Below, piece by piece: positions 1 to 64,000 of a DNA stretch of 64,000 bases. The DNA is from Desulfocapsaceae bacterium (GTDB taxonomy: Bacteria > Desulfobacterota > Desulfobulbia > Desulfobulbales > Desulfocapsaceae). Position 1 is the stretch's first letter; each line of letters begins with the position of its first letter. The notes under the pieces were generated by a model. It was given only the letters and a program-made list of their open reading frames with translations. It did not search any database and was not told the DNA's origin. The DNA lies in NCBI GenBank assembly GCA_030653035.1, contig JAUSAB010000036.1:1-64000 (forward strand), in the 5' to 3' direction. Position numbers and translations under genes: made by a program.

Positions 1-1
1 C

Positions 2-919
2 TCACCCCTTTGCCCATTTCCAGTACCGTTCGCAGCCTTCACGCAAGGGCACTAATGGTTCCCAATCAAGCGCTTTACGTGCCTTTGAAATATCGAGCAC
101 TACTTTTTTGACATCAAAACCTCGAGGAGAAAGGTATTTTACATTTGCCGAGACACCTGAAATCTCTTCAATGAGAGACAATACGTCTTTCAGGGAAACT
201 CCTTGTCCAGATCCAACGTTATACACACCTGATAGATCCTCATTAATACCGCCCACAACAAACGACACCAGATCACTCACGTACAGATAGTCGCGCACAC
301 TTGACCCATCACCCCATATACGGATTTCATCACCCGTGATAATTCGTTGGAAGAATGTAGGAATGACTCCCTGGACCCCAAGGTGGCCCTGGCGTGGGCC
401 GTATGGATTAGACACGCGGAGCACGAGTGATTGCAATCCGTGTTGCGCACTGAACATTGCTATATAGTTTTCTATGGCAACCTTCACGATACCATAGGAT
501 GACACAGGATTTCTCTCGTGTTCCTCGGGAATGGGAATAGACTGTGTATCTCCATAAACTGTTCCCCCCGACGACAAAAACACCAAGCGGGAAACTCCTT
601 GATCGCGCATCTGCTGCAACAATCTGACAGTTGGCAACAAATTGCCATTAATATCTGCAAGGGGGTCCATATTTGCTGTCGCGGGCACCGTTGTACTGAT
701 CAGATGAACGACCAGATCGACATCGACAAGAGACTCAGCCACACTTACCGAATCAGCAACAAAATCAGCGTAACGATACTCTACACCATGAAGTGACGGG
801 GGACACTGACATCCCGATCTGGTCAGTACGCGAACATGTGCCCCACCTGCAACAAGAGCTTCAACCAGATGAGATCCAATAAAGCCATTCCCCCCAAGAA
901 CCAAAACTCGCATATTCAT
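2..919 (-). CDS. NAD-dependent sugar epimerase/dehydratase
   Basis: A 305-residue extended short-chain dehydrogenase of the kind that epimerises or dehydrates nucleotide sugars in the cytoplasm. The Rossmann nucleotide-binding motif GGNGFIG lies at residues 9-15, Ser117/118 sits in the catalytic position, and the catalytic Tyr-x-x-x-Lys pair is Y142/K146 in YGIVK. Length matches the UDP-glucose 4-epimerase/WbpP-type family, but substrate cannot be read from the sequence. The stop is at the very edge of the window, so the gene is complete. It starts only 5 bases after the stop of the upstream 1225-residue glycan enzyme, so the two are probably cotranscribed with wzm/wzt and it supplies a sugar donor for the O-chain. 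A second ATG two codons in (MRVLVLGG) is an alternative start. Confidence 0.88.
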   Translation of the reverse strand: MNMRVLVLGGNGFIGSHLVEALVAGGAHVRVLTRSGCQCPPSLHGVEYRYADFVADSVSVAESLVDVDLVVHLISTTVPATANMDPLADINGNLLPTVRLLQQMRDQGVSRLVFLSSGGTVYGDTQSIPIPEEHERNPVSSYGIVKVAIENYIAMFSAQHGLQSLVLRVSNPYGPRQGHLGVQGVIPTFFQRIITGDEIRIWGDGSSVRDYLYVSDLVSFVVGGINEDLSGVYNVGSGQGVSLKDVLSLIEEISGVSANVKYLSPRGFDVKKVVLDISKARKALDWEPLVPLREGCERYWKWAKG

Positions 920-924
920 TCAAG

Positions 925-3900
925 TTATCTCGTGATGCCGGGAACATATGTCATTGCCATACGATATCCCATTTTTTCTGTTACAAATGGCAACAACCTT
1001 TCAAACGCATGGAGCAGTGTGCCATCATAAGGGAGTGGCTCTTCCGGGTAATCTTCCCACTTGAAGTTTTTTGTTAAGAGAGGTTTAATCGCCTCGGTTC
1101 TTGCCCAGAACATAGTGCCAACAGGGAAATTAAAATAGTGATCAGGTAATTCATTAATATCAAATTGATGAGCCAGCTCTTCTGCTATCGCTTTATTCCC
1201 TGACCATCCAACCACCCAAGGGTCATCCGGAAACACCAGCCCAAGTTTTTCATTACTGGTTATCCTCTCAAGGATGGTTGAAGCCATGCAAGATTCCTTT
1301 CCAAGGAGATTTTCTAAAAGAAACTTGACCCAGGTTTTCCCCATAGTCGAATCTTTCACATCACTACTTTTCTTCGTATGGACATGACCTATTACATCAT
1401 AAGCCTTCAATATTGTGTCATTAAATTCTGTCAATAACGGCCCTATATCACGTCCCCTATTGGGAACTATTCGGATATCAACGGCCCCGTTTGTGTAACC
1501 TCCTACCAATCTGCCAACTTCTTCAGCAACTACTAAAGAAGAGACACTAATTAAAAGATCCAGATGAAGATTCTGTCCTTCAAGTCTTTGAAGGATATCT
1601 TCAAAAAGATCCACAAAAAAGACATGAATATGGAGCGCCGCTCGCAGTTGTTGTTCATCCTTCATTACAACAACTGATGAAGATGGTTCAATCAGGTCAT
1701 ACAGCCATGGTCCTTTTGGCTTGCCGGCTTGAATAAAAGATGCCAGTGGATTTCTACCTGTTTGAGACAAACCATGACAATCTGCATAAATGCCAGGATG
1801 AAATCCAGGGAAAGGTTTTCTCATGTCAACACCGCTTGCCCATGAGCGTACAAAAACACGCACGGCCTCCTTGAGGGACAAAACAGACCAGGCAGGTGGT
1901 GAATAATAGTCAAAATTCAGCGCCCCATCCTCCTCAATCAAGACACAGTCGCTCTTTTCAGTTTCCGGCACAACTACGCAATTACTTGCCAACCTTTCCA
2001 GGGAATCGACATACAAGCTCATATCAAACAGTTTTTTCCCAACCTCCTGTATTTCCCTCCCCAGCTGCTTTCTCTGATCTGGATTTTCAATCAGCGTTAC
2101 GAGACGTTGTGCGGCCAGCTCAACATCAAGGTAAGGAATAACACAACTTTCACCAAAACCGTTCTCTTTGAGAAAATCCGCAATCCCGGTAGTATTATCA
2201 AAGCAAATCACCGGCAGCTGTTGAAACACTGCATCAATTGCGACATTGGGTAAAGGATCAAGCCTGGAAGAGAGAAATAACACATCCGCCAACTCATAAG
2301 CCATATTAATATCTGCCATTTCACCCGTAAAACAGACATGATTCTCAAGCCCGGATCGGTGGATTTGGTCCTGAAGATAAACCGAATAAATCATATCTCG
2401 TTCAGGGTCAAAGCCATGACCTACCCAAACAAAACGAAAGGTATTTTCAGGATGAAGCCTGACCACTCTTGCCGCACATGCTAAAAAGAGGTCGACCCCT
2501 TTCCGCAGTTGCACAGAACCAGCACCAAGTATGACTACCGTATTTTCAGGAAAAGAATCAGGCCGAAATAACTTCCGAATTTGTTGTATCTTGTTTTCAT
2601 CCAATTCTTCCATATTCTTCACATAAGGAACTTCACATTTTCCTTGTGGAAGGATAACCGGACATTTTTCCTTCAATTCTTTACACTGTGCAGCATTATT
2701 CTCATAAACAATCCGCGCAGAAAATACGATCTGGTTTGCCCAAAACAGTACCTGGCGAATTGCATTTTTAGGGAAAGTGTATGAAGCGAACTCGTGGATA
2801 AGACACACAGACGGCACGAAATTATTTGCTAAAATCGGCAAAACAGCTCTTGAAACAATGCTGTTGACAATCGCAAATTTAACCCCTACTTCCGATATCA
2901 GCTTTTCAAATACGACAGAGGTAATATAAGCATTGTATGAATGAGGAAACGGCTCGATTACAAGCGCACAACACTCCTGGAAATCAGCCAGCAAGTCCCC
3001 TCCCTTGAACAGATACGCAATAACATTATATTTTTCATTGAAATGCTGCGCTATATTCAAAGCCAGAATCGGAGCTCCTGTACGACTCGCCTCATGGCTG
3101 GCAATTAAAATAGTATCCTTAGACAGGTCAAAATTCTTCAGGACACCAATTTCATCCAGGTCAGGGACACAGGGAAATCGCCCTTCATTTTTACCATAAT
3201 TTAAATAATGAAAATATGGATCTAAACCCAAGGTATCAGGATAGGCTTTACGATAAAATTCCGCATCAAATCCAGAATAGATAAGCGGCAACTCATTTTC
3301 GCCAAGTTGCTGAGTCGCACATTCAGCCGCTAAACGGACAACTTTTGCCTTATCCTCCTTTTTTAAAAGACGCCTTAAGACACGTAACGGTTCAGTAGCT
3401 TTCCATGATTTTGAGGCAAAAATTTCTGCAATTCTCTCATCACGAGACTTCAACTCTGCCTCTAAGGAGTTCGTTAGCTGAACAAGACGATTAAACTCGA
3501 CTACTTGTCTTTCTTTTTCGGTCAACGACTGTTGTAATTGATTTACCTCCAGCTCACGTTTCAGTAACGATTGTTGAAGCGACGTAATTCGTGCGACACA
3601 GTCTGCAACAGACCGTTTATATTTGGTTATTTCAGCATCACGTTTCAGTAATGATTGTTGAATATTTGTAATCCATGTGTCACGGTCAGCTAAAGACCGA
3701 AGCGACTCTTTTATTTTTTTCTCAAGTCTATTTGTATAAGAAAAGCAGTATGCACTTGCCTGTATGTAAGCAGAAAGCTTACTAAACGAAGCTAAAACGT
3801 CTGGATCGTTCCAATTTGCTTCGTCACGTGCCAAGCGAGATAAAAGGTGATAGGCCGCAACAACCTCTTTGGGCAGCTTACCTGAAGCCAGATCTTCTTC

Positions 3901-4602
3901 TCGAAACTTTGTATGACGGAGCCCTTCTTCAAGAAAATTATTAGAATAGTCTTTATAAATCTCACTTTCACGATCGGGAATCTGTAATTCAAGTGCGGAA
4001 GCCATCCGTACAAGTTGCTCGAAAGGAGAATCCATGAAGTTGTCATAATCTACAATAACCCGCTTATACCCTTCAGTATCCATAACTGCAGGTAATAAAT
4101 GTTGCAGCCATAGCAGATAACTTTTCCCCTCAGGAATTTGTTCACGTTTTGCAAGCGATGTGGCAACACTTAATGGATTTCGCAAAACAATAATGAAGCA
4201 GATGTCACATTGTATAGCCTGAAACACATCTTTCCAAAAAGAGAGTAATCGACAGGTGCGAGGATCTTTAAATCCCCAGATCCCATTAGATTCAACCAGT
4301 TGCCGAGTAATTAATTGGATTGCTCGATCCTTTAATGCACTTACAAAGGAAGCATCGCCAACATCTTCTGGGCGAAGATCGAGACAATCATAAGCAGAAT
4401 CAAAATGACCAAGTAATTCTTCATTAATAGCAAAACATTCCCGATTTTCCCAGAACCCTTTAGGATTACTATGCCAAGGGGGAAGTAAGTCATCTCCCAG
4501 ATCAACTCCCAGTACAGACAAAGAGCGGGTTATCGCACTTGTCCCACTCCGGTGCATCCCGAGCACTACAATTACTTTTTTCTTCTTTTCCACAAGCATC
4601 AT
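925..4602 (-). CDS. Sulfotransferase / GT4 glycosyltransferase / RgpF-like multidomain glycan enzyme
   Basis: A 1225-residue protein with at least three enzymatic modules. Residues 1 to about 270 resemble sulfotransferase-type P-loop proteins (GMHRSGTSAI at 15-24 fits the PAPS 5'-phosphosulfate loop). Residues about 288-400 are heptad-rich coiled coil with repeated QQSLLKR/E segments. A short FDxxxY...YPDT...HYLNYGKNEGR motif near 440-480, common in surface-glycan glycosyltransferases, precedes a GT4/GT-B domain (about 490-860; SHEASRTGAP at its start and the SSRLDPLPNVAIDA donor loop). The C-terminal 320 residues look like rhamnan synthesis protein F (NRGRDIGPL, HVHTKKS). It likely elongates or caps an exported polysaccharide. 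It lies between wzt and the epimerase, with a 6-base gap from wzt. Specificity of each module is unknown. Confidence 0.82.
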   Translation of the reverse strand: MMLVEKKKKVIVVLGMHRSGTSAITRSLSVLGVDLGDDLLPPWHSNPKGFWENRECFAINEELLGHFDSAYDCLDLRPEDVGDASFVSALKDRAIQLITRQLVESNGIWGFKDPRTCRLLSFWKDVFQAIQCDICFIIVLRNPLSVATSLAKREQIPEGKSYLLWLQHLLPAVMDTEGYKRVIVDYDNFMDSPFEQLVRMASALELQIPDRESEIYKDYSNNFLEEGLRHTKFREEDLASGKLPKEVVAAYHLLSRLARDEANWNDPDVLASFSKLSAYIQASAYCFSYTNRLEKKIKESLRSLADRDTWITNIQQSLLKRDAEITKYKRSVADCVARITSLQQSLLKRELEVNQLQQSLTEKERQVVEFNRLVQLTNSLEAELKSRDERIAEIFASKSWKATEPLRVLRRLLKKEDKAKVVRLAAECATQQLGENELPLIYSGFDAEFYRKAYPDTLGLDPYFHYLNYGKNEGRFPCVPDLDEIGVLKNFDLSKDTILIASHEASRTGAPILALNIAQHFNEKYNVIAYLFKGGDLLADFQECCALVIEPFPHSYNAYITSVVFEKLISEVGVKFAIVNSIVSRAVLPILANNFVPSVCLIHEFASYTFPKNAIRQVLFWANQIVFSARIVYENNAAQCKELKEKCPVILPQGKCEVPYVKNMEELDENKIQQIRKLFRPDSFPENTVVILGAGSVQLRKGVDLFLACAARVVRLHPENTFRFVWVGHGFDPERDMIYSVYLQDQIHRSGLENHVCFTGEMADINMAYELADVLFLSSRLDPLPNVAIDAVFQQLPVICFDNTTGIADFLKENGFGESCVIPYLDVELAAQRLVTLIENPDQRKQLGREIQEVGKKLFDMSLYVDSLERLASNCVVVPETEKSDCVLIEEDGALNFDYYSPPAWSVLSLKEAVRVFVRSWASGVDMRKPFPGFHPGIYADCHGLSQTGRNPLASFIQAGKPKGPWLYDLIEPSSSVVVMKDEQQLRAALHIHVFFVDLFEDILQRLEGQNLHLDLLISVSSLVVAEEVGRLVGGYTNGAVDIRIVPNRGRDIGPLLTEFNDTILKAYDVIGHVHTKKSSDVKDSTMGKTWVKFLLENLLGKESCMASTILERITSNEKLGLVFPDDPWVVGWSGNKAIAEELAHQFDINELPDHYFNFPVGTMFWARTEAIKPLLTKNFKWEDYPEEPLPYDGTLLHAFERLLPFVTEKMGYRMAMTYVPGITR

Positions 4603-4608
4603 ATCATG

Positions 4609-5937
4609 TTACGAAATAAGATTAACCTCTGGGATACACCCAAAATCTATTATGGCAGTTGCATATCTATTGGGATCAGGCAATATTCGAAACATCGCAC
4701 CATCAATTAACCGATCCAGGTATCCCTCTTTTTCACCAATCTGACCAAGCACCCCTGCATTCATAAAATAGGTACCTGTAGTCAAATTTGCATTGAACTG
4801 GAATGCTATTTTATAACAACTTCCCGATTGCACAAACGGGATACTGGATGCAAGCGAAGGCGCTGTCATGGCCCCTCCTAATTCTATACCCGCTATTGTC
4901 TTAATCAACATACCAAACCGCACAGCGCTCACATCGGCATTAAACGTCACCGTATATTGGTAGCAATAACTCCTCCCATGTACCAGATTATTTACCTGCT
5001 GACCATCGAGGGTTAATATTATCGGCTGCCCTATGACAACTCCGTACGACTCATAATGAATGGTATTGCTTGGTTTTAAATACGGATCGAATGATTCCCA
5101 CACCTCTTCTTTAATTGCTTCAGGTTTGCTATCATCAAGCGGAGGTGTTTTTTGCTCATAACTCCGCATTTCTTTTTTAATTTGAGCGCGCTTTTCATCA
5201 GGCGCGTACAACATCTTTTGATAATTCCCAACAATATGTTTTGGTAAACCCTCGGAAATTTTTTCGCCAGAATCAAGAAGAATCGCACGATCACATAATG
5301 AAACAATAGTTGCCCCAGAATGCGAAACAAATAAAATCGTCGCCCCCCCCTCCTTTATTTGCTCAATACGCGAGAAACATTTCCGTTGAAACAACTCATC
5401 ACCGACAGCCAAAGCCTCATCTACAACAAGAATCTGCGGATTAACATTAATTGCCACAGCAAAGGCCAAACGAACCGACATACCACTCGAGTATGTTTTT
5501 ACCGGTTGCTCAATAAACGAACCAATATCAGCAAAAGCTACTATGTCCTCAAATCGGGATTCAATTTCCTCTTTACTCAAACCCAAGACGGCCGCATTCA
5601 TAAAAATATTTTCACGGCCTGTAAATTCGGGATTAAAGCCAGAACCCAATTCAAGGAGGGCGGCAATACGTCCATTTGTCTGGACATCCCCGCTCGTTGG
5701 ATTAAGAGTACCGCATATCATTTGTAATAAGGTTGATTTTCCACAACCGTTACGACCAATTATTCCGAGAGTTTCACCTTTCTTTATTTCAAAGGAGACA
5801 TCCTTGAGCGCCCAGAATTCTCGATAATACTGCCTATGCCCGCGCATCAACATTTGCAGAAGTCGATCACGCGGTTTATCATATATTTGATAACATTTAC
5901 AGAGATTATCAACCTTAATTGCTATTTCAGAGGACAT
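4609..5937 (-). CDS. wzt: O-antigen/polysaccharide ABC exporter ATPase (Wzt) with C-terminal glycan-binding domain
   Basis: A 442-residue ATP-binding subunit of the ABC exporter that flips lipid-linked O-chain across the inner membrane. Walker A is GRNGCGKST, the signature loop YSSGMSVRLAFA is of the polysaccharide-exporter type, and Walker B is ILVVDEALAVGDE. About 140 residues beyond the ATPase form the Wzt C-terminal domain, which in known systems recognises the modified non-reducing end of the glycan. The reading frame is open upstream to 6057, but that part overlaps the permease. The ATG at 5937 (MSSEIAIKV) overlaps the wzm stop by 11 bases and gives the family-typical N-terminus, so it is preferred. 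A glycan-capping role for the neighbouring sulfotransferase domain would fit this type of exporter, but that is inference. Confidence 0.92.
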   Translation of the reverse strand: MSSEIAIKVDNLCKCYQIYDKPRDRLLQMLMRGHRQYYREFWALKDVSFEIKKGETLGIIGRNGCGKSTLLQMICGTLNPTSGDVQTNGRIAALLELGSGFNPEFTGRENIFMNAAVLGLSKEEIESRFEDIVAFADIGSFIEQPVKTYSSGMSVRLAFAVAINVNPQILVVDEALAVGDELFQRKCFSRIEQIKEGGATILFVSHSGATIVSLCDRAILLDSGEKISEGLPKHIVGNYQKMLYAPDEKRAQIKKEMRSYEQKTPPLDDSKPEAIKEEVWESFDPYLKPSNTIHYESYGVVIGQPIILTLDGQQVNNLVHGRSYCYQYTVTFNADVSAVRFGMLIKTIAGIELGGAMTAPSLASSIPFVQSGSCYKIAFQFNANLTTGTYFMNAGVLGQIGEKEGYLDRLIDGAMFRILPDPNRYATAIIDFGCIPEVNLIS

Positions 5938-6742
5938 CTGCAAATCCTTTCCGGGTCTTTTGAAACCAAGCGAAACCAAGCCACGCGACAAAGAGGGAAC
6001 AAAAAAAATAAATAAATAGCAGCTTGATATCAGGAAATTTCCCCCAAAACAACACATTTCTTGCCTGTTCGATAACAGGTGTCAATGGATTCAATTGCAG
6101 AAAAATTTGATACTTTTCTGGCAGACTCGAAGCTGAATAAAAAACAGGTGAAAGAAATAACAACGCTGTTGTCACAATACCGATAAGTTGCGACACATCT
6201 CGCAAATAAACACCAAGCGAAGCTAAGCCCCAAGATATACCAACAATAAACAATAATAGCGGAAGAATAACGACAGGCAGGAGTAGTATGGTAAGATGCG
6301 GTGTGCCAAACAAGATCATATAGGCAAGCACCCATACGACAAAACTTACAAATGCATGAAACAACGCCCCGCCCAGACTGATCCATGGAAGAATTTCCAA
6401 AGGAAATATTACTTTTTTAACGTAATTGACATGCGAAAGAATCAACCCTGGCGCCCTGTTAACACATTCGGCAAAAAGATTAAAAACCATCAATCCTGCA
6501 AAAAGTATGAGCGCAAATTCAGTTTTTGAATCACTACCATGCCAGCGGGCCTTAAAAACAACGCTGAAAACAAAAGTGTAAACTGACAGCATAAAAACAG
6601 GATGAAAAAAGGACCAAAGGATTCCCAAAAAAGAACCACGATAACGACCAACGACTTCCCGTTGAATAAAGGTCATTATGAGATGGCGGTTACGCCATAA
6701 GCTGGCAACCATTTCCTTTGGTGCGACAGAAAAATGTTGCAT
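5927..6742 (-). CDS. wzm: O-antigen/polysaccharide ABC exporter permease (Wzm)
   Basis: A 271-residue ABC-2 type membrane protein with six hydrophobic segments, the usual size for Wzm/TagG/KpsM permeases. The N-terminal REVVGRYRGSFLGILWSF segment is characteristic of the family, as is the C-terminal FQKTRKGFADVL end. It forms the transmembrane channel with Wzt, whose start codon lies inside its last codons (translational coupling). It is the first gene of the minus-strand export operon; the block upstream (6743-6895) holds terminators of the next gene rather than a clear promoter. Confidence 0.92.
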   Translation of the reverse strand: MQHFSVAPKEMVASLWRNRHLIMTFIQREVVGRYRGSFLGILWSFFHPVFMLSVYTFVFSVVFKARWHGSDSKTEFALILFAGLMVFNLFAECVNRAPGLILSHVNYVKKVIFPLEILPWISLGGALFHAFVSFVVWVLAYMILFGTPHLTILLLPVVILPLLLFIVGISWGLASLGVYLRDVSQLIGIVTTALLFLSPVFYSASSLPEKYQIFLQLNPLTPVIEQARNVLFWGKFPDIKLLFIYFFCSLFVAWLGFAWFQKTRKGFADVL

Positions 6743-6808
6743 CAGGACGACACCTCATCTGGTAGAAGAAACATCAAGCTGCATCTGTGCATCACCCTCC
6801 TCCCCCCC

Positions 6809-6854
6809 AAAAAAAAACAGCCTATGCTATACATGATAGCAATAGACTGTTTTT
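6809..6854 (-). terminator. Rho-independent terminator of the small secreted protein gene
   Basis: On the minus strand an imperfect stem pairs AAACAG/CTGTTT plus inner CTAT(T)GCTAT/ATAGCATAG around a CATGT loop and runs directly into a T9 tract (A9 at 6809-6817 on the plus strand). It lies about 40-90 bases downstream of the stop at 6896 and insulates that gene from wzm. Confidence 0.8.
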
Positions 6855-6856
6855 AA

Positions 6857-6885
6857 ATAACTATTGGCAGATTGCCAATAGTTAT
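6857..6885. other. Perfect 13-bp inverted repeat with 3-base loop
   Basis: ATAACTATTGGCA at 6857-6869 pairs with TGCCAATAGTTAT at 6873-6885 around GAT. It starts 11 bases after the stop of the 6896-7243 gene and precedes the T9 terminator, so the transcript has two consecutive 3' hairpins. It could also be a palindromic protein site. Confidence 0.7.
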
Positions 6886-6895
6886 AAAAGATATT

Positions 6896-7243
6896 TTAAT
6901 TTTTTATTGCTGCAACGAACAACAAACTATCCGCAGTCTCACCAGTAGTAATGGTTAACTTTTTTTGCAGACTGAGGGCAGTCAGCAATGTTGCATAGGT
7001 CTGATCCGTATTCACATCATTCAAAGCATACCGCCGAGTCAAACCGTTTGCCAAAGTACCACAAGCAGCACCTGTTTCATTCTTGACCGTTACAGTAAGA
7101 CCGGAAACGATAGCAGGATTAGTTGTTGTCCCAATACCGGTAATGCTGACGTTAGAACAGGTTACCAGAGCGGCAAAAGCAGAACCAACAGACAAACCAA
7201 CACAGGATACTGCAAGAATTGCGGTAATAAATTTTTTCTTCAT
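6896..7243 (-). CDS. Small secreted protein of unknown function
   Basis: A 115-residue protein with a clear Sec signal peptide (MKKKFITAILAVSCVGLSVG, likely cleavage after SAFA-A near residue 24). The mature part of about 91 residues is Thr-, Ala- and Asn-rich and predicted beta-rich, with two cysteines (in TCSNV and GAACGTL) that could form a disulfide. I do not recognise a family; the look is that of a small periplasmic or surface-exposed beta protein. It is monocistronic: a promoter at 7292-7320, a GGAGGG ribosome-binding site 5 bases before the ATG, and two hairpins after the stop. The strong signals suggest substantial expression. Confidence 0.7.
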   Translation of the reverse strand: MKKKFITAILAVSCVGLSVGSAFAALVTCSNVSITGIGTTTNPAIVSGLTVTVKNETGAACGTLANGLTRRYALNDVNTDQTYATLLTALSLQKKLTITTGETADSLLFVAAIKN

Positions 7244-7291
7244 AATTCCCTCCAGATTTTAAAATTAAAAAAAATAAAAACTCATATGATT

Positions 7292-7320
7292 ATATTATCT
7301 ACTACTTTATCATTTTGCAA
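7292..7320 (-). promoter_or_regulatory. Sigma70-type promoter for the small secreted protein
   Basis: Minus-strand TTGCAA (7320-7315), a 17-base spacer, then TAATAT (7297-7292), about 50 bases before the start codon in AT-rich DNA. Spacing is optimal, and each hexamer is close to consensus. Confidence 0.55.
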
Positions 7321-7427
7321 TACTTTTTCTCGCTTTGTTCAACAAGACTGATTTCCTAACGACATAAACTGTAATGGCTCTATACAATACTCAGCTAAAG
7401 GTGTCACCGGCATCCCATGAATGCTGG

Positions 7428-7447
7428 ATTCCCATCTGCGCGGGAAT
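7428..7447. repeat. Short inverted repeat ATTCCC-N8-GGGAAT
   Basis: ATTCCC at 7428-7433 and GGGAAT at 7442-7447 flank eight bases (ATCTGCGC). The form equals the dRS3-type 20-mer known from Neisseria and similar intergenic repeats in other proteobacteria. Only one copy is seen here. Confidence 0.5.
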
Positions 7448-7600
7448 GGACATTAATTAAATGCTTCATTACTCCAGCGTAACCAGGAGTCTATAAAGGT
7501 GATAGCTGAGTTTCATATAGAGGCACTTAAACTGTTTACAGCAAATTCAATGGATGTAATTAAACGTTTTTCCTCTCTTCACCCCCCTCATCTCTTTTAA

Positions 7601-8338
7601 TTACAATTTTTCCAATTCCTCAGCTACAGGATGTGTCTTCAACTGTTCCAATTCTGTACGCTGCGCATCGTGAATGCTTTTAGTTTCAGCATTCGTCATA
7701 CCACTTACAGGATCAACATATTCAGGGTTTTTCTGCAAGCTATCCAGTTCTGCCCGTTGAGCTTTATGCGTTTCCTGAGTATCAACTAATTTCACTCCAG
7801 TTACAGGATCAACAGACTCGGGATCTTTCTGCCAGCGCTCCAGTTCTGCCCGTTGAGCTTTATGCGTTTCCTGAGTATCAACAAATTTCATACCACTTAC
7901 AGGATCGATAGCTTCGGGATCCTTAATGACGTCTTTGGTCGCTTGTGTACTTGCAGCATTTCCACTCGCCAAGGCGCCGGCTTTTATTTTCCCTATACCC
8001 CGATCACCAAAAAAACGAAGTATGATCATATTCCCTTTGTCATCATAAGACAAAGAAACATTTTGTTTACGAAGAGCCCTCAGGAAAAACTCTTCTGGAG
8101 TAACTCCCACATATTGCCCACTTAATAACAACTCATTCCATTTTTCATCAAAAACGACTCTGTATCCTGTTTGTTTATGAATCTCTTCAGCAACCAGCTT
8201 GAGGGGCTTCTCTTTTAACTCAAGAGATATCACCTTCTTTACCGGCACAGCATCCAGCTTCTGACTCAACGCCTGAGTGGAATACAGCACCAAGAACAGA
8301 CACAAAACAATAAATATTCTATACACTCTGAACCTCAC
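7601..8338 (-). CDS. Exported protein with STN-like domain and three 32-residue repeats
   Basis: A 245-residue protein with an N-terminal signal peptide or anchor (hydrophobic residues 7-22, cleavage probable after TQALS). Residues about 35-110 resemble the secretin/TonB short N-terminal (STN) fold: ISLELKEKPLKLVAEEI, then a VVFDEKW... strand and a GNMIILR end. Residues 140-235 are three tandem 32-residue repeats (core DPVSGMKFVDTQETHKAQRAE; the third is more divergent). The first two repeats are nearly identical at DNA level, a sign of recent duplication. A periplasmic role near a secretin or pilus machine is plausible from the STN fold, but no such genes adjoin it. Function unknown. Confidence 0.65.
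   Translation of the reverse strand: MRFRVYRIFIVLCLFLVLYSTQALSQKLDAVPVKKVISLELKEKPLKLVAEEIHKQTGYRVVFDEKWNELLLSGQYVGVTPEEFFLRALRKQNVSLSYDDKGNMIILRFFGDRGIGKIKAGALASGNAASTQATKDVIKDPEAIDPVSGMKFVDTQETHKAQRAELERWQKDPESVDPVTGVKLVDTQETHKAQRAELDSLQKNPEYVDPVSGMTNAETKSIHDAQRTELEQLKTHPVAEELEKL
7634..7921 (-). repeat. Three in-frame 96-bp tandem repeats
   Basis: Encodes residues 140-171, 172-203 and 204-235 of the exported STN-like protein. The first two units share a run of more than 40 identical bases covering AQRAEL and TQETH; the third is diverged. A whole-codon period means copy number can change without frameshift. Confidence 0.8.
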
Positions 8339-8564
8339 TTACCATCAACTGACATATTAGAAATATATATATTATTATATAAAAATTCCTTGTTCGAAAC
8401 AAGTCAAGACCGGACAAAAAACGAAATAAGACTTTCAGATTTCTGAAGAGTAAAGTAAACATGTTTGCGGATTAAAGCCACAATAAACATTCTTATTTAC
8501 CCTACTCTACAAAATCACATTACAACATTTCTCTTTTCAAAAGAAATTATATTTTTTGCATATT

Positions 8565-10310
8565 ATGTCAACAAGTCTCATCTCCAATAAAAAACTTTTT
8601 TCTCGCCTGTACCTCCTTATCCAGCCATACAAAATCAAGTTTATCATTGCCATGATCGCCGCCCTTGTGGTTGCCGGACTGACTGGCGCTCAGGCATATA
8701 TGGTCAAGCCCCTACTGGACAAGATATTTTTTGAGAAAAATACCTTTTTCCTGGCCGTTCTCCCCTTTGCCCTGGTTGCCTTGTTTTTCATCAAGGGCAT
8801 TTTTTACGGCCTGAATTTCTATCTTTTGGAGCAGGTCGGCCAGACTATCATCCGCGACATGCGGGTAAGGTTGTTTGACCATATCCACCAACAATCCCTT
8901 TCTTTTTTTCACAAAACCCCCACTGGAGAAATAATTTCCCGCATCGTCTCTGACATCTATCTCATGCAGGGAGCCATTTCCACTGTTGTCGTCGGGCTGC
9001 TGAGGGACTTTTTCCAGGTAATCTTTCTGCTCACCGTTATCTTTGCCATGAACTGGAAGCTGGCCCTGCTTTCCATTATTTTTCTGCCGGCTGCTGCTCT
9101 CCCCATCGTCAAATTCGGCCGCGCTTTTCGCCGCATCAGCACCACCATGCAGGAAGAAACGGCTGAGGTCTCAAACATCATCCACGAATCCATTACCGGG
9201 GCGCCAGTGGTCAAGGCCTTTGCTATGGAACGATACGAATCAAAACGCTTTGCCGCTCAGGTGCATAAACTCTTTGGCGTGATCATGGAGGATAGCCGTT
9301 ACCGCCGGATTCAACACCCACTCATGGAAGTGATCGGTGGCATCGGCATGGCGCTTATCATCTGGTTTGGCGGCAAAGAGGTTATTGCCGGGAACTCAAC
9401 GCCCGGCACATTTTTCTCCTTCATGACCGCCCTAATCATGATCTATGAACCCATCAAAGGGGTCAGCAAAATCAACTCCACAGTTCAACAGGGACTGGCT
9501 GCCGCCACCCGGGTCTTCGCCCTGCTCGATATCACGCCGGAGATTGCCGACAAGGCTGGGGCCCAAATACTCCCCCATTTCCAGCAAAACATCTCCCTGC
9601 AAAACATCACATTCAGTTATGATGGTATCACCCCGGTTCTTAATGGCATCAACCTCTCAGTAAAGAGGGGTGAAATCCTGGCCATTGTCGGGCCAAGCGG
9701 ATCGGGGAAATCAACACTCGCCAACCTGATCCCCCGCTTTTTTGAGATCCAGAACGGTAATCTGCTCATTGATGGCATGGATATCCGTGATGTGACCCTG
9801 AAATCCCTACGTGACCAGATTGCCATTGTTACCCAGCAGACCATCCTCTTTAACGACACCATCCGCAACAATATCAGTTATGGCGACCCGGACAGATCAG
9901 AGACAGAAATTAGAGAAGCAGCCCGGGCCGCCTATGCCCTGAACTTTATAGAGCAACTCCCGCAAGGATTTGAAACAGTAATTGGAGAATCAGGGGTCAG
10001 ACTATCAGGCGGAGAAAGACAAAGGCTCTCTATTGCCCGAGCCATCCTCAAAAATGCCCCAATACTGGTACTCGATGAAGCCACTTCCGCACTCGACAGC
10101 GAGTCTGAGCGTGAAGTGCAAAGAGCGCTGGAAAATCTGATGAAGAACAGGACCACCTTTGTCATTGCCCACCGTCTGTCCACCATCAAAAATGCCGACC
10201 GGATCATTGTGGTTAAAAACGGGGTTATTGTTGAAGAAGGTAACCATGAGGCCCTGCTCGCGCTCCATGGCGAATATGAGTCGCTCTATAATATTCAGTA
10301 CCATGATTGA
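8565..10310 (+). CDS. msbA: Lipid A export ABC transporter MsbA
   Basis: A half-transporter of 581 residues from the ATG at 8565: six membrane segments in the first 320 residues, then one nucleotide-binding domain. Walker A is GPSGSGKST, the signature is LSGGERQRLSIARAIL, Walker B is ILVLDEATSALD, and the switch region is AHRLSTI. As a homodimer it flips core-lipid A to the periplasmic face of the inner membrane. A TTG three codons earlier is also in frame; neither has a strong ribosome-binding site. It heads the plus-strand core-biosynthesis operon (gap of 21 bases to the next gene). The 226 bases upstream are AT-rich and shared with the divergent STN-like gene. Confidence 0.93.
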   Translation: MSTSLISNKKLFSRLYLLIQPYKIKFIIAMIAALVVAGLTGAQAYMVKPLLDKIFFEKNTFFLAVLPFALVALFFIKGIFYGLNFYLLEQVGQTIIRDMRVRLFDHIHQQSLSFFHKTPTGEIISRIVSDIYLMQGAISTVVVGLLRDFFQVIFLLTVIFAMNWKLALLSIIFLPAAALPIVKFGRAFRRISTTMQEETAEVSNIIHESITGAPVVKAFAMERYESKRFAAQVHKLFGVIMEDSRYRRIQHPLMEVIGGIGMALIIWFGGKEVIAGNSTPGTFFSFMTALIMIYEPIKGVSKINSTVQQGLAAATRVFALLDITPEIADKAGAQILPHFQQNISLQNITFSYDGITPVLNGINLSVKRGEILAIVGPSGSGKSTLANLIPRFFEIQNGNLLIDGMDIRDVTLKSLRDQIAIVTQQTILFNDTIRNNISYGDPDRSETEIREAARAAYALNFIEQLPQGFETVIGESGVRLSGGERQRLSIARAILKNAPILVLDEATSALDSESEREVQRALENLMKNRTTFVIAHRLSTIKNADRIIVVKNGVIVEEGNHEALLALHGEYESLYNIQYHD

Positions 10311-10331
10311 TTTTTCCCGGTAGCCACAACC

Positions 10332-11081
10332 ATGATCAAATATCACCAGGACAGCATTGATTATGATACCTTGCATGAGAACAACATCGACCGACTACAA
10401 CTGGCAATGGTTCCACAAAAAAGCCACGTTCTGGAGATCGGATGTGCCACCGGATACATGACCGAATACCTGACCCGTGACAAACAATGCCGGGTGCTTG
10501 GAGTCGAACCTGTCGAGGAACAGGCAGAGGTGGCAAGAAAACGGGGACTTACGGTCATTACCGGTCTGATCGACGCACCAAATATCCTTGCCCTGCTCCT
10601 CACCCACACCCAAGAGCACGGACCGTTTGATGCCATCTTTATGTCCCAAGTCATTGAACATATTGCCGATCCTTCCGCAACCCTGCGTGCCCTCAAGGAC
10701 CTGCTCCACCCCGACGGAGCTCTCATCATCTCCACCTGCAGTATTGTCCACTGGAAATGTCGATTGCAGATCCTGTTGGGAAGATGGGAATATGAGGACT
10801 ATGGTATTTTTGACCGGACCCATCTTCGTTTTTTTACCATCAAAAGCTTTCGTCAGCTCCTTGAAGAAAGCGGCTACACCGTGGTCGATTTTAGTTACAC
10901 CTTTGAAGATATCTGCCCGTTCAAGATCCTGTTTGACACCCGCATCCTTGCGCCATCGGATATCCTGCGTCTGATCCCCTTTATTGGCATGCGCCTGCGG
11001 CGGGCCTACACGGATCTCTTTAAAAATTTTTTGGCCACCCAGTTTGTCTATAAGGCCCAGCCAGTTCACCGCCTGAAATAA
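10332..11081 (+). CDS. Class I SAM-dependent methyltransferase
   Basis: A 249-residue methyltransferase. Motif I LEIGCATGYMTEYL (about residues 34-47) binds SAM, followed by an acidic strand end (LGVEPVEEQ) and the motif IV/post region FDAIFMSQVIEHIADP. The C-terminal half (DRTHLRFFTIKSFRQLLEESGY) is typical of methyltransferases in LPS and polysaccharide clusters, where they methylate sugars or act on lipid-linked intermediates. It lies between msbA and an acetyltransferase, with gaps of 21 and 4 bases, so it is almost certainly cotranscribed. Substrate unknown. Confidence 0.85.
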   Translation: MIKYHQDSIDYDTLHENNIDRLQLAMVPQKSHVLEIGCATGYMTEYLTRDKQCRVLGVEPVEEQAEVARKRGLTVITGLIDAPNILALLLTHTQEHGPFDAIFMSQVIEHIADPSATLRALKDLLHPDGALIISTCSIVHWKCRLQILLGRWEYEDYGIFDRTHLRFFTIKSFRQLLEESGYTVVDFSYTFEDICPFKILFDTRILAPSDILRLIPFIGMRLRRAYTDLFKNFLATQFVYKAQPVHRLK

Positions 11082-11085
11082 AATC

Positions 11086-11670
11086 ATGCTGTTTTCCCGA
11101 AAAAAGAAACAGACCCTGACCCGCGACCGTATTATTGGCCCGAATTTCATCATTGGCGATCATACCTACGGCGAGCCAACCGTCCGTCAATTTGACCAGA
11201 CCACCCGACTGGTCATGGGCAGCTTTTGCTCCATTTCCGATCAGGTAACCATCATCTTGGGCGGCAATCACCGCAGCGACTGGGTCACCACCTACCCCTT
11301 CTCCGCCTTTGCAGAAACATGGCCGGAAGCCGCAACCATCAAGGGGCATCCCGCATCCAAAGGAGATATTGTCATCGGCCATGATGTGTGGATAGGCTAT
11401 GGCGCCACCATCCTCTCCGGAGTCACCATTGGCAGCGGGGCTGTCATTGGGGCACGAGCCGTGATCAGCCGTGATGTCGCCCCCTATGCCGTCATGGCCG
11501 GCAACCCGGCCCAGGAGGTCAAAAAACGCTTTAACGACACCACCATAGTCCGACTGCTGCAACTTGCCTGGTGGAATTGGCCGGAAGAAAAAATAAGGAT
11601 CAACCTTCACCTTCTGTGCAGCAGCCAGATCCCGCAACTACTGATGAATCATGAACAAACCGCCGTGTAG
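11086..11670 (+). CDS. CatB-type hexapeptide-repeat O-acetyltransferase
   Basis: A 194-residue left-handed beta-helix acyltransferase. It has the xenobiotic/CatB family features: GSFCSISDQVTIILGGNHRSDWVTTYPFS (catalytic His in GGNHRSDW), followed by hexapeptide repeats (IVIGHDVWIGYGATILSGVTIGSGAVIGARAVIS) and the VMAGNPAQEVKKRF end. It probably transfers acetyl from acetyl-CoA to a hydroxyl of an LPS sugar. The 3' end overlaps the next glycosyltransferase by 20 bases, so translation is coupled. True chloramphenicol acetylation is unlikely given the setting. Confidence 0.87.
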   Translation: MLFSRKKKQTLTRDRIIGPNFIIGDHTYGEPTVRQFDQTTRLVMGSFCSISDQVTIILGGNHRSDWVTTYPFSAFAETWPEAATIKGHPASKGDIVIGHDVWIGYGATILSGVTIGSGAVIGARAVISRDVAPYAVMAGNPAQEVKKRFNDTTIVRLLQLAWWNWPEEKIRINLHLLCSSQIPQLLMNHEQTAV

Positions 11671-12640
11671 TATTATCATCGTCAGCTATAATAATTTTGA
11701 CCAGACGACCGGTCCCTGCCTGCAAAGTCTGGCGCGAGAAGAAAGCGCCTTGGAAATCATTGTTGTCGACAATCATTCCGATCAGGCAACGCAGGATGCT
11801 CTCAGGTCTGCCGCCGGGAAAGACCCCCGACTCCGGCTGGTCCTGAAAGACAGCAATAGCGGCTATAGCGGCGGCAACAACACCGGTGTTCGTGAAGCGT
11901 CCTCTGATCTCCTGATCCTGCTGAACAGCGACACCGAGGTCCTGCCCGGGGCCATTCTCCACCTGGTGGAACTGATGAACGAACACCCTGACTGGTCCAT
12001 GCTCGGACCTGTCAGCAACCAGAGCGGGAATGACCAGCACATCTATACCAGCGGGGCAACCGTACAGGAAATTCTGGATGAAGGCGCCGCCTGGTGCGCC
12101 CACTCCCACGACTGCCATTACCCAACCGACATCCTGCATTTTTTCTGTGTGGTTATCCGCAAGGACGTGTATAATCGGCTAAACGGACTTGATGAGGAGT
12201 TTGGCCTGGGATATTATGAGGATACGGATTTTAATTACCGGGCAGTAAAGGCCGGGATGAAGCTGATGATCACCGAAGATGTCTTTGTCTATCATCGGGG
12301 TTCCGGCAGCTTTTCCAAGACCTCGGCAGCCGTCAGGAAAATGGTCAAACAGAACAAGAAACTATTCAAAAAAAAGCAGGGGCATGGCCATAACACTGCC
12401 CACTGGCGGCTTAAAAACCTGGCAGCCATGGCCAGATATGTTGATCAGGCAACTCCTGACAGCCCACTGGAAGACCTGCACTATAAATTCAGCAACCGAC
12501 AGACCTTAGCCGGGCAACTGTTACCCAACAGTCCCATTAAAAGGTTTTTCTATCTCCGGAAGCTCAAGGCAATCGAGAAACAGTTTCTGGTCAGAATCAG
12601 TGCCTTGTCCATAACCACCCCCCCGCCCGCACATCCATGA
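11651..12640 (+). CDS. Glycosyltransferase family 2 (rhamnosyltransferase-like)
   Basis: A 329-residue GT-A fold enzyme. N-terminal SIIIVSYNNFDQT and VVDNHSDQ, then a DXD-type LLNSDTEVLPGA metal/nucleotide site near residues 96-107, and the late acidic motif GLGYYEDTDFNYRA. The pattern matches GT2 rhamnosyl- or glucosyltransferases of LPS and cell-surface glycan clusters. The C-terminal basic helix-rich tail (KKLFKKKQGHGHN) suggests membrane association. The start lies inside the acetyltransferase gene and the stop overlaps the next ATG (ATGA), so it is embedded in the operon. Confidence 0.87.
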   Translation: MNKPPCSIIIVSYNNFDQTTGPCLQSLAREESALEIIVVDNHSDQATQDALRSAAGKDPRLRLVLKDSNSGYSGGNNTGVREASSDLLILLNSDTEVLPGAILHLVELMNEHPDWSMLGPVSNQSGNDQHIYTSGATVQEILDEGAAWCAHSHDCHYPTDILHFFCVVIRKDVYNRLNGLDEEFGLGYYEDTDFNYRAVKAGMKLMITEDVFVYHRGSGSFSKTSAAVRKMVKQNKKLFKKKQGHGHNTAHWRLKNLAAMARYVDQATPDSPLEDLHYKFSNRQTLAGQLLPNSPIKRFFYLRKLKAIEKQFLVRISALSITTPPPAHP

Positions 12641-13698
12641 AAATCGCCATTATCCATAACCAGTTCTCCCGTGGCGGCGGCATGGAGGCCTATATGCTCT
12701 TGCTGGTCAAGGGTTTTCTGGCAGCAGGAGACGAGGTTTCCATCCACACCTATGAGGTGGACAGGCAACTTGCCGCCCAATTTCCCTGTACTATCCGCCA
12801 GATAAAACTCCCCCCCCTGCCCGGACGCTGGCAAAAATATCTTTTTCTGCAGAGGTGTAACACCGGTTTCGACAGAGAAGAGTATGATATCTCGCTGAGC
12901 CTCACCCGCACCAGTTGTCAGGATATCACCGTCTGTGGCGGGGTGCACCCGGAGATAGTCAAACGGGTAAGTCGGTCTTCACTCTTCCGATGGTTCCATG
13001 ATAAAATCGAGATTGCCTTTGAAAGAAAGATGTTTGCAACCGTACCGATTATCATAGCCCACTCACAGGCTATTGCCAGAGAGATCACCAATAATTACAC
13101 GATGGACGACAGCAGGATTAAAGTGCTGTACCCACCCATTGATACCGAGAAGTTCTTTCCCTCTGATCCCCAGACACTGAAAGAAATCCGGGAAAAGTTC
13201 AACATATCTCAGGACAAGCTCACCTTTCTGTTGCCATCATCAGGACATACGCGTAAAGGATTGCAAGAACTTATCCTGGCATTTAACCAGCTTGACCCCA
13301 GCCGGTTTGAACTCTTGGTGGCAGGCGACAGATTACCCCGGAAAATCCCGGCAAACGTTCGCCACATCGGTTATATTAATAATCTTGCCTCCATATACAG
13401 CGCTGTTGATTATACCATCCTGCCCTCTCATTATGAACCATTCGGACTGGTGATACCCGAATCACTCCAATGCGGCACTCCGGTGATCACAACCAGGGAA
13501 GTAGGGGCGGCGGAATTACTTTCAGGGCAAGACGGTATTATCATGGACAACAATCAACCGGAAACCATCGCCACCACAATCAGGCCACTGAGTAAGCCCT
13601 TGCCCGTGGTTGCGGATTTTGCCGGCAGACACCACCTGACCATTACCCATCATATAGCCGATATAAAAGCATTTTATCCTGCGCTCCACTCCAAATGA
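12637..13698 (+). CDS. Glycosyltransferase family 4 (LPS core, WaaG-like)
   Basis: A 353-residue GT-B enzyme. The glycine-rich acceptor loop is FSRGGGMEAYMLLL; the middle YPPIDTEKFFPSD and TFLLPSSGHTRKGLQELI are typical GT4 linkers, and the donor site is HYEPFGLVIPESLQCGTPVITTREVGAAELL with the conserved E-x7-E arrangement. It resembles LPS core glucosyltransferases such as WaaG. Start overlaps the previous stop by four bases and its stop overlaps the next ATG in the same way. Sugar specificity is inferred from family only. Confidence 0.87.
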   Translation: MKIAIIHNQFSRGGGMEAYMLLLVKGFLAAGDEVSIHTYEVDRQLAAQFPCTIRQIKLPPLPGRWQKYLFLQRCNTGFDREEYDISLSLTRTSCQDITVCGGVHPEIVKRVSRSSLFRWFHDKIEIAFERKMFATVPIIIAHSQAIAREITNNYTMDDSRIKVLYPPIDTEKFFPSDPQTLKEIREKFNISQDKLTFLLPSSGHTRKGLQELILAFNQLDPSRFELLVAGDRLPRKIPANVRHIGYINNLASIYSAVDYTILPSHYEPFGLVIPESLQCGTPVITTREVGAAELLSGQDGIIMDNNQPETIATTIRPLSKPLPVVADFAGRHHLTITHHIADIKAFYPALHSK

Positions 13699-14735
13699 CA
13701 ACAGCACTTCAACCCATACATTTTCCCGAACCACCGGCCAAGATCCTCATCATCAAACCCAGTGCGCTCGGCGATATTGTTCATACGCTGCCCTTTCTGG
13801 CCGCAGTCCGTATAACATATCCTGCCTCCGAAATTCACTGGGTCGTAGCCCGGGGTCTGCATACCTTTCTGGAAGGTCACCCCATGATCAACAGGTTATG
13901 GATCCTGGACAAAGACCGCTGGAAACAACTTTCCCGCTTCCGGGAGATCATTCCGGAAATCAATACCTTCAGAAAAGCGCTGGCTCAGGAACATTTTGAC
14001 ATCTCTATTGATCTCTCCGGACTCCTGCGCAGCGGCCTGATCACCTTTGCCGCTGGCGCTCGTTACAAACTCGGATTTTCCGACTCTGATGAAGGCAGCC
14101 CTTTTTTTTATACCCACAAGATTGAAGGCGGCCAGCAGATCCATGCCATTGACCGCTACCTCAAACTGGCCAACCTTATGGGCTGTGACACCTCGCAGGT
14201 CAGCCACCCCATGCCCCCTTATCCATCCGACAGCCCTCTGCTCTCTTCGCTCCCCGAACGCTTCTGCATCATAGCGCCATCCGCGGGGAAAGAGGCCAAC
14301 CGCTGGCCGGCGGATCGTTTTGGGGAGCTGGCAGCTGGACTGCCCTTGCCATCTGTTGTTATCAGCAACAAAGCAGACGCGGAAATTGTCGATGAGGTAG
14401 TTGCCGCCAGTAATGGTATGGCCATCAATCTGGCCGGGAAAACGGGACTCAAGGAACTTGTGGCCATCATTGCCAGGGCCCGTTTTTTTATCTCCAATGA
14501 CACCGGCCCGATGCATATTGCGGCGGCGCTGGGCATCCCGGTTTTTGCCATTTTCGGCCCGGCCAACCCAATCAGAACCGGACCTTATGGAACAATCCAT
14601 ACAATCATCCAGCAACAGCTCGACTGTAGCCCATGTTATCGACAGAAACCATGTAAGCACTGGATATGCATGCAGGATATTACCGTGGAAAGAGTCAAAC
14701 AAAAAATCCTGTCAAACACCTTCACACACGAATAA
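13695..14735 (+). CDS. Glycosyltransferase family 9, LPS heptosyltransferase
   Basis: A 346-residue ADP-heptose:LPS heptosyltransferase-like protein of the inner core. Diagnostic segments are ILIIKPSALGDIVHTLPFL (acceptor side, near residues 16-34), FDISIDLSGLLRSGLI, and the donor-binding FISNDTGPMHIAAALGIPVFAIFGP. The C-terminal cysteines (CSPCYRQKPCKHWICMQDI) match the family's closing motif. WaaC/RfaC versus WaaF cannot be decided. It closes the tight run from msbA; its stop codon touches the terminal repeat of the element at 14735-14883. Confidence 0.9.
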   Translation: MTTALQPIHFPEPPAKILIIKPSALGDIVHTLPFLAAVRITYPASEIHWVVARGLHTFLEGHPMINRLWILDKDRWKQLSRFREIIPEINTFRKALAQEHFDISIDLSGLLRSGLITFAAGARYKLGFSDSDEGSPFFYTHKIEGGQQIHAIDRYLKLANLMGCDTSQVSHPMPPYPSDSPLLSSLPERFCIIAPSAGKEANRWPADRFGELAAGLPLPSVVISNKADAEIVDEVVAASNGMAINLAGKTGLKELVAIIARARFFISNDTGPMHIAAALGIPVFAIFGPANPIRTGPYGTIHTIIQQQLDCSPCYRQKPCKHWICMQDITVERVKQKILSNTFTHE

Positions 14736-14883
14736 GGGACTTGGAAAATACTAAAAAAGGGGATCAAGATCTGCGGCAAAGAAAAGAATGATCTTAAAAA
14801 TCGTCTACTGCGCTCCCTTGATCTGCGTTGGTGGAATATTACAATCTATCCTAAAGTGGTATAGTTGAATTTTCTAAGTCCCT
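14735..14883. repeat. MITE-like element with 15-bp terminal inverted repeats
   Basis: AGGGACTTGGAAAAT at 14735-14749 and ATTTTCTAAGTCCCT at 14869-14883 are inverted copies differing at one base, bounding a 149-bp segment that fills the gap between two glycosyltransferase genes. The interior encodes no gene. It has two GATCTGCG sites. A nonautonomous transposon end-pair or a large hairpin are the two readings; no clear target duplication is visible. Confidence 0.5.
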
Positions 14884-14906
14884 AACCTAACTCCTCAATC
14901 TTGTTT

Positions 14907-15713
14907 ATGCGTACTTCACTGATTATTACCACATACAACTGGAAAGAGGCCTTGGAACTTTCCCTGCTCAGCGTCTTCAATCAATCTCAATTGCCGGATG
15001 AAATCATTATCGCTGATGATGGTTCTGACAATGCGACTAAAGAGATAATTGAAAGACTGGCAAAGGATTCTCCGGTTCCCCTGATTCACTCTTGGCAGCA
15101 AAACAAAGGCTTTCGCCTCGCCCGCAGCCGCAATAAGGCCATTGCCAAATCCACAGGTGAATATTTGATCCTCATTGATGGCGACATTCTTCTGGAACAG
15201 CATTTTGTTGCTGATCATATTCAAGCCGCTAACGCAGGATTTTTTGTGCAGGGATCACGCGTCCTCCTCAATAAAAAAATAACGCAACAGACTCTGCAAA
15301 ACAAAGAGCTTCGGGTCTGTATCTGTGCCATTGGTATAGAAAACAGGAAAAATTGTCTTCGATCAAACCTGCTTTCACGCCTTTTTTCCTTCAGCAGTAA
15401 AAAACTGACAGGAATCAAGACCTGTAACTTCGCCTTCTGGAAAAAAGACGCCCAGGCGGTCAATGGATTTAACGAAGAATTTTTGGGATGGGGCCGTGAA
15501 GATTCAGAATTTACCGCAAGATTACTTAACAATGGAATCAAGCGTCAGAATATCCGCTTTAACGCCCTTGCCTACCATCTTTATCACCCTATAAACTCAC
15601 GTAAAAGTCTGGAAGCCAATGACGCTATACTGGCCAATACTTGTGACCAACAACTCACATGGTGTGACAAGGGACTGGCCCAGCACCTTACAGGCAGCCT
15701 GGAACAAATCTGA
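14907..15713 (+). CDS. Glycosyltransferase family 2 with galactosyltransferase-like C-terminus
   Basis: A 268-residue GT2 enzyme from the ATG at 14907 (an in-frame TTG lies two codons earlier). N-terminal SLIITTYNWKEALELSLLS and IIADDGSDN bind the nucleotide; LILIDGDILLEQHF holds the DxD; the C-terminal GFNEEFLGWGREDSEF motif is the Glyco_transf_7C/galactosyltransferase signature that supplies the catalytic acid. Such enzymes extend LPS core or capsule. It is separated from the operon by the 149-bp repeat element, and its stop codon directly abuts the stop of the opposite-strand gene with no bases between. Confidence 0.86.
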   Translation: MRTSLIITTYNWKEALELSLLSVFNQSQLPDEIIIADDGSDNATKEIIERLAKDSPVPLIHSWQQNKGFRLARSRNKAIAKSTGEYLILIDGDILLEQHFVADHIQAANAGFFVQGSRVLLNKKITQQTLQNKELRVCICAIGIENRKNCLRSNLLSRLFSFSSKKLTGIKTCNFAFWKKDAQAVNGFNEEFLGWGREDSEFTARLLNNGIKRQNIRFNALAYHLYHPINSRKSLEANDAILANTCDQQLTWCDKGLAQHLTGSLEQI

Positions 15714-16502
15714 CTATTTCGTAAGAGGCGGTGAATCCGGCAACCGCCACTGTGATTGCAACTCATGCAATTTTGCGTACCGGTAAAAAGTCCCTTCAAA
15801 GTTACCAAGGGCAATAATAAAGCCGGGCCATCCGTCAAGAATCCCTCTTTTTAAAAAATAGAGCTGAACAAATGACCAGATCCCATGCGCCAATGCCTTG
15901 CCCATATTCGCCTGCCTGCCATTTTCTGCAAGTTTGACCGCCCCAAGCGTTGAATATTTATTGGCCTTATGCATCACTTCTTCCAGATTTTTGAAAGGAA
16001 CCTGCCAAATGGCATGGTGCAAGAAACCTGGTTTCTGAGAGGAATTAACTGAATAGGACTCATGCACCATATCCTGACTAAAAACGAGAGCCCCTTTTCT
16101 AAAAAGTTGGGGCTGCCGGTAATCAGGATAAAAACCGGAATATTTGATCCACTGCCCCATGAAAAAATTCCGGCGCGGCACATAATAGGCATCAACACTC
16201 TCAGCAGCACGAAGGATCTCCACAATTTCATCCCTGACCTCCGGCGTACACCGTTCGTCAGAGTCCAGACTGAAAATCCACTCATGTGAACAGGCGGCTA
16301 TTGCCTGATTCCGCAGGTCACCAAATCCCTTAAAAGTAACCTGGACAACTCGGGCGCCAAGAGACTCGGCAATCTGCACCGTATCATCAGTCGAATACGA
16401 ATCAACAACAATAATTTCATCGGCCCAGAGAACCGAATTGACGGCGGCTCGAATTTTCTCGGCCTCGTTGTAGGCAATAATATAGACAGAGATCCGGCTC
16501 AT
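15714..16502 (-). CDS. LPS core glycosyltransferase, GT2, WaaE/KdtX-like
   Basis: A 262-residue GT2 protein very close in layout to WaaE/KdtX beta-1,4-glucosyltransferases: ISVYIIAYNEAEKI, WADEIIVVDSYSTDDT, KGFGDLRNQAI, WIFSLDSDERCTPE (DxD), and FFMGQWIKYSGFYPDYRQPQLFRKG. This family adds a hexose to the inner-core heptose. Its ATG overlaps the stop of the upstream PilB-like gene (ATGA), so it is translated from that transcript although it belongs functionally with the plus-strand core operon. Confidence 0.87.
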   Translation of the reverse strand: MSRISVYIIAYNEAEKIRAAVNSVLWADEIIVVDSYSTDDTVQIAESLGARVVQVTFKGFGDLRNQAIAACSHEWIFSLDSDERCTPEVRDEIVEILRAAESVDAYYVPRRNFFMGQWIKYSGFYPDYRQPQLFRKGALVFSQDMVHESYSVNSSQKPGFLHHAIWQVPFKNLEEVMHKANKYSTLGAVKLAENGRQANMGKALAHGIWSFVQLYFLKRGILDGWPGFIIALGNFEGTFYRYAKLHELQSQWRLPDSPPLTK

Positions 16503-18745
16503 GATGGACGCGGTGATGGTTGGCCTGGCCGTGGAGCACCGCCGCCTGCAAGTTTGACAATAATCTGGTTTGACTTCTGCAATCTAGAAACCATGGTCTT
16601 GAAAAGATGTTCGGAGACATCAGGATATTTTTTGATTACCTCTTCCAGTTTGTCACCTGGAAACCGTTTCACCGAAGAGCGTCCCTGAGAGATTATTGAC
16701 GCGGCACGCTGCTCTCCCGAAATTGCCGCCATCTCCCCAAAATACTCACCCGGTTCAGTTAATTCAGCAATCTTTTTTCCTCCCTTGACGACCGTCAACG
16801 AACCGCGAATCAATTTAAAAAAATCAATATCCCGATTCCCTTCGCGGATAATCGTATCCCCATCTTCATAATTTTCCTGATCAGGATTGACCAGATAGGC
16901 GGGAAGACTCTCCTCATGGGCAACCGTGCGCCGCAAGACCTCTTCAACACTGGTCACTCCGTTACGAACCTTTTGCAGGGCCGCATCACGTAACGGGACC
17001 ATCCCTGACTGAATCGCCACCTTGCGCAGGGTGTCCTCAGGGACTTCAGCGCTAATGGCCGTGGCCACCTCATCCGTCACCTCCATCAGTTCAAAAAAAC
17101 CAACGCGACCTTTATAGCCGACACCATTGCACTCAGCACATCCAACAGCCCCATAAGTGACCAAGGTATCAACCTCATCCTCACGAAACCCCATCTGTAT
17201 CAATTCTTGAGGATCATGCATCACCGGTTTCTTGCATTTCTGACACAATTTTCGCCCCAGACGCTGGGACAGGACCATCGTAACGGAAGAGGCCAGCATA
17301 AAGGCCGGAATTCCGATATTCACCAGACGGGCAATAGTTGCCGCACTGTCATTAGTATGCAGGGTTGAGAAGACCAGATGGCCGGTCATGGCTGCCTTGA
17401 TCGCAATCTCCGCCGTTTCCATATCCCGGATCTCACCTACCATGATAATATCAGGATCCTGCCGGAGAAAGGCCTTGAGGGCCGCGGCAAAGGTCATGCC
17501 CACTTCCGCGTTCACATGCACCTGATTGATCCCTTTGAAGTTAAACTCCACCGGATCTTCAGCGGTAAGGATCTTGATATCCTCACTGTTCAGCGAATTC
17601 AAGGCCGAATAAAGGGTAACTGTTTTACCTGATCCCGTGGGTCCGGTAACGAGCAGAAGCCCCTGGGGCCGATGCAGACACCGTTTCAGCATCTCAAAGG
17701 TCTCGACCTCAAAGCCCAGCTTGGTCAAATCAACATTCAGGGAACTTTTATCAAGAATACGCATAACCACCGATTCACCAAAGAGGGTGGGCAGAGTGGA
17801 AACACGAAAATCAACAGAGCGGTTATGCCCCAGACGCATCTTGATGCGCCCATCCTGGGGGATACGACGCTCGGTAATGTTCAGGTTGGCTAGGATCTTC
17901 ACCCGGGCAACCAGGGCATTCTTGATCGTGAGCGGCAAGTTCATGGACTTGAAAAGAGACCCATCCTTACGATAGCGAACCTGCATGTTTTTTTCGTACG
18001 GTTCCAGATGAATATCAGAGGCGCCCTCCTGCACCGCCTTGACCATGATCCCATTTACCAGCTTGATAATAGGGGCATCATTGGCTGCGAACTGGTCCTT
18101 TCCCTCTTTTTCCTCAGTCTCTATCTCAAAGCCATCTGCCGCCTCAGCCACAATGGAGCCAAAGTCATCAATCTCGGAAACCGACATCTCTTCCTCGGCC
18201 TTCTCCCCCTGGCCGCTACGAAGGGCAGCAATCTCGGCGGCATCGACACCATAATACTGCTGATAGGCGGCAAGAATATCTTCTTCGGTAGAGACACAGA
18301 CTGACAATTCCCGGCCAACAAGTTCCTGCAGTTTTTCAACCGCCTCAGTGTCAGTTGGCTCCGCCATTGTAATCTGCAGGGTATTAGCGGCAACCCGCAA
18401 CGGAAAGGCCATGAATTTCTTGGCCGTATCATAGGCCATCAATTTCAGGGCATCCTTCCCCGGCGGCTCTTTACTGATATCAACAGAAGAAATATTATAC
18501 TGGCGATTGAGCAAGGTACTGATGGTATCCTTGTCAATATATTCCATCTGAATCAAGATAGCGCCAAGTCGTCCGCCACTCTTTTTCTGCTGCTGTTTGG
18601 CCATCTCAAATTGAGCAGGGGTGATATAGCCAGACTTGCTCAGAATTTCGCCAATCTTATATTTGCCCGCCCCAGACTGATCCTTGACTGTTCCGCGAAG
18701 ACCAGTCTTTTTGGGTGCCATTTTATTATCAGGTAATGCAGCCAT
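16499..18745 (-). CDS. GspE/PilB-family secretion ATPase with C-terminal cyclic-nucleotide-binding domain
   Basis: A 748-residue protein. Residues about 29-170 form an MshEN-type N-terminal domain with two short KIG/RLG-initiated helices, the arrangement that in MshE and relatives binds c-di-GMP (first Arg replaced by Lys). The motor follows: Walker A GPTGSGKT at 368-375, Asp/His boxes, Walker B DIIMVGEIRD near 432-441, and a zinc site C501/C504/C536/C539. Residues about 615-725 add a CRP-like cNMP domain with an intact phosphate-binding cassette (FGEMAAISGEQRAAS, 669-683), an unusual fusion. It should power type IV pilus or type II secretion assembly. The other pilus genes are not in the window. 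The start follows a gap downstream of the fhs terminator. Confidence 0.85.
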   Translation of the reverse strand: MAALPDNKMAPKKTGLRGTVKDQSGAGKYKIGEILSKSGYITPAQFEMAKQQQKKSGGRLGAILIQMEYIDKDTISTLLNRQYNISSVDISKEPPGKDALKLMAYDTAKKFMAFPLRVAANTLQITMAEPTDTEAVEKLQELVGRELSVCVSTEEDILAAYQQYYGVDAAEIAALRSGQGEKAEEEMSVSEIDDFGSIVAEAADGFEIETEEKEGKDQFAANDAPIIKLVNGIMVKAVQEGASDIHLEPYEKNMQVRYRKDGSLFKSMNLPLTIKNALVARVKILANLNITERRIPQDGRIKMRLGHNRSVDFRVSTLPTLFGESVVMRILDKSSLNVDLTKLGFEVETFEMLKRCLHRPQGLLLVTGPTGSGKTVTLYSALNSLNSEDIKILTAEDPVEFNFKGINQVHVNAEVGMTFAAALKAFLRQDPDIIMVGEIRDMETAEIAIKAAMTGHLVFSTLHTNDSAATIARLVNIGIPAFMLASSVTMVLSQRLGRKLCQKCKKPVMHDPQELIQMGFREDEVDTLVTYGAVGCAECNGVGYKGRVGFFELMEVTDEVATAISAEVPEDTLRKVAIQSGMVPLRDAALQKVRNGVTSVEEVLRRTVAHEESLPAYLVNPDQENYEDGDTIIREGNRDIDFFKLIRGSLTVVKGGKKIAELTEPGEYFGEMAAISGEQRAASIISQGRSSVKRFPGDKLEEVIKKYPDVSEHLFKTMVSRLQKSNQIIVKLAGGGAPRPGQPSPRPS

Positions 18746-18846
18746 TGAATCCTACAGATAGAGAGAAAGGTATATAAGGCGCCCCGACCAGAAAGGAGAA
18801 CCATATGGTATTTTTTCAACTTTTAAAAGATACATCCTTTTCCCTT

Positions 18847-18886
18847 AAAAAACAAACGGGTTAAAAAGAAAAATCTTTTTAACCCG
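18847..18886 (-). terminator. Rho-independent terminator downstream of fhs
   Basis: Perfect 12-bp stem CGGGTTAAAAAG (18857-18868) / CTTTTTAACCCG (18875-18886), 6-base loop. On the minus strand it is followed by TTTGTTTTTT. It lies about 170 bases after the fhs stop and gives the transcript a long structured 3' UTR. Confidence 0.85.
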
Positions 18887-18952
18887 CTATGGAACACTTA
18901 TATATATTCGGATTTGTCGTTACAAATAATGAATCTGTTTCCTTATCTGCAA

Positions 18953-19060
18953 GACACCACGCAAAGAAACAGCCGGAAAAGATTGCTTGTTTCTTTGGCG
19001 CAGCATAAGGTGTCGTAAGTTAACCAAGCAAAGACCTTTGCTTGGTTAACAACGACACCT
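18953..19060 (-). other. Structured 3' region of fhs with competing hairpins
   Basis: A long near-perfect hairpin: AGGTGTCG (19008-19015) and GTTAACCAAGCAAAG (19019-19033) pair with CTTTGCTTGGTTAAC (19036-19050) and CGACACCT (19053-19060), reaching into the fhs stop codon. Next to it CAAAGAAAC (18962-18970) pairs with GTTTCTTTG (18989-18997), and GACACC (18953-18958) can pair with the same GGTGTC that belongs to the long hairpin. Mutually exclusive folds are therefore possible. There is no T tract at the long hairpin, so it is not itself a terminator. Confidence 0.65.
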
Positions 19061-20822
19061 AAAAAACGCCCTTGACCTTACCGGTCTCCACGTCAACATC
19101 CACGCGCCGATAGGCCGGATCTGATGCCGTTCCCGGCATCAGACTGATTGCCCCGGCAACTGGCACCACAAAACCGGCACCCTTATAGGTCAGGATATCA
19201 CGGATCGGCAGGGTCCAGCCCTTAGGAACACCTTTCAACTTCGGATCATGGGACAGGGACAGATGGGTCTTCACCATACAGGTTCCCATTTCCTTCATGT
19301 CAGGATCATCAGCCAGACGCTTCAACTTGGCCTGGGCCTCAGGGGTATAGGAGACGCCATCAGCGCCGTACACCTCGCGGGCAATGAGATCAATGCGTTT
19401 TTCCAGTGGATCGGACAGATCGTAGAGAAACTTGAAGTCATTGGGCTCTTCACAGGCATCAACCACCGCATCGGCAAACTCAAGAGCGCCGTCACCACCA
19501 TGTTCCCAATGACGGGACAGGGCAACCCGGGCGCCGGCAGCCTCACAGATACGGCGCACTGCTTTGATCTCGTTATCGGTATCGGTATAGAAGGCATTGA
19601 TGCAGACAACAGGATTGATCCCGGCCTTCTTGACCGTTTCAATATGGTGGAGCAGATTTTTACAGCCTTCCTCAACCCAGCCGACATTTTCTTTGCCGTA
19701 CTCGGCAGGCATTGGCTTACCGGGGACGGGAATGGGAGCGCCGCCGTGGCACTTCAAGGCCCGGATGGTGGCGACCACAACCGCGCAGTTTGGTTTGTTG
19801 CCTGAGAAACGACACTTCAGATTCCAGAACTTCTCAAAGCCGATATCAGCGCCGAATCCAGACTCGGTGACGTTGTAATCAGCAATCTTCAGGCCAAGCC
19901 GGTCAGCAATAACCGACGACTGACCAATGGCAATATTGGCAAACGGTCCGGCATGTACCAGCACAGGCTGACCTTCCAGAGTCTGCAACAGATTCGGATT
20001 CAGGGCCTGAACCATCCATGCGGTCATGGCGCCATCCACTTCCAGATCAGCGGTAGTCACCGGGCGATCCTGACGGTCATAGCCGACCACGATCTTGCCC
20101 ATACGCCTACGCATATCAGCAAGGTCATTGGCAACAGAGAGAATGGCCATGATCTCAGAGGAGACAGCAATGGCAAAGGAGGACTGCATGGTGTAGCCAT
20201 CCATCTTACCGCCGATCCCGATGGTAATATTACGCAGGGCCTGGGCACAGAAGTCAATGATCCAGTTGAATTCTACCTTCTTGGGATGGATATCAAGACG
20301 GCGCAGGTTCCGTTTGGCAAGCTGCTCATCGGTATAGTTGGCCTCATGCTGCATACGGGAGGTCAGAGCCACCATCCCCAGATTATGGGCGTTCATGATG
20401 GCGTTGATATCACCAGTCAGTCCAAGGGAGAACTCGGTCAGGGGAATACACTGGGCAAGACCGCCACCAGCGGCAGAACCCTTGATATTCATGGTCGGGC
20501 CACCGGATGGTTGACGAATGGCGCCGATTACACTCTTGTTCCGCTTGCCGAGTCCCTGGACCAAACCCATGCAGCAGGTTGATTTCCCTTCACCAAGAGG
20601 AGTAGGACTGATGGCAGTCACATCAATATATTTTCCGTCGGGCTTATTACCTAGACGGCCCATGATCTTCTTGAAATCAAGCTTGCCGATATAATGTCCG
20701 TGCGGCAGGATCTCCTCTTTTTCAAGCCCGAGCTTTTCACCCAGCTCATACACGGTTTTCATTCGGCTTTCGGCTTCATGCGCGATTTCCCAGTCTGCAT
20801 GTTTTGTTGGATCAAGCACCAT
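19059..20822 (-). CDS. fhs: Formate--tetrahydrofolate ligase
   Basis: A 587-residue FTHFS that makes 10-formyl-THF from formate, THF and ATP; in sulfate reducers and acetogens it belongs to the methyl branch of the Wood-Ljungdahl pathway. The ATP loop is TPLGEGKST, followed by [19 protein letters not shown]; the C-terminus has the [15 protein letters not shown] motif. The N-terminus is slightly longer than the usual 555-560 residues. It appears monocistronic, with a good promoter at 20931-20959 and a terminator at 18847-18886. Its stop codon is inside a long hairpin. Confidence 0.95.
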
Positions 20823-20930
20823 ACTCTACTCCTCTCAAGGCAAAGGTTAAGGATCATGCGACCAGGAAGTCAGACACCTACCGGCATCTTCCACCTCCTG
20901 ACACATTTCATTTCATCATAATTGATGATC

Positions 20931-20959
20931 CATATAACTAATTGTTAAGAAAGTGTCAA
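20931..20959 (-). promoter_or_regulatory. Sigma70-type promoter for fhs
   Basis: Minus-strand TTGACA (20959-20954, perfect -35), 17-base spacer, TATATG (20936-20931). About 110 bases of leader follow before the fhs ATG. Confidence 0.6.
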
Positions 20960-20997
20960 TATCCGAGCAGACCACAAAAGACAATGGTACAAAAGAG

Positions 20998-21040
20998 AAA
21001 AGGCCCCTTGTGTGCAGAGTTACAACAAGGGGCCTTTTTT
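20998..21040 (-). terminator. Rho-independent terminator downstream of thyX
   Basis: Stem AAAAGGCCCCTTGT (20998-21011) / ACAAGGGGCCTTTT (21025-21038) with a 13-base loop; T-rich on both sides (T6 on plus, TTTTCTCTTTT on minus). It sits 45 bases after the thyX stop and closes the nifU-nifS-thyX unit. Confidence 0.85.
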
Positions 21041-21084
21041 AAAAGACAGACAAAGAACTGGTTCTTCTCTTCTATAACTTCAAC

Positions 21085-22014
21085 TTAACTAAATAATTGC
21101 GGATATCTTTTCTGTATCTCTACCTCAAGGGGAATCATAACCTCACGCATGGAGGGCTCAGCAGCAGGAGAGGTTCGCAGTTTCAGGAGATGCTTCCATT
21201 CCGCAAGGTTACAATACACAATGATCTCAGTTTTGCAGGAATTGGGCAATACCGTTCTCGCAGCCTGGGGTGTTGAGGTCTCCAGCAGTTTCAAATACAG
21301 GGACTCAGTCACTTCCATGGCCTGCTGCCACAGCGTGTATTCAGCAGAATCCGGAGCAAAAAACAGAGGGCGGATAAAGGTCACCTGATTCCCAAACTTG
21401 TCCTGACTATAGCGGCAGTAACGCTGACTCTCTTGCAGAAAGGAACAAGGACGATGGCGAACGATTTCATGGGTCACGGCCCGATTTACTATAAACTTTA
21501 CCCCCAGAAACCGATGACGGAGCAACAGGTCCGGCGCCAGTTGTTCCACCTGTTCCAGGGTTATTTTCTCAACACCAATAGCCCCTACCCCTTGTCTTTT
21601 TTGGGGTTGCCAAACGCCTTCAAAAAGATACGAATGGCTGGCGCCAAGAAAATCAACCATGGCCTGCACCAGAGCTATCTCTGGAATGGAAAGATATAAC
21701 TCCCTGAACGCCCGGATCGAGCCCGTCACCAACAAACCATTATCCACCCGATCGACAAAAAGAAACTTGGGCTGGCATCCCAGAAAATCCGTGATCTGCT
21801 GCGAAGAACAAGCAAGACGCAGGGTCACCACCGCCATCTCCATGACCGAGTTATGCCCATGTTCAGCAATCTTCTTCACAAAGGGCAATGCTGAACTCTC
21901 GCTGATCTTCTCCTCGCTCTTGTAACAGATACGGCCGCAGGCCTCCAACCGTACCACCAATGACACTTGGTCTAAATCATCCTGAATCTCATAGCTGGGG
22001 TCAACAACAATCAT
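21085..22014 (-). CDS. thyX: FAD-dependent thymidylate synthase ThyX
   Basis: A 309-residue flavin-dependent thymidylate synthase, which methylates dUMP using methylene-THF and reduced FAD. The signature RHRxxSxxxxSxR is present as RHRPCSFLQESQR at residues 186-198; EHGHNSVMEM (51-60) contributes to the dUMP site. It is longer than typical 220-250-residue ThyX because of extra sequence between residues 80 and 170. The ORF starts immediately after the nifS stop (no gap), so it is the last gene of the nifUS transcript. No thyA is seen. Confidence 0.93.
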   Translation of the reverse strand: MIVVDPSYEIQDDLDQVSLVVRLEACGRICYKSEEKISESSALPFVKKIAEHGHNSVMEMAVVTLRLACSSQQITDFLGCQPKFLFVDRVDNGLLVTGSIRAFRELYLSIPEIALVQAMVDFLGASHSYLFEGVWQPQKRQGVGAIGVEKITLEQVEQLAPDLLLRHRFLGVKFIVNRAVTHEIVRHRPCSFLQESQRYCRYSQDKFGNQVTFIRPLFFAPDSAEYTLWQQAMEVTESLYLKLLETSTPQAARTVLPNSCKTEIIVYCNLAEWKHLLKLRTSPAAEPSMREVMIPLEVEIQKRYPQLFS

Positions 22015-23199
22015 CTACGCATCCGCCTTCCAGAAAGGTGACATCTGACGCAACCCGGCAATGATGGGCGGCATTTTCTCCAACACAAAATCAATTTCTG
22101 CTTCAGTATTATAGATACTCAGAGAATAACGAATGGAACCATGGGCCGCGGTGAACGGCACCCCCATGGCCCGCAGGACATGGGATGGCTCAAGCGATCC
22201 GGAAGTACAGGCCGAGCCGGATGAGGCGCAGATATTATACTGATCCATGTGCAGCAGGATGGCCTCACCCTCCACATACTCAAAGCTGATATTAGCGGTA
22301 TTGGGCAGGCGGTCAGTCTTGTGACCATTGAGCATGGAATGCGGGATGGATGAAAGCAGCCCCTGTTCCAATTTGTCCCTGAGGGCCTTGACCCTGCTGT
22401 TTTCCTCAGCCATATGGGCCGCCGCCAGATCACAGGCTCGACCAAGGCCGACAATGGAGGCCACGTTTTCGGTGCCGCCCCGTCGCCCTTTCTCCTGATG
22501 GCCACCCACCAGAAAAGGCACAAAAGGAGTGCCCCGACGGACATACAAAACGCCAATCCCTTTGGGGCCGTGGAGTTTATGACCAGACAAGGACAGGAAA
22601 TCGACATCTAACTCTTTCAAATTAATGGGAACCTTGCCCACAGCCTGAACAGCATCGGTATGAAAAAGAATACCACGCTCTCTGGCTATCCTCGCCATCT
22701 CCGCGATTGGGAAGATCACCCCTGTCTCATTATTAGCCCACATAACACTGACAATGGCTGTATCATCGGCCAGCGCCTCTTCATACTTCTGGAGATCAAG
22801 GGTCCCATCCGCCGCCACCATCAAGCGGGTCAGACGATGTTTATGACCGGTCAGGGTGTCAAGGTTCTCGCAGAGATTTTTAACCGCCGGATGTTCGACC
22901 CGGGTGGTGACCACATGACGCTTATCGGGAAACGACTGCAGGGCTGAAAAAATAGCAGTTGAATCACTTTCCGTGCCACAACTGGTAAAGACGATCTCTT
23001 CCGGCTCCGCCCCCAGCAAACTGGCCACCTTTTTCCGGGCCTCAGTAATCGCGGCCCCCACCTGTCCGCCAAACCGGTGCATGGATGACGGATTGCCATA
23101 ATAGTCCCGCAGATAAGGCATCATAGCCTCAAGCACCTCAGGGGCAACCCTGGTGGTGGCGTTATTGTCCATATACACAGCATCTTCAGGATTCATCAT
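22015..23199 (-). CDS. nifS: Cysteine desulfurase NifS
   Basis: A 394-residue PLP enzyme that frees sulfur from cysteine for Fe-S cluster assembly. N-terminal VYMDNNATTRV and the PLP lysine in SLSGHKLHGPKGIG are visible; the catalytic cysteine is in ASSGSACTSGSLEPSHVL, the NifS/IscS-type (group I) loop. The ATG overlaps the nifU stop by four bases, and the stop abuts thyX. With a full-length NifU next door and no nitrogenase genes in view, it most likely serves general Fe-S assembly, as in many anaerobes. Confidence 0.94.
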   Translation of the reverse strand: MMNPEDAVYMDNNATTRVAPEVLEAMMPYLRDYYGNPSSMHRFGGQVGAAITEARKKVASLLGAEPEEIVFTSCGTESDSTAIFSALQSFPDKRHVVTTRVEHPAVKNLCENLDTLTGHKHRLTRLMVAADGTLDLQKYEEALADDTAIVSVMWANNETGVIFPIAEMARIARERGILFHTDAVQAVGKVPINLKELDVDFLSLSGHKLHGPKGIGVLYVRRGTPFVPFLVGGHQEKGRRGGTENVASIVGLGRACDLAAAHMAEENSRVKALRDKLEQGLLSSIPHSMLNGHKTDRLPNTANISFEYVEGEAILLHMDQYNICASSGSACTSGSLEPSHVLRAMGVPFTAAHGSIRYSLSIYNTEAEIDFVLEKMPPIIAGLRQMSPFWKADA

Positions 23200-24032
23200 T
23201 TTGATTCCTCCACAATCAGCGAGTCAAGGACCAGCTCCCGCAGTTTTTTCTCCACATACTCTTTCAAGGTAGTCTGTGATTTTGCGCAACTGGTACAGGA
23301 ACCCCGCAAGGAGACCATGACAAAGTCGCCATCCACATCCACCAATTCAATATCGCCGCCATCCTTACGCAGGCCTGGCCTGATCTCGCGTTCCAATGCC
23401 TCTTCGATCTTCTTGATCTTCTGTAGGGTGGTCATGCGCTTGGGTTTTTCAGCTATCTGTTTAATATCGATCCCCTGATGCACGGTGGCCACCAGGATCT
23501 CCCGTAAACGATCGATACACTTACCGCAACCACCGCCCGCCTTGGTAAAATTGGTGATCTCTTCCACCGAACGCAGATTGGACTCCTTGATGGCCCTGAT
23601 AATCTCCAAATCCGTAACCCCAAAACACTCGCAGACCACTTCCCCTTCCGCCATTGGCAGCTTCAGGCCCCGATAATTGGCAATGGCCGACTCCAGAGCC
23701 TCGCGCCCCATCACCGAGCAGTGCATCTTCTCCTTGGGCAGCCCGCCGAGACGATCGGCGATATCCTCGTTGGTCACCTTCGCGGCCTCATCAAGGGTCA
23801 TGCCGATAATCATCTCGGTCAGGACTGACGATGAGGCAATGGCACTGGCACAGCCAAAGGTCTTGAACTTGGCATCGGCAATGACACCCTTGTCATCCAC
23901 TTTAAAGGTCAATTTCAGGGCATCGCCGCAGGCCAGCGAGCCAACCTCGCCGATGCCGTCAGGGTTTTCAATCTCTCCCACATTCTTGGGATGCAAAAAA
24001 TGCTGTTGAACCTTATTGGTGTATTCCCACAT
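23196..24032 (-). CDS. nifU: Fe-S cluster scaffold protein NifU (three-domain)
   Basis: A 278-residue modular scaffold. The IscU-like domain carries cluster ligands C35, C61 and C105; the central Bfd-like [2Fe-2S] domain carries C134, C136, C169 and C172; the C-terminal Nfu domain carries the CxxC pair C246/C249. All ligand cysteines are intact. It receives sulfur from NifS, encoded immediately downstream with an ATGA overlap. The ribosome-binding site AGGAG lies 7 bases before the ATG. A dispersed hairpin repeat sits about 70 bases upstream in the leader. Confidence 0.94.
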   Translation of the reverse strand: MWEYTNKVQQHFLHPKNVGEIENPDGIGEVGSLACGDALKLTFKVDDKGVIADAKFKTFGCASAIASSSVLTEMIIGMTLDEAAKVTNEDIADRLGGLPKEKMHCSVMGREALESAIANYRGLKLPMAEGEVVCECFGVTDLEIIRAIKESNLRSVEEITNFTKAGGGCGKCIDRLREILVATVHQGIDIKQIAEKPKRMTTLQKIKKIEEALEREIRPGLRKDGGDIELVDVDGDFVMVSLRGSCTSCAKSQTTLKEYVEKKLRELVLDSLIVEESK

Positions 24033-24101
24033 GAGCCACTCCTGATTATTTAGGGGCCGTTACGAAATAACTTTTACCTTCATATCCATTTACGTTACTC
24101 A

Positions 24102-24155
24102 GGCCATGGATGGCCCAGTGTCGCGGGTGCCATGGACGGCACAGGAGCAACCGAC
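24102..24155 (-). repeat. Dispersed hairpin repeat, copy A (nifU leader)
   Basis: About 47 bases match, in reverse complement, the repeats at 55443 and 56885 with five differences by eye. Inner stem GTGCC/GGCAC around ATGGAC replaces the GCGCC/GGCGC stem of the other copies: a paired change that keeps base pairing. It lies in the 312-base gap between the phosphohexomutase stop and nifU, which otherwise holds no supported gene. Confidence 0.75.
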
Positions 24156-24344
24156 CCCTTATGCCGTTAACGCTACTGCGATAGTATACAGTTATTTTTT
24201 GACAACGGCTGATATAAAAAAGAGTGAACAGAAAAAAGATTTTCCCATTCACTTCTCACTATTCACTTCCGCACACACTAAATACTTCACCAAGAAAAAT
24301 CAACGTGCAAGTGAAATCCCAACGAATTCAATCCAGCAAAAATT

Positions 24345-26081
24345 TCACAACAATCCAATCTCCTTCAACATGGCCTTGGCCGCCTGCACCAAGTTCCCGG
24401 TTCCGGCAGCAGTGCGCGACTCCACATAAAAACGGACCTTAGGTTCGGTGCCGGAAGGACGGATCATCAGCCAGGAGCCATCCTCAAAGATCATCTTGCG
24501 GCCATCAATAGCAATAACCTCGGCGATGCTCTGGTCAACATCACCCACCTTGACCAGAGCTCCCACTCCGTAGCTTTGCAGACGTTGCAGGATCGCCTTG
24601 AGCTCCTCCCCTTTGGCGCTCACCTCAAGCCCGCCGCGATCAGGGTAATAGGCACCAAATTCTTCCTCAATGCGGTGCAGGTACTCACCGAGATTCAGTT
24701 GCAGGGTCAAGACCATATCCATGGCCACCAGCAAGCCGATATAGGCGTCTTTCTCCGGGGTATGGCCGATCACCGAGATGCCATCCGACTCCTCAAAGCA
24801 GACCAGGGCCTGCCCGATCACCGGCTTGAACTCCTTGAATCCCACCTTGGACTCAAAAACCTGCTCGCCAAAAGCGCGAGCAAGACAATTAGCCAGATTG
24901 GAGGTAGCCACCGTCTTGGCCACCATCCCCCGCTTCCCTTTGACCTCATGGAGGAAATGGTAGGCCATCGCTCCAAACTGATTCATGCTGATCTCAACCG
25001 TGCCATCGGTAAAACGGATGCGATCGCCGTCCGGATCGATAATCGCGCCCAACTTGAGCCTTTCCGGCCTGGCCCGCAAGGTCTCCCCCACCTGCCGCAT
25101 ATTCGCCGACGAGGGCTCCGGGGCAATGCCGCCAAAGGTCACATCGGCATCGGCCCGCAGATGAATCAGCCTCTCTCCCCCGTTTCCCTCAAAGAGCGGT
25201 GCAACATGAAGACGACTGGCGCCATGCACCGAATCAATGACCACACAGAGATCTTGATTTTCCTGAAAGCCATGCATGATTCCATCCAGATCAAGGCCGT
25301 GGGCCGTGACATTACGGCGCACCAGGCCCTTCCAGCTTGCCAGGGAATCAAATGGTCGGATATCCGTTCGCTGGGCAGGAGACAACAGAGGAGCTGTCAA
25401 GGAAATCAGGGGGGAGACATCAGCGCCGATGATCCGGCGAGCATTGACGGTGATTCTGTCGGTCAACTCCGAGGCGGCTGGCCCAGCATCAGCGGCATTG
25501 TACTTGAATCCGCCATACTCCAGAGGGTTATGTGATGGGGTCAGATTAATGGAAAAGGCAGCACCCAACACCAACAGCGCCGCTGACAACACCCCGGTGG
25601 AGGATTCGCCGGCATAATGGACTGTAAACCCGGCGTTGACCAGGACCTCTACAACGGCTGCAGCCAGAATCTCACCGCCAAAACGATTATCAAATCCGAC
25701 CACGCAACCCTTTTCCTGGGCTTCCTGCAAGGTTGAGACCCCCAGAAAAGGCGCCAGCTCCGTCTGCTCATCAACAGCCTGATACAACTCAACAATAGCG
25801 GCAGTGACACAAGAGACGGAACGGACAAAGAGATCCTTGCCCAGTATCCCCCGCCAACCGGAGGTCCCGAACTTCACCACTTCCCGTGGCTGGCCCGTAT
25901 TCCCAACAATTTCATCCATGACCAGCAGATAGACCTGATCGATATACCTCTGCCAGACCTCACCTTCATTCTTTCTTTTCTCAACAATCTTGCGAATCAG
26001 TGTGAAATAATCACTACCGGCATGATCATTCCCAATCTTGCAACTTTTATATAAACCACGAACCTCATCAGCTATCATCAT
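24345..26081 (-). CDS. Phosphoglucomutase/phosphomannomutase family protein
   Basis: A 578-residue alpha-D-phosphohexomutase that interconverts hexose 1- and 6-phosphates for glycogen and surface-sugar synthesis. FGTSGWRG at 71-78, phosphoserine loop TPSHNP with Ser183, metal site DPDGDR at 349-354, and the phosphate-binding RPSGTEPKVRF near the C-terminus are all present. Length and the SHNP form of the loop fit the PgcA/PGM2-like branch; substrate preference is not determined. It is 33 bases downstream of lon and probably shares the hsp20-lon transcript. Confidence 0.9.
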   Translation of the reverse strand: MMIADEVRGLYKSCKIGNDHAGSDYFTLIRKIVEKRKNEGEVWQRYIDQVYLLVMDEIVGNTGQPREVVKFGTSGWRGILGKDLFVRSVSCVTAAIVELYQAVDEQTELAPFLGVSTLQEAQEKGCVVGFDNRFGGEILAAAVVEVLVNAGFTVHYAGESSTGVLSAALLVLGAAFSINLTPSHNPLEYGGFKYNAADAGPAASELTDRITVNARRIIGADVSPLISLTAPLLSPAQRTDIRPFDSLASWKGLVRRNVTAHGLDLDGIMHGFQENQDLCVVIDSVHGASRLHVAPLFEGNGGERLIHLRADADVTFGGIAPEPSSANMRQVGETLRARPERLKLGAIIDPDGDRIRFTDGTVEISMNQFGAMAYHFLHEVKGKRGMVAKTVATSNLANCLARAFGEQVFESKVGFKEFKPVIGQALVCFEESDGISVIGHTPEKDAYIGLLVAMDMVLTLQLNLGEYLHRIEEEFGAYYPDRGGLEVSAKGEELKAILQRLQSYGVGALVKVGDVDQSIAEVIAIDGRKMIFEDGSWLMIRPSGTEPKVRFYVESRTAAGTGNLVQAAKAMLKEIGLL

Positions 26082-26114
26082 CTAACATCCTTATTTATTT
26101 ATGAAAATCACTTT

Positions 26115-28493
26115 TTACTTATTTTTTTCCAGAAGAATCGCCAGGGCCTCTTCAATGGTCTGCGGGTAGTGAAAAGCAACACCTGCCCGAATATCTTCTG
26201 GAATTTCCAGCACATCTTTTTCATTCAAGACCGGCAGAACCAGCTCCCTGATCCCGGCCCGCAAGGCACCAAGGACCTTCTCACCTATTCCCCCCACCGG
26301 CAGCACATCGCCACGCAGTGTAATTTCTCCGGTCATGGCCACATCGGGCCGAACAACCCTTCCGGTAATCACGGAAACCAGGGACGCGACCATGGCCACC
26401 CCGGCAGAGGGACCATCTTTGGGAATCGCCCCTTCCGGCACATGCACATGGATATCAATTTTGGAAAATATTTTTTCATCAATCCCCAACTCTTGAGCAT
26501 GTGAACGAATATAACTGTGGGCAGCCGTTGCCGACTCTTTCATCACATCGCCAAGTTTGCCGGTGAGGGTAAGGCCGCCACTTCCTTTCATCTTGGAGCT
26601 TTCAATAAAAAGGATCTTTCCGCCAACCGGCGTCCAGGCAAGACCAGTGGCCAGACCCGGTCCCCAACTTCGGGCTTTGATTTCCGGAAAAAATCGAACG
26701 GGGCCAAGAAAAGAGTACAGATCATCAGGGCCAACTACTCGTTTTTCAGTTCGTCCCCTGGCAATTTCCGCAGCTATCCCCCGACAGATTGCAGCAATCT
26801 CCCGTTCCAAATTCCGCACCCCGGCCTCACGAGTATACGATTCCACAAGAACGCCCAAGGCCTCATCCGAAAGGACCAGATCGTCTTCGCCCAGGGCATG
26901 GGCCTCCTTCTGCTTGGCGAGAAGATGCCTTCGAGCGATGGCCACTTTTTCCGGCAGGGTGTACCCGGACAGTTCAACCACCTCCATCCGGTCACGCAAA
27001 GGTTCAGGGATAGTGTCAAGCACATTGGCTGTAGCAATAAACATGACCTTGGAAAGATCGAATTCAATCTCCAGATAGTGATCGGTAAAGGTTGAGTTCT
27101 GTTCAGGATCCAAAACCTCAAGTAGGGCCGAGGAAGGATCACCGCGAAAGTCATTGCCCAGCTTATCAATTTCATCGAGCAGAAAGACCGGATTATTGGT
27201 TTTTGCCCTTTTCAGACTCTGGATGATCCGGCCTGGCAGGGCGCCGATATAGGTCCGCCGGTGGCCTCTGATTTCCGCCTCATCCCTGACTCCGCCCAGG
27301 GAAATCCGCACAAATTCCCGGTTCATGGTGCGGGCGATGGACTGCCCGAGAGAGGTCTTCCCAACTCCCGGCGGACCGCTGAAACAGAGAATCGGCCCGT
27401 GCATATCCTGTTTCAGCTTGCGCACCGCCAGGAATTCCAGGATCCTTTTTTTGATTTTTTTCAGGCCATAATGATCCCGCTCAAGATCGCTCTCCGCCTT
27501 TTCCAGGTCAAGGGTGTCGGCACTTGATTCCAGCCAGGGAAGATCAAGTATCCAGTCGAGGTAATTGCGGGTGACTGAGTACTCCGGCGAGGAAGGGGAA
27601 ATCCGCTCCAGACGGACAAGCTCTTTTTCCACCACCTTCCGCGTCTCTTCCGGCAGCTTCTTGACCGTAAAGCGCTCGCGCAACTCCTTGACCTCGACCT
27701 TTTCACCATCCTCGCCCAGCTCCTTACGAATGGATTCCAATTGTTGCCGTAGAAAAAATTCGCGTTGCCGACCATCGATATCTTTTTTTACCGATTCCTG
27801 AAGCTTCTGACTGGTCTCCACAGTTTCGAGACGCTTGCTGAGTTCCAACATAACCCGCCTAAGGAGCTCTTCAAAATCCCTGATCTCCAGGATCTCCTGT
27901 TCATCTTCAACCTTCAGATTAAGCTGGGTAGTAACCAGATAACTGATATGAAAAGGATTATCCAGGGCATGCAGGGTGAGTCCCAACTCTTTTGGCAGTT
28001 CCGTCAATTGGACAAGCCTGGTAAACTGGGTACGCAGACTGAGGATCATTGCCTGCCCCTGCGGACTTTCATTCCAGGCCATAGGGACCTCCCGTACAGT
28101 GGCTCGGTGATAAGGAGAAGCCTCAACAACCTTTACTATTTCAATCTTTTTGGTACCACTGATCACGACATGGTAATACCCCTCTCTTTCTTTACTGAGC
28201 TTATGGATATAGCCAACAACCCCCACTTGGTACAGATCATCTTCTGTAAGATGGTCAATGCCTTCCGGCACTGTTTTCCGGGTGGAAACAAGCCCGATTA
28301 TCCGATCGCCGAGAAGCGCGTCATCAATAAGTTGTTTGGACGACTCATCAGCCACCTGCAAGGGAAAGCCCATTCCAGGATAAAAGACAAAACCACGAAG
28401 AGGTAAAATGGCAAGGATTTCCGGGACTGCCAGACTGGCAGGGTCCACTTTCTTTTCTACTTCTTTGTCTGCCTGCTGCTGTTCTTTCTCCAT
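26115..28493 (-). CDS. lon: ATP-dependent Lon protease
   Basis: A 792-residue LonA protease for misfolded and regulatory proteins in the cytoplasm. N-terminal substrate domain begins with [21 protein letters not shown]; Walker A is GPPGVGKT; Walker B is [10 protein letters not shown]; the protease dyad is Ser696 in KDGPSAG and Lys739 in [10 protein letters not shown]. It starts 3 bases after the hsp20 stop, an arrangement coupling chaperone and protease for stress. Confidence 0.96.
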
Positions 28494-28496
28494 ATT

Positions 28497-28937
28497 TCAG
28501 CCCTCAACCCGTATCCTGACTATTATCTGACTCTCGACTCTCTTCTTCAGGGAAACAACAAGAATCCCATCAAGACAGGAAGATGAGACCTGTTCCACAT
28601 CAATGGCCACAGGTAATGCCACCATCCGCGCAAAAGCCCCCAATTCAATTTCCAACTGATGGATACGAACTACAGCCAGCGTCCTTGGAAGTTGCCTCCT
28701 GCCACTGATATGTAGTTGGTGTTCTTCCACCAGAAGTTCCAGCGAATCCTTTATCACACCGGCAACATCACAATAGACCGTTATTTCCTCATCGGACTCA
28801 TAGATATCCACCGGAGGTTGCCACGGCCCTGATTCGATCTTGACCATTCTCGTAAAGGACATATTCCGCAGCATACGACCAGCCTGTATCTGCATCTCTT
28901 GAATTTCACGAAATAATTTCTTGCTGATTGGAGCCAT
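28497..28937 (-). CDS. Small heat-shock protein (Hsp20/alpha-crystallin family)
   Basis: A 146-residue holdase chaperone. The alpha-crystallin domain spans roughly residues 40-146, with PPVDIYESDEEITVYCDVAGV, the LHISGRRQ strand and an A-x-x-x-L-P motif (FARMVALPVAI) before the DGILVVSLKK end. The frame opens 12 bases earlier, but that stretch contains the GGAGGAA ribosome-binding site, so the ATG at 28937 (MAPISKK) with 5-base spacing is preferred. First gene of the hsp20-lon-phosphohexomutase unit; a sigma70-like promoter lies at 29020-29047. No CIRCE element is visible. Confidence 0.88.
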   Translation of the reverse strand: MAPISKKLFREIQEMQIQAGRMLRNMSFTRMVKIESGPWQPPVDIYESDEEITVYCDVAGVIKDSLELLVEEHQLHISGRRQLPRTLAVVRIHQLEIELGAFARMVALPVAIDVEQVSSSCLDGILVVSLKKRVESQIIVRIRVEG

Positions 28938-29019
28938 CATTTCCTCCATACTGAGACAACAGGGCTGACTGCAGTGCTTGCAAAGTTTTTATCGATCGAA
29001 CCAATCAACAGACAACCAT

Positions 29020-29047
29020 TTTATAGCTATCTGCTGATCATCTTCAA
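29020..29047 (-). promoter_or_regulatory. Candidate promoter for hsp20-lon
   Basis: Minus-strand TTGAAG (29047-29042), 16-base spacer, TATAAA (29025-29020), about 80 bases before the hsp20 start. Confidence 0.4.
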
Positions 29048-29260
29048 AAAGCTTATTCACTCATCTGCGGTGTTTTTTTGTACAAATCATGACCAGTCAA
29101 GTCACCCGAGCTGTACAACTGACCAGCTAAAAGCTAATCCCGAAAACGTTAATAGAGTGATTACAATGACTCTTTTTTTATTACTTATTTTTTAAGTATG
29201 GAATAGAATCGAATAAAAAGTCAACTGAATAAAGTTCCTGACAATATCTCAGGCTAAACC

Positions 29261-29290
29261 TTGACGAACAGACACTATTCTTTATATATT
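29261..29290 (+). promoter_or_regulatory. Candidate promoter for ppsA
   Basis: TTGACG at 29261-29266 followed after 16 or 18 bases by TATATA/TATATT (29283-29290). The ppsA ribosome-binding site AGGAG lies at 29373-29377, 7 bases before the ATG. Confidence 0.5.
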
Positions 29291-29384
29291 AACCTTGAAT
29301 ACAAATAGACAAGTACGTACAAGCTACAAAAATTGGGCAAAAGCCCTTCTACGTTAACAAACTAATCCCAGCAGGAGAACTCAC

Positions 29385-31826
29385 ATGGGCCTCACTCACG
29401 ACAAAGAACTGATTATCTGGTTTGATGATATCGGAATTGAAGATGTTCCCATGGTTGGCGGCAAAAACGCCTCCCTCGGCGAAATGTACCAGCATCTCAC
29501 CTCAAAGGGTGTTGCTGTCCCTCACGGTTTTGCCATCACCGCCTATGCCTATCAATATCTGATCAAATCAGCTGGCATTGAAGATGCTGTCCGCGCAGCC
29601 CTTGACGGTCTTGACACCCACGACCTCTACAATCTTCAGGAACGCGGCAAAAAGGTGCGCGCCATTATCCGGGGCGCAAAATTCCCTCAGGACCTGCAAG
29701 ACGCGATCATCAACGCCTACAAGAAGATGGAAGCGGAATACGGCAAGGATGTGGATGTCGCCGTCCGTTCCTCCGCCACCGCCGAAGACCTGCCAGATGC
29801 CTCTTTTGCCGGTCAGCAGGAGACCTATCTGAATGTCCGCGGCTACGATGCCATCCTTGATTATTGCAGCCAATGTTTTGCCAGTCTTTTTACCGATCGC
29901 GCCATCTCCTATCGTCATGACAAGGATTTTGGCCAGTTTGATGTCTATCTCTCCATTGTTATCCAGAAGATGGCCCGTTCCGATTCGGCCAGCTCCGGTG
30001 TTCTCTTTACCATCGACACCGAATCAGGATTCAAGGATGCGGTCTTCATCACCGGCGCCTGGGGTCTGGGCGAAAACGTGGTTCAGGGCGCTGTCAACCC
30101 GGACGAATACTTCGTTTTCAAACCCACCCTCAAAATGGGGAAGAGACCGATTGTCTCCAAGACCATCGGCTCCAAAGAGATCAAGATGATCTACGACAAT
30201 GACCCCAACACCCCGCACCCGGTCAGAAACATCCCCACCACCCTGGAAGAGCGGAACTCCTACGTCATCAGTGACGATGAGATCCTCCAGCTCGCCAAAT
30301 GGGCAGTGATCATTGAAGACCATTACGGCAAGGCCATGGACATCGAGTGGGCCAAGGACGGCGACGGTGTTAAGGTCGGTACAGGTAAGCTCTTTATTGT
30401 CCAGGCAAGACCCGAGACCGTCCACTCCCAGAGCGACAAGAAGGTCATGGAAACCTATAAGCTGCATGAGAAGGGCAATGTTCTGGCCACCGGTCTGGCA
30501 GTAGGTACCAAAATCGGCCAGGGCAAGGCGAATGTCATCTCCGATGTCAAGGACATCCACTCCTTCAAAAAAGGAGAGGTCCTGGTGACCGACATGACCG
30601 ATCCGGATTGGGAACCAATCATGAAGATCGCCAGCGCCATTGTCACCAACCGTGGCGGCCGGACCTGCCATGCTGCCATCATCTCTCGCGAGCTTGGTAT
30701 CCCTTGCGTAATTGGCACCGTTGACGGTACCAAGAAAATCGCCCATGGCCAGGACATCACCGCTTCTTCAGCAGAAGGCGAAAAAGGGTATGTCTATGAG
30801 GGGCTGCTCAAGTTTGAGATTGACAGGGTAGACCTGGGCGATCTGCCGGCAACCAAGACCAAGATCATGATGAATCTGGCTATTCCGGAAAAGGCCTTCA
30901 CCGAATGCCAGATCCCCAATGATGGCGTTGGCCTTGCCCGGGAAGAGTTTATCATCAATTCCCACATCGGTCTCCACCCCCTGGCCTTGTATAACTACGA
31001 AGAACTCAAGACCTCCAACGATCCGGTAAAACAGGATATCGTCAAACAGATCGACGCCAAAACAGGTGCCTATACCGACAAAAAGCAGTTCTTTATCGAC
31101 AAGGTAGCCGAAGGTGTCGGTCGCATTGCCGCCGGCTTCTATCCAAAAGATGTCATCGTCCGTCTCTCCGACTTCAAGAGTAACGAGTATGCCAACCTCG
31201 CAGGCGGCACCCTCTATGAGCCGGAAGAAGAAAACCCCATGATCGGTTGGCGCGGGGCCTCTCGCTACTACGACCCCAAATATCGGCCCGCTTTTGAACT
31301 GGAATGCCAGGGTCTGCTCAAGGCCCGTAACGACATGGGCCTGACCAACATCAAACTCATGGTTCCCTTCTGCCGCACCCCTGCCGAAGGCAGAAAGGTC
31401 ATTGAGGTTATGCGCGAATGCGGTCTGGTCCAGGGCGAAAACGGTCTGGAGCTCTACGTCATGTGCGAGATCCCCAGTAATGTCATCTTAGCCGATGCCT
31501 TTGCTGATATCTTCGATGGCTTCTCCATCGGCTCCAATGACCTGACCCAGCTCACCTACGGTCTCGATCGGGATTCCGGCATTATTAGCGGTATTGCCGA
31601 TGAACGTGACGACGCAGTGAAAGAAATGATCCGCATGGTTATCGCCACCGCCAAACGACGCGGCAAGAAGATCGGCATCTGCGGCCAGGGCCCCTCCGAC
31701 TTCCCGGAATTCGCCACCTTCCTGGTTGAACTTGGTATCGATTCCATGAGCCTGATCCCGGATACCGCCGTCAAGACCCGACTGGCAGTACACGAAAAAG
31801 AAAAAGAGATGGGAATAAATCCTTAA
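29385..31826 (+). CDS. ppsA: Phosphoenolpyruvate synthase
   Basis: An 813-residue PEP synthase (pyruvate, water dikinase), making PEP from pyruvate and ATP for gluconeogenesis. N-terminal ATP-grasp domain with GGKNASLGEM, VAVRSSATAEDLPDASFAGQ and GAWGLGENVVQGAVNPDEY; phosphohistidine swivel domain with catalytic His in GGRTCHAAI; C-terminal TIM-barrel with GIGSNDLTQLTYGLDRDS-like region and the catalytic cysteine in KKIGICGQGPSD. Length is close to the 792 residues of E. coli PpsA. It is monocistronic, with its own promoter and a strong terminator. Confidence 0.95.
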   Translation: MGLTHDKELIIWFDDIGIEDVPMVGGKNASLGEMYQHLTSKGVAVPHGFAITAYAYQYLIKSAGIEDAVRAALDGLDTHDLYNLQERGKKVRAIIRGAKFPQDLQDAIINAYKKMEAEYGKDVDVAVRSSATAEDLPDASFAGQQETYLNVRGYDAILDYCSQCFASLFTDRAISYRHDKDFGQFDVYLSIVIQKMARSDSASSGVLFTIDTESGFKDAVFITGAWGLGENVVQGAVNPDEYFVFKPTLKMGKRPIVSKTIGSKEIKMIYDNDPNTPHPVRNIPTTLEERNSYVISDDEILQLAKWAVIIEDHYGKAMDIEWAKDGDGVKVGTGKLFIVQARPETVHSQSDKKVMETYKLHEKGNVLATGLAVGTKIGQGKANVISDVKDIHSFKKGEVLVTDMTDPDWEPIMKIASAIVTNRGGRTCHAAIISRELGIPCVIGTVDGTKKIAHGQDITASSAEGEKGYVYEGLLKFEIDRVDLGDLPATKTKIMMNLAIPEKAFTECQIPNDGVGLAREEFIINSHIGLHPLALYNYEELKTSNDPVKQDIVKQIDAKTGAYTDKKQFFIDKVAEGVGRIAAGFYPKDVIVRLSDFKSNEYANLAGGTLYEPEEENPMIGWRGASRYYDPKYRPAFELECQGLLKARNDMGLTNIKLMVPFCRTPAEGRKVIEVMRECGLVQGENGLELYVMCEIPSNVILADAFADIFDGFSIGSNDLTQLTYGLDRDSGIISGIADERDDAVKEMIRMVIATAKRRGKKIGICGQGPSDFPEFATFLVELGIDSMSLIPDTAVKTRLAVHEKEKEMGINP

Positions 31827-31882
31827 TCAAACTCTCTTCAGGTCACTGTTCAGAGTGTAATAATAAAATATAATAAATAAAC

Positions 31883-31920
31883 AAAAAAGGCATGCCCCCC
31901 ATTCAGGTCATGCCTTTTTT
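31883..31920 (+). terminator. Rho-independent terminator of ppsA
   Basis: AAAAAAGGCATG (31883-31894) / CATGCCTTTTTT (31909-31920), 12-bp stem with 14-base loop, ending in T6, 57 bases after the ppsA stop. Confidence 0.9.
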
Positions 31921-31944
31921 GTTCTCAATATTTACCCGGCGGGC

Positions 31945-32461
31945 TCAAGTTTCATAAGCAACACCTTTGATGTATAGAATTGAATCGGAGGTGTCAAATG
32001 GAAGAAATGCATGCGGAAAGGCAAGCCGCATCGGGGGCGGCGCAACAAATCCACCGAGCGTCGGGGCAAAATTAAAGACATGACCAACATTTACAGGAGC
32101 TTTGAATGCGATCCCCCCAGTCGCGTTGGAAAAAACTCTGAATTATGACCAAGGCAAAGAAATGGCCGCCCATAAAGTCTTCGCGTCCGCTACGGACATG
32201 AAAGTCTATTTTGCGGACCCCCATTCGCCATGGCAACGAGGAACGAACGAAAACACTAACGGATTGTTGAGGCAATATTTCTCAAAAGGGACAGCGTTGT
32301 CAGGCTACACGCAGGTTGAACTGAATGCGGTGGCCGAGCGGTTGAACGACAGACCTAGAAAGACGCTTAGTTTCGCGACGCCAAAAGAAGCATTTTCAAG
32401 ATTACTGGCAGAACTGAATGAAAACTTGGAAATCAAACCAGGTGTTGCTTACGCAACTTGA
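31945..32461 (+). mobile_element. Internally deleted IS30-family element with both inverted ends
   Basis: A 517-bp element. The left end at 31945-31966 (TCAAGT...AGCAACACCT) and right end at 32440-32461 are inverted copies matching at 19 of 22 positions, including a 12-bp perfect core TAAGCAACACCT. The interior carries remnants of one transposase gene. Full IS30-family elements are about 1.0-1.2 kb, so roughly half has been lost while both ends remain. It lies between the ppsA terminator and the terminator of the multicopper oxidase operon. Confidence 0.8.
31999..32461 (+). pseudogene. IS30-family transposase remnant
   Basis: Two fragments in different frames. The first (from 31999) reads KCMRKGKPHRGRRNKSTERR-type sequence, matching the region between HTH and catalytic domain; the second (from about 32099) reads LNYDQGKEMAAHK, FADPHSPWQRGTNENTNGLL and LNDRPRKTL, the IS30 catalytic C-terminal half with the final Glu. 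The N-terminal HTH and the segment with the first catalytic Asp are missing, with a frame change near 32095. The stop codon lies in the right inverted repeat. It cannot make an active transposase. Confidence 0.85.
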
Positions 32462-32514
32462 ATGCGCCAGGTCAAAGGAGCAAGGCAGAAATAAATCTTG
32501 ATTTCCTACAAAAT

Positions 32515-32557
32515 AAGCAAGGGATCCGCCCCCAAACCGGAGATGGATCCCTTGCTT
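32515..32557 (-). terminator. Terminator of the multicopper oxidase operon
   Basis: Perfect 13-bp stem AAGCAAGGGATCC (32515-32527) / GGATCCCTTGCTT (32545-32557) with 17-base loop; on the minus strand it is followed by ATTTTG. It lies about 107 bases after the oxidase stop. Confidence 0.7.
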
Positions 32558-32663
32558 AATAAACACGCATACAAAAAACAAAATTGAACAAATAAACAGC
32601 AAATCCGGCAGAACCCCTCAATACAATAACAACGGATTTTCCGTCAAAAAAATACAGGCTATG

Positions 32664-35600
32664 TCAATTAACAATTGTCCAGTTTAAATCAGTAATAGTG
32701 GGAAGGAGAGGGGCCTCCCCAAGTTTTACCATCCCATCCATATACCAGACCCTGTTTGCGCCCGAAACACTGTTCCTCCACAGAATATCCGGCTTAACAT
32801 CATTATTAAAGTCGCCAACACCTACAATTTTCCAGTTCTTATCAGTTTCGGATGTAGTTGTTCCACTACCCACAAAGGTCACTCCATTCATATACCAAAC
32901 CAATACTGCCCCGGTTGAGGTATTTTTCCAGAGGATGTCAGACTTACCGTCACCATTAAAATCTCCTGTACCTGCAATTATCCAGGCTGAACCAGGAACC
33001 GTTGCAATCGATCCACTACCTGAATAAATTATTTTATTCATATACCAGACCTTATTCTGGCCCGTAGTGGAATTTCTCCAGAGGATGTCAGATTTACCAT
33101 CACCATTAAAGTCACCGGTACCCACAATCTTCCACTTCTGATCGGCAACAATGGGAAGGATGGGCACTTGCCCAAGTCGTATGTTTCCATCCATATACCA
33201 GACCTTGTTCGCACCCGTTAAGGTATTCCTCCACAGGATGTCGGGCTTGCTGTCACCGTTGAAGTCTCCCCTGCCCACAACTTTCCAGTTCTGATCTGTT
33301 TCTACCGGCAGTAACGCTTGGGAAACTGTGGTTATCCCGTCCATAAACCAGGCCAAATTTTTGCCATCCCTGCTGTTTCTCCAAAGGATATCAACTTTGG
33401 TGTTGGGATTTAAGACAATCGGGCGCATCATGTCACTTTCTTCGTGGCTGAGGATGTGACAGTGCCACAGGTACTCATGGCCGAAGTTGTACATTTCATT
33501 GACCGTTACAATCGGTTGTGCGGTCAATGGGTCAAGATTTGAGAACCCTACTGTTGAGCCCAAAGGATAGGCCGGATTAAGCGGGCGAATACTCTCGGGT
33601 ACCGTAAAGGGAAAGTTAAATTGGGCCGGCCTGAGGGCAACGATCGTATCTTCCAGCGGACTTACCCTGACCGTGTCTTTCCAACCCAACTCGTTGGGAT
33701 CAGGCAGATAGATAAACCCGTCCCAGCCAACCCGGTTGAGAAGCTGCACCTCAAACATATGAAAGTGCACCGGGTGGGTATCCACTCCATTATGGGTGAT
33801 CTTCCATATTTGCACCTGATCCTTGCCCACGACCTCGGTGGGTGGATCAACAAAGTTTTGCAGGACAAAGGTCTGAATTCCGGCATGGGTGAATGGCAGC
33901 TCGAGACCCAGCTTGGCGCTCATGCGTCCGTAGTCATCAAAGACCTCACCCATTTCATCCTGAATGGCCTTGGGCTTTATTGGATATTTAGACACGATTG
34001 ACCCGTCAACCTTCATGAAACTCAGAGAGGTATCCGTTATTCTCGACACCCCCCAATTGGGATAGGTGACGGGAAAGGTCTTGTTGTACGCGGAGTTGTA
34101 GGCAGTTTGTCCAACAATGATCGGTTCCTGCCCGCTTGCAAAAACTCCTTTTGTCGTTGAGGTCGATTTAAACGCATTCTTCAGATTGGTCAAGGTCGTT
34201 GCATTGTAGTCGTCAGGAGGCGCACTGCCGCCTGATCCCGAGACCTTAATCTGCATGATCGTCCGGGTGTTGGGGCCATAGCCGACCGGAGTAGTATCGG
34301 CACCGCCCATCGATCTATTGTCCGGAGCACCCGTGAAATAATCATAATGCGGGTCGAGTGCCGGCCAGGGCGCGGGAGCGTCGTTATAGAGGATCAGGGT
34401 CTTGCCGGCAAACTGGGAGAAATCGACAATAACATCCGCCCGTTCCGCTGGTCCCAGCATCAGAGTGCCCCCCCCCTGGTTCTGTTGCAGCACCAGTCCG
34501 GCAGTGAAGGTTGTCGGATCAACGTTCCAGTTGACCGGCTGATTAGGCAGCACCACCGGAGCCGGCAGAAAGCCGCCTTCCGTCCCGATCTGGATCATGG
34601 CCGGCCCCCTGGTAGCCGGATCCGGGGCACCACCCTCCCTGTTATCCACAGGCCAATTCGCCGGAAATCCGGGGGTCGTTATCGCGGGAACCATCTTGAC
34701 CTCTGTCAGCCTGCCCTCAAAGACCTGGGATGGATCCGCCACATACATCTGCAAATTCCAGAACCGGTCATGGGCCGCATTCAGGATCCGGAAACGATAT
34801 TTCTTGGGATCAACCGTCAGTACGGGATAGGCTGTTCCATTGATTACCGGGGTATCCATGAAAGCCTCTGCGCCCCAGGACGGATTAGGAGTCCCTGGTC
34901 TCTCCGGCGGCTGGCAAAAATAGTTATTGGTGGCATCCGGCACACAGTTTGGATCGTAATATTCATTGAGCACCGGCCCATAGAGAACATCCTTGGTGGG
35001 CGGCCAGAACCAGGGGCCATAATGCCATCGACCGTAGGCATTTATCCCGCTCAAGTCAGGATTGAATGGATTCTGGGCCGACATATACACATGCGGCCAC
35101 CAGAGGTCTCCGGTTACGGGAAGCGCACCTGTGGCACTCCAGGGCTGAATTGTCCCCGGCTGACTTCCCCAGATCCAGGTCGGATCGGTGTTGAGAACGT
35201 ACGTCGGGCTCGCGGGGACGCCATCTACATAGGTCTTGTCCTGAAGGATCAAAGGAATCTCTTCACCAGCAATACGCCCGGGAATAAGCCCGTTAGCAAT
35301 AAGCTTGTTCTCAGTCGGGTCCCTGACCAGCAATCCCGCGGCCCCACCGGCGTAAACACCAAGGCGGGTGATTCCCCAGCTATGATCGTGAAAAAACATC
35401 ATCCTCGAACTCTGCTGATTGGTCCAGTAATAGGTTTGCGACCCGGCGCCGGGATTGTTTGTCGCGCCAGCCACAGTACAGATCGTCTTTCCCGCGCAAG
35501 AGGCGATCGTGGCCCCTGCGGCATCAAACCACATATCCGGCACATAGGCCACACTGACACCCTTGGGGTAGGCCGTGCTCTCCCCTGCCGGAGTAATCCA

Positions 35601-36269
35601 CTGATGGGCGGTTCCGTCACTGATCCACGGCGTGCGGCCACCATGAAGATGGAGATCAGCCCGGTTCTGGGTAAACACGCCTGTGGTCGAAGCTTGCAAC
35701 AGCTTCGTCTCCGGATCATAATTGATCTCAAAGTCCCCGGCTCCCATGATGCTGGTGTCAACGGGGATAAAAAGATCGCCATCAACACCAATTGGCAGCG
35801 CATTGGTAAACTTGATGCGCACCGCTCGATTCTTAGCGCTGTCGATCAGAGGACCAAGATAGTGGAACGGCTGACTGTTCCCGGATGGCCCATTGGTCTG
35901 ACGATACCCCCGCAGCAAGGTGCCTCCGCTACCACCACCTGACGATACCGGCGGCAGATCGCTATGCATCTGCTCCCGGTATTGCCCAACTTCAATTTCA
36001 TAATAATCAGACCCCGGATATGTGGTTGTATCCGCAACAGCTACCGGGATATACTGGCCAAGATTGTTGGCGTTACCAGCATTCAATCCCGGCAGTCCAT
36101 CCACAAATTTCCGGAGCGGTGGGCTGTTGGCCCAGTTGGGAGTATTGAAGTAATCCGCTATACCGGTGTCACGGGGACCGGCCACTGCCTCTCCCTGACC
36201 AATACCTGAAAATTGGACCGTCAATGCGGCAAGCATGACGATCGTAGTTGATAATCGCTGTCTATTCAT
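32664..36269 (-). CDS. Exported multicopper oxidase with C-terminal FG-GAP/VCBS repeats
   Basis: A 1201-residue exported protein. A GTG four codons upstream overlaps the GGAGGAAAG ribosome-binding site, so the ATG at 36269 is chosen. After a signal peptide it is a cupredoxin oxidase with all four copper motifs: HLHGG (207-211), HDH (294-296), HPVHFH and HCHILSHEESDMM (type 1 Cys, His and Met plus type 3 His). Residues about 957-1201 are five repeats of about 50 residues (GDFNGDGKSDILWRN...VWYM), Ca-binding FG-GAP/VCBS blades as in integrins. Likely oxidises Cu(I), Fe(II), Mn(II) or an organic substrate outside the cytoplasm. Size recalls the OmpB-type metal-reducer oxidases. Last gene of the exported operon. 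Confidence 0.85.
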   Translation of the reverse strand: MNRQRLSTTIVMLAALTVQFSGIGQGEAVAGPRDTGIADYFNTPNWANSPPLRKFVDGLPGLNAGNANNLGQYIPVAVADTTTYPGSDYYEIEVGQYREQMHSDLPPVSSGGGSGGTLLRGYRQTNGPSGNSQPFHYLGPLIDSAKNRAVRIKFTNALPIGVDGDLFIPVDTSIMGAGDFEINYDPETKLLQASTTGVFTQNRADLHLHGGRTPWISDGTAHQWITPAGESTAYPKGVSVAYVPDMWFDAAGATIASCAGKTICTVAGATNNPGAGSQTYYWTNQQSSRMMFFHDHSWGITRLGVYAGGAAGLLVRDPTENKLIANGLIPGRIAGEEIPLILQDKTYVDGVPASPTYVLNTDPTWIWGSQPGTIQPWSATGALPVTGDLWWPHVYMSAQNPFNPDLSGINAYGRWHYGPWFWPPTKDVLYGPVLNEYYDPNCVPDATNNYFCQPPERPGTPNPSWGAEAFMDTPVINGTAYPVLTVDPKKYRFRILNAAHDRFWNLQMYVADPSQVFEGRLTEVKMVPAITTPGFPANWPVDNREGGAPDPATRGPAMIQIGTEGGFLPAPVVLPNQPVNWNVDPTTFTAGLVLQQNQGGGTLMLGPAERADVIVDFSQFAGKTLILYNDAPAPWPALDPHYDYFTGAPDNRSMGGADTTPVGYGPNTRTIMQIKVSGSGGSAPPDDYNATTLTNLKNAFKSTSTTKGVFASGQEPIIVGQTAYNSAYNKTFPVTYPNWGVSRITDTSLSFMKVDGSIVSKYPIKPKAIQDEMGEVFDDYGRMSAKLGLELPFTHAGIQTFVLQNFVDPPTEVVGKDQVQIWKITHNGVDTHPVHFHMFEVQLLNRVGWDGFIYLPDPNELGWKDTVRVSPLEDTIVALRPAQFNFPFTVPESIRPLNPAYPLGSTVGFSNLDPLTAQPIVTVNEMYNFGHEYLWHCHILSHEESDMMRPIVLNPNTKVDILWRNSRDGKNLAWFMDGITTVSQALLPVETDQNWKVVGRGDFNGDSKPDILWRNTLTGANKVWYMDGNIRLGQVPILPIVADQKWKIVGTGDFNGDGKSDILWRNSTTGQNKVWYMNKIIYSGSGSIATVPGSAWIIAGTGDFNGDGKSDILWKNTSTGAVLVWYMNGVTFVGSGTTTSETDKNWKIVGVGDFNNDVKPDILWRNSVSGANRVWYMDGMVKLGEAPLLPTITDLNWTIVN

Positions 36270-36311
36270 TCTTTCCTCCACTTCAAGAAATCATATTTGA
36301 GAGGGTATCAG

Positions 36312-36701
36312 TTATGGCATCGCCGGTGACGCTTGCTGGACAGGGTTCTGTGTTTCATTCTGGGCGTCGATTGCGGCTTCTCTCATCAGGGCATTTCGAC
36401 TGGCTGCGGCCCGCTTCTGAATTTCACGCTCCCTCATCACCTTCTCTTTCCAGGAAATCCCCGCCTGTGGCTGTATAATCGGATCACTCTGGATCTGACT
36501 TTCACGCGGCATCGTGCCTTTCTTTCTCAAGGGAATAACCATCCTTGTACTGGGCTGTACCAGCTGATCATTCTGTGCAGAACTTGTTACCTGATTTTGT
36601 TGTTCCTGAGTTGACGAGCCGTTATTCGTCCCCGCGCTCACCAAGGGAATCCATATGAACGACAACAAAACGCATATGGCAATCCAAGACACTCTTTTCA
36701 T
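36312..36701 (-). CDS. Small exported protein, Gln/Asn-rich
   Basis: A 129-residue protein with a signal peptide (WIAICVLLSFIWIPLVSA, cleavage near residue 23). The mature part is polar and low in hydrophobics, with a Gln/Asn/Ser-rich first half and a charged helix (KEKVMREREIQKRAAASRNALMREA) in the second. No cysteines remain after the signal, and no family is recognised. It lies 42 bases upstream of the oxidase in the same run of exported proteins. Confidence 0.65.
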   Translation of the reverse strand: MKRVSWIAICVLLSFIWIPLVSAGTNNGSSTQEQQNQVTSSAQNDQLVQPSTRMVIPLRKKGTMPRESQIQSDPIIQPQAGISWKEKVMREREIQKRAAASRNALMREAAIDAQNETQNPVQQASPAMP

Positions 36702-36772
36702 ATCCCTTTCCCCCTTTCAGTTAAATGGCACGCTTAACTCATCAACAAATCGTACTTACATCATATTTAATT

Positions 36773-37581
36773 TCAATTTTTACTGTTTTCATTTACCGCC
36801 GACATTTGTTTAACAGCAAGAAGCTCGACCTCAAAAACAAGTACGGCATTCGGTCCGATGGAACCGCTTACTCCCTGCTCTCCGTAAGCAAGCTGGGATG
36901 GAACAAAAATCTGCCAGGTGGAACCAACCGGCATGAGCTTGAGTGCCTCTTTCCAGCCGGCGATGACGCCATTAACCTTGAATGTTGCGGGATGGCCCAT
37001 ACGATACGAACTGTCAAACTCGGCACCATTAATCAACGTTCCCCGATAATGGCACTCCTATCGCTGTCAGTCGGCTTTGCGCCATCGCCTGACTTGACAA
37101 TCCGGTATTGCAAGCCGCTTGCCAGGATCACAACCCCTTCCTTTTTTCCGTTATCCGTCAAAAAGGCCTCTCCCGCCTTCCTATTATCTTCTGCTGCCGT
37201 GGTTATGTTTTTGGCCCGCATTCGCCGCACTTCGGTTTGATACTGCTTGAGAGCCCTTCCAAACTCGACATCAGATACAAGAAGTTTATTACCCGCGAAC
37301 GCATCCTGCATACCTTTCATCACCATATTCAGGTCAATATCGACTCCCTGCTTTTTAAGGTTGCCGATCAAATTGACGCCGATGACATAATTAACCTGAT
37401 CCTTTTGTGACTTCAGAACCGAATCTTCAGCAGGCTTATCTGGTATCGCCTGCACTCCCAGTTCGGTCTGCGGCTTCACAACTGGCTGAGATTGCGCGCA
37501 AGCGCCCTGGTCAACTCCCCAGACACCAAACATCATGGCCGCAACCAGGAAAACGAGAAAAAACAAACCGCGATTATTCAA
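36773..37581 (-). pseudogene. FKBP-type peptidyl-prolyl isomerase, frameshifted
   Basis: The two open frames 37033-37581 and 36773-37036 together give one Mip/FkpA-like isomerase: signal peptide, FKBP_N dimerisation helices (VNYVIGVNLIGNLKKQGVDI), then the FKBP fold (LQYRIVKSGDGAKPTDSD | [20 protein letters not shown] ... [20 protein letters not shown] ... LAYGEQG). The break lies at 37055-37059, where five bases stand in place of the nine expected for a T-V-E/V-x-V stretch, a net loss of four. The first frame ends soon after in IIGER. Either a real inactivating deletion or a sequence error; a TTG at 37036 could restart the second half, but without the N-terminal strand it should not fold. 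Confidence 0.8.
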
Positions 37582-37653
37582 TCCAACCCCCTAGGGTTAA
37601 TCTTCAGAAAAGTGATGGCCCCAGCACGTTAAACCTGCTCCGGCATTCAACAT

Positions 37654-37956
37654 TTATTTCTTTAAACTTGCCTCTTTCCTGGCAAAATAGGTAACAGGAT
37701 CTCTCATCAATAACTGCACATTCGCCTCATGCCGACCGGTGTGTTCACTCACGCACCGGGCATACTTATCAGAATTTACATCCTTGAATTGGTTGCAACT
37801 CATGAGCATTTTTTTCCTGACTGTTTCCAGTTGTATCCGTTCGGCACGAATTTGTGCCTGTTGCTCCGCCGGCAGAACAGCAGCGCCGGCAATGCTGAAA
37901 TAAGACATCATGAACATAACGATAGATACGATGGAAAATATAGTTTTCTTGTTCAT
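37654..37956 (-). CDS. Small exported protein with a cysteine pair
   Basis: A 100-residue protein with signal peptide (IVSIVMFMMSYFSIAGAA, cleavage after about residue 26). The mature part is helical and charged and contains two cysteines spaced 15 apart (SCNQF and ARCVSEH), resembling small periplasmic helical hairpin proteins. No family assigned. Neighbours on both sides are exported proteins in the same orientation with gaps of 50-72 bases. Confidence 0.65.
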   Translation of the reverse strand: MNKKTIFSIVSIVMFMMSYFSIAGAAVLPAEQQAQIRAERIQLETVRKKMLMSCNQFKDVNSDKYARCVSEHTGRHEANVQLLMRDPVTYFARKEASLKK

Positions 37957-38006
37957 AACTACTCCTTTATTAGATTATTAATCTCAATCTTTCTGCGGGC
38001 CGCAAC

Positions 38007-40694
38007 CTACATGAAAATAATGATGGTTGTGCCATCTATTGTACGAACGGGGATAGCCATATGTCTCTTAACAAAATTCGCAGTAATATTTTTATCTGCA
38101 TAAACCGTAATCCCCAGAGGATTTTTTTTAAGATCCGTAAGAGCCACGTCTCCACTCCAACCGGTAAAGAGATAGCCTCGCGCTGGTGTTGCCGTTAGAA
38201 TCGCAGTACTACCATAGGCATAAATACCATTACCTGTAAAAGTACCGCCAGCAGCAGGGAGTGCCGAGATGGTCACCGCATAGGTTTTAGCAAAATTCGC
38301 GACAATATTTCTGTTGGAATAAACCGGAATACCCAGAGGGTTTGTTGATCCCGTGGTGTCACCACTCCAGCCGGTAAAAACATACCCTGCTACCGCCGTT
38401 GCCGTCAAAGTCGCGGTATCACCATTGGTAAAGGTGCCGTCACCGGTAACACTGCCGCCGGAACCTGCTGGGATCGTTACTGTCGAGGTGGTCACCGCAT
38501 AACTGTTCCGAATAAAATGTGCGGTGACAGTTTTATCTGCACTCACCGTGATGTCCAGAGGATTTGCGGTGAAAGCCGCAGGGGCAAAGTCTCCACTCCA
38601 ACCGGTAAAGGTATAACCGGTTGCCGGCGCGGCAGTCACAGTCGCAACACCACCGGATGCATAAGTGCCGCCACCGCTGATAGTACCGCCAGCTGCAGGA
38701 TTCACCAAAGTTGTTACCAGGAAACCGGTATCAAGTTGGAAATCATTGCCGGATGTCCCCGCGGTCACTGTCTGCGCATTGCCACAGACAGGAGTGCTCG
38801 CAGGATTAGCCCACCATTCGGAGGCATAGAGGCCGAGGGGATAAGCCTTCAAGTAATAATCACCGGCGGGGAGGCCACCAATCATATAGGTGCCGTCCGT
38901 GCCTATATTGCCAATGCCGGCAGAGGTGTAGGTGGTACAGGGAGTACCGGTATTAGGAATTGCCATTACATACCCCCCATCACTTACAAGATTGGGGGTT
39001 ATGGCATTGTCTGTCACAGTGCCGGCAATGGTGGTACCGCTATCAAGCTGGAAATTCTTGCCGGAAGCTGTCCCGCCTGCTGCCACCGTCACTGACACTG
39101 CATTGCCGCAGATAGAGGTGCTTGAGGAACCAGCCCACCATTCGGAGATTTGATTACCATTGGAATAGGCCTTCAGCATATAGTTGCCGGCGGGAAGACC
39201 CTCAATCACGTACGAGCCATCCCCATTCAAAGAGCCGGTGCCGACAAAGGAACCGGTACAGGGAGTGCCGATGTAAGCATCGACATACCCACCGGCAATG
39301 GCAACTCCGAGGCTGTCTGTCACTATGCCGGAAATGGTGGCGCCGATATCAAGCTGGAAATCCTTGCCGGTTACCGGAACGCCGGTTGCCACTATCACTG
39401 CCTGCGATCCTTCGCAGGCAGAAGTGCTCAAAGGATCTGCCCACCATTCAGGAAGATGGTTACCGTTGGAGTAGGCCTTGAGATAATAGTTGCCGACAGG
39501 AAGACCAGTGATCTTATAGGTACCATTCACGTCTATAACAAACGCGGCAAGATCAGTACCGGCACAGGGGTCGCCGGCGTAGGCATATACAAGCCCCCCG
39601 GCAATGGGACTTCCGTAGCTGTCTTTCACAGTGCCGGAATTTTGAGCGCCAGTGTCAAGCTGAAAATCTTTGGTTGTCACCGTCTCACCTACTGCCACCG
39701 GCACTGCCAAGGCCGATGCACAGGCAGTAGTGCTCGTTGTCGAATCAACGCGCCACTCAGAAACATAATTACCAGAAGGATACGCCTTCAGGTAATAGGC
39801 GCCGGTCGGAAGGCCAGCGACAGCATAGGTTCCATCCGTATTTATAATGGCAAAGCCGGCAAAAGTGTAAGTGCAGGCATCGGTGTAAACCTCTACATAC
39901 CCAAGATCGTCAAGAATGGCATTTCCGGCACTGTCTTTCACTGTACCGGAAATGGTTGCACCGATATCAAGCTGGAAGTCCTTGCCAGTGACCGTATCTC
40001 CCAATACCACTGGCACGGATTCTGCTAACGTGCAATCAGAACTGGTCGCGCCAGTTACCCACCATTCAGAGATATGGTTGTTGGAAAAGGCCTTTAAATA
40101 ATAGGTGCCGGTCGGAAGACCACTGATCGTATAAGCTCCGCTGCCGTCTGTAGAAGCAGTGCCGACCAGGGTATAGGTGGTAGGATCACAGGGAGTGCCG
40201 ACATAGGCATCTACATACCCATCGGTAACAGCAGCCCCGAGGTTGTCTGTCACTGCGCCGGAAATGGTGGCGCCGACATCAAGCTGAAAATCCTTGCCGG
40301 TAATTGTCCCGCTTATTACCACCGGCACAGACTCCGCCGCCCCGCAGACAGAGGTGCTCGCACCCGTTACCCACCATTCAGAGATATAATTGCCAACAGG
40401 AAAGGCCTTCAGATAATAAGTGCCGGCCGGGAGGATAATCGCATAAGCACCAATGCCATCGGTAACGGCAGTACCAGCCACCTGATAGGTAGTGGGGTTG
40501 CACGGGTTAAGGGCAATAAGAGGATCGACGGCAGTGTAGGCAACTACTTCCACATCAGCAATGGGCGCGGGTGTTATGGCGTTGTCCGTCACTGTGCCGG
40601 AAATGGTGGCAGCAAAAACAGGGCCGGCGCCCACACTCAAAATAAACAAGAGTAACCAACCAAAGATATGCCTGAAAACACTATCCTGTTTCAT
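38007..40694 (-). CDS. Large exported protein with CarboxypepD-regulatory-like and InlB-B-like repeats
   Basis: An 895-residue protein from the ATG at 40694 (the frame opens 13 codons earlier, but MKQDSVFRHIFGW starts a proper signal peptide ending at VFA-A and is preceded by GGGGTGG). Seven repeats of about 85-95 residues (ATISGTVTDN...G.YAI.GLPAGTYYLKAYP.GNYISEWW...C...V.V..G....KDFQLD) are Ig-like carboxypeptidase-regulatory folds, each with a conserved Cys pair. Three further repeats (about 70 residues; GYTFTGWSGD...NPL.ITV.ADKTVTANF) are of the InlB B-repeat type. No C-terminal anchor is seen. Probably a surface or secreted structural protein. First gene of the operon, with a Fur-box-like site over its promoter. 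Confidence 0.8.
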   Translation of the reverse strand: MKQDSVFRHIFGWLLLFILSVGAGPVFAATISGTVTDNAITPAPIADVEVVAYTAVDPLIALNPCNPTTYQVAGTAVTDGIGAYAIILPAGTYYLKAFPVGNYISEWWVTGASTSVCGAAESVPVVISGTITGKDFQLDVGATISGAVTDNLGAAVTDGYVDAYVGTPCDPTTYTLVGTASTDGSGAYTISGLPTGTYYLKAFSNNHISEWWVTGATSSDCTLAESVPVVLGDTVTGKDFQLDIGATISGTVKDSAGNAILDDLGYVEVYTDACTYTFAGFAIINTDGTYAVAGLPTGAYYLKAYPSGNYVSEWRVDSTTSTTACASALAVPVAVGETVTTKDFQLDTGAQNSGTVKDSYGSPIAGGLVYAYAGDPCAGTDLAAFVIDVNGTYKITGLPVGNYYLKAYSNGNHLPEWWADPLSTSACEGSQAVIVATGVPVTGKDFQLDIGATISGIVTDSLGVAIAGGYVDAYIGTPCTGSFVGTGSLNGDGSYVIEGLPAGNYMLKAYSNGNQISEWWAGSSSTSICGNAVSVTVAAGGTASGKNFQLDSGTTIAGTVTDNAITPNLVSDGGYVMAIPNTGTPCTTYTSAGIGNIGTDGTYMIGGLPAGDYYLKAYPLGLYASEWWANPASTPVCGNAQTVTAGTSGNDFQLDTGFLVTTLVNPAAGGTISGGGTYASGGVATVTAAPATGYTFTGWSGDFAPAAFTANPLDITVSADKTVTAHFIRNSYAVTTSTVTIPAGSGGSVTGDGTFTNGDTATLTATAVAGYVFTGWSGDTTGSTNPLGIPVYSNRNIVANFAKTYAVTISALPAAGGTFTGNGIYAYGSTAILTATPARGYLFTGWSGDVALTDLKKNPLGITVYADKNITANFVKRHMAIPVRTIDGTTIIIFM

Positions 40695-40878
40695 ACGCCA
40701 CCCCTTTTTATTTTTTTTAATCACGCCAACCATCGGCTACCGATGAATCAATGCAAATCACCCACTGCCGGAAAATACATTTCCGCTCGTTATTGCAAGA
40801 CAGGCACGTCCTTCCATTTATACACAATGAAAAGCCTTGATACCCTCATAAGATTCCTCTCTCCCTTCAAAAGATATA

Positions 40879-40893
40879 TAATAATAATTCTCA
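40879..40893 (-). promoter_or_regulatory. Fur-box-like operator
   Basis: Minus-strand TGAGAATTATTATTA fits the 7-1-7 Fur consensus TGATAAT-N-ATTATCA at 12 of 14 defined positions. It overlaps the -10 region of the promoter at 40884-40912, the usual position for repression by Fe(II)-Fur. Confidence 0.55.
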
Positions 40894-40912
40894 TTTTCTT
40901 TGGGCCTGTCAA
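40884..40912 (-). promoter_or_regulatory. Candidate promoter of the exported-protein operon
   Basis: Minus-strand TTGACA (40912-40907, perfect), 17-base spacer, AATTAT (40889-40884). It lies about 190 bases before the ATG at 40694. Confidence 0.5.
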
Positions 40913-41034
40913 GAAAATTGTATACCCTTTTATCCTCAATAGCGAAAATAATTTGCAACCATTTAAGCTCCCGGCACCAGGCATATCGACATTGATATAT
41001 ATATCAATATGTTACCCCGACAAGGTTATTTGCT

Positions 41035-42036
41035 TTAATATGCCGCCATACTCAGGTTGGAAAACAGAATGCCGTATCCGGCGATCAAGACCAAAAGAGA
41101 ATTTGCCAGGATCGAGATCAGGGAGAGTAGTTTTTGAATGCGCGGAATAACATCGTGGAGACTATCAATTTTCCGAAACGGGTTGATAACGCCAGCCCCC
41201 AGTCCGGATACGGCACTCACCAGAATCGCCAGATACAGGGGATACCCCACGTACCCATACTCCGAATGCAGGATACAGAACGGGCAGTGGTGGGTAGGCA
41301 GCTCATAGAAATAAATGCTGATAACCGAAATGAGTGCGGCAACGGACATGAGAAAATGAATAAACGAGGCAATGGAAAAAGAATAGACACCTTTTGCCTT
41401 CAGATACACAGACAGTCCTAATGCCATGGTGATGAATATGCTTGCAAAAAAGGCTATTTGCGACAGCAAACGGGGCAGAGCCAGAAAATCGGCCATAACT
41501 GTATTGGCATCGATGCTGAAAAGCGTCCCGCAACAGGAGGTGATAATATTGGGCCTGAGACCTAGAAGATGCCCGGCCTGAACACTGGTTTCGGCAAGCA
41601 GAAAAGGGGCAATGCCAAGCAGCAACCAGTACTTGGTACGGATTAACGGATAATCAGGGGCCTTATTATCGGTAAAGTTGACAATGAGCCACAGACCAGA
41701 CAGAAGACAACTGACGATCTTCAAAATAAGGGCCGGATAACCGAATCCATTGACATTGAGGCTGCCGGCGGCGCACATGGCGCCGACAAAAAGAGGACTG
41801 AGCGTATCGGCGGTATAGATAAAAAGAAACAGGGAAAGGAGCTGGAAACCCAGGACATAACTCATGACCATCGAGACCAGATAGGTTCTGCGCTCAAGCC
41901 CAAGTTGCCGCTCACTGCCACTGCGGATATCCCAACACCGAATGATGCGCACACCTTCGTATGCGCAATAGCACAGCATGGAGGATGTCAGGGCCGACCC
42001 CAGAAGCAAGGCCAGGATGCCGGGATGAAAGATCAT
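41035..42036 (-). CDS. Polytopic membrane protein of the NosL/ABC copper cluster
   Basis: A 333-residue integral inner-membrane protein with about eight hydrophobic segments. Distinct features are a CYCAYEG motif in the first helix, a CCGTL motif after the fourth (SCCGTLFSID), and LPTHHCPFCILHSEYGYVGYP, a His-His-Cys-x-x-Cys in or beside a membrane segment. Cysteine and histidine pairs at membrane edges suggest metal handling or thiol redox, somewhat like VKOR/DsbB topology, but I recognise no family with certainty. The ATG overlaps the ABC ATPase stop by four bases, so it is part of the transporter operon, where it is the last gene. Confidence 0.7.
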   Translation of the reverse strand: MIFHPGILALLLGSALTSSMLCYCAYEGVRIIRCWDIRSGSERQLGLERRTYLVSMVMSYVLGFQLLSLFLFIYTADTLSPLFVGAMCAAGSLNVNGFGYPALILKIVSCLLSGLWLIVNFTDNKAPDYPLIRTKYWLLLGIAPFLLAETSVQAGHLLGLRPNIITSCCGTLFSIDANTVMADFLALPRLLSQIAFFASIFITMALGLSVYLKAKGVYSFSIASFIHFLMSVAALISVISIYFYELPTHHCPFCILHSEYGYVGYPLYLAILVSAVSGLGAGVINPFRKIDSLHDVIPRIQKLLSLISILANSLLVLIAGYGILFSNLSMAAY

Positions 42037-42719
42037 GGGACATCCCCAGAAGACACAATCCTCCCGTCTCTCATCTCGACGATCCGGTCAATGACATCCG
42101 ATTCATAGACAATGGGATCGTGGCTGGCAATGAGGATAGTTTTTCCTTCCTGTTTAAGCTGCCGCATGATTTCCATGAATTCTGCGGAGAGACGGGTGTC
42201 CAGGTGGGCGGTCGGCTCATCGGCGATGATGATGGCGGGGTTGTTGATCAAGGCCCTGGCAATCGCCGTCCGTTGTGCCTCGCCACCGGAAAGCCACTCC
42301 ACCTTCGAGGTCGCCTTGCCGCCAATATTCAACAAATCGAGCAGTTCCATCGCCCGTTTCTTCAGGGAGACATAGTTCTCACCATTGGGATAGGCGGGAA
42401 GCATCACATTTTCCAGGGCGGTAATACCCTTGATAAGATTGAACTGCTGAAAGATGAACCCGAATGTCTCCCGTCTTATTTCGGTGAGAAACCGTTCGGG
42501 AAGACTCGTAATCTCCCTTTCCTGCAGCGTGATTCGGCCCGCAGTCGGTCTGGCCATACATCCCAAGATGCTTAACAACGTGGTTTTTCCTGAACCACTC
42601 GGCCCTTTCAGCGCAGTAGCCCCCTGGGAGTCGATGGCAAGAGTCACCCCTTCAATGGCCACAAATTCGTTAGGCCTGCCGGCGTTGAAGACCTTGCGGA
42701 TATTCTGGAGATGGATCAT
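42033..42719 (-). CDS. ABC transporter ATP-binding protein (MacB/LolD type)
   Basis: A 228-residue cytoplasmic ATPase: Walker A GPSGSGKTT, signature LSGGEAQRTAIARAL, Walker B IIIADEPTAHLD, and switch His in ASHDP. The family (LolD/FtsE/MacB-N) works with FtsX-fold permeases and drives extraction or mechanotransmission in the periplasm rather than classic transport. Its permease is encoded directly upstream (4-base gap). Being among nosL genes suggests work on copper-loaded periplasmic partners. Confidence 0.9.
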   Translation of the reverse strand: MIHLQNIRKVFNAGRPNEFVAIEGVTLAIDSQGATALKGPSGSGKTTLLSILGCMARPTAGRITLQEREITSLPERFLTEIRRETFGFIFQQFNLIKGITALENVMLPAYPNGENYVSLKKRAMELLDLLNIGGKATSKVEWLSGGEAQRTAIARALINNPAIIIADEPTAHLDTRLSAEFMEIMRQLKQEGKTILIASHDPIVYESDVIDRIVEMRDGRIVSSGDVP

Positions 42720-42723
42720 AACC

Positions 42724-43878
42724 CTACATCCTCATCACAGAATCCGGGTCAATCGTTGCCGACCGCCACGACGGCACAATCGTTGCTACGGTATAGGGAA
42801 TGACCGTTAAAAAAAACAGGGTCGCGATCTGATAACCACTGATATACGGCGTCAGTCTGAAATGGGGGTAAAGAACCGACCATCCTTTCAGCACGGGGGC
42901 AAACAGAATGGAAGATGCCAGAAAAATATGCAGATAGGCCAGAAATATTCCCATAAAAAATGCCATCAAAGACACTGCCGCGCCTTCCCAGAATTTCATC
43001 AGCAGGATATCCGTAGTTTCCCACCCGGTCGCCTTGAGAATACCGATCTCCCGTTTTTCCTCGGCGCTCAGTCCCGTTGCCTTGTCCCATGCCAGGATAA
43101 TGAAGGCAAGGAAAACGCCTGCCAGGACCATGATGATCACCCCGCTCCGCCAGTCAAAAACCGCGTCATAGGTTCGCAGGATCTCTTCCCGCAAAATCGG
43201 ACGGGTATCAGGATGGATTTGCGTGATCTTGGTGGCGATGACAGGAAGCTCTTTGGCATTTCTGACCTGGAGCACCAGATCCGTGGCCTGACCCGTGGCA
43301 ATGGAAAAGATCTTCCGGAAATCCGTCTCCGAGACCAGGATCAGGTCGGCGGTAACCAGCTCTGAGGCAAAGGGAAGAAGCCCACTCACCTTCAGGCTCA
43401 GGGCGGATCCGTCATAGGTTTTAAAGGGGATGATCTCATTTTTCCGAAGGGGCTGATTACGCTTTCCGGCCGCACTCCGCCAGGAGACGCCGTTGCCGAT
43501 AACAATCTCACCGGCGCGGTCGTTTAAGTCCGCATTGACCATCAGGGTGTAATTTGCGCCGCTCAGGGCGTCGTAATAGTATCCCCACAGACGCGGGGCA
43601 ACGGATTGAACCCCCTTGATCTGTCTGATCGAATCGATATAGTGCGTCGGGATCAGATCCTGTCGACCGGCCACCAATTTTTGGACCGTCATTGCCGGGG
43701 CGTCCTGAAGAATCAGGGCCGCCTCTTTCTTCAACGAATGCGAAAAGAACAAAACCGAGGCCAACAGAAAGATCACAAAGGTGTAAACCAGCACCAGGGC
43801 GATATTTTTACCCTTTCTCCTCCCGAGAGAAGAAAGGGTAAAATCAAGAATATTCCGTTGTTTTTCAAGGGCTCTCAT
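42724..43878 (-). CDS. ABC transporter permease, FtsX/MacB fold
   Basis: A 384-residue permease with one N-terminal membrane helix (about residues 25-48), a large periplasmic domain (about 50-260), and three C-terminal helices, the type VII ABC topology. ATGWETTDILLMKFWEGA is the cytoplasmic coupling helix following GILK. It partners the ATPase at 42033-42719. NosL-associated ABC systems are known for nitrous oxide reductase (NosFY), but those permeases have a different ABC-2 fold, so this is a different kind of machine. Gap to the upstream small gene is 6 bases. Confidence 0.88.
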   Translation of the reverse strand: MRALEKQRNILDFTLSSLGRRKGKNIALVLVYTFVIFLLASVLFFSHSLKKEAALILQDAPAMTVQKLVAGRQDLIPTHYIDSIRQIKGVQSVAPRLWGYYYDALSGANYTLMVNADLNDRAGEIVIGNGVSWRSAAGKRNQPLRKNEIIPFKTYDGSALSLKVSGLLPFASELVTADLILVSETDFRKIFSIATGQATDLVLQVRNAKELPVIATKITQIHPDTRPILREEILRTYDAVFDWRSGVIIMVLAGVFLAFIILAWDKATGLSAEEKREIGILKATGWETTDILLMKFWEGAAVSLMAFFMGIFLAYLHIFLASSILFAPVLKGWSVLYPHFRLTPYISGYQIATLFFLTVIPYTVATIVPSWRSATIDPDSVMRM

Positions 43879-43884
43879 ATATGC

Positions 43885-44199
43885 TCACTGCTGTGTCGGT
43901 GGGTAGAGATGAGCTGGTACCGCCATAATGGCGCCTGAGGGAAAATGTTCGAGCGCCATCGGATGGTCCTGAAACGGCGTGTGCAGATCCGTCATACTGG
44001 GATGGCGGGTGTAGCGCGCCTCGGTAAACAGACACAAATCAGTCAACGTCAGCACCCTGACGATCTCGCACCGCTCCCTGATAAATTCGCGGTCAAGACG
44101 CTGACTGATGGCCGCATCCATGAACATCAGACCCATCAGAAGCCCTCCCACAACAAGAGAACTGAAAAAAACATCTGATTTTCTCAGTTCAGGCTGCAT
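43885..44199 (-). CDS. Small membrane-anchored protein with His/Asp-rich motif
   Basis: A 104-residue protein with one N-terminal hydrophobic helix (residues about 10-28) and a short outside domain. The second half carries CLFTEARYTRHPS, DLHTPFQDHP and LEHFPSG, a series of His, Asp and Phe residues that look strongly constrained. Such a motif fits metal binding or docking on the permease. It lies 6 bases upstream of the FtsX-type permease and downstream of nosL; function otherwise unknown. Confidence 0.7.
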   Translation of the reverse strand: MQPELRKSDVFFSSLVVGGLLMGLMFMDAAISQRLDREFIRERCEIVRVLTLTDLCLFTEARYTRHPSMTDLHTPFQDHPMALEHFPSGAIMAVPAHLYPPTQQ

Positions 44200-44219
44200 T
44201 CAAGTTAAGACCGAAAAGG

Positions 44220-44290
44220 CAAGCAAGTGGCTCCGAAGCAGTACAAGTACGGTAAGGGGCCCCGCAGTGTAGCCGACGAAGGTATTGGCA
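44220..44290 (+). repeat. Imperfect dispersed repeat, copy 1 (downstream of nosL)
   Basis: The sequence around GAAGCAGTACAAGTACGGTA matches, in the opposite orientation, the repeat at 44824-44897 (shared GAAGCAGTACAA, TACGGT.AGG, CGCAG and ACGAAG blocks). It fills most of the 116-base gap between nosL and the small membrane protein gene. No coding function. Confidence 0.55.
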
Positions 44291-44315
44291 GGAATGCGAT
44301 TTGGAACCGGCAACA

Positions 44316-44786
44316 TCAATCCAGTCCTTTAATCAAATCAGGGGTAACCTCATCAAAACGAATCAGTTTTTTCCCGAAATGGTCTTTCATGAATTCCGCA
44401 GCATCCGCTTTCTGGACAAACGGCATGAGTTCCCGTCCCATTGGTCCGAAGACATCGCTACCGATGACATACCAGGCTTTCCGGCCGTCGATCGGGGTCA
44501 TGCTGTAGTAATCCATAACATAGATAAAGGCGATGTCGGACAAATCTTTGGCCGCCTGATATTTTTTGATATTGAGGTAATATTTAAACATGTCTTTGGC
44601 ACCGTCAAAAAGCACATGGGAGCCATCCGCAAAGATGACCTGGGCCAGAAAATCCGGATATTTTGCCACAAACATGCCGCAGACCGGGCACTTGTCTGCC
44701 TTTGCGGCCGTAACAGGCGCTGCTTTACCCGTCATCGGCAATGATACCATGAGAAGAAGAACAATAATCACTCGAAAAGTATGCAT
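44316..44786 (-). CDS. nosL: NosL-family Cu(I)-binding protein, copy 1
   Basis: A 156-residue NosL-like protein. The N-terminal signal (VIIVLLLMVSLPMTGKA) is followed by DKCPVCGMFVAKYP, the family's Cu(I) motif with CxxCGM, and then the conserved beta-alpha repeats (FDGAKDMFKYY, YVMDYYSM, AWYVIGSDVFGPMG, AAEFMKDH). In denitrifiers NosL delivers copper to nitrous oxide reductase; here no nosZ is present, so another copper client or efflux is likely. No lipobox cysteine is obvious in the signal, unlike classical NosL lipoproteins. Both flanks carry the same dispersed repeat in opposite orientation. Confidence 0.9.
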   Translation of the reverse strand: MHTFRVIIVLLLMVSLPMTGKAAPVTAAKADKCPVCGMFVAKYPDFLAQVIFADGSHVLFDGAKDMFKYYLNIKKYQAAKDLSDIAFIYVMDYYSMTPIDGRKAWYVIGSDVFGPMGRELMPFVQKADAAEFMKDHFGKKLIRFDEVTPDLIKGLD

Positions 44787-44823
44787 AACAAGCCCTCCTG
44801 ATTGCTTATTCCATTTCTAAAAT

Positions 44824-44897
44824 CAAGCGTTCACTTCGTTGAATGCGCTGCGCCGCTCCTCACCGTAGTCATTGTACTGCTTCGTCGCGGCTCGCTT
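44824..44897 (-). repeat. Imperfect dispersed repeat, copy 2 (upstream of nosL)
   Basis: Reverse-strand relative of the repeat at 44220-44290. It lies in the 153-base gap between the two nosL genes, so the pair brackets nosL copy 1. The ends AAGCG...CGCTT are themselves inverted. Confidence 0.55.
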
Positions 44898-44939
44898 TTC
44901 TCCTCGTGTACATCTTGATTGAGCAATGGAATTATATCC

Positions 44940-45452
44940 TTAATGATGACCGCCCCCCTGCATCTTCTTCATTTTTCTCTTTTCCCGGATCATCTTGGTA
45001 TCGGCATACATGCTTTCGTAGGTGGCCTTCATCGCCTCGTCAAAGGTCGCCAGGGTTCCACTGTTTTCCATGATAAATTTTTCCGCATCCTCTTTCTTCT
45101 CAAAGGCCCATTTGGCCTGTTGGGTCATGACCCCTGACTTGTTGCCACCAACAACCCAAAATGCCTTTTCCGCATCGATGAGCTTTTTGCTGTTGAAATC
45201 TCCCACCTCCAGCGAACTCGGTGTTTTATCGATATTCAAGGAGAGATCAATTGCCAGACAATGAATACTGCAAGTTCCCAGCGTCGTTCCGTCATCATAG
45301 GTCACGAGCATCCTGCTGTGCGCGAATTTAGCCCTGTCCATACCACAGAACTTACAGGATGGCTCTTTTTGCATATCATCCTGAGCCCAAACGGCTCCAG
45401 TCAGGGACAATATAAATGTGACCAACAAAACAGACAAAATTCCCTTTTTCAT
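44940..45452 (-). CDS. nosL: NosL-family Cu(I)-binding protein, copy 2, with Met/His tail
   Basis: A 170-residue NosL-like protein from the ATG at 45452, which has GGAGGG 5 bases upstream; the frame is open further, but those residues do not form a signal. Signal peptide cleavage is near AVWA-Q. The metal motif is SCKFCGMDRAKFAHSR; conserved LVTYDDGTTLGTCSIHC and AFWVVGGNKSGVMT follow. The C-terminal end KMKKMQGGGHH may add ligands. Clearly diverged from copy 1 (CKFCGM versus CPVCGM; extra Cys in CSIHC), so the two probably have separate roles. It follows cusA by 82 bases. Confidence 0.9.
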   Translation of the reverse strand: MKKGILSVLLVTFILSLTGAVWAQDDMQKEPSCKFCGMDRAKFAHSRMLVTYDDGTTLGTCSIHCLAIDLSLNIDKTPSSLEVGDFNSKKLIDAEKAFWVVGGNKSGVMTQQAKWAFEKKEDAEKFIMENSGTLATFDEAMKATYESMYADTKMIREKRKMKKMQGGGHH

Positions 45453-45534
45453 AATACCCTCCATTGAGTTTAAGATAGAGACACATTTTTGTGACCCGTA
45501 AATTGTAAACCGTGAAGCATGAAACATTACCACG

Positions 45535-48500
45535 TTACACTTCTCGCTTCACAGTTTTTTTGACCTCAAAGTGCCATTTCCAGATCTCATAAATAGCTGG
45601 ATATACCAGAAGCTCCAATAAAAAAGAGGTAAAGATACCTCCAATCATGGGCGCGGCGATTCGTTTCATAACATCGGCCCCTGCACCCGTGGACCACATG
45701 ATCGGAAGCAGCCCAAGGAACATCGTGGCCGTGGTCATAAATTTTGGCCGCAGGCGTTTGACCGCCCCTTCGAGAATGGCCTTTCGCAGTTCATCCAGAC
45801 TGCGAAGCCGGCCTTCTTTCCTGGCCTGTTCATAGGCGATATCAAGGTAAAGAAGCATGAAGACACCGGTTCCCGCATCGACACCAAGCAGGGCGATCAG
45901 TCCAACCCATACCCCGATGCTCATGTTATATCCCAGCACAGACAACAGCCACACCGCACCAATGGCGGAAAACGGGACCGCCAGCAAAACGATGCCGGTT
46001 TTGATTATGGAACGGGTATTCAGATACAACAGCAGAAAAACCAGAGACAAGGTCAGGGGCAAAACCACACCCAGGCGTTGCTTGACCCGCTGCATCGCTT
46101 CATACTGACCGCTCCAGGAAACGGTATACCCTGTCGGCAGCTTCACCTGGTCTCTGATCAGACTGCCAGCTTCTTCAATATAGCCGTTCGGATCACGTCC
46201 GGCCATATCCACATAGACATACCCGGTCAGCAAGCCGTTTTCATTGCGAATCATCGACGGGCCAGTGGTTACCTTGATATCGGCAAGCTGGCCTATGGGA
46301 ATCTGCCGCTGCCCTTCCGGGTCTGCAACCAGAACCCGGGCAAGTGAAGGCAGATCCGCCCGGAAATCGCGCTGGTAGCGCACGTTGACTGAATAGCGTT
46401 CCCGACCTTCAACGGTCGTGGTCACGGTTTCTCCGCCGATGGCGTTCTGAACTGCGACCTGGGCCTCGTCCATGCTCAGGCCGAAAAAGGCCAGTTGTTC
46501 ACGATTCCATTCAAAATCGAGAAAATAGCCACTGCCTGTCTTTTCGGCAAAGACGCTACGAGTTCCCTTTACCGTAGGCAGCAAGGCTTCAATCTGAGCG
46601 CCGATCTCCTCAATGACGGTGAGGTCGGATCCGGAAATTTTAAGCCCGACCGGCGTTCGGATGCCGGTTGTCAGCATATCGATCCGCCCCTTGATCGGCA
46701 TGGTCCAGCCATTGGCAAGCCCTGGGAGGGTGAGGGCCTCATTCATCAGGCCGATCAATTTCTCCGTGGAAATACGATCAGGGGCAAAGCGGCGCAAGAT
46801 GACCTTGGCCCACTCCGGCGCCCATGACGAATACCAGGTATCAACAGAGCGCCATTTTGTCTTGGGATGGAGAGTGATCACGGTTTCCATCATCGACAGC
46901 GGCGCAGGATCTGTGGAGGTCTCCGCACGGCCAGCCTTGCCCAGCACCCGATCCACTTCCGGAAACTGACGGATAATCCGGTCCGTTGCCTCCAGCAACC
47001 GCTGTGCTTCGGCAATGGAAACCCCCGGTGTGGTTGACGGCATGTAGAGAATTGCGCCCTCATCAAGCGGGGGCATGAATTCCGACCCCAGGCGGAGAAA
47101 GACCGGAATAGTAGCAAGCACCAGGATAAGTGCCGCAGCGAGCACGATCCCTTTCCGTCGCAGCGTCCACTCGGCAACGGGTTGATAGAATCGAATCAGC
47201 ACGCGGCTGAGCGGATGTTTTTCTTCGGGATGGATGGTTCCCACGACCACGGCGTTTGCCGCCCGGCACAACCACTGCGGCCGGAAGTCATAGCGACGCA
47301 GACGAATGAAAAACAGCCGCAACGCCGGATCCAGGGTAATGACCAGCACTGCGGCAATACCCATAGCAAGGGTCTTGGTGTAGGCAAGCGGTTTGAACAG
47401 ACGGCCTTCCTGGGCCTCAAGGGTCAGCACCGGCAGAAAAGAGACCGCAATCACCAGCATGGCAAAAAAACTGGGACCGGCAACCTGCTTGACGGCAGTA
47501 ACGACAACCGTCCGGTAGTCCTCTTTCCGGCCGTTCTGCTCCCATTCCTCCAGTTTTTTATGGGTCTGCTCAACCACGACGATGGCCGCATCCACCATGA
47601 CACCAATGGCAATGGCAATGCCCCCGAGCGACATGATATTGGCGGTGAGCCCCATCATCCGGAAGGGAATAAACGCCAGCAGGACCGCAATGGGGATGGT
47701 GATCATGGGGATGATGGCGCTGGGAATGTGCCAGAGAAAGAGGAGGATCACCAGCGCGACGGTGACAATAATTTCCACCAGGGTAGATTTCAGGTTATCG
47801 ATGGCCCGAAGGATCAACTCGGAGCGGTCATAGATGGGAACGATCTTGACCCCGGCTGGCAGTCCGGGTTCGATCTCCCGAATTTTGGCCTTGACGCGGT
47901 CAATAATATCAAGGGCGTTTTGCCCCTGCCGCATGACCACGATGCCGGAGACGACTTCACCGGTGCCGTCAAGATCCGTAATCCCCCGGCGCAGATCCGG
48001 GCCCAGAACCACCTGCCCGACGTCCTTGATGCGAATCGGGGCGCCGCTGTCACTGGTCGTGAGCAGAATATTTTCAAAATCGGTAACGGACTTGGCATAC
48101 CCACGCCCCCGGACCATGTACTCAGTCCCGCCAAACTCAATCATCCGGCCGCTCGCCTCGCTGTTGCCGCCCCGAACCGCTTCCACCACCCGACTGAGGG
48201 GAAGATTATAGGCCTGCAACAGGTTCGGATCAACATTTACCTGATACTGCCTGTTGAAACCGCCAATGGGCGCGACCTCAGCAACACCGGCAACCGATTT
48301 CAGATGATAACGCACCATCCAGTCCTGACAGGAGCGAAGATCAGCCAGGCTGTGTTTTCCGGACTCATCGACCAGGGCATACTGAAAAACCCAGCCCAGC
48401 CCCGTGGCATCCGGCCCCAGTTCGGTCTGCACCCCTTGCGGCAACTGCGACAACACGCCGGAAAGATATTCCAGGGTTCTCGATCGTGCCCAGTAGATAT

Positions 48501-48801
48501 CGGTGCCCTCTTCAAAGATGACATAGACATAGGAATACCCGAAATCGGAAAAGCCACGCACCGTTTTCACCCCAGGCGCACCGAGCATCGCAGTCACGAC
48601 GGGATAGGTTACCTGATCTTCGATGATATCCGGGCTTCGATCCCATCGTGAATAGACGATCACCTGGGTGTCGCTGAGATCAGGAATAGCATCAAGGGCA
48701 ACACGGTTCATGGACCACCAGCCGGCGATACAGGCGGCGGCAATCAGGAGAAAGACGATAAACCTATTGTTAACGGAGAGATCAACAATACGGTCAATCA
48801 T
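45535..48801 (-). CDS. cusA: Heavy-metal RND efflux pump, CusA family
   Basis: A 1088-residue inner-membrane HME-RND transporter expelling Cu(I)/Ag(I) with proton antiport. N-terminal IDRIVDLSVNNRFIVFLLIA, the RND motif GVMVDAAIVVVEQTHKKLEEWE in TM4, the periplasmic SEFMPPLDEGAILYMPSTTPG signature and the Met-containing PIKGRIDMLTTGIRTPVG loop, which in E. coli CusA holds one of the copper-binding Met residues, are present. Twelve membrane helices are expected. The start overlaps the cusB stop by 8 bases. The outer-membrane partner cusC is not adjacent; the efflux lipoprotein at 61140-62585 is linked to a MacB-type permease instead. Confidence 0.95.
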   Translation of the reverse strand: MIDRIVDLSVNNRFIVFLLIAAACIAGWWSMNRVALDAIPDLSDTQVIVYSRWDRSPDIIEDQVTYPVVTAMLGAPGVKTVRGFSDFGYSYVYVIFEEGTDIYWARSRTLEYLSGVLSQLPQGVQTELGPDATGLGWVFQYALVDESGKHSLADLRSCQDWMVRYHLKSVAGVAEVAPIGGFNRQYQVNVDPNLLQAYNLPLSRVVEAVRGGNSEASGRMIEFGGTEYMVRGRGYAKSVTDFENILLTTSDSGAPIRIKDVGQVVLGPDLRRGITDLDGTGEVVSGIVVMRQGQNALDIIDRVKAKIREIEPGLPAGVKIVPIYDRSELILRAIDNLKSTLVEIIVTVALVILLFLWHIPSAIIPMITIPIAVLLAFIPFRMMGLTANIMSLGGIAIAIGVMVDAAIVVVEQTHKKLEEWEQNGRKEDYRTVVVTAVKQVAGPSFFAMLVIAVSFLPVLTLEAQEGRLFKPLAYTKTLAMGIAAVLVITLDPALRLFFIRLRRYDFRPQWLCRAANAVVVGTIHPEEKHPLSRVLIRFYQPVAEWTLRRKGIVLAAALILVLATIPVFLRLGSEFMPPLDEGAILYMPSTTPGVSIAEAQRLLEATDRIIRQFPEVDRVLGKAGRAETSTDPAPLSMMETVITLHPKTKWRSVDTWYSSWAPEWAKVILRRFAPDRISTEKLIGLMNEALTLPGLANGWTMPIKGRIDMLTTGIRTPVGLKISGSDLTVIEEIGAQIEALLPTVKGTRSVFAEKTGSGYFLDFEWNREQLAFFGLSMDEAQVAVQNAIGGETVTTTVEGRERYSVNVRYQRDFRADLPSLARVLVADPEGQRQIPIGQLADIKVTTGPSMIRNENGLLTGYVYVDMAGRDPNGYIEEAGSLIRDQVKLPTGYTVSWSGQYEAMQRVKQRLGVVLPLTLSLVFLLLYLNTRSIIKTGIVLLAVPFSAIGAVWLLSVLGYNMSIGVWVGLIALLGVDAGTGVFMLLYLDIAYEQARKEGRLRSLDELRKAILEGAVKRLRPKFMTTATMFLGLLPIMWSTGAGADVMKRIAAPMIGGIFTSFLLELLVYPAIYEIWKWHFEVKKTVKREV

Positions 48802-50557
48802 GCCCGTGCTCTCCCTGATCAGAAGGGCCTGCTTTTGATTTGTCTGGAGCCCCCTTTTCCGCTTCCGGTTTTGTCAAACGTCCAGCCGCAGCCAGTTTCA
48901 TCCGGCTTTCGGAATCAATGAGAAAATTACCGGAAATGACGAATTGTTCTCCGGGAGCAAGCCCTTGAACTATCTCGACACGATCGCCGAACCGCCAGCC
49001 TGTCACCACCTCACGGGGCTCGAAATACCCATCTTTCAGGGCGATAAAAACCACCTTTCTACGCCCGGAATCGAGGACTGCATCTGCCGGAACCGTGACG
49101 GCCGAAGAGAGGGTAACGAGAAACTCGACATCGACAAACATCTCAGGACGAAACAGATAATCAGGATTATCTATCTCCAGACGCACCTTCAGCGTGCGTG
49201 TCTTGGCATCGAACGGCGGCAGGACATCACTCACCTTGGCTTCAATATATTGTTTCTGGCGCGGCAGGGAGATCCTGGCACTCATCCCCGGCTGGATGTA
49301 CTGCGCGTCCGTATTGAAGACATCCGCCACAATCCACACACGGCTCAGATCAGCCACCCGGAAACATTCAGTGCCGCGCTCAACCTTTTGCAGAGGAGAA
49401 ACCCGACGGTCGATCACCAGACCGGTGATTGGAGACCTGACTTCAATAGTTTTCACATACTTTCCGCTTCGTGCCAGCTCCTCAAGCTGGGTTGCACCGA
49501 CACCGAGATTCAACAGTTCCAGTTTGGCCTTGTTGGCATAGAGGATATCGTCTTCACGGATGAAGGCAGTATCTGTATTGTCAGCAGGGGGTTCGTCTTC
49601 CTCGTGCATCATATGATCGCTCATAGCCTGCAGGGATACAGAAGAATTTGCGACGGGAGGGACAATGTCAGACGGAGACTTTTCGGGCTGAAGGATTTCA
49701 GGCTGAGAAGATGCTTCCGGGGAAACCCTGGATTGCATGGCTGAAAACGGCATTCCCAGGGATGACTTGGCTGCTGGTTGTGACTGCTCGGGTTGAGGGG
49801 CGGGGGCGGACGGCAATACCTCTGGAGATAAGTCCGTCTGCTGCGGAACGGCAGGAGACGCTTTCTCAACCTTCATGCCTTGAGATGACATTTCCGGGGG
49901 TAACGTGGCATCTGACGGTGACATTACTGCCTGTGGAAATCTGGACGATTGCGCCAGAGGTTGCCTGGCTCCGGAAAAATTTGTTGCCGGCAGCCGCCTT
50001 CGCCCCGTATTGGCAAGCTCAGTCAGATATCGCTGTTGCCAGGAAAAAAAATCATAGCTATAGATATTGATCAGAGCCATGAGCTGGTCTTTTTGGATCA
50101 GGCTGCCGATAGTGGCCTGCGGGATATAGGACATCCAGCCATCGGCGGCAGAGACCAGCGAATATATCCGATTTTCATCCGCTGCTATACGACCCAATGC
50201 CCGAATTTCATGTGTCTCCGACACGCTCTCTGCTGTCCCAACCTGCACACCGATGATCTGCTGTTTCCGAGGTGTTATTTTCACGGTACCAGGCAGCATC
50301 GTTCTTCCGGCACCTGTGACTTCCCCTACGCCCGATTCCGTGTCGCCGTAAACAGGTTCCATAGGCATGCCGCACGGCGCAATCCCGGGTTTATCGGATA
50401 CATTTGCCGGATTCATGGGATCGACATAGTGAAGAATCGGACGTTCTCCACCAGCATTATGATTTTCCCCGGTCCAGCGCTGACTGTACCAGGTGCCTCC
50501 CCGGAAAGAGGCAAACAGAAGAACGAGGAAGAACAAGGCAAACAGAGTTTTTTTCAT
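48794..50557 (-). CDS. cusB: CusB-family membrane fusion protein with long Pro/Gln/Met-rich insertion
   Basis: A 587-residue periplasmic adaptor from the ATG at 50557 (the frame opens at a TTG 14 codons earlier). Signal anchor KKTLFALFFLVLLFA, then a heavy-metal-binding-domain-like segment (HYVDPMNPANVSDKPGIAPCGMPMEPVYGD, close to the YHS/HMBD CGM type), a barrel-sandwich hybrid domain, and the typical VRSPITGLVIDRRVSPLQKV and ADLSRVWIVADVFN strands. Residues about 186-329 are a low-complexity Pro/Ser/Gln stretch with eight Met and the motif DHMMHEEDE, replacing the usual short alpha-hairpin region of CusB. It delivers metal to CusA and bridges to an outer-membrane channel. Confidence 0.9.
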   Translation of the reverse strand: MKKTLFALFFLVLLFASFRGGTWYSQRWTGENHNAGGERPILHYVDPMNPANVSDKPGIAPCGMPMEPVYGDTESGVGEVTGAGRTMLPGTVKITPRKQQIIGVQVGTAESVSETHEIRALGRIAADENRIYSLVSAADGWMSYIPQATIGSLIQKDQLMALINIYSYDFFSWQQRYLTELANTGRRRLPATNFSGARQPLAQSSRFPQAVMSPSDATLPPEMSSQGMKVEKASPAVPQQTDLSPEVLPSAPAPQPEQSQPAAKSSLGMPFSAMQSRVSPEASSQPEILQPEKSPSDIVPPVANSSVSLQAMSDHMMHEEDEPPADNTDTAFIREDDILYANKAKLELLNLGVGATQLEELARSGKYVKTIEVRSPITGLVIDRRVSPLQKVERGTECFRVADLSRVWIVADVFNTDAQYIQPGMSARISLPRQKQYIEAKVSDVLPPFDAKTRTLKVRLEIDNPDYLFRPEMFVDVEFLVTLSSAVTVPADAVLDSGRRKVVFIALKDGYFEPREVVTGWRFGDRVEIVQGLAPGEQFVISGNFLIDSESRMKLAAAGRLTKPEAEKGAPDKSKAGPSDQGEHGHD

Positions 50558-50696
50558 GGTATCGACAAACCTGCTTTCCGTCAGAATCGACGATATCAAG
50601 ATCCTAAGCCGTCGTAATAAAATAACCGGAATTCACAAAATCTCATCGGTCCTCTCCTGCAAAAACGGACGAGACCGGACATACTCACGGCACCAA

Positions 50697-51536
50697 TTAC
50701 TTTTGCCCTAAAAGTTCACTGAAATCACACTGGGTGGGAAAGCTGTGCGCTGCATCAGGGAACGAACCCTGACGGACTTCCTCAGCATAGCGAGTCACAT
50801 TTTCTTTGATCAGAGGAGAGAGGCTGGTGTAGGTCTTGACAAAACTGGGGATAAATTTTTCAAACATCCCCAGAAGGTCATGGGTGACCAGCACCTGGCC
50901 GTCACAATGGACACCGGCACCAATGCCGATGGTGGGAATAGAAAGGGTTTCCGTTATAATTCTGGCCAGTTGATCAGGGATACACTCCAGCACCAGACCA
51001 AAGGCCCCGGCCTGCTGCAATCCCTTTGCCGCCTCGACCATCTTTCGGGCCGACTCCAGATCCTTGCCCTGCACCTTGTAGCCGCCAAGCTGGGTGGCTG
51101 TTTGCGGCGTCAACCCGATATGGCCCATCACCGAAATCCCGGCCGCGACCATGGCGGCCACCGTCGCGCACACCTCCAGCCCCCCTTCCAGTTTCACCGC
51201 ATCACAGCGAGCCTCTTTCAAAAACCTGCCGCCATTGATAATGGCATCACGCGAACTGCTCTGATACGAGCCAAAGGGCATATCGCCAATGACAAAGGCA
51301 CCGGGCGCCCCCCGCCTGACTGCGGCCGCATGGTGAATCATCTCATCCATGGTCACCGGCACCGTGGAATCATAACCAAGCACCACCATGCCGAGCGAAT
51401 CCCCCACCAGCAGGGCATCCACCCCGCAACCGGCAAGCAGGGCGGCCATGGCGGCATCATAGGCAGTCAGTATGGCGATCTTCTCACCTGTTTTTTTCAG
51501 GGCAATAAAATCAGCGACGGTTTTTCTTTTGGCCAT
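50697..51536 (-). CDS. panB: 3-methyl-2-oxobutanoate hydroxymethyltransferase
   Basis: A 279-residue PanB, which transfers a hydroxymethyl group from methylene-THF to ketoisovalerate in pantothenate/CoA synthesis. Recognisable TAYDAAMAALLAGCGVDALLVGDSLGMV (Mg and substrate site), GDMPFGSYQ, VKLEGG, and GIGAGVHCDGQVLV. The start is 3 bases after the ruvB stop, so it is likely cotranscribed with the ruv genes. Confidence 0.94.
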   Translation of the reverse strand: MAKRKTVADFIALKKTGEKIAILTAYDAAMAALLAGCGVDALLVGDSLGMVVLGYDSTVPVTMDEMIHHAAAVRRGAPGAFVIGDMPFGSYQSSSRDAIINGGRFLKEARCDAVKLEGGLEVCATVAAMVAAGISVMGHIGLTPQTATQLGGYKVQGKDLESARKMVEAAKGLQQAGAFGLVLECIPDQLARIITETLSIPTIGIGAGVHCDGQVLVTHDLLGMFEKFIPSFVKTYTSLSPLIKENVTRYAEEVRQGSFPDAAHSFPTQCDFSELLGQK

Positions 51537-51539
51537 GGA

Positions 51540-52601
51540 TTATTCTCCAATATCAAAGAGTGAAGGCTGACAGATGTTCTGTTTGGGGATTTTCCGGTTA
51601 AAATGCTGATAGGCCTTGATCGTGGCGACCCGCCCACGGGAAGTTCTGGCCAGAAATCCGGACTGGATCAAAAAGGGTTCATACACATCTTCGAGGGTGC
51701 TTTTCTCTTCACACACCACGATAGCCAAGGTCTCCAGGCCAATAGGGCCGCCCTGAAAGGTATCAATGATGGCCAGGATAATCCGCCGATCCATCTCATC
51801 AAGGCCAAAGCCATCGACATTCAACAGATTCAGGGCCGCATCGGCAACTCCGGCATCAATGACCGGGTGATTGCCGACCTCGGCAAAATCCCGCACCCGC
51901 CGCAGCAGCCGATTGGCGATTCTGGGGGTGCCACGGGACCTACGGCCAAGTTCAAGGGCGCCGCTGGCATCAATCCGCATCCCGAGGATCAGGGCCGAAC
52001 GCTGGACAATGGTGACCAGCTCCTCTGGGGCGTACAATTCCAGGCGGAGAATGACCCCAAAACGATCACGAAGCGGCGGAGTGAGCAGGCCGGTACGGGT
52101 GGTGGCCCCCACCAGGGTAAAGCGGGGCAGATCCATGCGCACCGAGCGGGCACCGGGCCCCTGGCCAATAATCAGATCAAGCTGAAAATCCTCCATGGCC
52201 GGATAAAGGATCTCTTCCACCGCATGATTCAGACGATGGATCTCATCGATAAAGAGAATATCCCCTTCCTGGAGACTGGTGAGGATGGCGGCAAGATCCC
52301 CCTGCCGCTCAATGACCGGACCGGAGGTCACCTTGATCCCGGCATCCATCTCATTGGCAATAATATGAGAGAGGGTAGTCTTGCCAAGACCGGGAAAACC
52401 GTGAAACAGAACATGGTCAAGGGGCTCGCCGCGCCCTTTGGCCGCGCGGATAAAGATATCCAAACTCTTGCGCAGCGCTTCCTGCCCGATATAGTCCACC
52501 AGCCTTTTAGGCCGCAGATCATACTCAGACAAGGGCTCACGACTAACCGCCCTCGGGGTGACCAGCCGCTCATCGACACCTATTTCTTCCTCGATATTCA
52601 T
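51540..52601 (-). CDS. ruvB: Holliday junction branch migration helicase RuvB
   Basis: A 353-residue AAA+ motor that drives branch migration with RuvA. Walker [10 protein letters not shown], Walker [12 protein letters not shown], sensor GATTRTGLL, arginine finger PLRDRFG, and the C-terminal winged helix ([21 protein letters not shown]) are all present. The ATG overlaps the ruvA stop (ATGA), so subunits are translated in a coupled way. Confidence 0.96.
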
Positions 52602-53230
52602 GCCAGTGTCCGCAAGGTTTCCCGAATAAGTTCTTCAACCGGCATGGCGGCAAAAGAGGCGTCCCCTACCCGCTTCTTCACCGTAGTCAGGGCCTGCCGG
52701 GCCACAGGATCAGGGTAGCCGAGATTTACCAGCACCGACAGGGTATCAGCAACAGCGCCACCTGGGGCCAAAGATTGAACTGCTGTTTTCCCTGTTGTCG
52801 CTTCACGCCCATCAGTCGTGCCCTGAAGATGCCCCACCTTGTCCTTCAACTCCACACAAAGCCGCTCGGCCGTCCGCTTCCCCACCCCCTGCAGGGTGGT
52901 CAAACGACTGATATCTTCACGGACGATCGCCTGACACAACTCGTTCACCCGCATCCCTGACAGAATGGCAAGTCCCAGCTTGGGGCCAATACCAGAGACC
53001 GTCTTGAGAATAAGAAACAACTCTTTCTCATCCACCTCCAGAAAACCATAGAGAATAATGGCATCCTCCCGAACATGGGTATGGATATGAAGAAAGACCT
53101 GACTGTTTTTTTCAGGCAGACGGGCCACCCCGTCCGTGGAGAGAAAGACCTCATATCCCACCCCGCCCACATCAATCACGGCCCGGTCCGGACCTGTCAT
53201 CAACACATTTCCTGTCAGTGTGGCAATCAT
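52598..53230 (-). CDS. ruvA: Holliday junction DNA-binding protein RuvA
   Basis: A 210-residue RuvA. N-terminal OB domain ([22 protein letters not shown]), central tandem helix-hairpin-helix ([16 protein letters not shown] and [22 protein letters not shown]), and C-terminal domain that contacts RuvB (ALVNLGYPD.. ALTTVKK). Slightly longer linker than in E. coli. Upstream 30-64 bases contain a heptad-periodic spacer, and no purine-rich ribosome-binding site is clear before the ATG. Confidence 0.95.
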
Positions 53231-53259
53231 GATTTATAGGGAAGAAGAAAGAAGGAAGA

Positions 53260-53294
53260 CTAAAGGCTGAAAGATGAAGGCTGAAGACTGAAGT
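53260..53294 (-). repeat. Heptad-periodic spacer upstream of ruvA
   Basis: Five consecutive 7-base units on the plus strand: CTAAAGG, CTGAAAG, ATGAAGG, CTGAAGA, CTGAAGT. The same unit type appears in the ruvC and yebC spacers. Confidence 0.75.
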
Positions 53295-53360
53295 TTTATA
53301 TAATCACGCATTGTTTACCCCAAATAACCTTTAACTGCCGATACACCTGATCAGTTTTGC

Positions 53361-53828
53361 TTACAGATGATGGGCATGGCAGATGGCAACCGCCAGGGCG
53401 TCTGCGGCATCGGAGCTGGGCAGAGAGGAAAGCCCCAGCAGCACCCGAACCATATGCTGCACCTGCCCCTTTTCCGCCTGACCATACCCTACCACCGACC
53501 GTTTCACTTTTTTGGCGCTGTAGTCATGGACCCCCAGGCCATTCTGCATAACCGCCACCACCGCCGCCCCTCTGGCCTGGCCAAGCTTCAAAGCGGAACT
53601 GGCATTGCTGGCCATAAACACATCCTCCACCGCCGCAACTTCAGGGCTGTGAAGCTGGATCACCTCATTGACTCCATCAAAGATCTCATTGAGACGATGG
53701 GCAAAGGGAAATTGCCGCGTCGTTTTCACTACCCCGCAGGCAACAAAACGGATCCTGCCGGAAACAACCTCGATAACGCCATACCCGGTAATCCGGGAAC
53801 CGGGATCAATGCCAAGGATACGGGTCAT
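53361..53828 (-). CDS. ruvC: Holliday junction resolvase RuvC
   Basis: A 155-residue endonuclease cutting Holliday junctions. First catalytic Asp in ILGIDPGSRITGYG, Glu in VAAVEDVFMASN, Asp residues in SSDAADALAVAICHAH; the DNA-binding VKRSVVGYGQAEKGQV segment is conserved. Gene order yebC-ruvC-ruvA-ruvB is a common proteobacterial arrangement. Sequence directly before the ATG is pyrimidine-rich heptads on the coding strand, so no Shine-Dalgarno is visible. Confidence 0.95.
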   Translation of the reverse strand: MTRILGIDPGSRITGYGVIEVVSGRIRFVACGVVKTTRQFPFAHRLNEIFDGVNEVIQLHSPEVAAVEDVFMASNASSALKLGQARGAAVVAVMQNGLGVHDYSAKKVKRSVVGYGQAEKGQVQHMVRVLLGLSSLPSSDAADALAVAICHAHHL

Positions 53829-53834
53829 AAAAAA

Positions 53835-53869
53835 GGCTGAAGGCTGAGGACTGAAGACTGAAGGCTTTC
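53835..53869 (-). repeat. Heptad-periodic spacer upstream of ruvC
   Basis: Plus-strand units GGCTGAA, GGCTGAG, GACTGAA, GACTGAA, then GGCTTTC, beginning 7 bases before the ruvC ATG; the last part also forms a small AGGCTTTCAGCCT hairpin. Confidence 0.8.
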
Positions 53870-53886
53870 AGCCTGGCCACCGGCGC

Positions 53887-54636
53887 CTACGACAACTTCT
53901 CCATCAGTTCGTTGTCAATATCAAAGTTGGCATGCACCTTCTGCACGTCATCATGATCCTCCAGGCTTTCCAGTAATTTGAGCAGGGATATGGCGATCTT
54001 CTCGTCGGTCACCTCAACGCTGTTCTGGGGAATCATGGTAATGGCGGCCTCAATGAACCGGACCTTGCTGGCCTCCAGGGCATCGTGCACCGCGTCAAAG
54101 ACATCCGGAGCCGTGATCACCTGAAACTCGTCATCTTCCTCCACCACATCCTCAGCCCCGGCCTCAAGGGCCATGTCCATCAACTGCTCTTCCGTAAGCC
54201 CAGCTTTTTCTACCTGCAGCAGCCCTTTCTTGTCAAACATCCAGGCGACACAGCCAGCCGCGCCCAGATTTCCGTTATTCTTGGCAAAGAAATGGCGCAC
54301 ATCGGCAACGGTCCGGTTCCGGTTATCAGTCATGCACTCAACAAGCACGGCCACTCCGCCCGGCCCATAACCCTCATAGAGGATCTCGTCGTAAATAGCC
54401 CCTTCCAGCTCACCAGTTCCCTTCTTGATGGCCCTGGTAATGTTGTCTTTCGGCATATTCTCTGTTTTGGCAGAGGCAATGGCAGAGCGCAGCCGAGGAT
54501 TGCCATCAGGGTCACCGCCGCCCATTCGGGCCGCCACGGTGATCTCTTTAATCAACCGGGTAAAGATCTTGCCCCGCTTGGCATCGGTTGCGCCTTTCTT
54601 GTGTTTGATTGTTGACCACTTAGAATGTCCTGACAT
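53887..54636 (-). CDS. yebC: YebC/PmpR-family transcription/translation factor
   Basis: A 249-residue YebC family protein. [28 protein letters not shown] at the N-terminus and [41 protein letters not shown] are diagnostic. Family members act as regulators or relieve ribosome stalling at proline runs (as shown for YebC2/TACO1). Located upstream of ruvCAB as in many bacteria. AGGAAC 7 bases before the ATG serves as ribosome-binding site. Confidence 0.94.
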
Positions 54637-54654
54637 AATATGTTCCTGAAAAAA

Positions 54655-54724
54655 GTTAAAAGGAATAATTTGAAAGTTAAAATCTGAACGATAAACGACA
54701 AAGATTAAAGGTTAAAATTTGAAG
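54655..54724 (-). repeat. Heptad-periodic spacer upstream of yebC
   Basis: Ten consecutive plus-strand 7-mers (GTTAAAA, GGAATAA, TTTGAAA, GTTAAAA, TCTGAAC, GATAAAC, GACAAAG, ATTAAAG, GTTAAAA, TTTGAAG). Nine have AA at positions 5-6, showing strict 7-base phase despite diverged bases. It spans nearly the whole rlmE-yebC gap. Confidence 0.7.
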
Positions 54725-54726
54725 GC

Positions 54727-55371
54727 TTAATCAACAACCGGAGGCTGCTGACCATCCTGCCCACAAAGAGTTTTCAATTTCTTAAACCCCAATCCCATGA
54801 CAAAAACCTCTCGGCTCTCGGTTCGGGAACTCTTGGGTTTCACCACCTTGACCTGCTCAAAACGGGCCTGAACCTCCTCCACAAAGGCGGGGAAGTCCTC
54901 ACCCTGAAAGGCCTTGCAGAAGAAATTCCCCTTCTCATGGAGCAGGGTATCGGCCATCAGCAAAGTCTGACGCGCCAGATTGAGCGACTGATGATGATCA
55001 GCCCAGCGATTGCCCGTGGTTTTAGGGGCAAGATCTGAAATCAGGACCTTAAAGGCCGGCCTGATCTTCCGCACCTGCACCACCAGCTCAGGGGCCATGA
55101 TATCGGCGATGATCCAGTGGATAGGAGCCCCACCAGGCCGCGGGACCTTGGCGGTCTCCTGCAGATCAACACCCACGACGATACCCGTTTCGCCAACAAT
55201 CTCTGAGGCGTAGAGAGACCAGCTCCCAGGACAGCAGCCCAGGTCCAGCACCGAATCCCCCCGACGCAGCAGATGATATTTCTTCTGTGCCTCCTCCAGC
55301 TTATAAATGGAGCGGGCCGGATATTTATCCTGCTTGGCCTTCTGATAATAAAAATCTTTTATTTTACGCAT
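54727..55371 (-). CDS. rlmE: 23S rRNA (uridine-2'-O)-methyltransferase RlmE (FtsJ/RrmJ)
   Basis: A 214-residue RrmJ-type methyltransferase acting on U2552 of 23S rRNA. Catalytic Lys in ARSIYKLEEAQKKY, SAM motif VLDLGCCPGSWSLYA, catalytic Asp in LISDLAPKTTG, Lys in FFCKAFQGED and Glu in SRTESREVFVMG complete the K-D-K-E tetrad. It lies between cca and yebC; the gap to cca (137 bases) carries hairpin repeat copy B. Confidence 0.94.
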   Translation of the reverse strand: MRKIKDFYYQKAKQDKYPARSIYKLEEAQKKYHLLRRGDSVLDLGCCPGSWSLYASEIVGETGIVVGVDLQETAKVPRPGGAPIHWIIADIMAPELVVQVRKIRPAFKVLISDLAPKTTGNRWADHHQSLNLARQTLLMADTLLHEKGNFFCKAFQGEDFPAFVEEVQARFEQVKVVKPKSSRTESREVFVMGLGFKKLKTLCGQDGQQPPVVD

Positions 55372-55442
55372 AAATTGTACGCACTTTATTCCATTTACAG
55401 TTCTTTGACAAGACGGAAATCACCGGATTGCATTGAAGTAGG

Positions 55443-55504
55443 CCGCTCCCGCCAGTCACTCCTGCGCCGTCCATGGCGCCCGCGACACTTGGCCATCCCT
55501 GGCC
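55443..55504 (-). repeat. Dispersed hairpin repeat, copy B (after cca)
   Basis: A 62-base unit that matches copy C at 56885-56946 at 58 positions by eye. Hairpin at 55455-55486: outer GTCAC/GCGAC-type stem (one G-T wobble) and inner GCGCC/GGCGC stem around GTCCAT. Ends 4 bases before the cca stop codon region, so it lies immediately 3' of the gene. Confidence 0.85.
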
Positions 55505-55508
55505 GTCA

Positions 55509-57293
55509 TCATTCCAGTGACTCATTATTCCTGCCCTTCTGCTCCTGCTCCAGATAGCGCCGCACCCATATATGTGCGTCTTCCTTACTGGCCACCTCAC
55601 CCTCCACCTGTGCCTCCTGCAGCGCGTCAAGGATCTTTGCGAAAAGAGGACCTGGCGGCAACGAGAAGGAGGTGATCAGATCCTGACCATTCAGCAAACG
55701 CGGTCCTTTGATGGCGGGCTGGATATATTGCTCATAGATCGCCAACACCTCACCCAGCAGCCCGGACAGTTCCGCCTCCATCATTGGCGGTTTTTTCTCA
55801 CCCTGACCTGCCAGACTATCAGCCATGGCCAGCAGGAACAGTCCAATCAGATCATCTCCCGCCTTTTTACTGAGCTTCAAACAGGCCTTGCGGCTCAGGG
55901 GTTGTTCCCGCCGCACATTGCAGAGATGAAAAGGTTGCATGTGCATCCCGATCAGGGCCGCAACCCGTTCCCGGTTATCATTGCTCCACCTCAGTTCCCG
56001 GCCCAGCTTCATCACCAGCTCCTTGCCCACCTGATCGTGATTATAAAAGGTGACCCGGCCATCCTTATCCTCACGCACCGCCACGGTCACAGGTTTACCC
56101 AGGTCATGGAGCAGGGCCGCCCATTTCAACCACACCTTCATCCCCGGCTGTCCAATATACTCTCTGATCCTGGCCGCACACTCAGGATAAAACCGGTCAG
56201 GATCTGCCAGAATCTCTTCCATAAAGCCAAGGGCGGCCAGACTGTGATGAAACACATCCAGATGATGAAACCCCGGCTGCTCCATGCCCACCCCTCGGGC
56301 AAGCGCCGGGATAATCTGCCAGAGCAATCCGACTTGTGCCATCTCCCCCAGCACCGCGTGGGCCCGGTCAGAGACCATGATCAGATCCAGTTCATGGCTG
56401 ATCCGCTCAACCGAAACCGTACGGATCAAGTCCACGTGCCGCTCAATCTCTACCCTTGTCGCCTCTTCTATCCTGAAATCAAGGGTAGCACAGAGGCGAT
56501 AGCCACGCAGCATCCGCAGGGGGTCAGCAAGAAAGGCCTGGGGACAGGCCCGCAGGATCTTTTCTTCCAGGTCATCCAGACCGTGCAGGGGATCAAGCAG
56601 GTGCAGCGTGACAGCACGATCCAGCAATGCCGCAAAGGAGACCCCCATGGCATTGACCGTATAATCACGTAGCCCCAAATCCGCTTCAATGGTTTGCGCC
56701 CTCTGACGAAAGCTCGAAAAATCGACAGTCACCGCTCCCGCCATCCCTGGCTCCCACGGATTTAGGCCATCCTTGGCCGTCACCGCTCCCGCCATCCCTG
56801 GCTCCCACGGATTTAGGCCATCCTTGGCCGTCACCGCTCCCGCCATCCCTGGCTCCCACGGATTTAGGCCATCCTTGGCCGTCACCGCTCCCGCTAGTCG
56901 CTCCTGCGCCGTCCATGGCGCCCGCGACACTTGACCATCCTTGGCCATCGTCCCTGGCTTTCGCGGATTTAAGCCGTCCTTGGCCGTCAGTCCCCGCCAC
57001 ACCACCCGTCCCGCCTCTTCCCCGGGACAGCCGAGGGGAACAAAAGCGCCGCCACCCAACTCGGCAATCAAAGCCCGGCAGCAGGCCTCGGCGTCATAAG
57101 CCACGGTGATGTCCAGATCGCCAGGAATCCTGCCCAGCAGCCAGTCGCGCACCGTACCGCCAATGACAAAAAGATCCATGCCCTGCCTCTCTGCCACCCG
57201 CGAAAGGGCCGTGATCAACCGCTTGGGATAGCGAGCCAGCCGCTCACGCAACATGGTCAGATCAGGGGGACTATTGTTTCTTTCTTCTTTCAT
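55509..57293 (-). CDS. cca: CCA tRNA nucleotidyltransferase / poly(A) polymerase family with HD domain and in-frame repeat insertion
   Basis: A 594-residue class II tRNA nucleotidyltransferase. Head: VIGGTVRDWLLGRIPGDLDIT (44-63, catalytic DxD-type carboxylates), then VDFSSFRQRAQTIEADLGLRDYTVNAMG (189-217) and the RNA-binding neck/body (DPLHGLDDLEEKILRACPQAF..DPLRMLRGYR). An HD phosphohydrolase domain follows (ALLHDLGKPV). Residues about 103-188 are foreign: three exact copies of AKDGLNPWEPGMAGAVT plus the translation of hairpin repeat copy C. They sit in a surface loop between two head strands, and the frame stays open. Adds CCA to tRNA 3' ends, or may be the A-adding member of a pair. Confidence 0.9.
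   Translation of the reverse strand: MKEERNNSPPDLTMLRERLARYPKRLITALSRVAERQGMDLFVIGGTVRDWLLGRIPGDLDITVAYDAEACCRALIAELGGGAFVPLGCPGEEAGRVVWRGLTAKDGLNPRKPGTMAKDGQVSRAPWTAQERLAGAVTAKDGLNPWEPGMAGAVTAKDGLNPWEPGMAGAVTAKDGLNPWEPGMAGAVTVDFSSFRQRAQTIEADLGLRDYTVNAMGVSFAALLDRAVTLHLLDPLHGLDDLEEKILRACPQAFLADPLRMLRGYRLCATLDFRIEEATRVEIERHVDLIRTVSVERISHELDLIMVSDRAHAVLGEMAQVGLLWQIIPALARGVGMEQPGFHHLDVFHHSLAALGFMEEILADPDRFYPECAARIREYIGQPGMKVWLKWAALLHDLGKPVTVAVREDKDGRVTFYNHDQVGKELVMKLGRELRWSNDNRERVAALIGMHMQPFHLCNVRREQPLSRKACLKLSKKAGDDLIGLFLLAMADSLAGQGEKKPPMMEAELSGLLGEVLAIYEQYIQPAIKGPRLLNGQDLITSFSLPPGPLFAKILDALQEAQVEGEVASKEDAHIWVRRYLEQEQKGRNNESLE
56728..56880 (-). repeat. 51-bp tandem repeat, three identical units, inside cca
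   Basis: Units 56728-56778, 56779-56829 and 56830-56880, each 51 bases (17 codons), identical by eye. Degenerate partial units continue at 56881-56894 and 56947-56986. Each unit contains GGCCATCCTTGGCC and CCGCTCCCGC, which also occur in the dispersed hairpin repeat, so the array probably grew from it. Confidence 0.9.
56885..56946 (-). repeat. Dispersed hairpin repeat, copy C (inside cca reading frame)
   Basis: Hairpin at 56897-56928 with perfect GTCGC/GCGAC outer stem and GCGCC/GGCGC inner stem. It is translated in frame as part of the insertion (DGQVSRAPWTAQERLAGAV). 58 of 62 positions equal copy B. Confidence 0.88.
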
Positions 57294-57428
57294 CTACTAA
57301 CGCTTTCGTTTATCGTATGACATAAAAAAATAAGATCATTCATCAGGCTGGAATCGGGTTGAAACTCAACCGACAATCCGGCAATTATTTTTCATATTAT
57401 TTTTCACAATTACCACATCAAAGCAGAT

Positions 57429-57923
57429 ATGGATACCCCCACCCAGCGAATGATCAGGATCGGCAAGACCTCTATTGGGCTGCTCGGACTCGATATTGCC
57501 ATCAACAAGGCCCTGGCCGCCGAGATGGCAGTTCCTGAAGCTGTTGACTTCATCTTTCGGGCGATCAGAGAACAAAATTACATCCCTGCTGCCATGATCG
57601 AGAAATACAAAGAGGCCATCGGCCGGGAATACCGCTGGCTGCTTGGCATCGATAACGACCAAAATCAAGGATTGACAATCAGGATTTTGGGCTCCGGTTG
57701 CATCAGTTGCAATGGCCTGCAGACCATGGTCATCGATGCCATGGAACGGGCCGGAGTCGCCGCCGACATCGAGCAGATCCATGACCGGGATGAAATCTGG
57801 CGCCTGGGGGTCACCGCCACCCCGGCCCTGATGATCAACGGTCAGGTCAAGGTCGCCGGCATCAAGCCTACCCTGGCCCAGGTGGAAGGATGGATCCGAG
57901 AGGTATTGCCGAATAATGACTGA
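57429..57923 (+). CDS. Thioredoxin-fold redox protein with extra N-terminal helical domain
   Basis: A 164-residue protein. Residues about 82-160 form a small thioredoxin-like domain of the redox-active-disulfide (thioredoxin_3/TM0996) type with CISC at 91-94 and cis-Pro loop TPALMINGQV at 131-140. Residues 8-75 form an extra helical domain (IGKTSIGLLGLDIAINKALA...FIFRAIREQNYIP...) that I do not recognise. Probably reduces a specific cytoplasmic partner. Stop overlaps the start of the dihydrouridine synthase by 8 bases. No clear ribosome-binding site at the ATG. Confidence 0.78.
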   Translation: MDTPTQRMIRIGKTSIGLLGLDIAINKALAAEMAVPEAVDFIFRAIREQNYIPAAMIEKYKEAIGREYRWLLGIDNDQNQGLTIRILGSGCISCNGLQTMVIDAMERAGVAADIEQIHDRDEIWRLGVTATPALMINGQVKVAGIKPTLAQVEGWIREVLPNND

Positions 57924-58914
57924 TCAGATCACCAACCAACCCTTTCTCTACCTGGCGCCCATTCGCGGGATCACCGATTGCCTGTTCCGCAACCTCTTTC
58001 AATACCATTTTGGCGGCATTGATCAGGCTGTTGCCCCCTTTATCAATCCGCAGCCCCATTCAAATTTCGACCCCAGACAGCTTCGCGACCTGCAACCCGA
58101 TGAAAACAAGGCCATGCCGGTGGTGCCGCAGTTTCTCCATACCGAAGCGGACGGCCTGCTGTCTCTGGTGCACCGTCTGCACGATCTTGGCTATGAACAC
58201 ATCAACTGGAACCTGGGCTGCCCGGCCCCCATGGTCACCCGTAAACGCCGGGGCTCCGGCCTACTGCCCTATCCCGACGCCATCATCGCCATGCTCGATC
58301 ACATCCTGCCGCGGCTGCCCATGCAGCTCTCCATCAAAACCCGGCTTGGTCTGAACCACCCGGATGAACTGGCCGCCCTTCTACCCAGACTCAATGACTA
58401 TCCGCTCAAAGAGGTCATCATCCATACCCGGTTGGGCAAACAACTCTACAGGGGAACAACCGATCCGGAAAGTTTCGGCCTTTGCCTGGAACTGAGCCGA
58501 CATCCGCTGGTCTATAACGGTGACATAACCGATACCGAGACCTTTCACCGTCTGCAACAGCAATTTCCCACGGTGCAGCGGTGGATGATCGGCCGCGGCA
58601 TCCTGGCCGACCCCTTTCTGGCCAAGGCCATCAAGGGCGAACAATTCAGCGACCGGCAACGTGCAGCCATGCTCCTGAATTTCCACCGAGACCTCTACGC
58701 GGGCTACAAAGAAAGCCTCGCCGGCCCCAGTCATCTGCTCGGCAGGATGAAGCAAATATGGTTTTATCTTGCCGCCTCTTTCCCGGGGCAACAAAAACTA
58801 TGGAAAAAAATAAAAAAAGCCAACACAGAGGAGCAGTATCTTGCAATCGTTGACAAGACCCTTCATTCTTTTATTGCGACAACAAAAAATCCAGAGCCCC
58901 TTCTCTTTCCTTGA
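57916..58914 (+). CDS. dus: tRNA-dihydrouridine synthase family protein
   Basis: A 332-residue FMN-dependent TIM-barrel enzyme reducing uridines in tRNA. YLAPIRGITDCLFR at the N-terminus, INWNLGCPAPMVTRKRRGSGLL with the catalytic Cys, LSIKTRLGL, EVIIHTRLGKQLYRG, VYNGDI and MIGRGILADPFL agree with Dus. It is closer in feel to the DusC-like group; exact target positions are unknown. Cotranscribed with the thioredoxin-like gene by overlap. Confidence 0.9.
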   Translation: MTDQITNQPFLYLAPIRGITDCLFRNLFQYHFGGIDQAVAPFINPQPHSNFDPRQLRDLQPDENKAMPVVPQFLHTEADGLLSLVHRLHDLGYEHINWNLGCPAPMVTRKRRGSGLLPYPDAIIAMLDHILPRLPMQLSIKTRLGLNHPDELAALLPRLNDYPLKEVIIHTRLGKQLYRGTTDPESFGLCLELSRHPLVYNGDITDTETFHRLQQQFPTVQRWMIGRGILADPFLAKAIKGEQFSDRQRAAMLLNFHRDLYAGYKESLAGPSHLLGRMKQIWFYLAASFPGQQKLWKKIKKANTEEQYLAIVDKTLHSFIATTKNPEPLLFP

Positions 58915-58996
58915 CAAGCAGAAAAATCTATCGATAAATAAATTGATAATAAAAAATCCTTAAAATTCATTCACCTTCAACCTCATCGGAGACCCC

Positions 58997-60940
58997 ATGT
59001 CTCAACCTGAAACGAGTATATGCAACAACAAAATATTCTCGCTGTTTGGCCTCACCTGTTCATCGGAGACCTTTCTGGGAGTCTTCCTCAAAAAATGTCT
59101 GGATACCGGCATCACCGGAAAATTGATCGGCATGCTGGTGGTCTCCCTCCTGGGATTCGCCCTGCTGATCACTTTCAACGCGTTTGCCCTGCAAAGGATT
59201 GCCGACAGAAACCATGTCATCAAAGATATTGCTATTCCCCAATACAAGATAAGCCAATACATTTTACGCAACATCAACGGCTTCAAGATATCTCTGATTT
59301 ACACCCTCAATGCCTCACAGCTCAAAGAAGATAATCGGAACATCCTGGCCAATGAGCAGCGGCTGGTCGATTTAAAGGCCATGATTAGCGCCCTGCAAAA
59401 CGGCGGGCCAGTGCTGGACGTGGCCAAGGTTGCCAGCAAAACCCTCGATATGTTCACTGTGCAGAAATCAGACGACCCTCAGGTGAACACCCTGATCTCC
59501 TCGCTGGCCGAGGAATCTCAGCATCTTGAACAATCCTTTCATGCCCTGACCCAATGTCTGACCAGCCAGTGCCCGGCCGAGAAGAAAGAGACCCTGCTCG
59601 CCAACCTCACCGATTCCCTGGACAAGACATACAATATCGTTATTACCATGGCCGTTGAGAGTAATACGCAGCATGCAGATCAATTTAAAGAACTGGAAAA
59701 CATCATCTCCACATCCACTTCCCGGTCTCTATTTATCGGCATCTGTATTGCTGCGGTCCTGACTGTGGCCACCCTGCTCTATATCTATCTTATCGCCACC
59801 CCCCTGCAGAGTATCCTCAAGAAAATCACTTATATTGCCAAAGGCGAGAGCGATCGTTCCCAGAAGATAGCTGTCAAAAGCAATGACGAGGTCGGACAAC
59901 TGGCCCACCAGCTCAACATTATGGTGGACAACACCTTCAGCCTCAATTCCTTCAAGGCCATTATTGAGGAGGAAGAATCCACCACCGAGGTCAATCAGCG
60001 TCTGGCCCACCTTCTGCGTGATCGCTACCATCTGGAAAAACTGTATATCTACGAAATTACCGGCGCCAAAAACAACATGTCCGTGGCCTATGCCTCGGAT
60101 TTTGACAATGTTTGCAGCCCCGAGATCTTTGATGATGCCAATTTCTGCCGGGCAAAACGCACGGGGCATGCCATTTCCTCCCTTGAATCTCCTGACATCT
60201 GCAAACTATTTCCTCATAAAGACGTCTTGGAGCACCATTGTATTCCGATGATGGCCAATGGCAAGGTAGTGGGCGTCGTCCAATTTCTCCATGAGCGTGG
60301 GGCCTCTGCGGAAGAACAAGAAAAATTTGAGCACCTGGTAAAAAGGGCCACGCGTTATATCAAGGAGGCGACACCTGTTATCGAGGCAAAACGTTTTGCT
60401 TCGGCCCTGCATGAGACCACCCTGCGTGACCCCATGACCGATCTCTACAACCGGCGATTTCTTGAAACCTACACCGACACCCTGGTGGCCAGCACCACGC
60501 GCCGGGGAACCAGGGTTGGTGTCTTGATGTGCGACATGGACTTTTTCAAGCAAGTGAATGATACCTACGGCCATGAAACCGGCGATGTGGTCCTGATCAA
60601 GACAGCAGAAGTACTGAAAAGTTGCGTCAGGGCATCAGACATGGTGATCAGGTACGGCGGGGAAGAATTTGTGGTCCTGCTCATTGATGTAAAAAGCAGC
60701 CAGGACGTCCTGGATCTTGCCGAAAGAATTCGGAACGCCATGGAGCTTACGGTTATCAACGTCCCTAACGGTACCCTGAAAAAGACCCTGAGCATTGGCG
60801 TCAGTGAATTCCCTGGAGACACAAATGGATTTTGGGAGGCAATTAAATTTGCCGATGTAGCCCTCTATCGGGCCAAGAATGAAGGGAGAAACCGAGTGGT
60901 CCGCTTTACACCGGAGATGTGGGAACAAGACAAATATTAA
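58997..60940 (+). CDS. Membrane diguanylate cyclase with periplasmic helical sensor, HAMP and GAF-like domains
   Basis: A 647-residue signalling protein. TM1 about 42-64, periplasmic four-helix-bundle sensor 65-244, TM2 245-267, HAMP 268-320, GAF-like domain about 325-465 (with CRAKRTGHAISS and HHCIPMMANGKVVGVVQFLHERG), and GGDEF domain 470-647. The active site is RYGGEEF (552-558), and the inhibitory I-site RxxD is at R545-D548, so it is an active, product-inhibited cyclase. The N-terminal 40 residues contain two cysteines and are unusually long. Start at 58997 follows a region with no clear promoter; an ATG only. Confidence 0.9.
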   Translation: MSQPETSICNNKIFSLFGLTCSSETFLGVFLKKCLDTGITGKLIGMLVVSLLGFALLITFNAFALQRIADRNHVIKDIAIPQYKISQYILRNINGFKISLIYTLNASQLKEDNRNILANEQRLVDLKAMISALQNGGPVLDVAKVASKTLDMFTVQKSDDPQVNTLISSLAEESQHLEQSFHALTQCLTSQCPAEKKETLLANLTDSLDKTYNIVITMAVESNTQHADQFKELENIISTSTSRSLFIGICIAAVLTVATLLYIYLIATPLQSILKKITYIAKGESDRSQKIAVKSNDEVGQLAHQLNIMVDNTFSLNSFKAIIEEEESTTEVNQRLAHLLRDRYHLEKLYIYEITGAKNNMSVAYASDFDNVCSPEIFDDANFCRAKRTGHAISSLESPDICKLFPHKDVLEHHCIPMMANGKVVGVVQFLHERGASAEEQEKFEHLVKRATRYIKEATPVIEAKRFASALHETTLRDPMTDLYNRRFLETYTDTLVASTTRRGTRVGVLMCDMDFFKQVNDTYGHETGDVVLIKTAEVLKSCVRASDMVIRYGGEEFVVLLIDVKSSQDVLDLAERIRNAMELTVINVPNGTLKKTLSIGVSEFPGDTNGFWEAIKFADVALYRAKNEGRNRVVRFTPEMWEQDKY

Positions 60941-60988
60941 GAGCTTGGCAAGAAGACGAGCGTTATCTGATCAAAAACCTGCATAAAT

Positions 60989-61039
60989 GAATTGTTTCCT
61001 CTCTCCCTTCAGGGGAGTTGGGGTGAGAGGAAACAATTC
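60989..61039. terminator. Intergenic hairpin between convergent genes
   Basis: A 15-bp perfect stem GAATTGTTTCCTCTC (60989-61003) / GAGAGGAAACAATTC (61025-61039), with an inner CTCCCTTCAGGGGAG-type loop, an intergenic repeat form common in proteobacteria. Followed at 61060-61110 by GGCCTTCGGCC and a C/G-rich run. It separates the cyclase gene from the opposite-strand efflux operon and may terminate both. Confidence 0.55.
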
Positions 61040-61139
61040 TGATTTTAAGCCCCTGCGTCCCCCTTATCCGGCCTTCGGCCACCTTCTCCCTCGGGGGGGG
61101 AAGGTGTGAGCTGCAACTGCACGCGAATCAAGATACTCT

Positions 61140-62585
61140 TTACAACGATGCCTCTTTCGCAGGCCAGCCACCGCCCAGGGCCTTGAACAAGGCGACCAGA
61201 TTGGTGGAGACGGTGCGACTACTCTGGGCCAGCCCATCCTCGGCGGCGTAGAGAGAACGCTGTGCGTCGAGCACGGCAAGAAAATCATTCTGGCCCGCAG
61301 TATAGAGAGTGGTGGCCAGATCCACAGCGGCACGGTTGGCCGCCACGGCCTGAACCAAAGTCTGACGATGCTCCTCCTCTTTGGTCGAGGCGATCAAGGC
61401 GTTTTCCACCTCCCGCAGGGCGCCCAGTACGGTCTGCTCATAGGCCAGAAGCTCTTCTTCCTGGAGGGCTTCTTTCAATTCGAGATTGGCACGATTGCGG
61501 CCCATATCAAAGAGCGGCCAGTTCAGCGAAGGGCCGAGAGACCAGGCACTGCTGGCCTGATTAAAGACTGAATTAAAGGTGTTGTTTTGCAGGCCAAGGC
61601 TGCCGGTGATAGTGAATTTAGGCAAGAGATCGGCCTTGGCCACACCGATCCGGGCAGTGGCGGCATGAATCTTCGCTTCTGCCCGCCGGATATCCGGCCG
61701 CTGGGAGACAAGATCCGCAGGCAGGCCGAGGGGCACAGTCGCTATGGCCATAGGCAGGGAGGAATCTGGAGTCAGTTCCGCAAGCAATGTGGACGGTTCT
61801 CCGCCCAGCAACAGACTCAGGCTGTAGATCGTTTGCCGCGCCTGCGCCTCCAAGAGCGGTATCTGACCGGCAGTGGTGGCGGCAACCGCCTCCGCCCGCA
61901 CCACATCGAGTTTACCGACAAAGCCTGCGCCAAAACGCTTGCGGGTCAGGCCAACACTGTGTTCCTGGGCCAGCAGGTTCCGGCGGGCAATGACGAGCCG
62001 CTGTTGCAAGGAGCGCAGATTCAGATAATTGCCGGCCACCTCGGCGCTCAGACTCACCAGCAGATCGCGGCGGCTTTCCACGGCCGTGTCAAGATCCGCG
62101 CCTGCCGCCTCAACCCCGCGCCGCAGACCACCGAAAAGATCAATCTCCCAGCCGGCATCAAAACCCATCCTATAAAGATTCGAGGTAACACCCTCGCCGC
62201 TGTTTCCAGACCCCGGCGTCCGGCTGCGCCTGTACGAAGCGGCTGTATCAACCGCCGGGCCAAGATCGGCCCCGGCGATGCCCATGGCGGCCCGGGCCTG
62301 GCGGATTCGGCTTTCAGCCATTTTTAGATCCAGATTGACCTGCACGGCCCGCTCTACCAGAGAGGTAAGCTGGGGATCATTAAACACCATCCACCACCGG
62401 GCCAGATTTTGTTCCCCAACAGATGCAGCCTCGGGGGCCGTCGTGGCCTGCCCCAGCCACTTGGAAGAGACCTTGGTCTCAGGTCGTTGAAAATCAGGCC
62501 CCATCATGCAACTGCTCAAAAGGGGGAGGCAGAGGCAAAGGGCGAGACCGGTCCGGTATGGTATTTGGCGCAGGCAAGTAATCAT
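61140..62585 (-). CDS. Outer-membrane efflux lipoprotein (NodT/OprM family)
   Basis: A 481-residue TolC-like channel. Lipoprotein signal ending LPLLSSC (Cys26), then MMGPDFQRPET, the classic start of NodT/OprM/CusC proteins. Repeated OEP segments: VNLDLKMAESRIRQARAAMGIAGADLGPAVD, and RPDIRRAEAKIHAATARIGVAKADLLPKFTITGSLG. It forms a trimeric duct for tripartite efflux. It follows the MacB-type permease by 47 bases; its adaptor is expected beyond the window. It could in principle also serve CusBA, but location argues against exclusive use. Confidence 0.92.
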   Translation of the reverse strand: MITCLRQIPYRTGLALCLCLPLLSSCMMGPDFQRPETKVSSKWLGQATTAPEAASVGEQNLARWWMVFNDPQLTSLVERAVQVNLDLKMAESRIRQARAAMGIAGADLGPAVDTAASYRRSRTPGSGNSGEGVTSNLYRMGFDAGWEIDLFGGLRRGVEAAGADLDTAVESRRDLLVSLSAEVAGNYLNLRSLQQRLVIARRNLLAQEHSVGLTRKRFGAGFVGKLDVVRAEAVAATTAGQIPLLEAQARQTIYSLSLLLGGEPSTLLAELTPDSSLPMAIATVPLGLPADLVSQRPDIRRAEAKIHAATARIGVAKADLLPKFTITGSLGLQNNTFNSVFNQASSAWSLGPSLNWPLFDMGRNRANLELKEALQEEELLAYEQTVLGALREVENALIASTKEEEHRQTLVQAVAANRAAVDLATTLYTAGQNDFLAVLDAQRSLYAAEDGLAQSSRTVSTNLVALFKALGGGWPAKEASL

Positions 62586-62632
62586 GAGGGTACTCCTAGA
62601 AAAAATGGGTCGAGAGGCCGCCCCGGCTGCCT

Positions 62633-64000
62633 TTATTCAAAGCGCAGGGCCTCGATAGGGTCAAACCGTGAGGCCTTCCAGGCCGGGTAAAATCCAAAGA
62701 TGATTCCCACCCCGGCCGAGACCAACACCGCCGTGGCGATGGCCGCAGGCGACGTCTCCACCGGCCACTTGAGCAGGAGTTGTACCAGCAGAGAGCCGCC
62801 ATGGCCAAGAACGATGCCCATGGCCCCGCCGGTAAGGCAGAGGACCACCGCCTCCACCAGAAACTGCTGAAGGATGTCCCTCCCCCGAGCCCCCACCGCC
62901 ATACGCAGGCCGATCTCCCGGGTGCGCTCGGTAACGGAAACAAGCATGATATTCATGATCCCCACCCCGCCCACCACCAGCGAGATCATGGCCACGGCCA
63001 GCAGCAGATTAGTCATCAGTGTGGTGGTGGTGGAGAGGGTTTTGGTAAGCTCGGCCATATCGCGGATACTGAAATCATCGGGTTCATCGGCTCGGAGGTG
63101 ATGCCGTTCCCGGAGTAGCGCCGTCATTTGCTCGATGGCCAAGGATATCTCTCCGGCGTTGTTGGCCGCAGCCATGATACTTTCGATATTGGCAAAGCGC
63201 ACCGGCATAGGATTGTCGGCCTGCTGGACGCTGGAACGTTCAGGATACAGGCTGATCTGGTCTGCGGGATAAAGATTGGACAGGGTGTTTACCGTATCCG
63301 TTGCGGCAGTCGACGCGCTCTGGTTGGTGGTGGAGAGGCTTGAACCAGTGACCCGGTATTTGATAGTGGTCCAGGGCGCAAGGATGACGTCGTCCTGATC
63401 CTGACCCATCATATTGGCACCCTTGGGGGTAAGAACCCCGATCACCCGGAAGGAAATATTCTTGATCCGGATCTCCTTGCCCACAGGCGACTCCCCCTCG
63501 AACAGCTCCCGAACCAGGGTCTGACCGAGCAGGCAAACCCGGTTACCATTAAGCACGTCCCGGTCGCTGAAGGGCTCACCCTCGGCCAGAATACTCCAGT
63601 CCTGCACATCGAGAAAGGCCGGGGTGGTGCCATACATGGTGTTGGGCACCCAGTTGCGGTTACCGTACACCACCTGGGTCCGGGCGCGGACAATGGGCGC
63701 GGCATTATGAATAGCCGGGCATTCCCGCAAGATGGCCTGGCAATCTTGCGGGGTCAGGGTGGTGGTAGTGCCCACCCCGAAGGAGATCCCTCCGCTGGAA
63801 GCAGTACCGGGGCGGATGACGAGGACGTTGGCCCCCATGCTGGCAATGGTTTTTTTAAGAGACGACGAAGAGCCGGCGCCGATCTCCATCATGGCAATGA
63901 CCGCACCAACACCAATAACGATCCCCAGAGTGGTGAGCATGGCCCGCATGGGATTGCGGCGCAAGGCCTTAAAAGCGGTTCTGGCTGTGGTGAAAACCCT
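62633..64000 (-). CDS. MacB-type ABC transporter permease (partial, cut by window edge)
   Basis: The C-terminal 455 residues of a MacB-fold permease; the frame is open to the last base (RVFTTARTAFKALRRNPMRAMLTTLG), so the start lies outside. Periplasmic domain with MGANVLVIRPG, PIVRARTQVVYGNRNW, GQTLVRELFEGESPVGKEIRI, then three C-terminal helices with ISLVVGGVGIMNIMLVSVTERTREIGLRMAVGA and the ending GFYPAWKASRFDPIEALRFE. A fused N-terminal ATPase cannot be judged from here. It works with an adaptor and the outer-membrane lipoprotein encoded downstream to extrude drugs, peptides or lipids. Confidence 0.9.
   Translation of the reverse strand, partial: RVFTTARTAFKALRRNPMRAMLTTLGIVIGVGAVIAMMEIGAGSSSSLKKTIASMGANVLVIRPGTASSGGISFGVGTTTTLTPQDCQAILRECPAIHNAAPIVRARTQVVYGNRNWVPNTMYGTTPAFLDVQDWSILAEGEPFSDRDVLNGNRVCLLGQTLVRELFEGESPVGKEIRIKNISFRVIGVLTPKGANMMGQDQDDVILAPWTTIKYRVTGSSLSTTNQSASTAATDTVNTLSNLYPADQISLYPERSSVQQADNPMPVRFANIESIMAAANNAGEISLAIEQMTALLRERHHLRADEPDDFSIRDMAELTKTLSTTTTLMTNLLLAVAMISLVVGGVGIMNIMLVSVTERTREIGLRMAVGARGRDILQQFLVEAVVLCLTGGAMGIVLGHGGSLLVQLLLKWPVETSPAAIATAVLVSAGVGIIFGFYPAWKASRFDPIEALRFE

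Follow-up and report, generated by a model that had tools for sequence, protein, structure and literature searches.

Short palindromic elements inside protein-coding genes of a Desulfocapsaceae genus, with an in-frame insert in cca

Rickettsia has been the main case for selfish DNA creating segments of proteins, with genome decay as the alternative explanation there. The elements in question are described as palindromic repeats that lie within Rickettsia protein genes and keep the frame (PMC3767692). A stretch of 64,000 nucleotides from a Desulfocapsaceae bacterium, related to sulfur-metabolising bacteria and itself uncultured (assembly GCA_030653035.1, contig JAUSAB010000036.1, positions 1 to 64,000; hereafter the window) raises the question of whether DNA of this kind has entered the cca reading frame in another phylum and, if so, whether it is still moving. 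The original prediction, made from the letters of the window, had proposed a coding-tolerant family of dispersed palindromic repeats like the Rickettsia palindromic elements (RPEs). Our analysis supports that proposal and refines it to two interlocking families; the observation is real and larger than first noted and, judged by shared features, the Rickettsia analogy is right in kind.

The three hairpin copies were found where they had been placed, with copy A at 24102–24155 (minus strand), copy B at 55443–55504 and copy C at 56885–56946, and, as reported, 58 of the 62 positions are identical between B and C. The mobile unit proved not to be the 62-mer but a 54-nt unit (type I) nested in a 51-nt unit (type II), the 62-mer taking in an arm of type II. 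The features of the window, in window coordinates, are as follows.

24045..24216, strand not assigned: MITE with copy A as passenger (full-length alignment to the MITE of genome G081)
24098..24151, minus: type I, copy A (copy comparison)
55455..55508, plus: type I, copy B, abutting the cca stop codon; 55443–55454 is a type II arm
55509..57293, minus: cca (CCA-adding / poly(A) polymerase family), 594 aa; PF01743, PF12627, PF01966, PF13735; frame open through the insert
56728..56880, plus: three identical head-to-tail 51-nt type II units (tandem repeat search, blast), in the register of the blast query and 2 nt off the codon-based insert ends
56730..56987, minus: cca insert, 258 nt, residues 103–188 (comparison with relatives, AlphaFold model)
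56881..56987, plus: fourth type II unit, split by a nested type I (copy comparison; like nesting at loci L003, L005, L011 and in recD)
56897..56950, plus: type I, 54 nt, being copy C minus its type II arm (copy comparison)

The cca frame is intact through the insert, and the extra stretch relative to related enzymes is the predicted one of 86 codons (residues 103–188). Its 258 nt consist of 105 nt (type II with nested type I) and 153 nt (three type II units), and Tandem Repeats Finder reported at 56728–56894 a unit of 51 nt in 3.3 copies with 100% matches. Most of the insert is accordingly type II, in three exact tandem copies, and not the hairpin originally noticed. An AlphaFold model of the protein (13 sequences) had a mean pLDDT of 79, with most of the chain above 85 and residues 102–185 below 50, values that are compatible with disorder but are no proof of it; the model places this low-confidence insert in a loop between strands 94–99 and 188–194.

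Type I has two hairpins (main-subfamily consensus GTCGCTCCTGCGCCGTCCATGGCGCCCGCGACACTGGGCCGTCCCTGGCCTGCG), the first formed by two 5-bp stems and the second by one stem of 5–6 bp, and type II (approximately CCGCTCCCGCCATCCCTGGCTCCCGCGGCATTAGGCCATCCTTGGCCGTCA) has the same layout. In all the nested cases listed above, cca included, type II holds type I in the loop of its first hairpin. Type IV, a palindromic piece of 27 nt, occupies the corresponding loop of type I in 3/3 places (L027; L111 at 5596–5622 and 7951–7977), which suggests insertion into hairpin loops. In several copies (L023, L028, L065, L071) one end is replaced by a CCAGGTAAGCGAAGCGAAG-like motif, type III. Type I was also seen within another repeat (CCCTCTCCCTGAGGGAGAGG-like), beside CCCTCAC or CCCCAC (L018, L020, L025).

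The fold energy of type I was −26.7 kcal/mol, in comparison to a mean of −20.0 (SD 2.9) for mononucleotide shuffles. RNAalifold recovered both hairpins for a second subfamily of 14 copies. Because its result for the full set of 148 distinct copies, and likewise for the main subfamily, was just a 3-bp stem, the pairs of the named structure were counted on the 134 distinct main-subfamily copies. Standard pairs occupied 90.8% of cells, whereas 500 column shuffles averaged 87.6% and never exceeded 88.4%. This is support and not a probability, as the structure tested is the fold of the consensus, the copies are related and the count leans towards that structure. Pair 11–24 was C-G in 86 copies and T-A in 20, and pair 12–23 was G-C in 106 and A-T in 11. 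Copy A carries GTGCC/GGCAC where B and C carry GCGCC/GGCGC, and this exchange of a C-G for a T-A pair, which the original prediction had read as compensatory, recurs among the 134 copies, even though RNAalifold fell short of the full structure on that set.

Many more copies were found in the same genome, inside genes. A 60-nt query gave 37 matches at E up to 1, of which 30 were at E <= 2.7e-5 (more than chance), and a type II query gave 36 at E up to 1. The own-genome loci examined, taken from contig C52 whole up to 22,781 and from the vicinity of hits on other contigs, held 93 element hits (type I 52, type II 29, type III 9, type IV 3) in 60 blocks, a count that keeps weak rows at C82:13299 (17 nt), C82:15339, C108:988, C89:27182, C26:15170 and C117:57695. 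A Pfam domain was present in 36 of the 39 spanning ORFs of at least 240 aa, and these hold 42/60 blocks, four of them within 20 residues of the ORF end and three being weak matches (C82:13299, C89:27182, C117:57695). The hosts, with gene names that are our reading of Pfam domains, include mfd, uvrB, recB, recC, recD, cca, a purL-like gene, glnD, a menaquinone-biosynthesis gene, lnt, rsmB, tamB and genes for an ABC-F protein, a 5'-nucleotidase and a thiamine-diphosphate enzyme. Blocks in Pfam ORFs occur in both orientations, and every block with at least two type I or II hits has a single orientation throughout (19/19). Elsewhere in the window, a 96-nt direct tandem repeat lies at 7696–7921 (2.4 copies, 85% matches).

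Taken as a whole, types I and II are best explained, with a probability of roughly 0.8, as non-autonomous mobile palindromic elements that are still inserting across one genus. Type I would insert mostly 3' of a G, often of YG, with a fixed right end and without recognisable target duplication, and type II would prefer sites resembling its own junction. New copies would land beside or inside earlier ones and build up tandem or nested blocks of one orientation. As each unit has a length of 3n and few stops, insertion into a gene would often keep the frame open, and insertions would persist where the encoded peptide is tolerated, for example in the loop of cca.

The flanks of type I bear on the first of these steps. 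At 49 single sites, counted after leaving out MITE-borne, tandem, type II-nested and other-repeat copies and repeated 9-nt left flanks, 38 had G at −1, with C before it in 23 and T in 11. Immediately after the element no base was conserved (G 15, C 14, T 14, A 6), yet the right flank was not featureless, with a C at +5 in 30/49. Among 74 distinct non-tandem sites the element ended in CG in 68 and the left flank in 28, the last four bases of the element being TGCG in 40, GTCG in 18 and others in 16. The +5 C aside, these flanks fit the expectation for insertion 3' of a short target without duplication, which is one mark of IS200/IS605-type single-strand transposition, hairpin-marked ends being another; such insertion would explain the tandems, the element's own end being a target. 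For type II, the second base after the element was C in 30/38 hits and the last base matched the left flank in 20/38 (A/A 11, G/G 9), so a short target duplication may occur there, some of these 38 rows being type I copies misread as type II.

It is possible, at somewhat less than even odds, that the elements are moved by single-strand (HUH/Y1-like) strand transfer, with a transposase acting in trans; for REP sequences a guide-and-cleavage model is given in PMC8266576. A Y1_Tnp match is present in 17/17 genus genomes. The flanks (up to 1.5 kb) of 35 Y1-transposase loci examined contained types I, II or III in no case (0/35), with one weak type IV match, and no RAYT or IS200 adjacency to the elements was seen.

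The same transposase matches invite a related alternative, unlikely in our view, in which the repeats belong to the known REP superfamilies (CGTC/GTAG) and owe their movement to RAYT transposases. Like those repeats (TnpA-REP systems), the present elements are palindromic, non-autonomous and intragenic, with many copies in recBCD and uvr genes as reported in PMC3733652, and a Y1_Tnp match occurs in every genome of the genus. The same paper defines the CGTC-tagged REP by an unpaired end CGTC, a stem of 8–9 bp, a loop of 4–5 nt and a CCA tail, and it counts RPE-4 and RPE-6 among the CGTC repeats (PMC3733652, PMC3767692). Genic copies with an open frame, a feature of RPE-4 and RPE-6, are shared here at the level of the reading frame. 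Type I has two hairpins, lacks the tagged 8–9 bp stem, begins with GTCGC in its consensus and mostly ends with TGCG or GTCG; a terminal GTAG was found at 0/74 distinct sites, where the consensus first bases are GTCG. REPs form predominantly head-to-head dimers, whereas the multi-hit blocks here all run in one orientation, and the Y1_Tnp loci examined yielded no gene flanked by copies of types I–III in the manner of a RAYT gene. Most reported REPs are intergenic (PMC3733652), in contrast to the majority of blocks here, which lie in domain-bearing ORFs. By the features tested, the family falls outside the tagged REP families.

Type I is concentrated in one genus. It was found in 15/17 genus genomes (own included) and in 2/76 other genomes of the family, with at most 10 candidates scored per genome, and at E 1e-5 in 10/395 genomes over the phylum, with 2 candidates scored per genome, eight of the ten lying outside the genus. 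Of six loci from these eight genomes, two have copies inside ORFs with Mu-transposase (L277) or MmeI (L279) Pfam domains, and in two more the copy is N-terminal in an ORF with AcrB (L278) or amidotransferase (L274) domains; for the other two, L276 had no Pfam family and L275 lay at a sequence end. Among 72,556 plasmid records type I had one match and type II none, and type I had no match in 50,697 phage records. A type I-like unit lies within an annotated DNA primase frame of the enterobacterial plasmid of Lonsdalea populi (L280, 3001–3052; one sequence). A literature search, with subscription papers (the original RPE papers included) largely outside its coverage, returned no description of these elements in this lineage; PMC2996986 reports multicopy palindromic sequences in Geobacter that are intergenic, and one intragenic multicopy sequence.

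Within the genus, recC, recB and recD were compared over 12, 13 and 10 genomes, respectively, and occupied and empty orthologues were often seen to differ by whole units. In recC the difference was 54 nt (G075 vs G079); in recB it was 54 nt in G080 vs G077 and 162 nt, or three units, in G081; and recD of the own genome (G000) carries a whole-unit insertion of 105 nt in comparison to its orthologues. Truncated or composite inserts also occur, among them a 42-nt one in the recC gene of G084 and a 57-nt one at column 150 of recD.

For cca, the expectation that relatives would lack the insert was borne out in 10/12 informative relatives (L038 not being counted as its site was not covered), while two others carry type II units at the identical nucleotide, one unit in L031 and two in L032. 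In an overlapping genus set of 15 cca loci, five of which could not be parsed at the site by motif and were left uncounted (G073, G077, G078, G080, G082), the site was occupied in 3/10 (G000, G079, G081) and empty in 7/10. Shared inserts at one site partly approach the vertical descent that the original prediction had named as contrary to it. Plain vertical descent is nonetheless a misfit, because inserts agree between carriers at 49/51, 95/102 and 50/51 positions (93–98%) whereas the 150-nt flanks agree at 71–81%, and because the site is empty in near relatives of G000 as well as of G079, among them G086, which is 95–98% identical to G079 around it. As read from these alignments, the cca pattern favours separate recent insertions at one site.

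These comparisons also weigh on a second and rather improbable alternative, in which the gene inserts are old vertical loops that were lost precisely by recombination between flanking short repeats, with little current mobility. Non-sister lineages are occupied at one site, both in cca and at recD column 639 (occupied in G000, G073, G075, G077, where it is diverged, and G081; empty in G079, G084, G085 and G087), and GTCA or GGCG flanking some copies could support deletion. For cca this account is already disfavoured by the identities above and by the empty site of G086; the pattern at recD column 639 also fits an old insertion followed by precise loss, and there the account may still hold. Against it stand, moreover, the many near-identical type I copies of G081, mostly multiplied via its MITE.

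That MITE also changes the standing of copy A, which lies beside a gene named nifU in the original prediction and had been taken for a free-standing insertion. It sits inside a MITE of about 170 bp with inverted ends (as read from the alignments). Window positions 24045–24216 aligned to the G081 MITE with a score of 89, part of which comes from type I itself, and the best of 100 shuffles reached 23, in an alignment with that locus on its opposite strand. In G081 a MITE of about 200 bp was present in 23 of the 30 loci listed (among L187–L212), with many near-identical copies carrying type I, and 32/168 genus copies of type I were classed as MITE-borne, including intergenic copies other than A.

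A third alternative, which we regard as very unlikely, takes the repeats for regulatory RNA hairpins (attenuators or stability elements) whose presence in genes is incidental. The stable fold of type I and the intergenic position of some copies would suit this role. Most blocks, however, lie in Pfam ORFs and in both orientations, no Rfam family was found at gathering score within the window, and nearly a fifth of the genus copies of type I were classed as MITE-borne.

Turning to the encoded peptides, all six frames of type I are free of stops, a property shared by 51% of its dinucleotide shuffles; for type II only four frames are open. Adaptation of the element to readability in all frames was considered and rejected on these two figures. 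Host genes do show a bias of frame, observed on 79 copies in 40 clusters within ORFs selected by length and not by Pfam (at least 220 aa, 30 aa on each side of the copy, 1.6 times the next ORF). The two Arg-rich frames of type I were used in 1/40 clusters against 10.7 expected (P 6e-5), the null taking in the target preference and 36 long window ORFs; a chi-square on clusters over all six frames gave only P 0.004, and two copies in one Arg-rich frame, in the MITE array of G081 (L189), had been dropped by the MITE filter. The near absence of these frames from host genes suggests that the insert peptides are probably made and filtered, and selection seems to act on the peptide that type I encodes. 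We infer that selection on translated peptides lies behind the frame bias and that the decorated enzymes would stay active. The genes cca and lnt are usually essential. That the decorated genes are decaying pseudogenes, as the recB and recD of G080 (split over frames, with a masked stretch) might suggest, is highly improbable given the long open frames with recognised domains, cca and lnt included, and the frame bias.

In the recC-recB-recD genes of the own genome, positions 3308–12589 of L111 (G000:C52) hold eight blocks in one cluster, one in recC, three in recB and four in recD, with the three frames open; uvrB and mfd hold one block each. As C52 had been scanned whole up to 22,781 and other contigs in the vicinity of hits, the enrichment was recalculated from genome-wide searches alone (57 hits), giving 5/42 blocks in the 9.3 kb of recC-recB-recD vs 0.11 expected (P 1.5e-7, an optimistic value since the gene set was chosen after the data had been seen). 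The pattern recurs in other bacteria: Di Nocera and colleagues report many intragenic REPs in excision-repair and recBCD genes (PMC3733652), and the RPE-4 hosts named in PMC3767692 include an exonuclease of the recB family. The recBCD concentration is more simply explained by large proteins having tolerant loops, as column 455 of recB is a site of unrelated, variable inserts in G077, G078 and G080. A more speculative and doubtful idea is that palindromic elements of unrelated phyla repeatedly colonise recBCD, uvrB and mfd since weakened hairpin- and end-processing enzymes would favour the survival of palindromic DNA. If true, a selfish element would be decorating, in frame, the very machinery that would destroy it.

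Among known systems, the mobile elements proposed here most resemble RPE-1 to RPE-7, which are described as palindromic, genic, frame-keeping and located at the same loci of orthologues, with hosts that likewise include a recB-family exonuclease and uvrB (PMC3767692, PMC3733652). RPEs are described as 100–150 bp long (PMC3767692), whereas the present elements have two hairpins and come in two fixed lengths, 51 and 54 nt. They also differ in sequence and phylum, lack a CGTC-tagged 8–9 bp stem and form same-orientation tandems in a host that, unlike Rickettsia, is probably free-living to judge from MAG titles. Prokaryotic MITEs are similarly non-autonomous and dispersed, and type I rides in one in this genus, but types I and II have internal hairpins in place of terminal inverted repeats. 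PARCEL (PMC2996958) and the intragenic enterobacterial RU elements (PMC2759123; units of 103–168 bp) are also described as palindromic or small mobile DNA entering proteins.

In summary, behaviour like that of the RPEs is now seen in another phylum, with occupied and empty orthologues side by side in a genus where most genomes carry type I. The recBCD concentration matches the pattern reported for REPs elsewhere (PMC3733652) and makes that pattern testable. The family offers a large set of natural experiments in which new loops have been accepted by proteins, together with a frame filter that can be put to the test.
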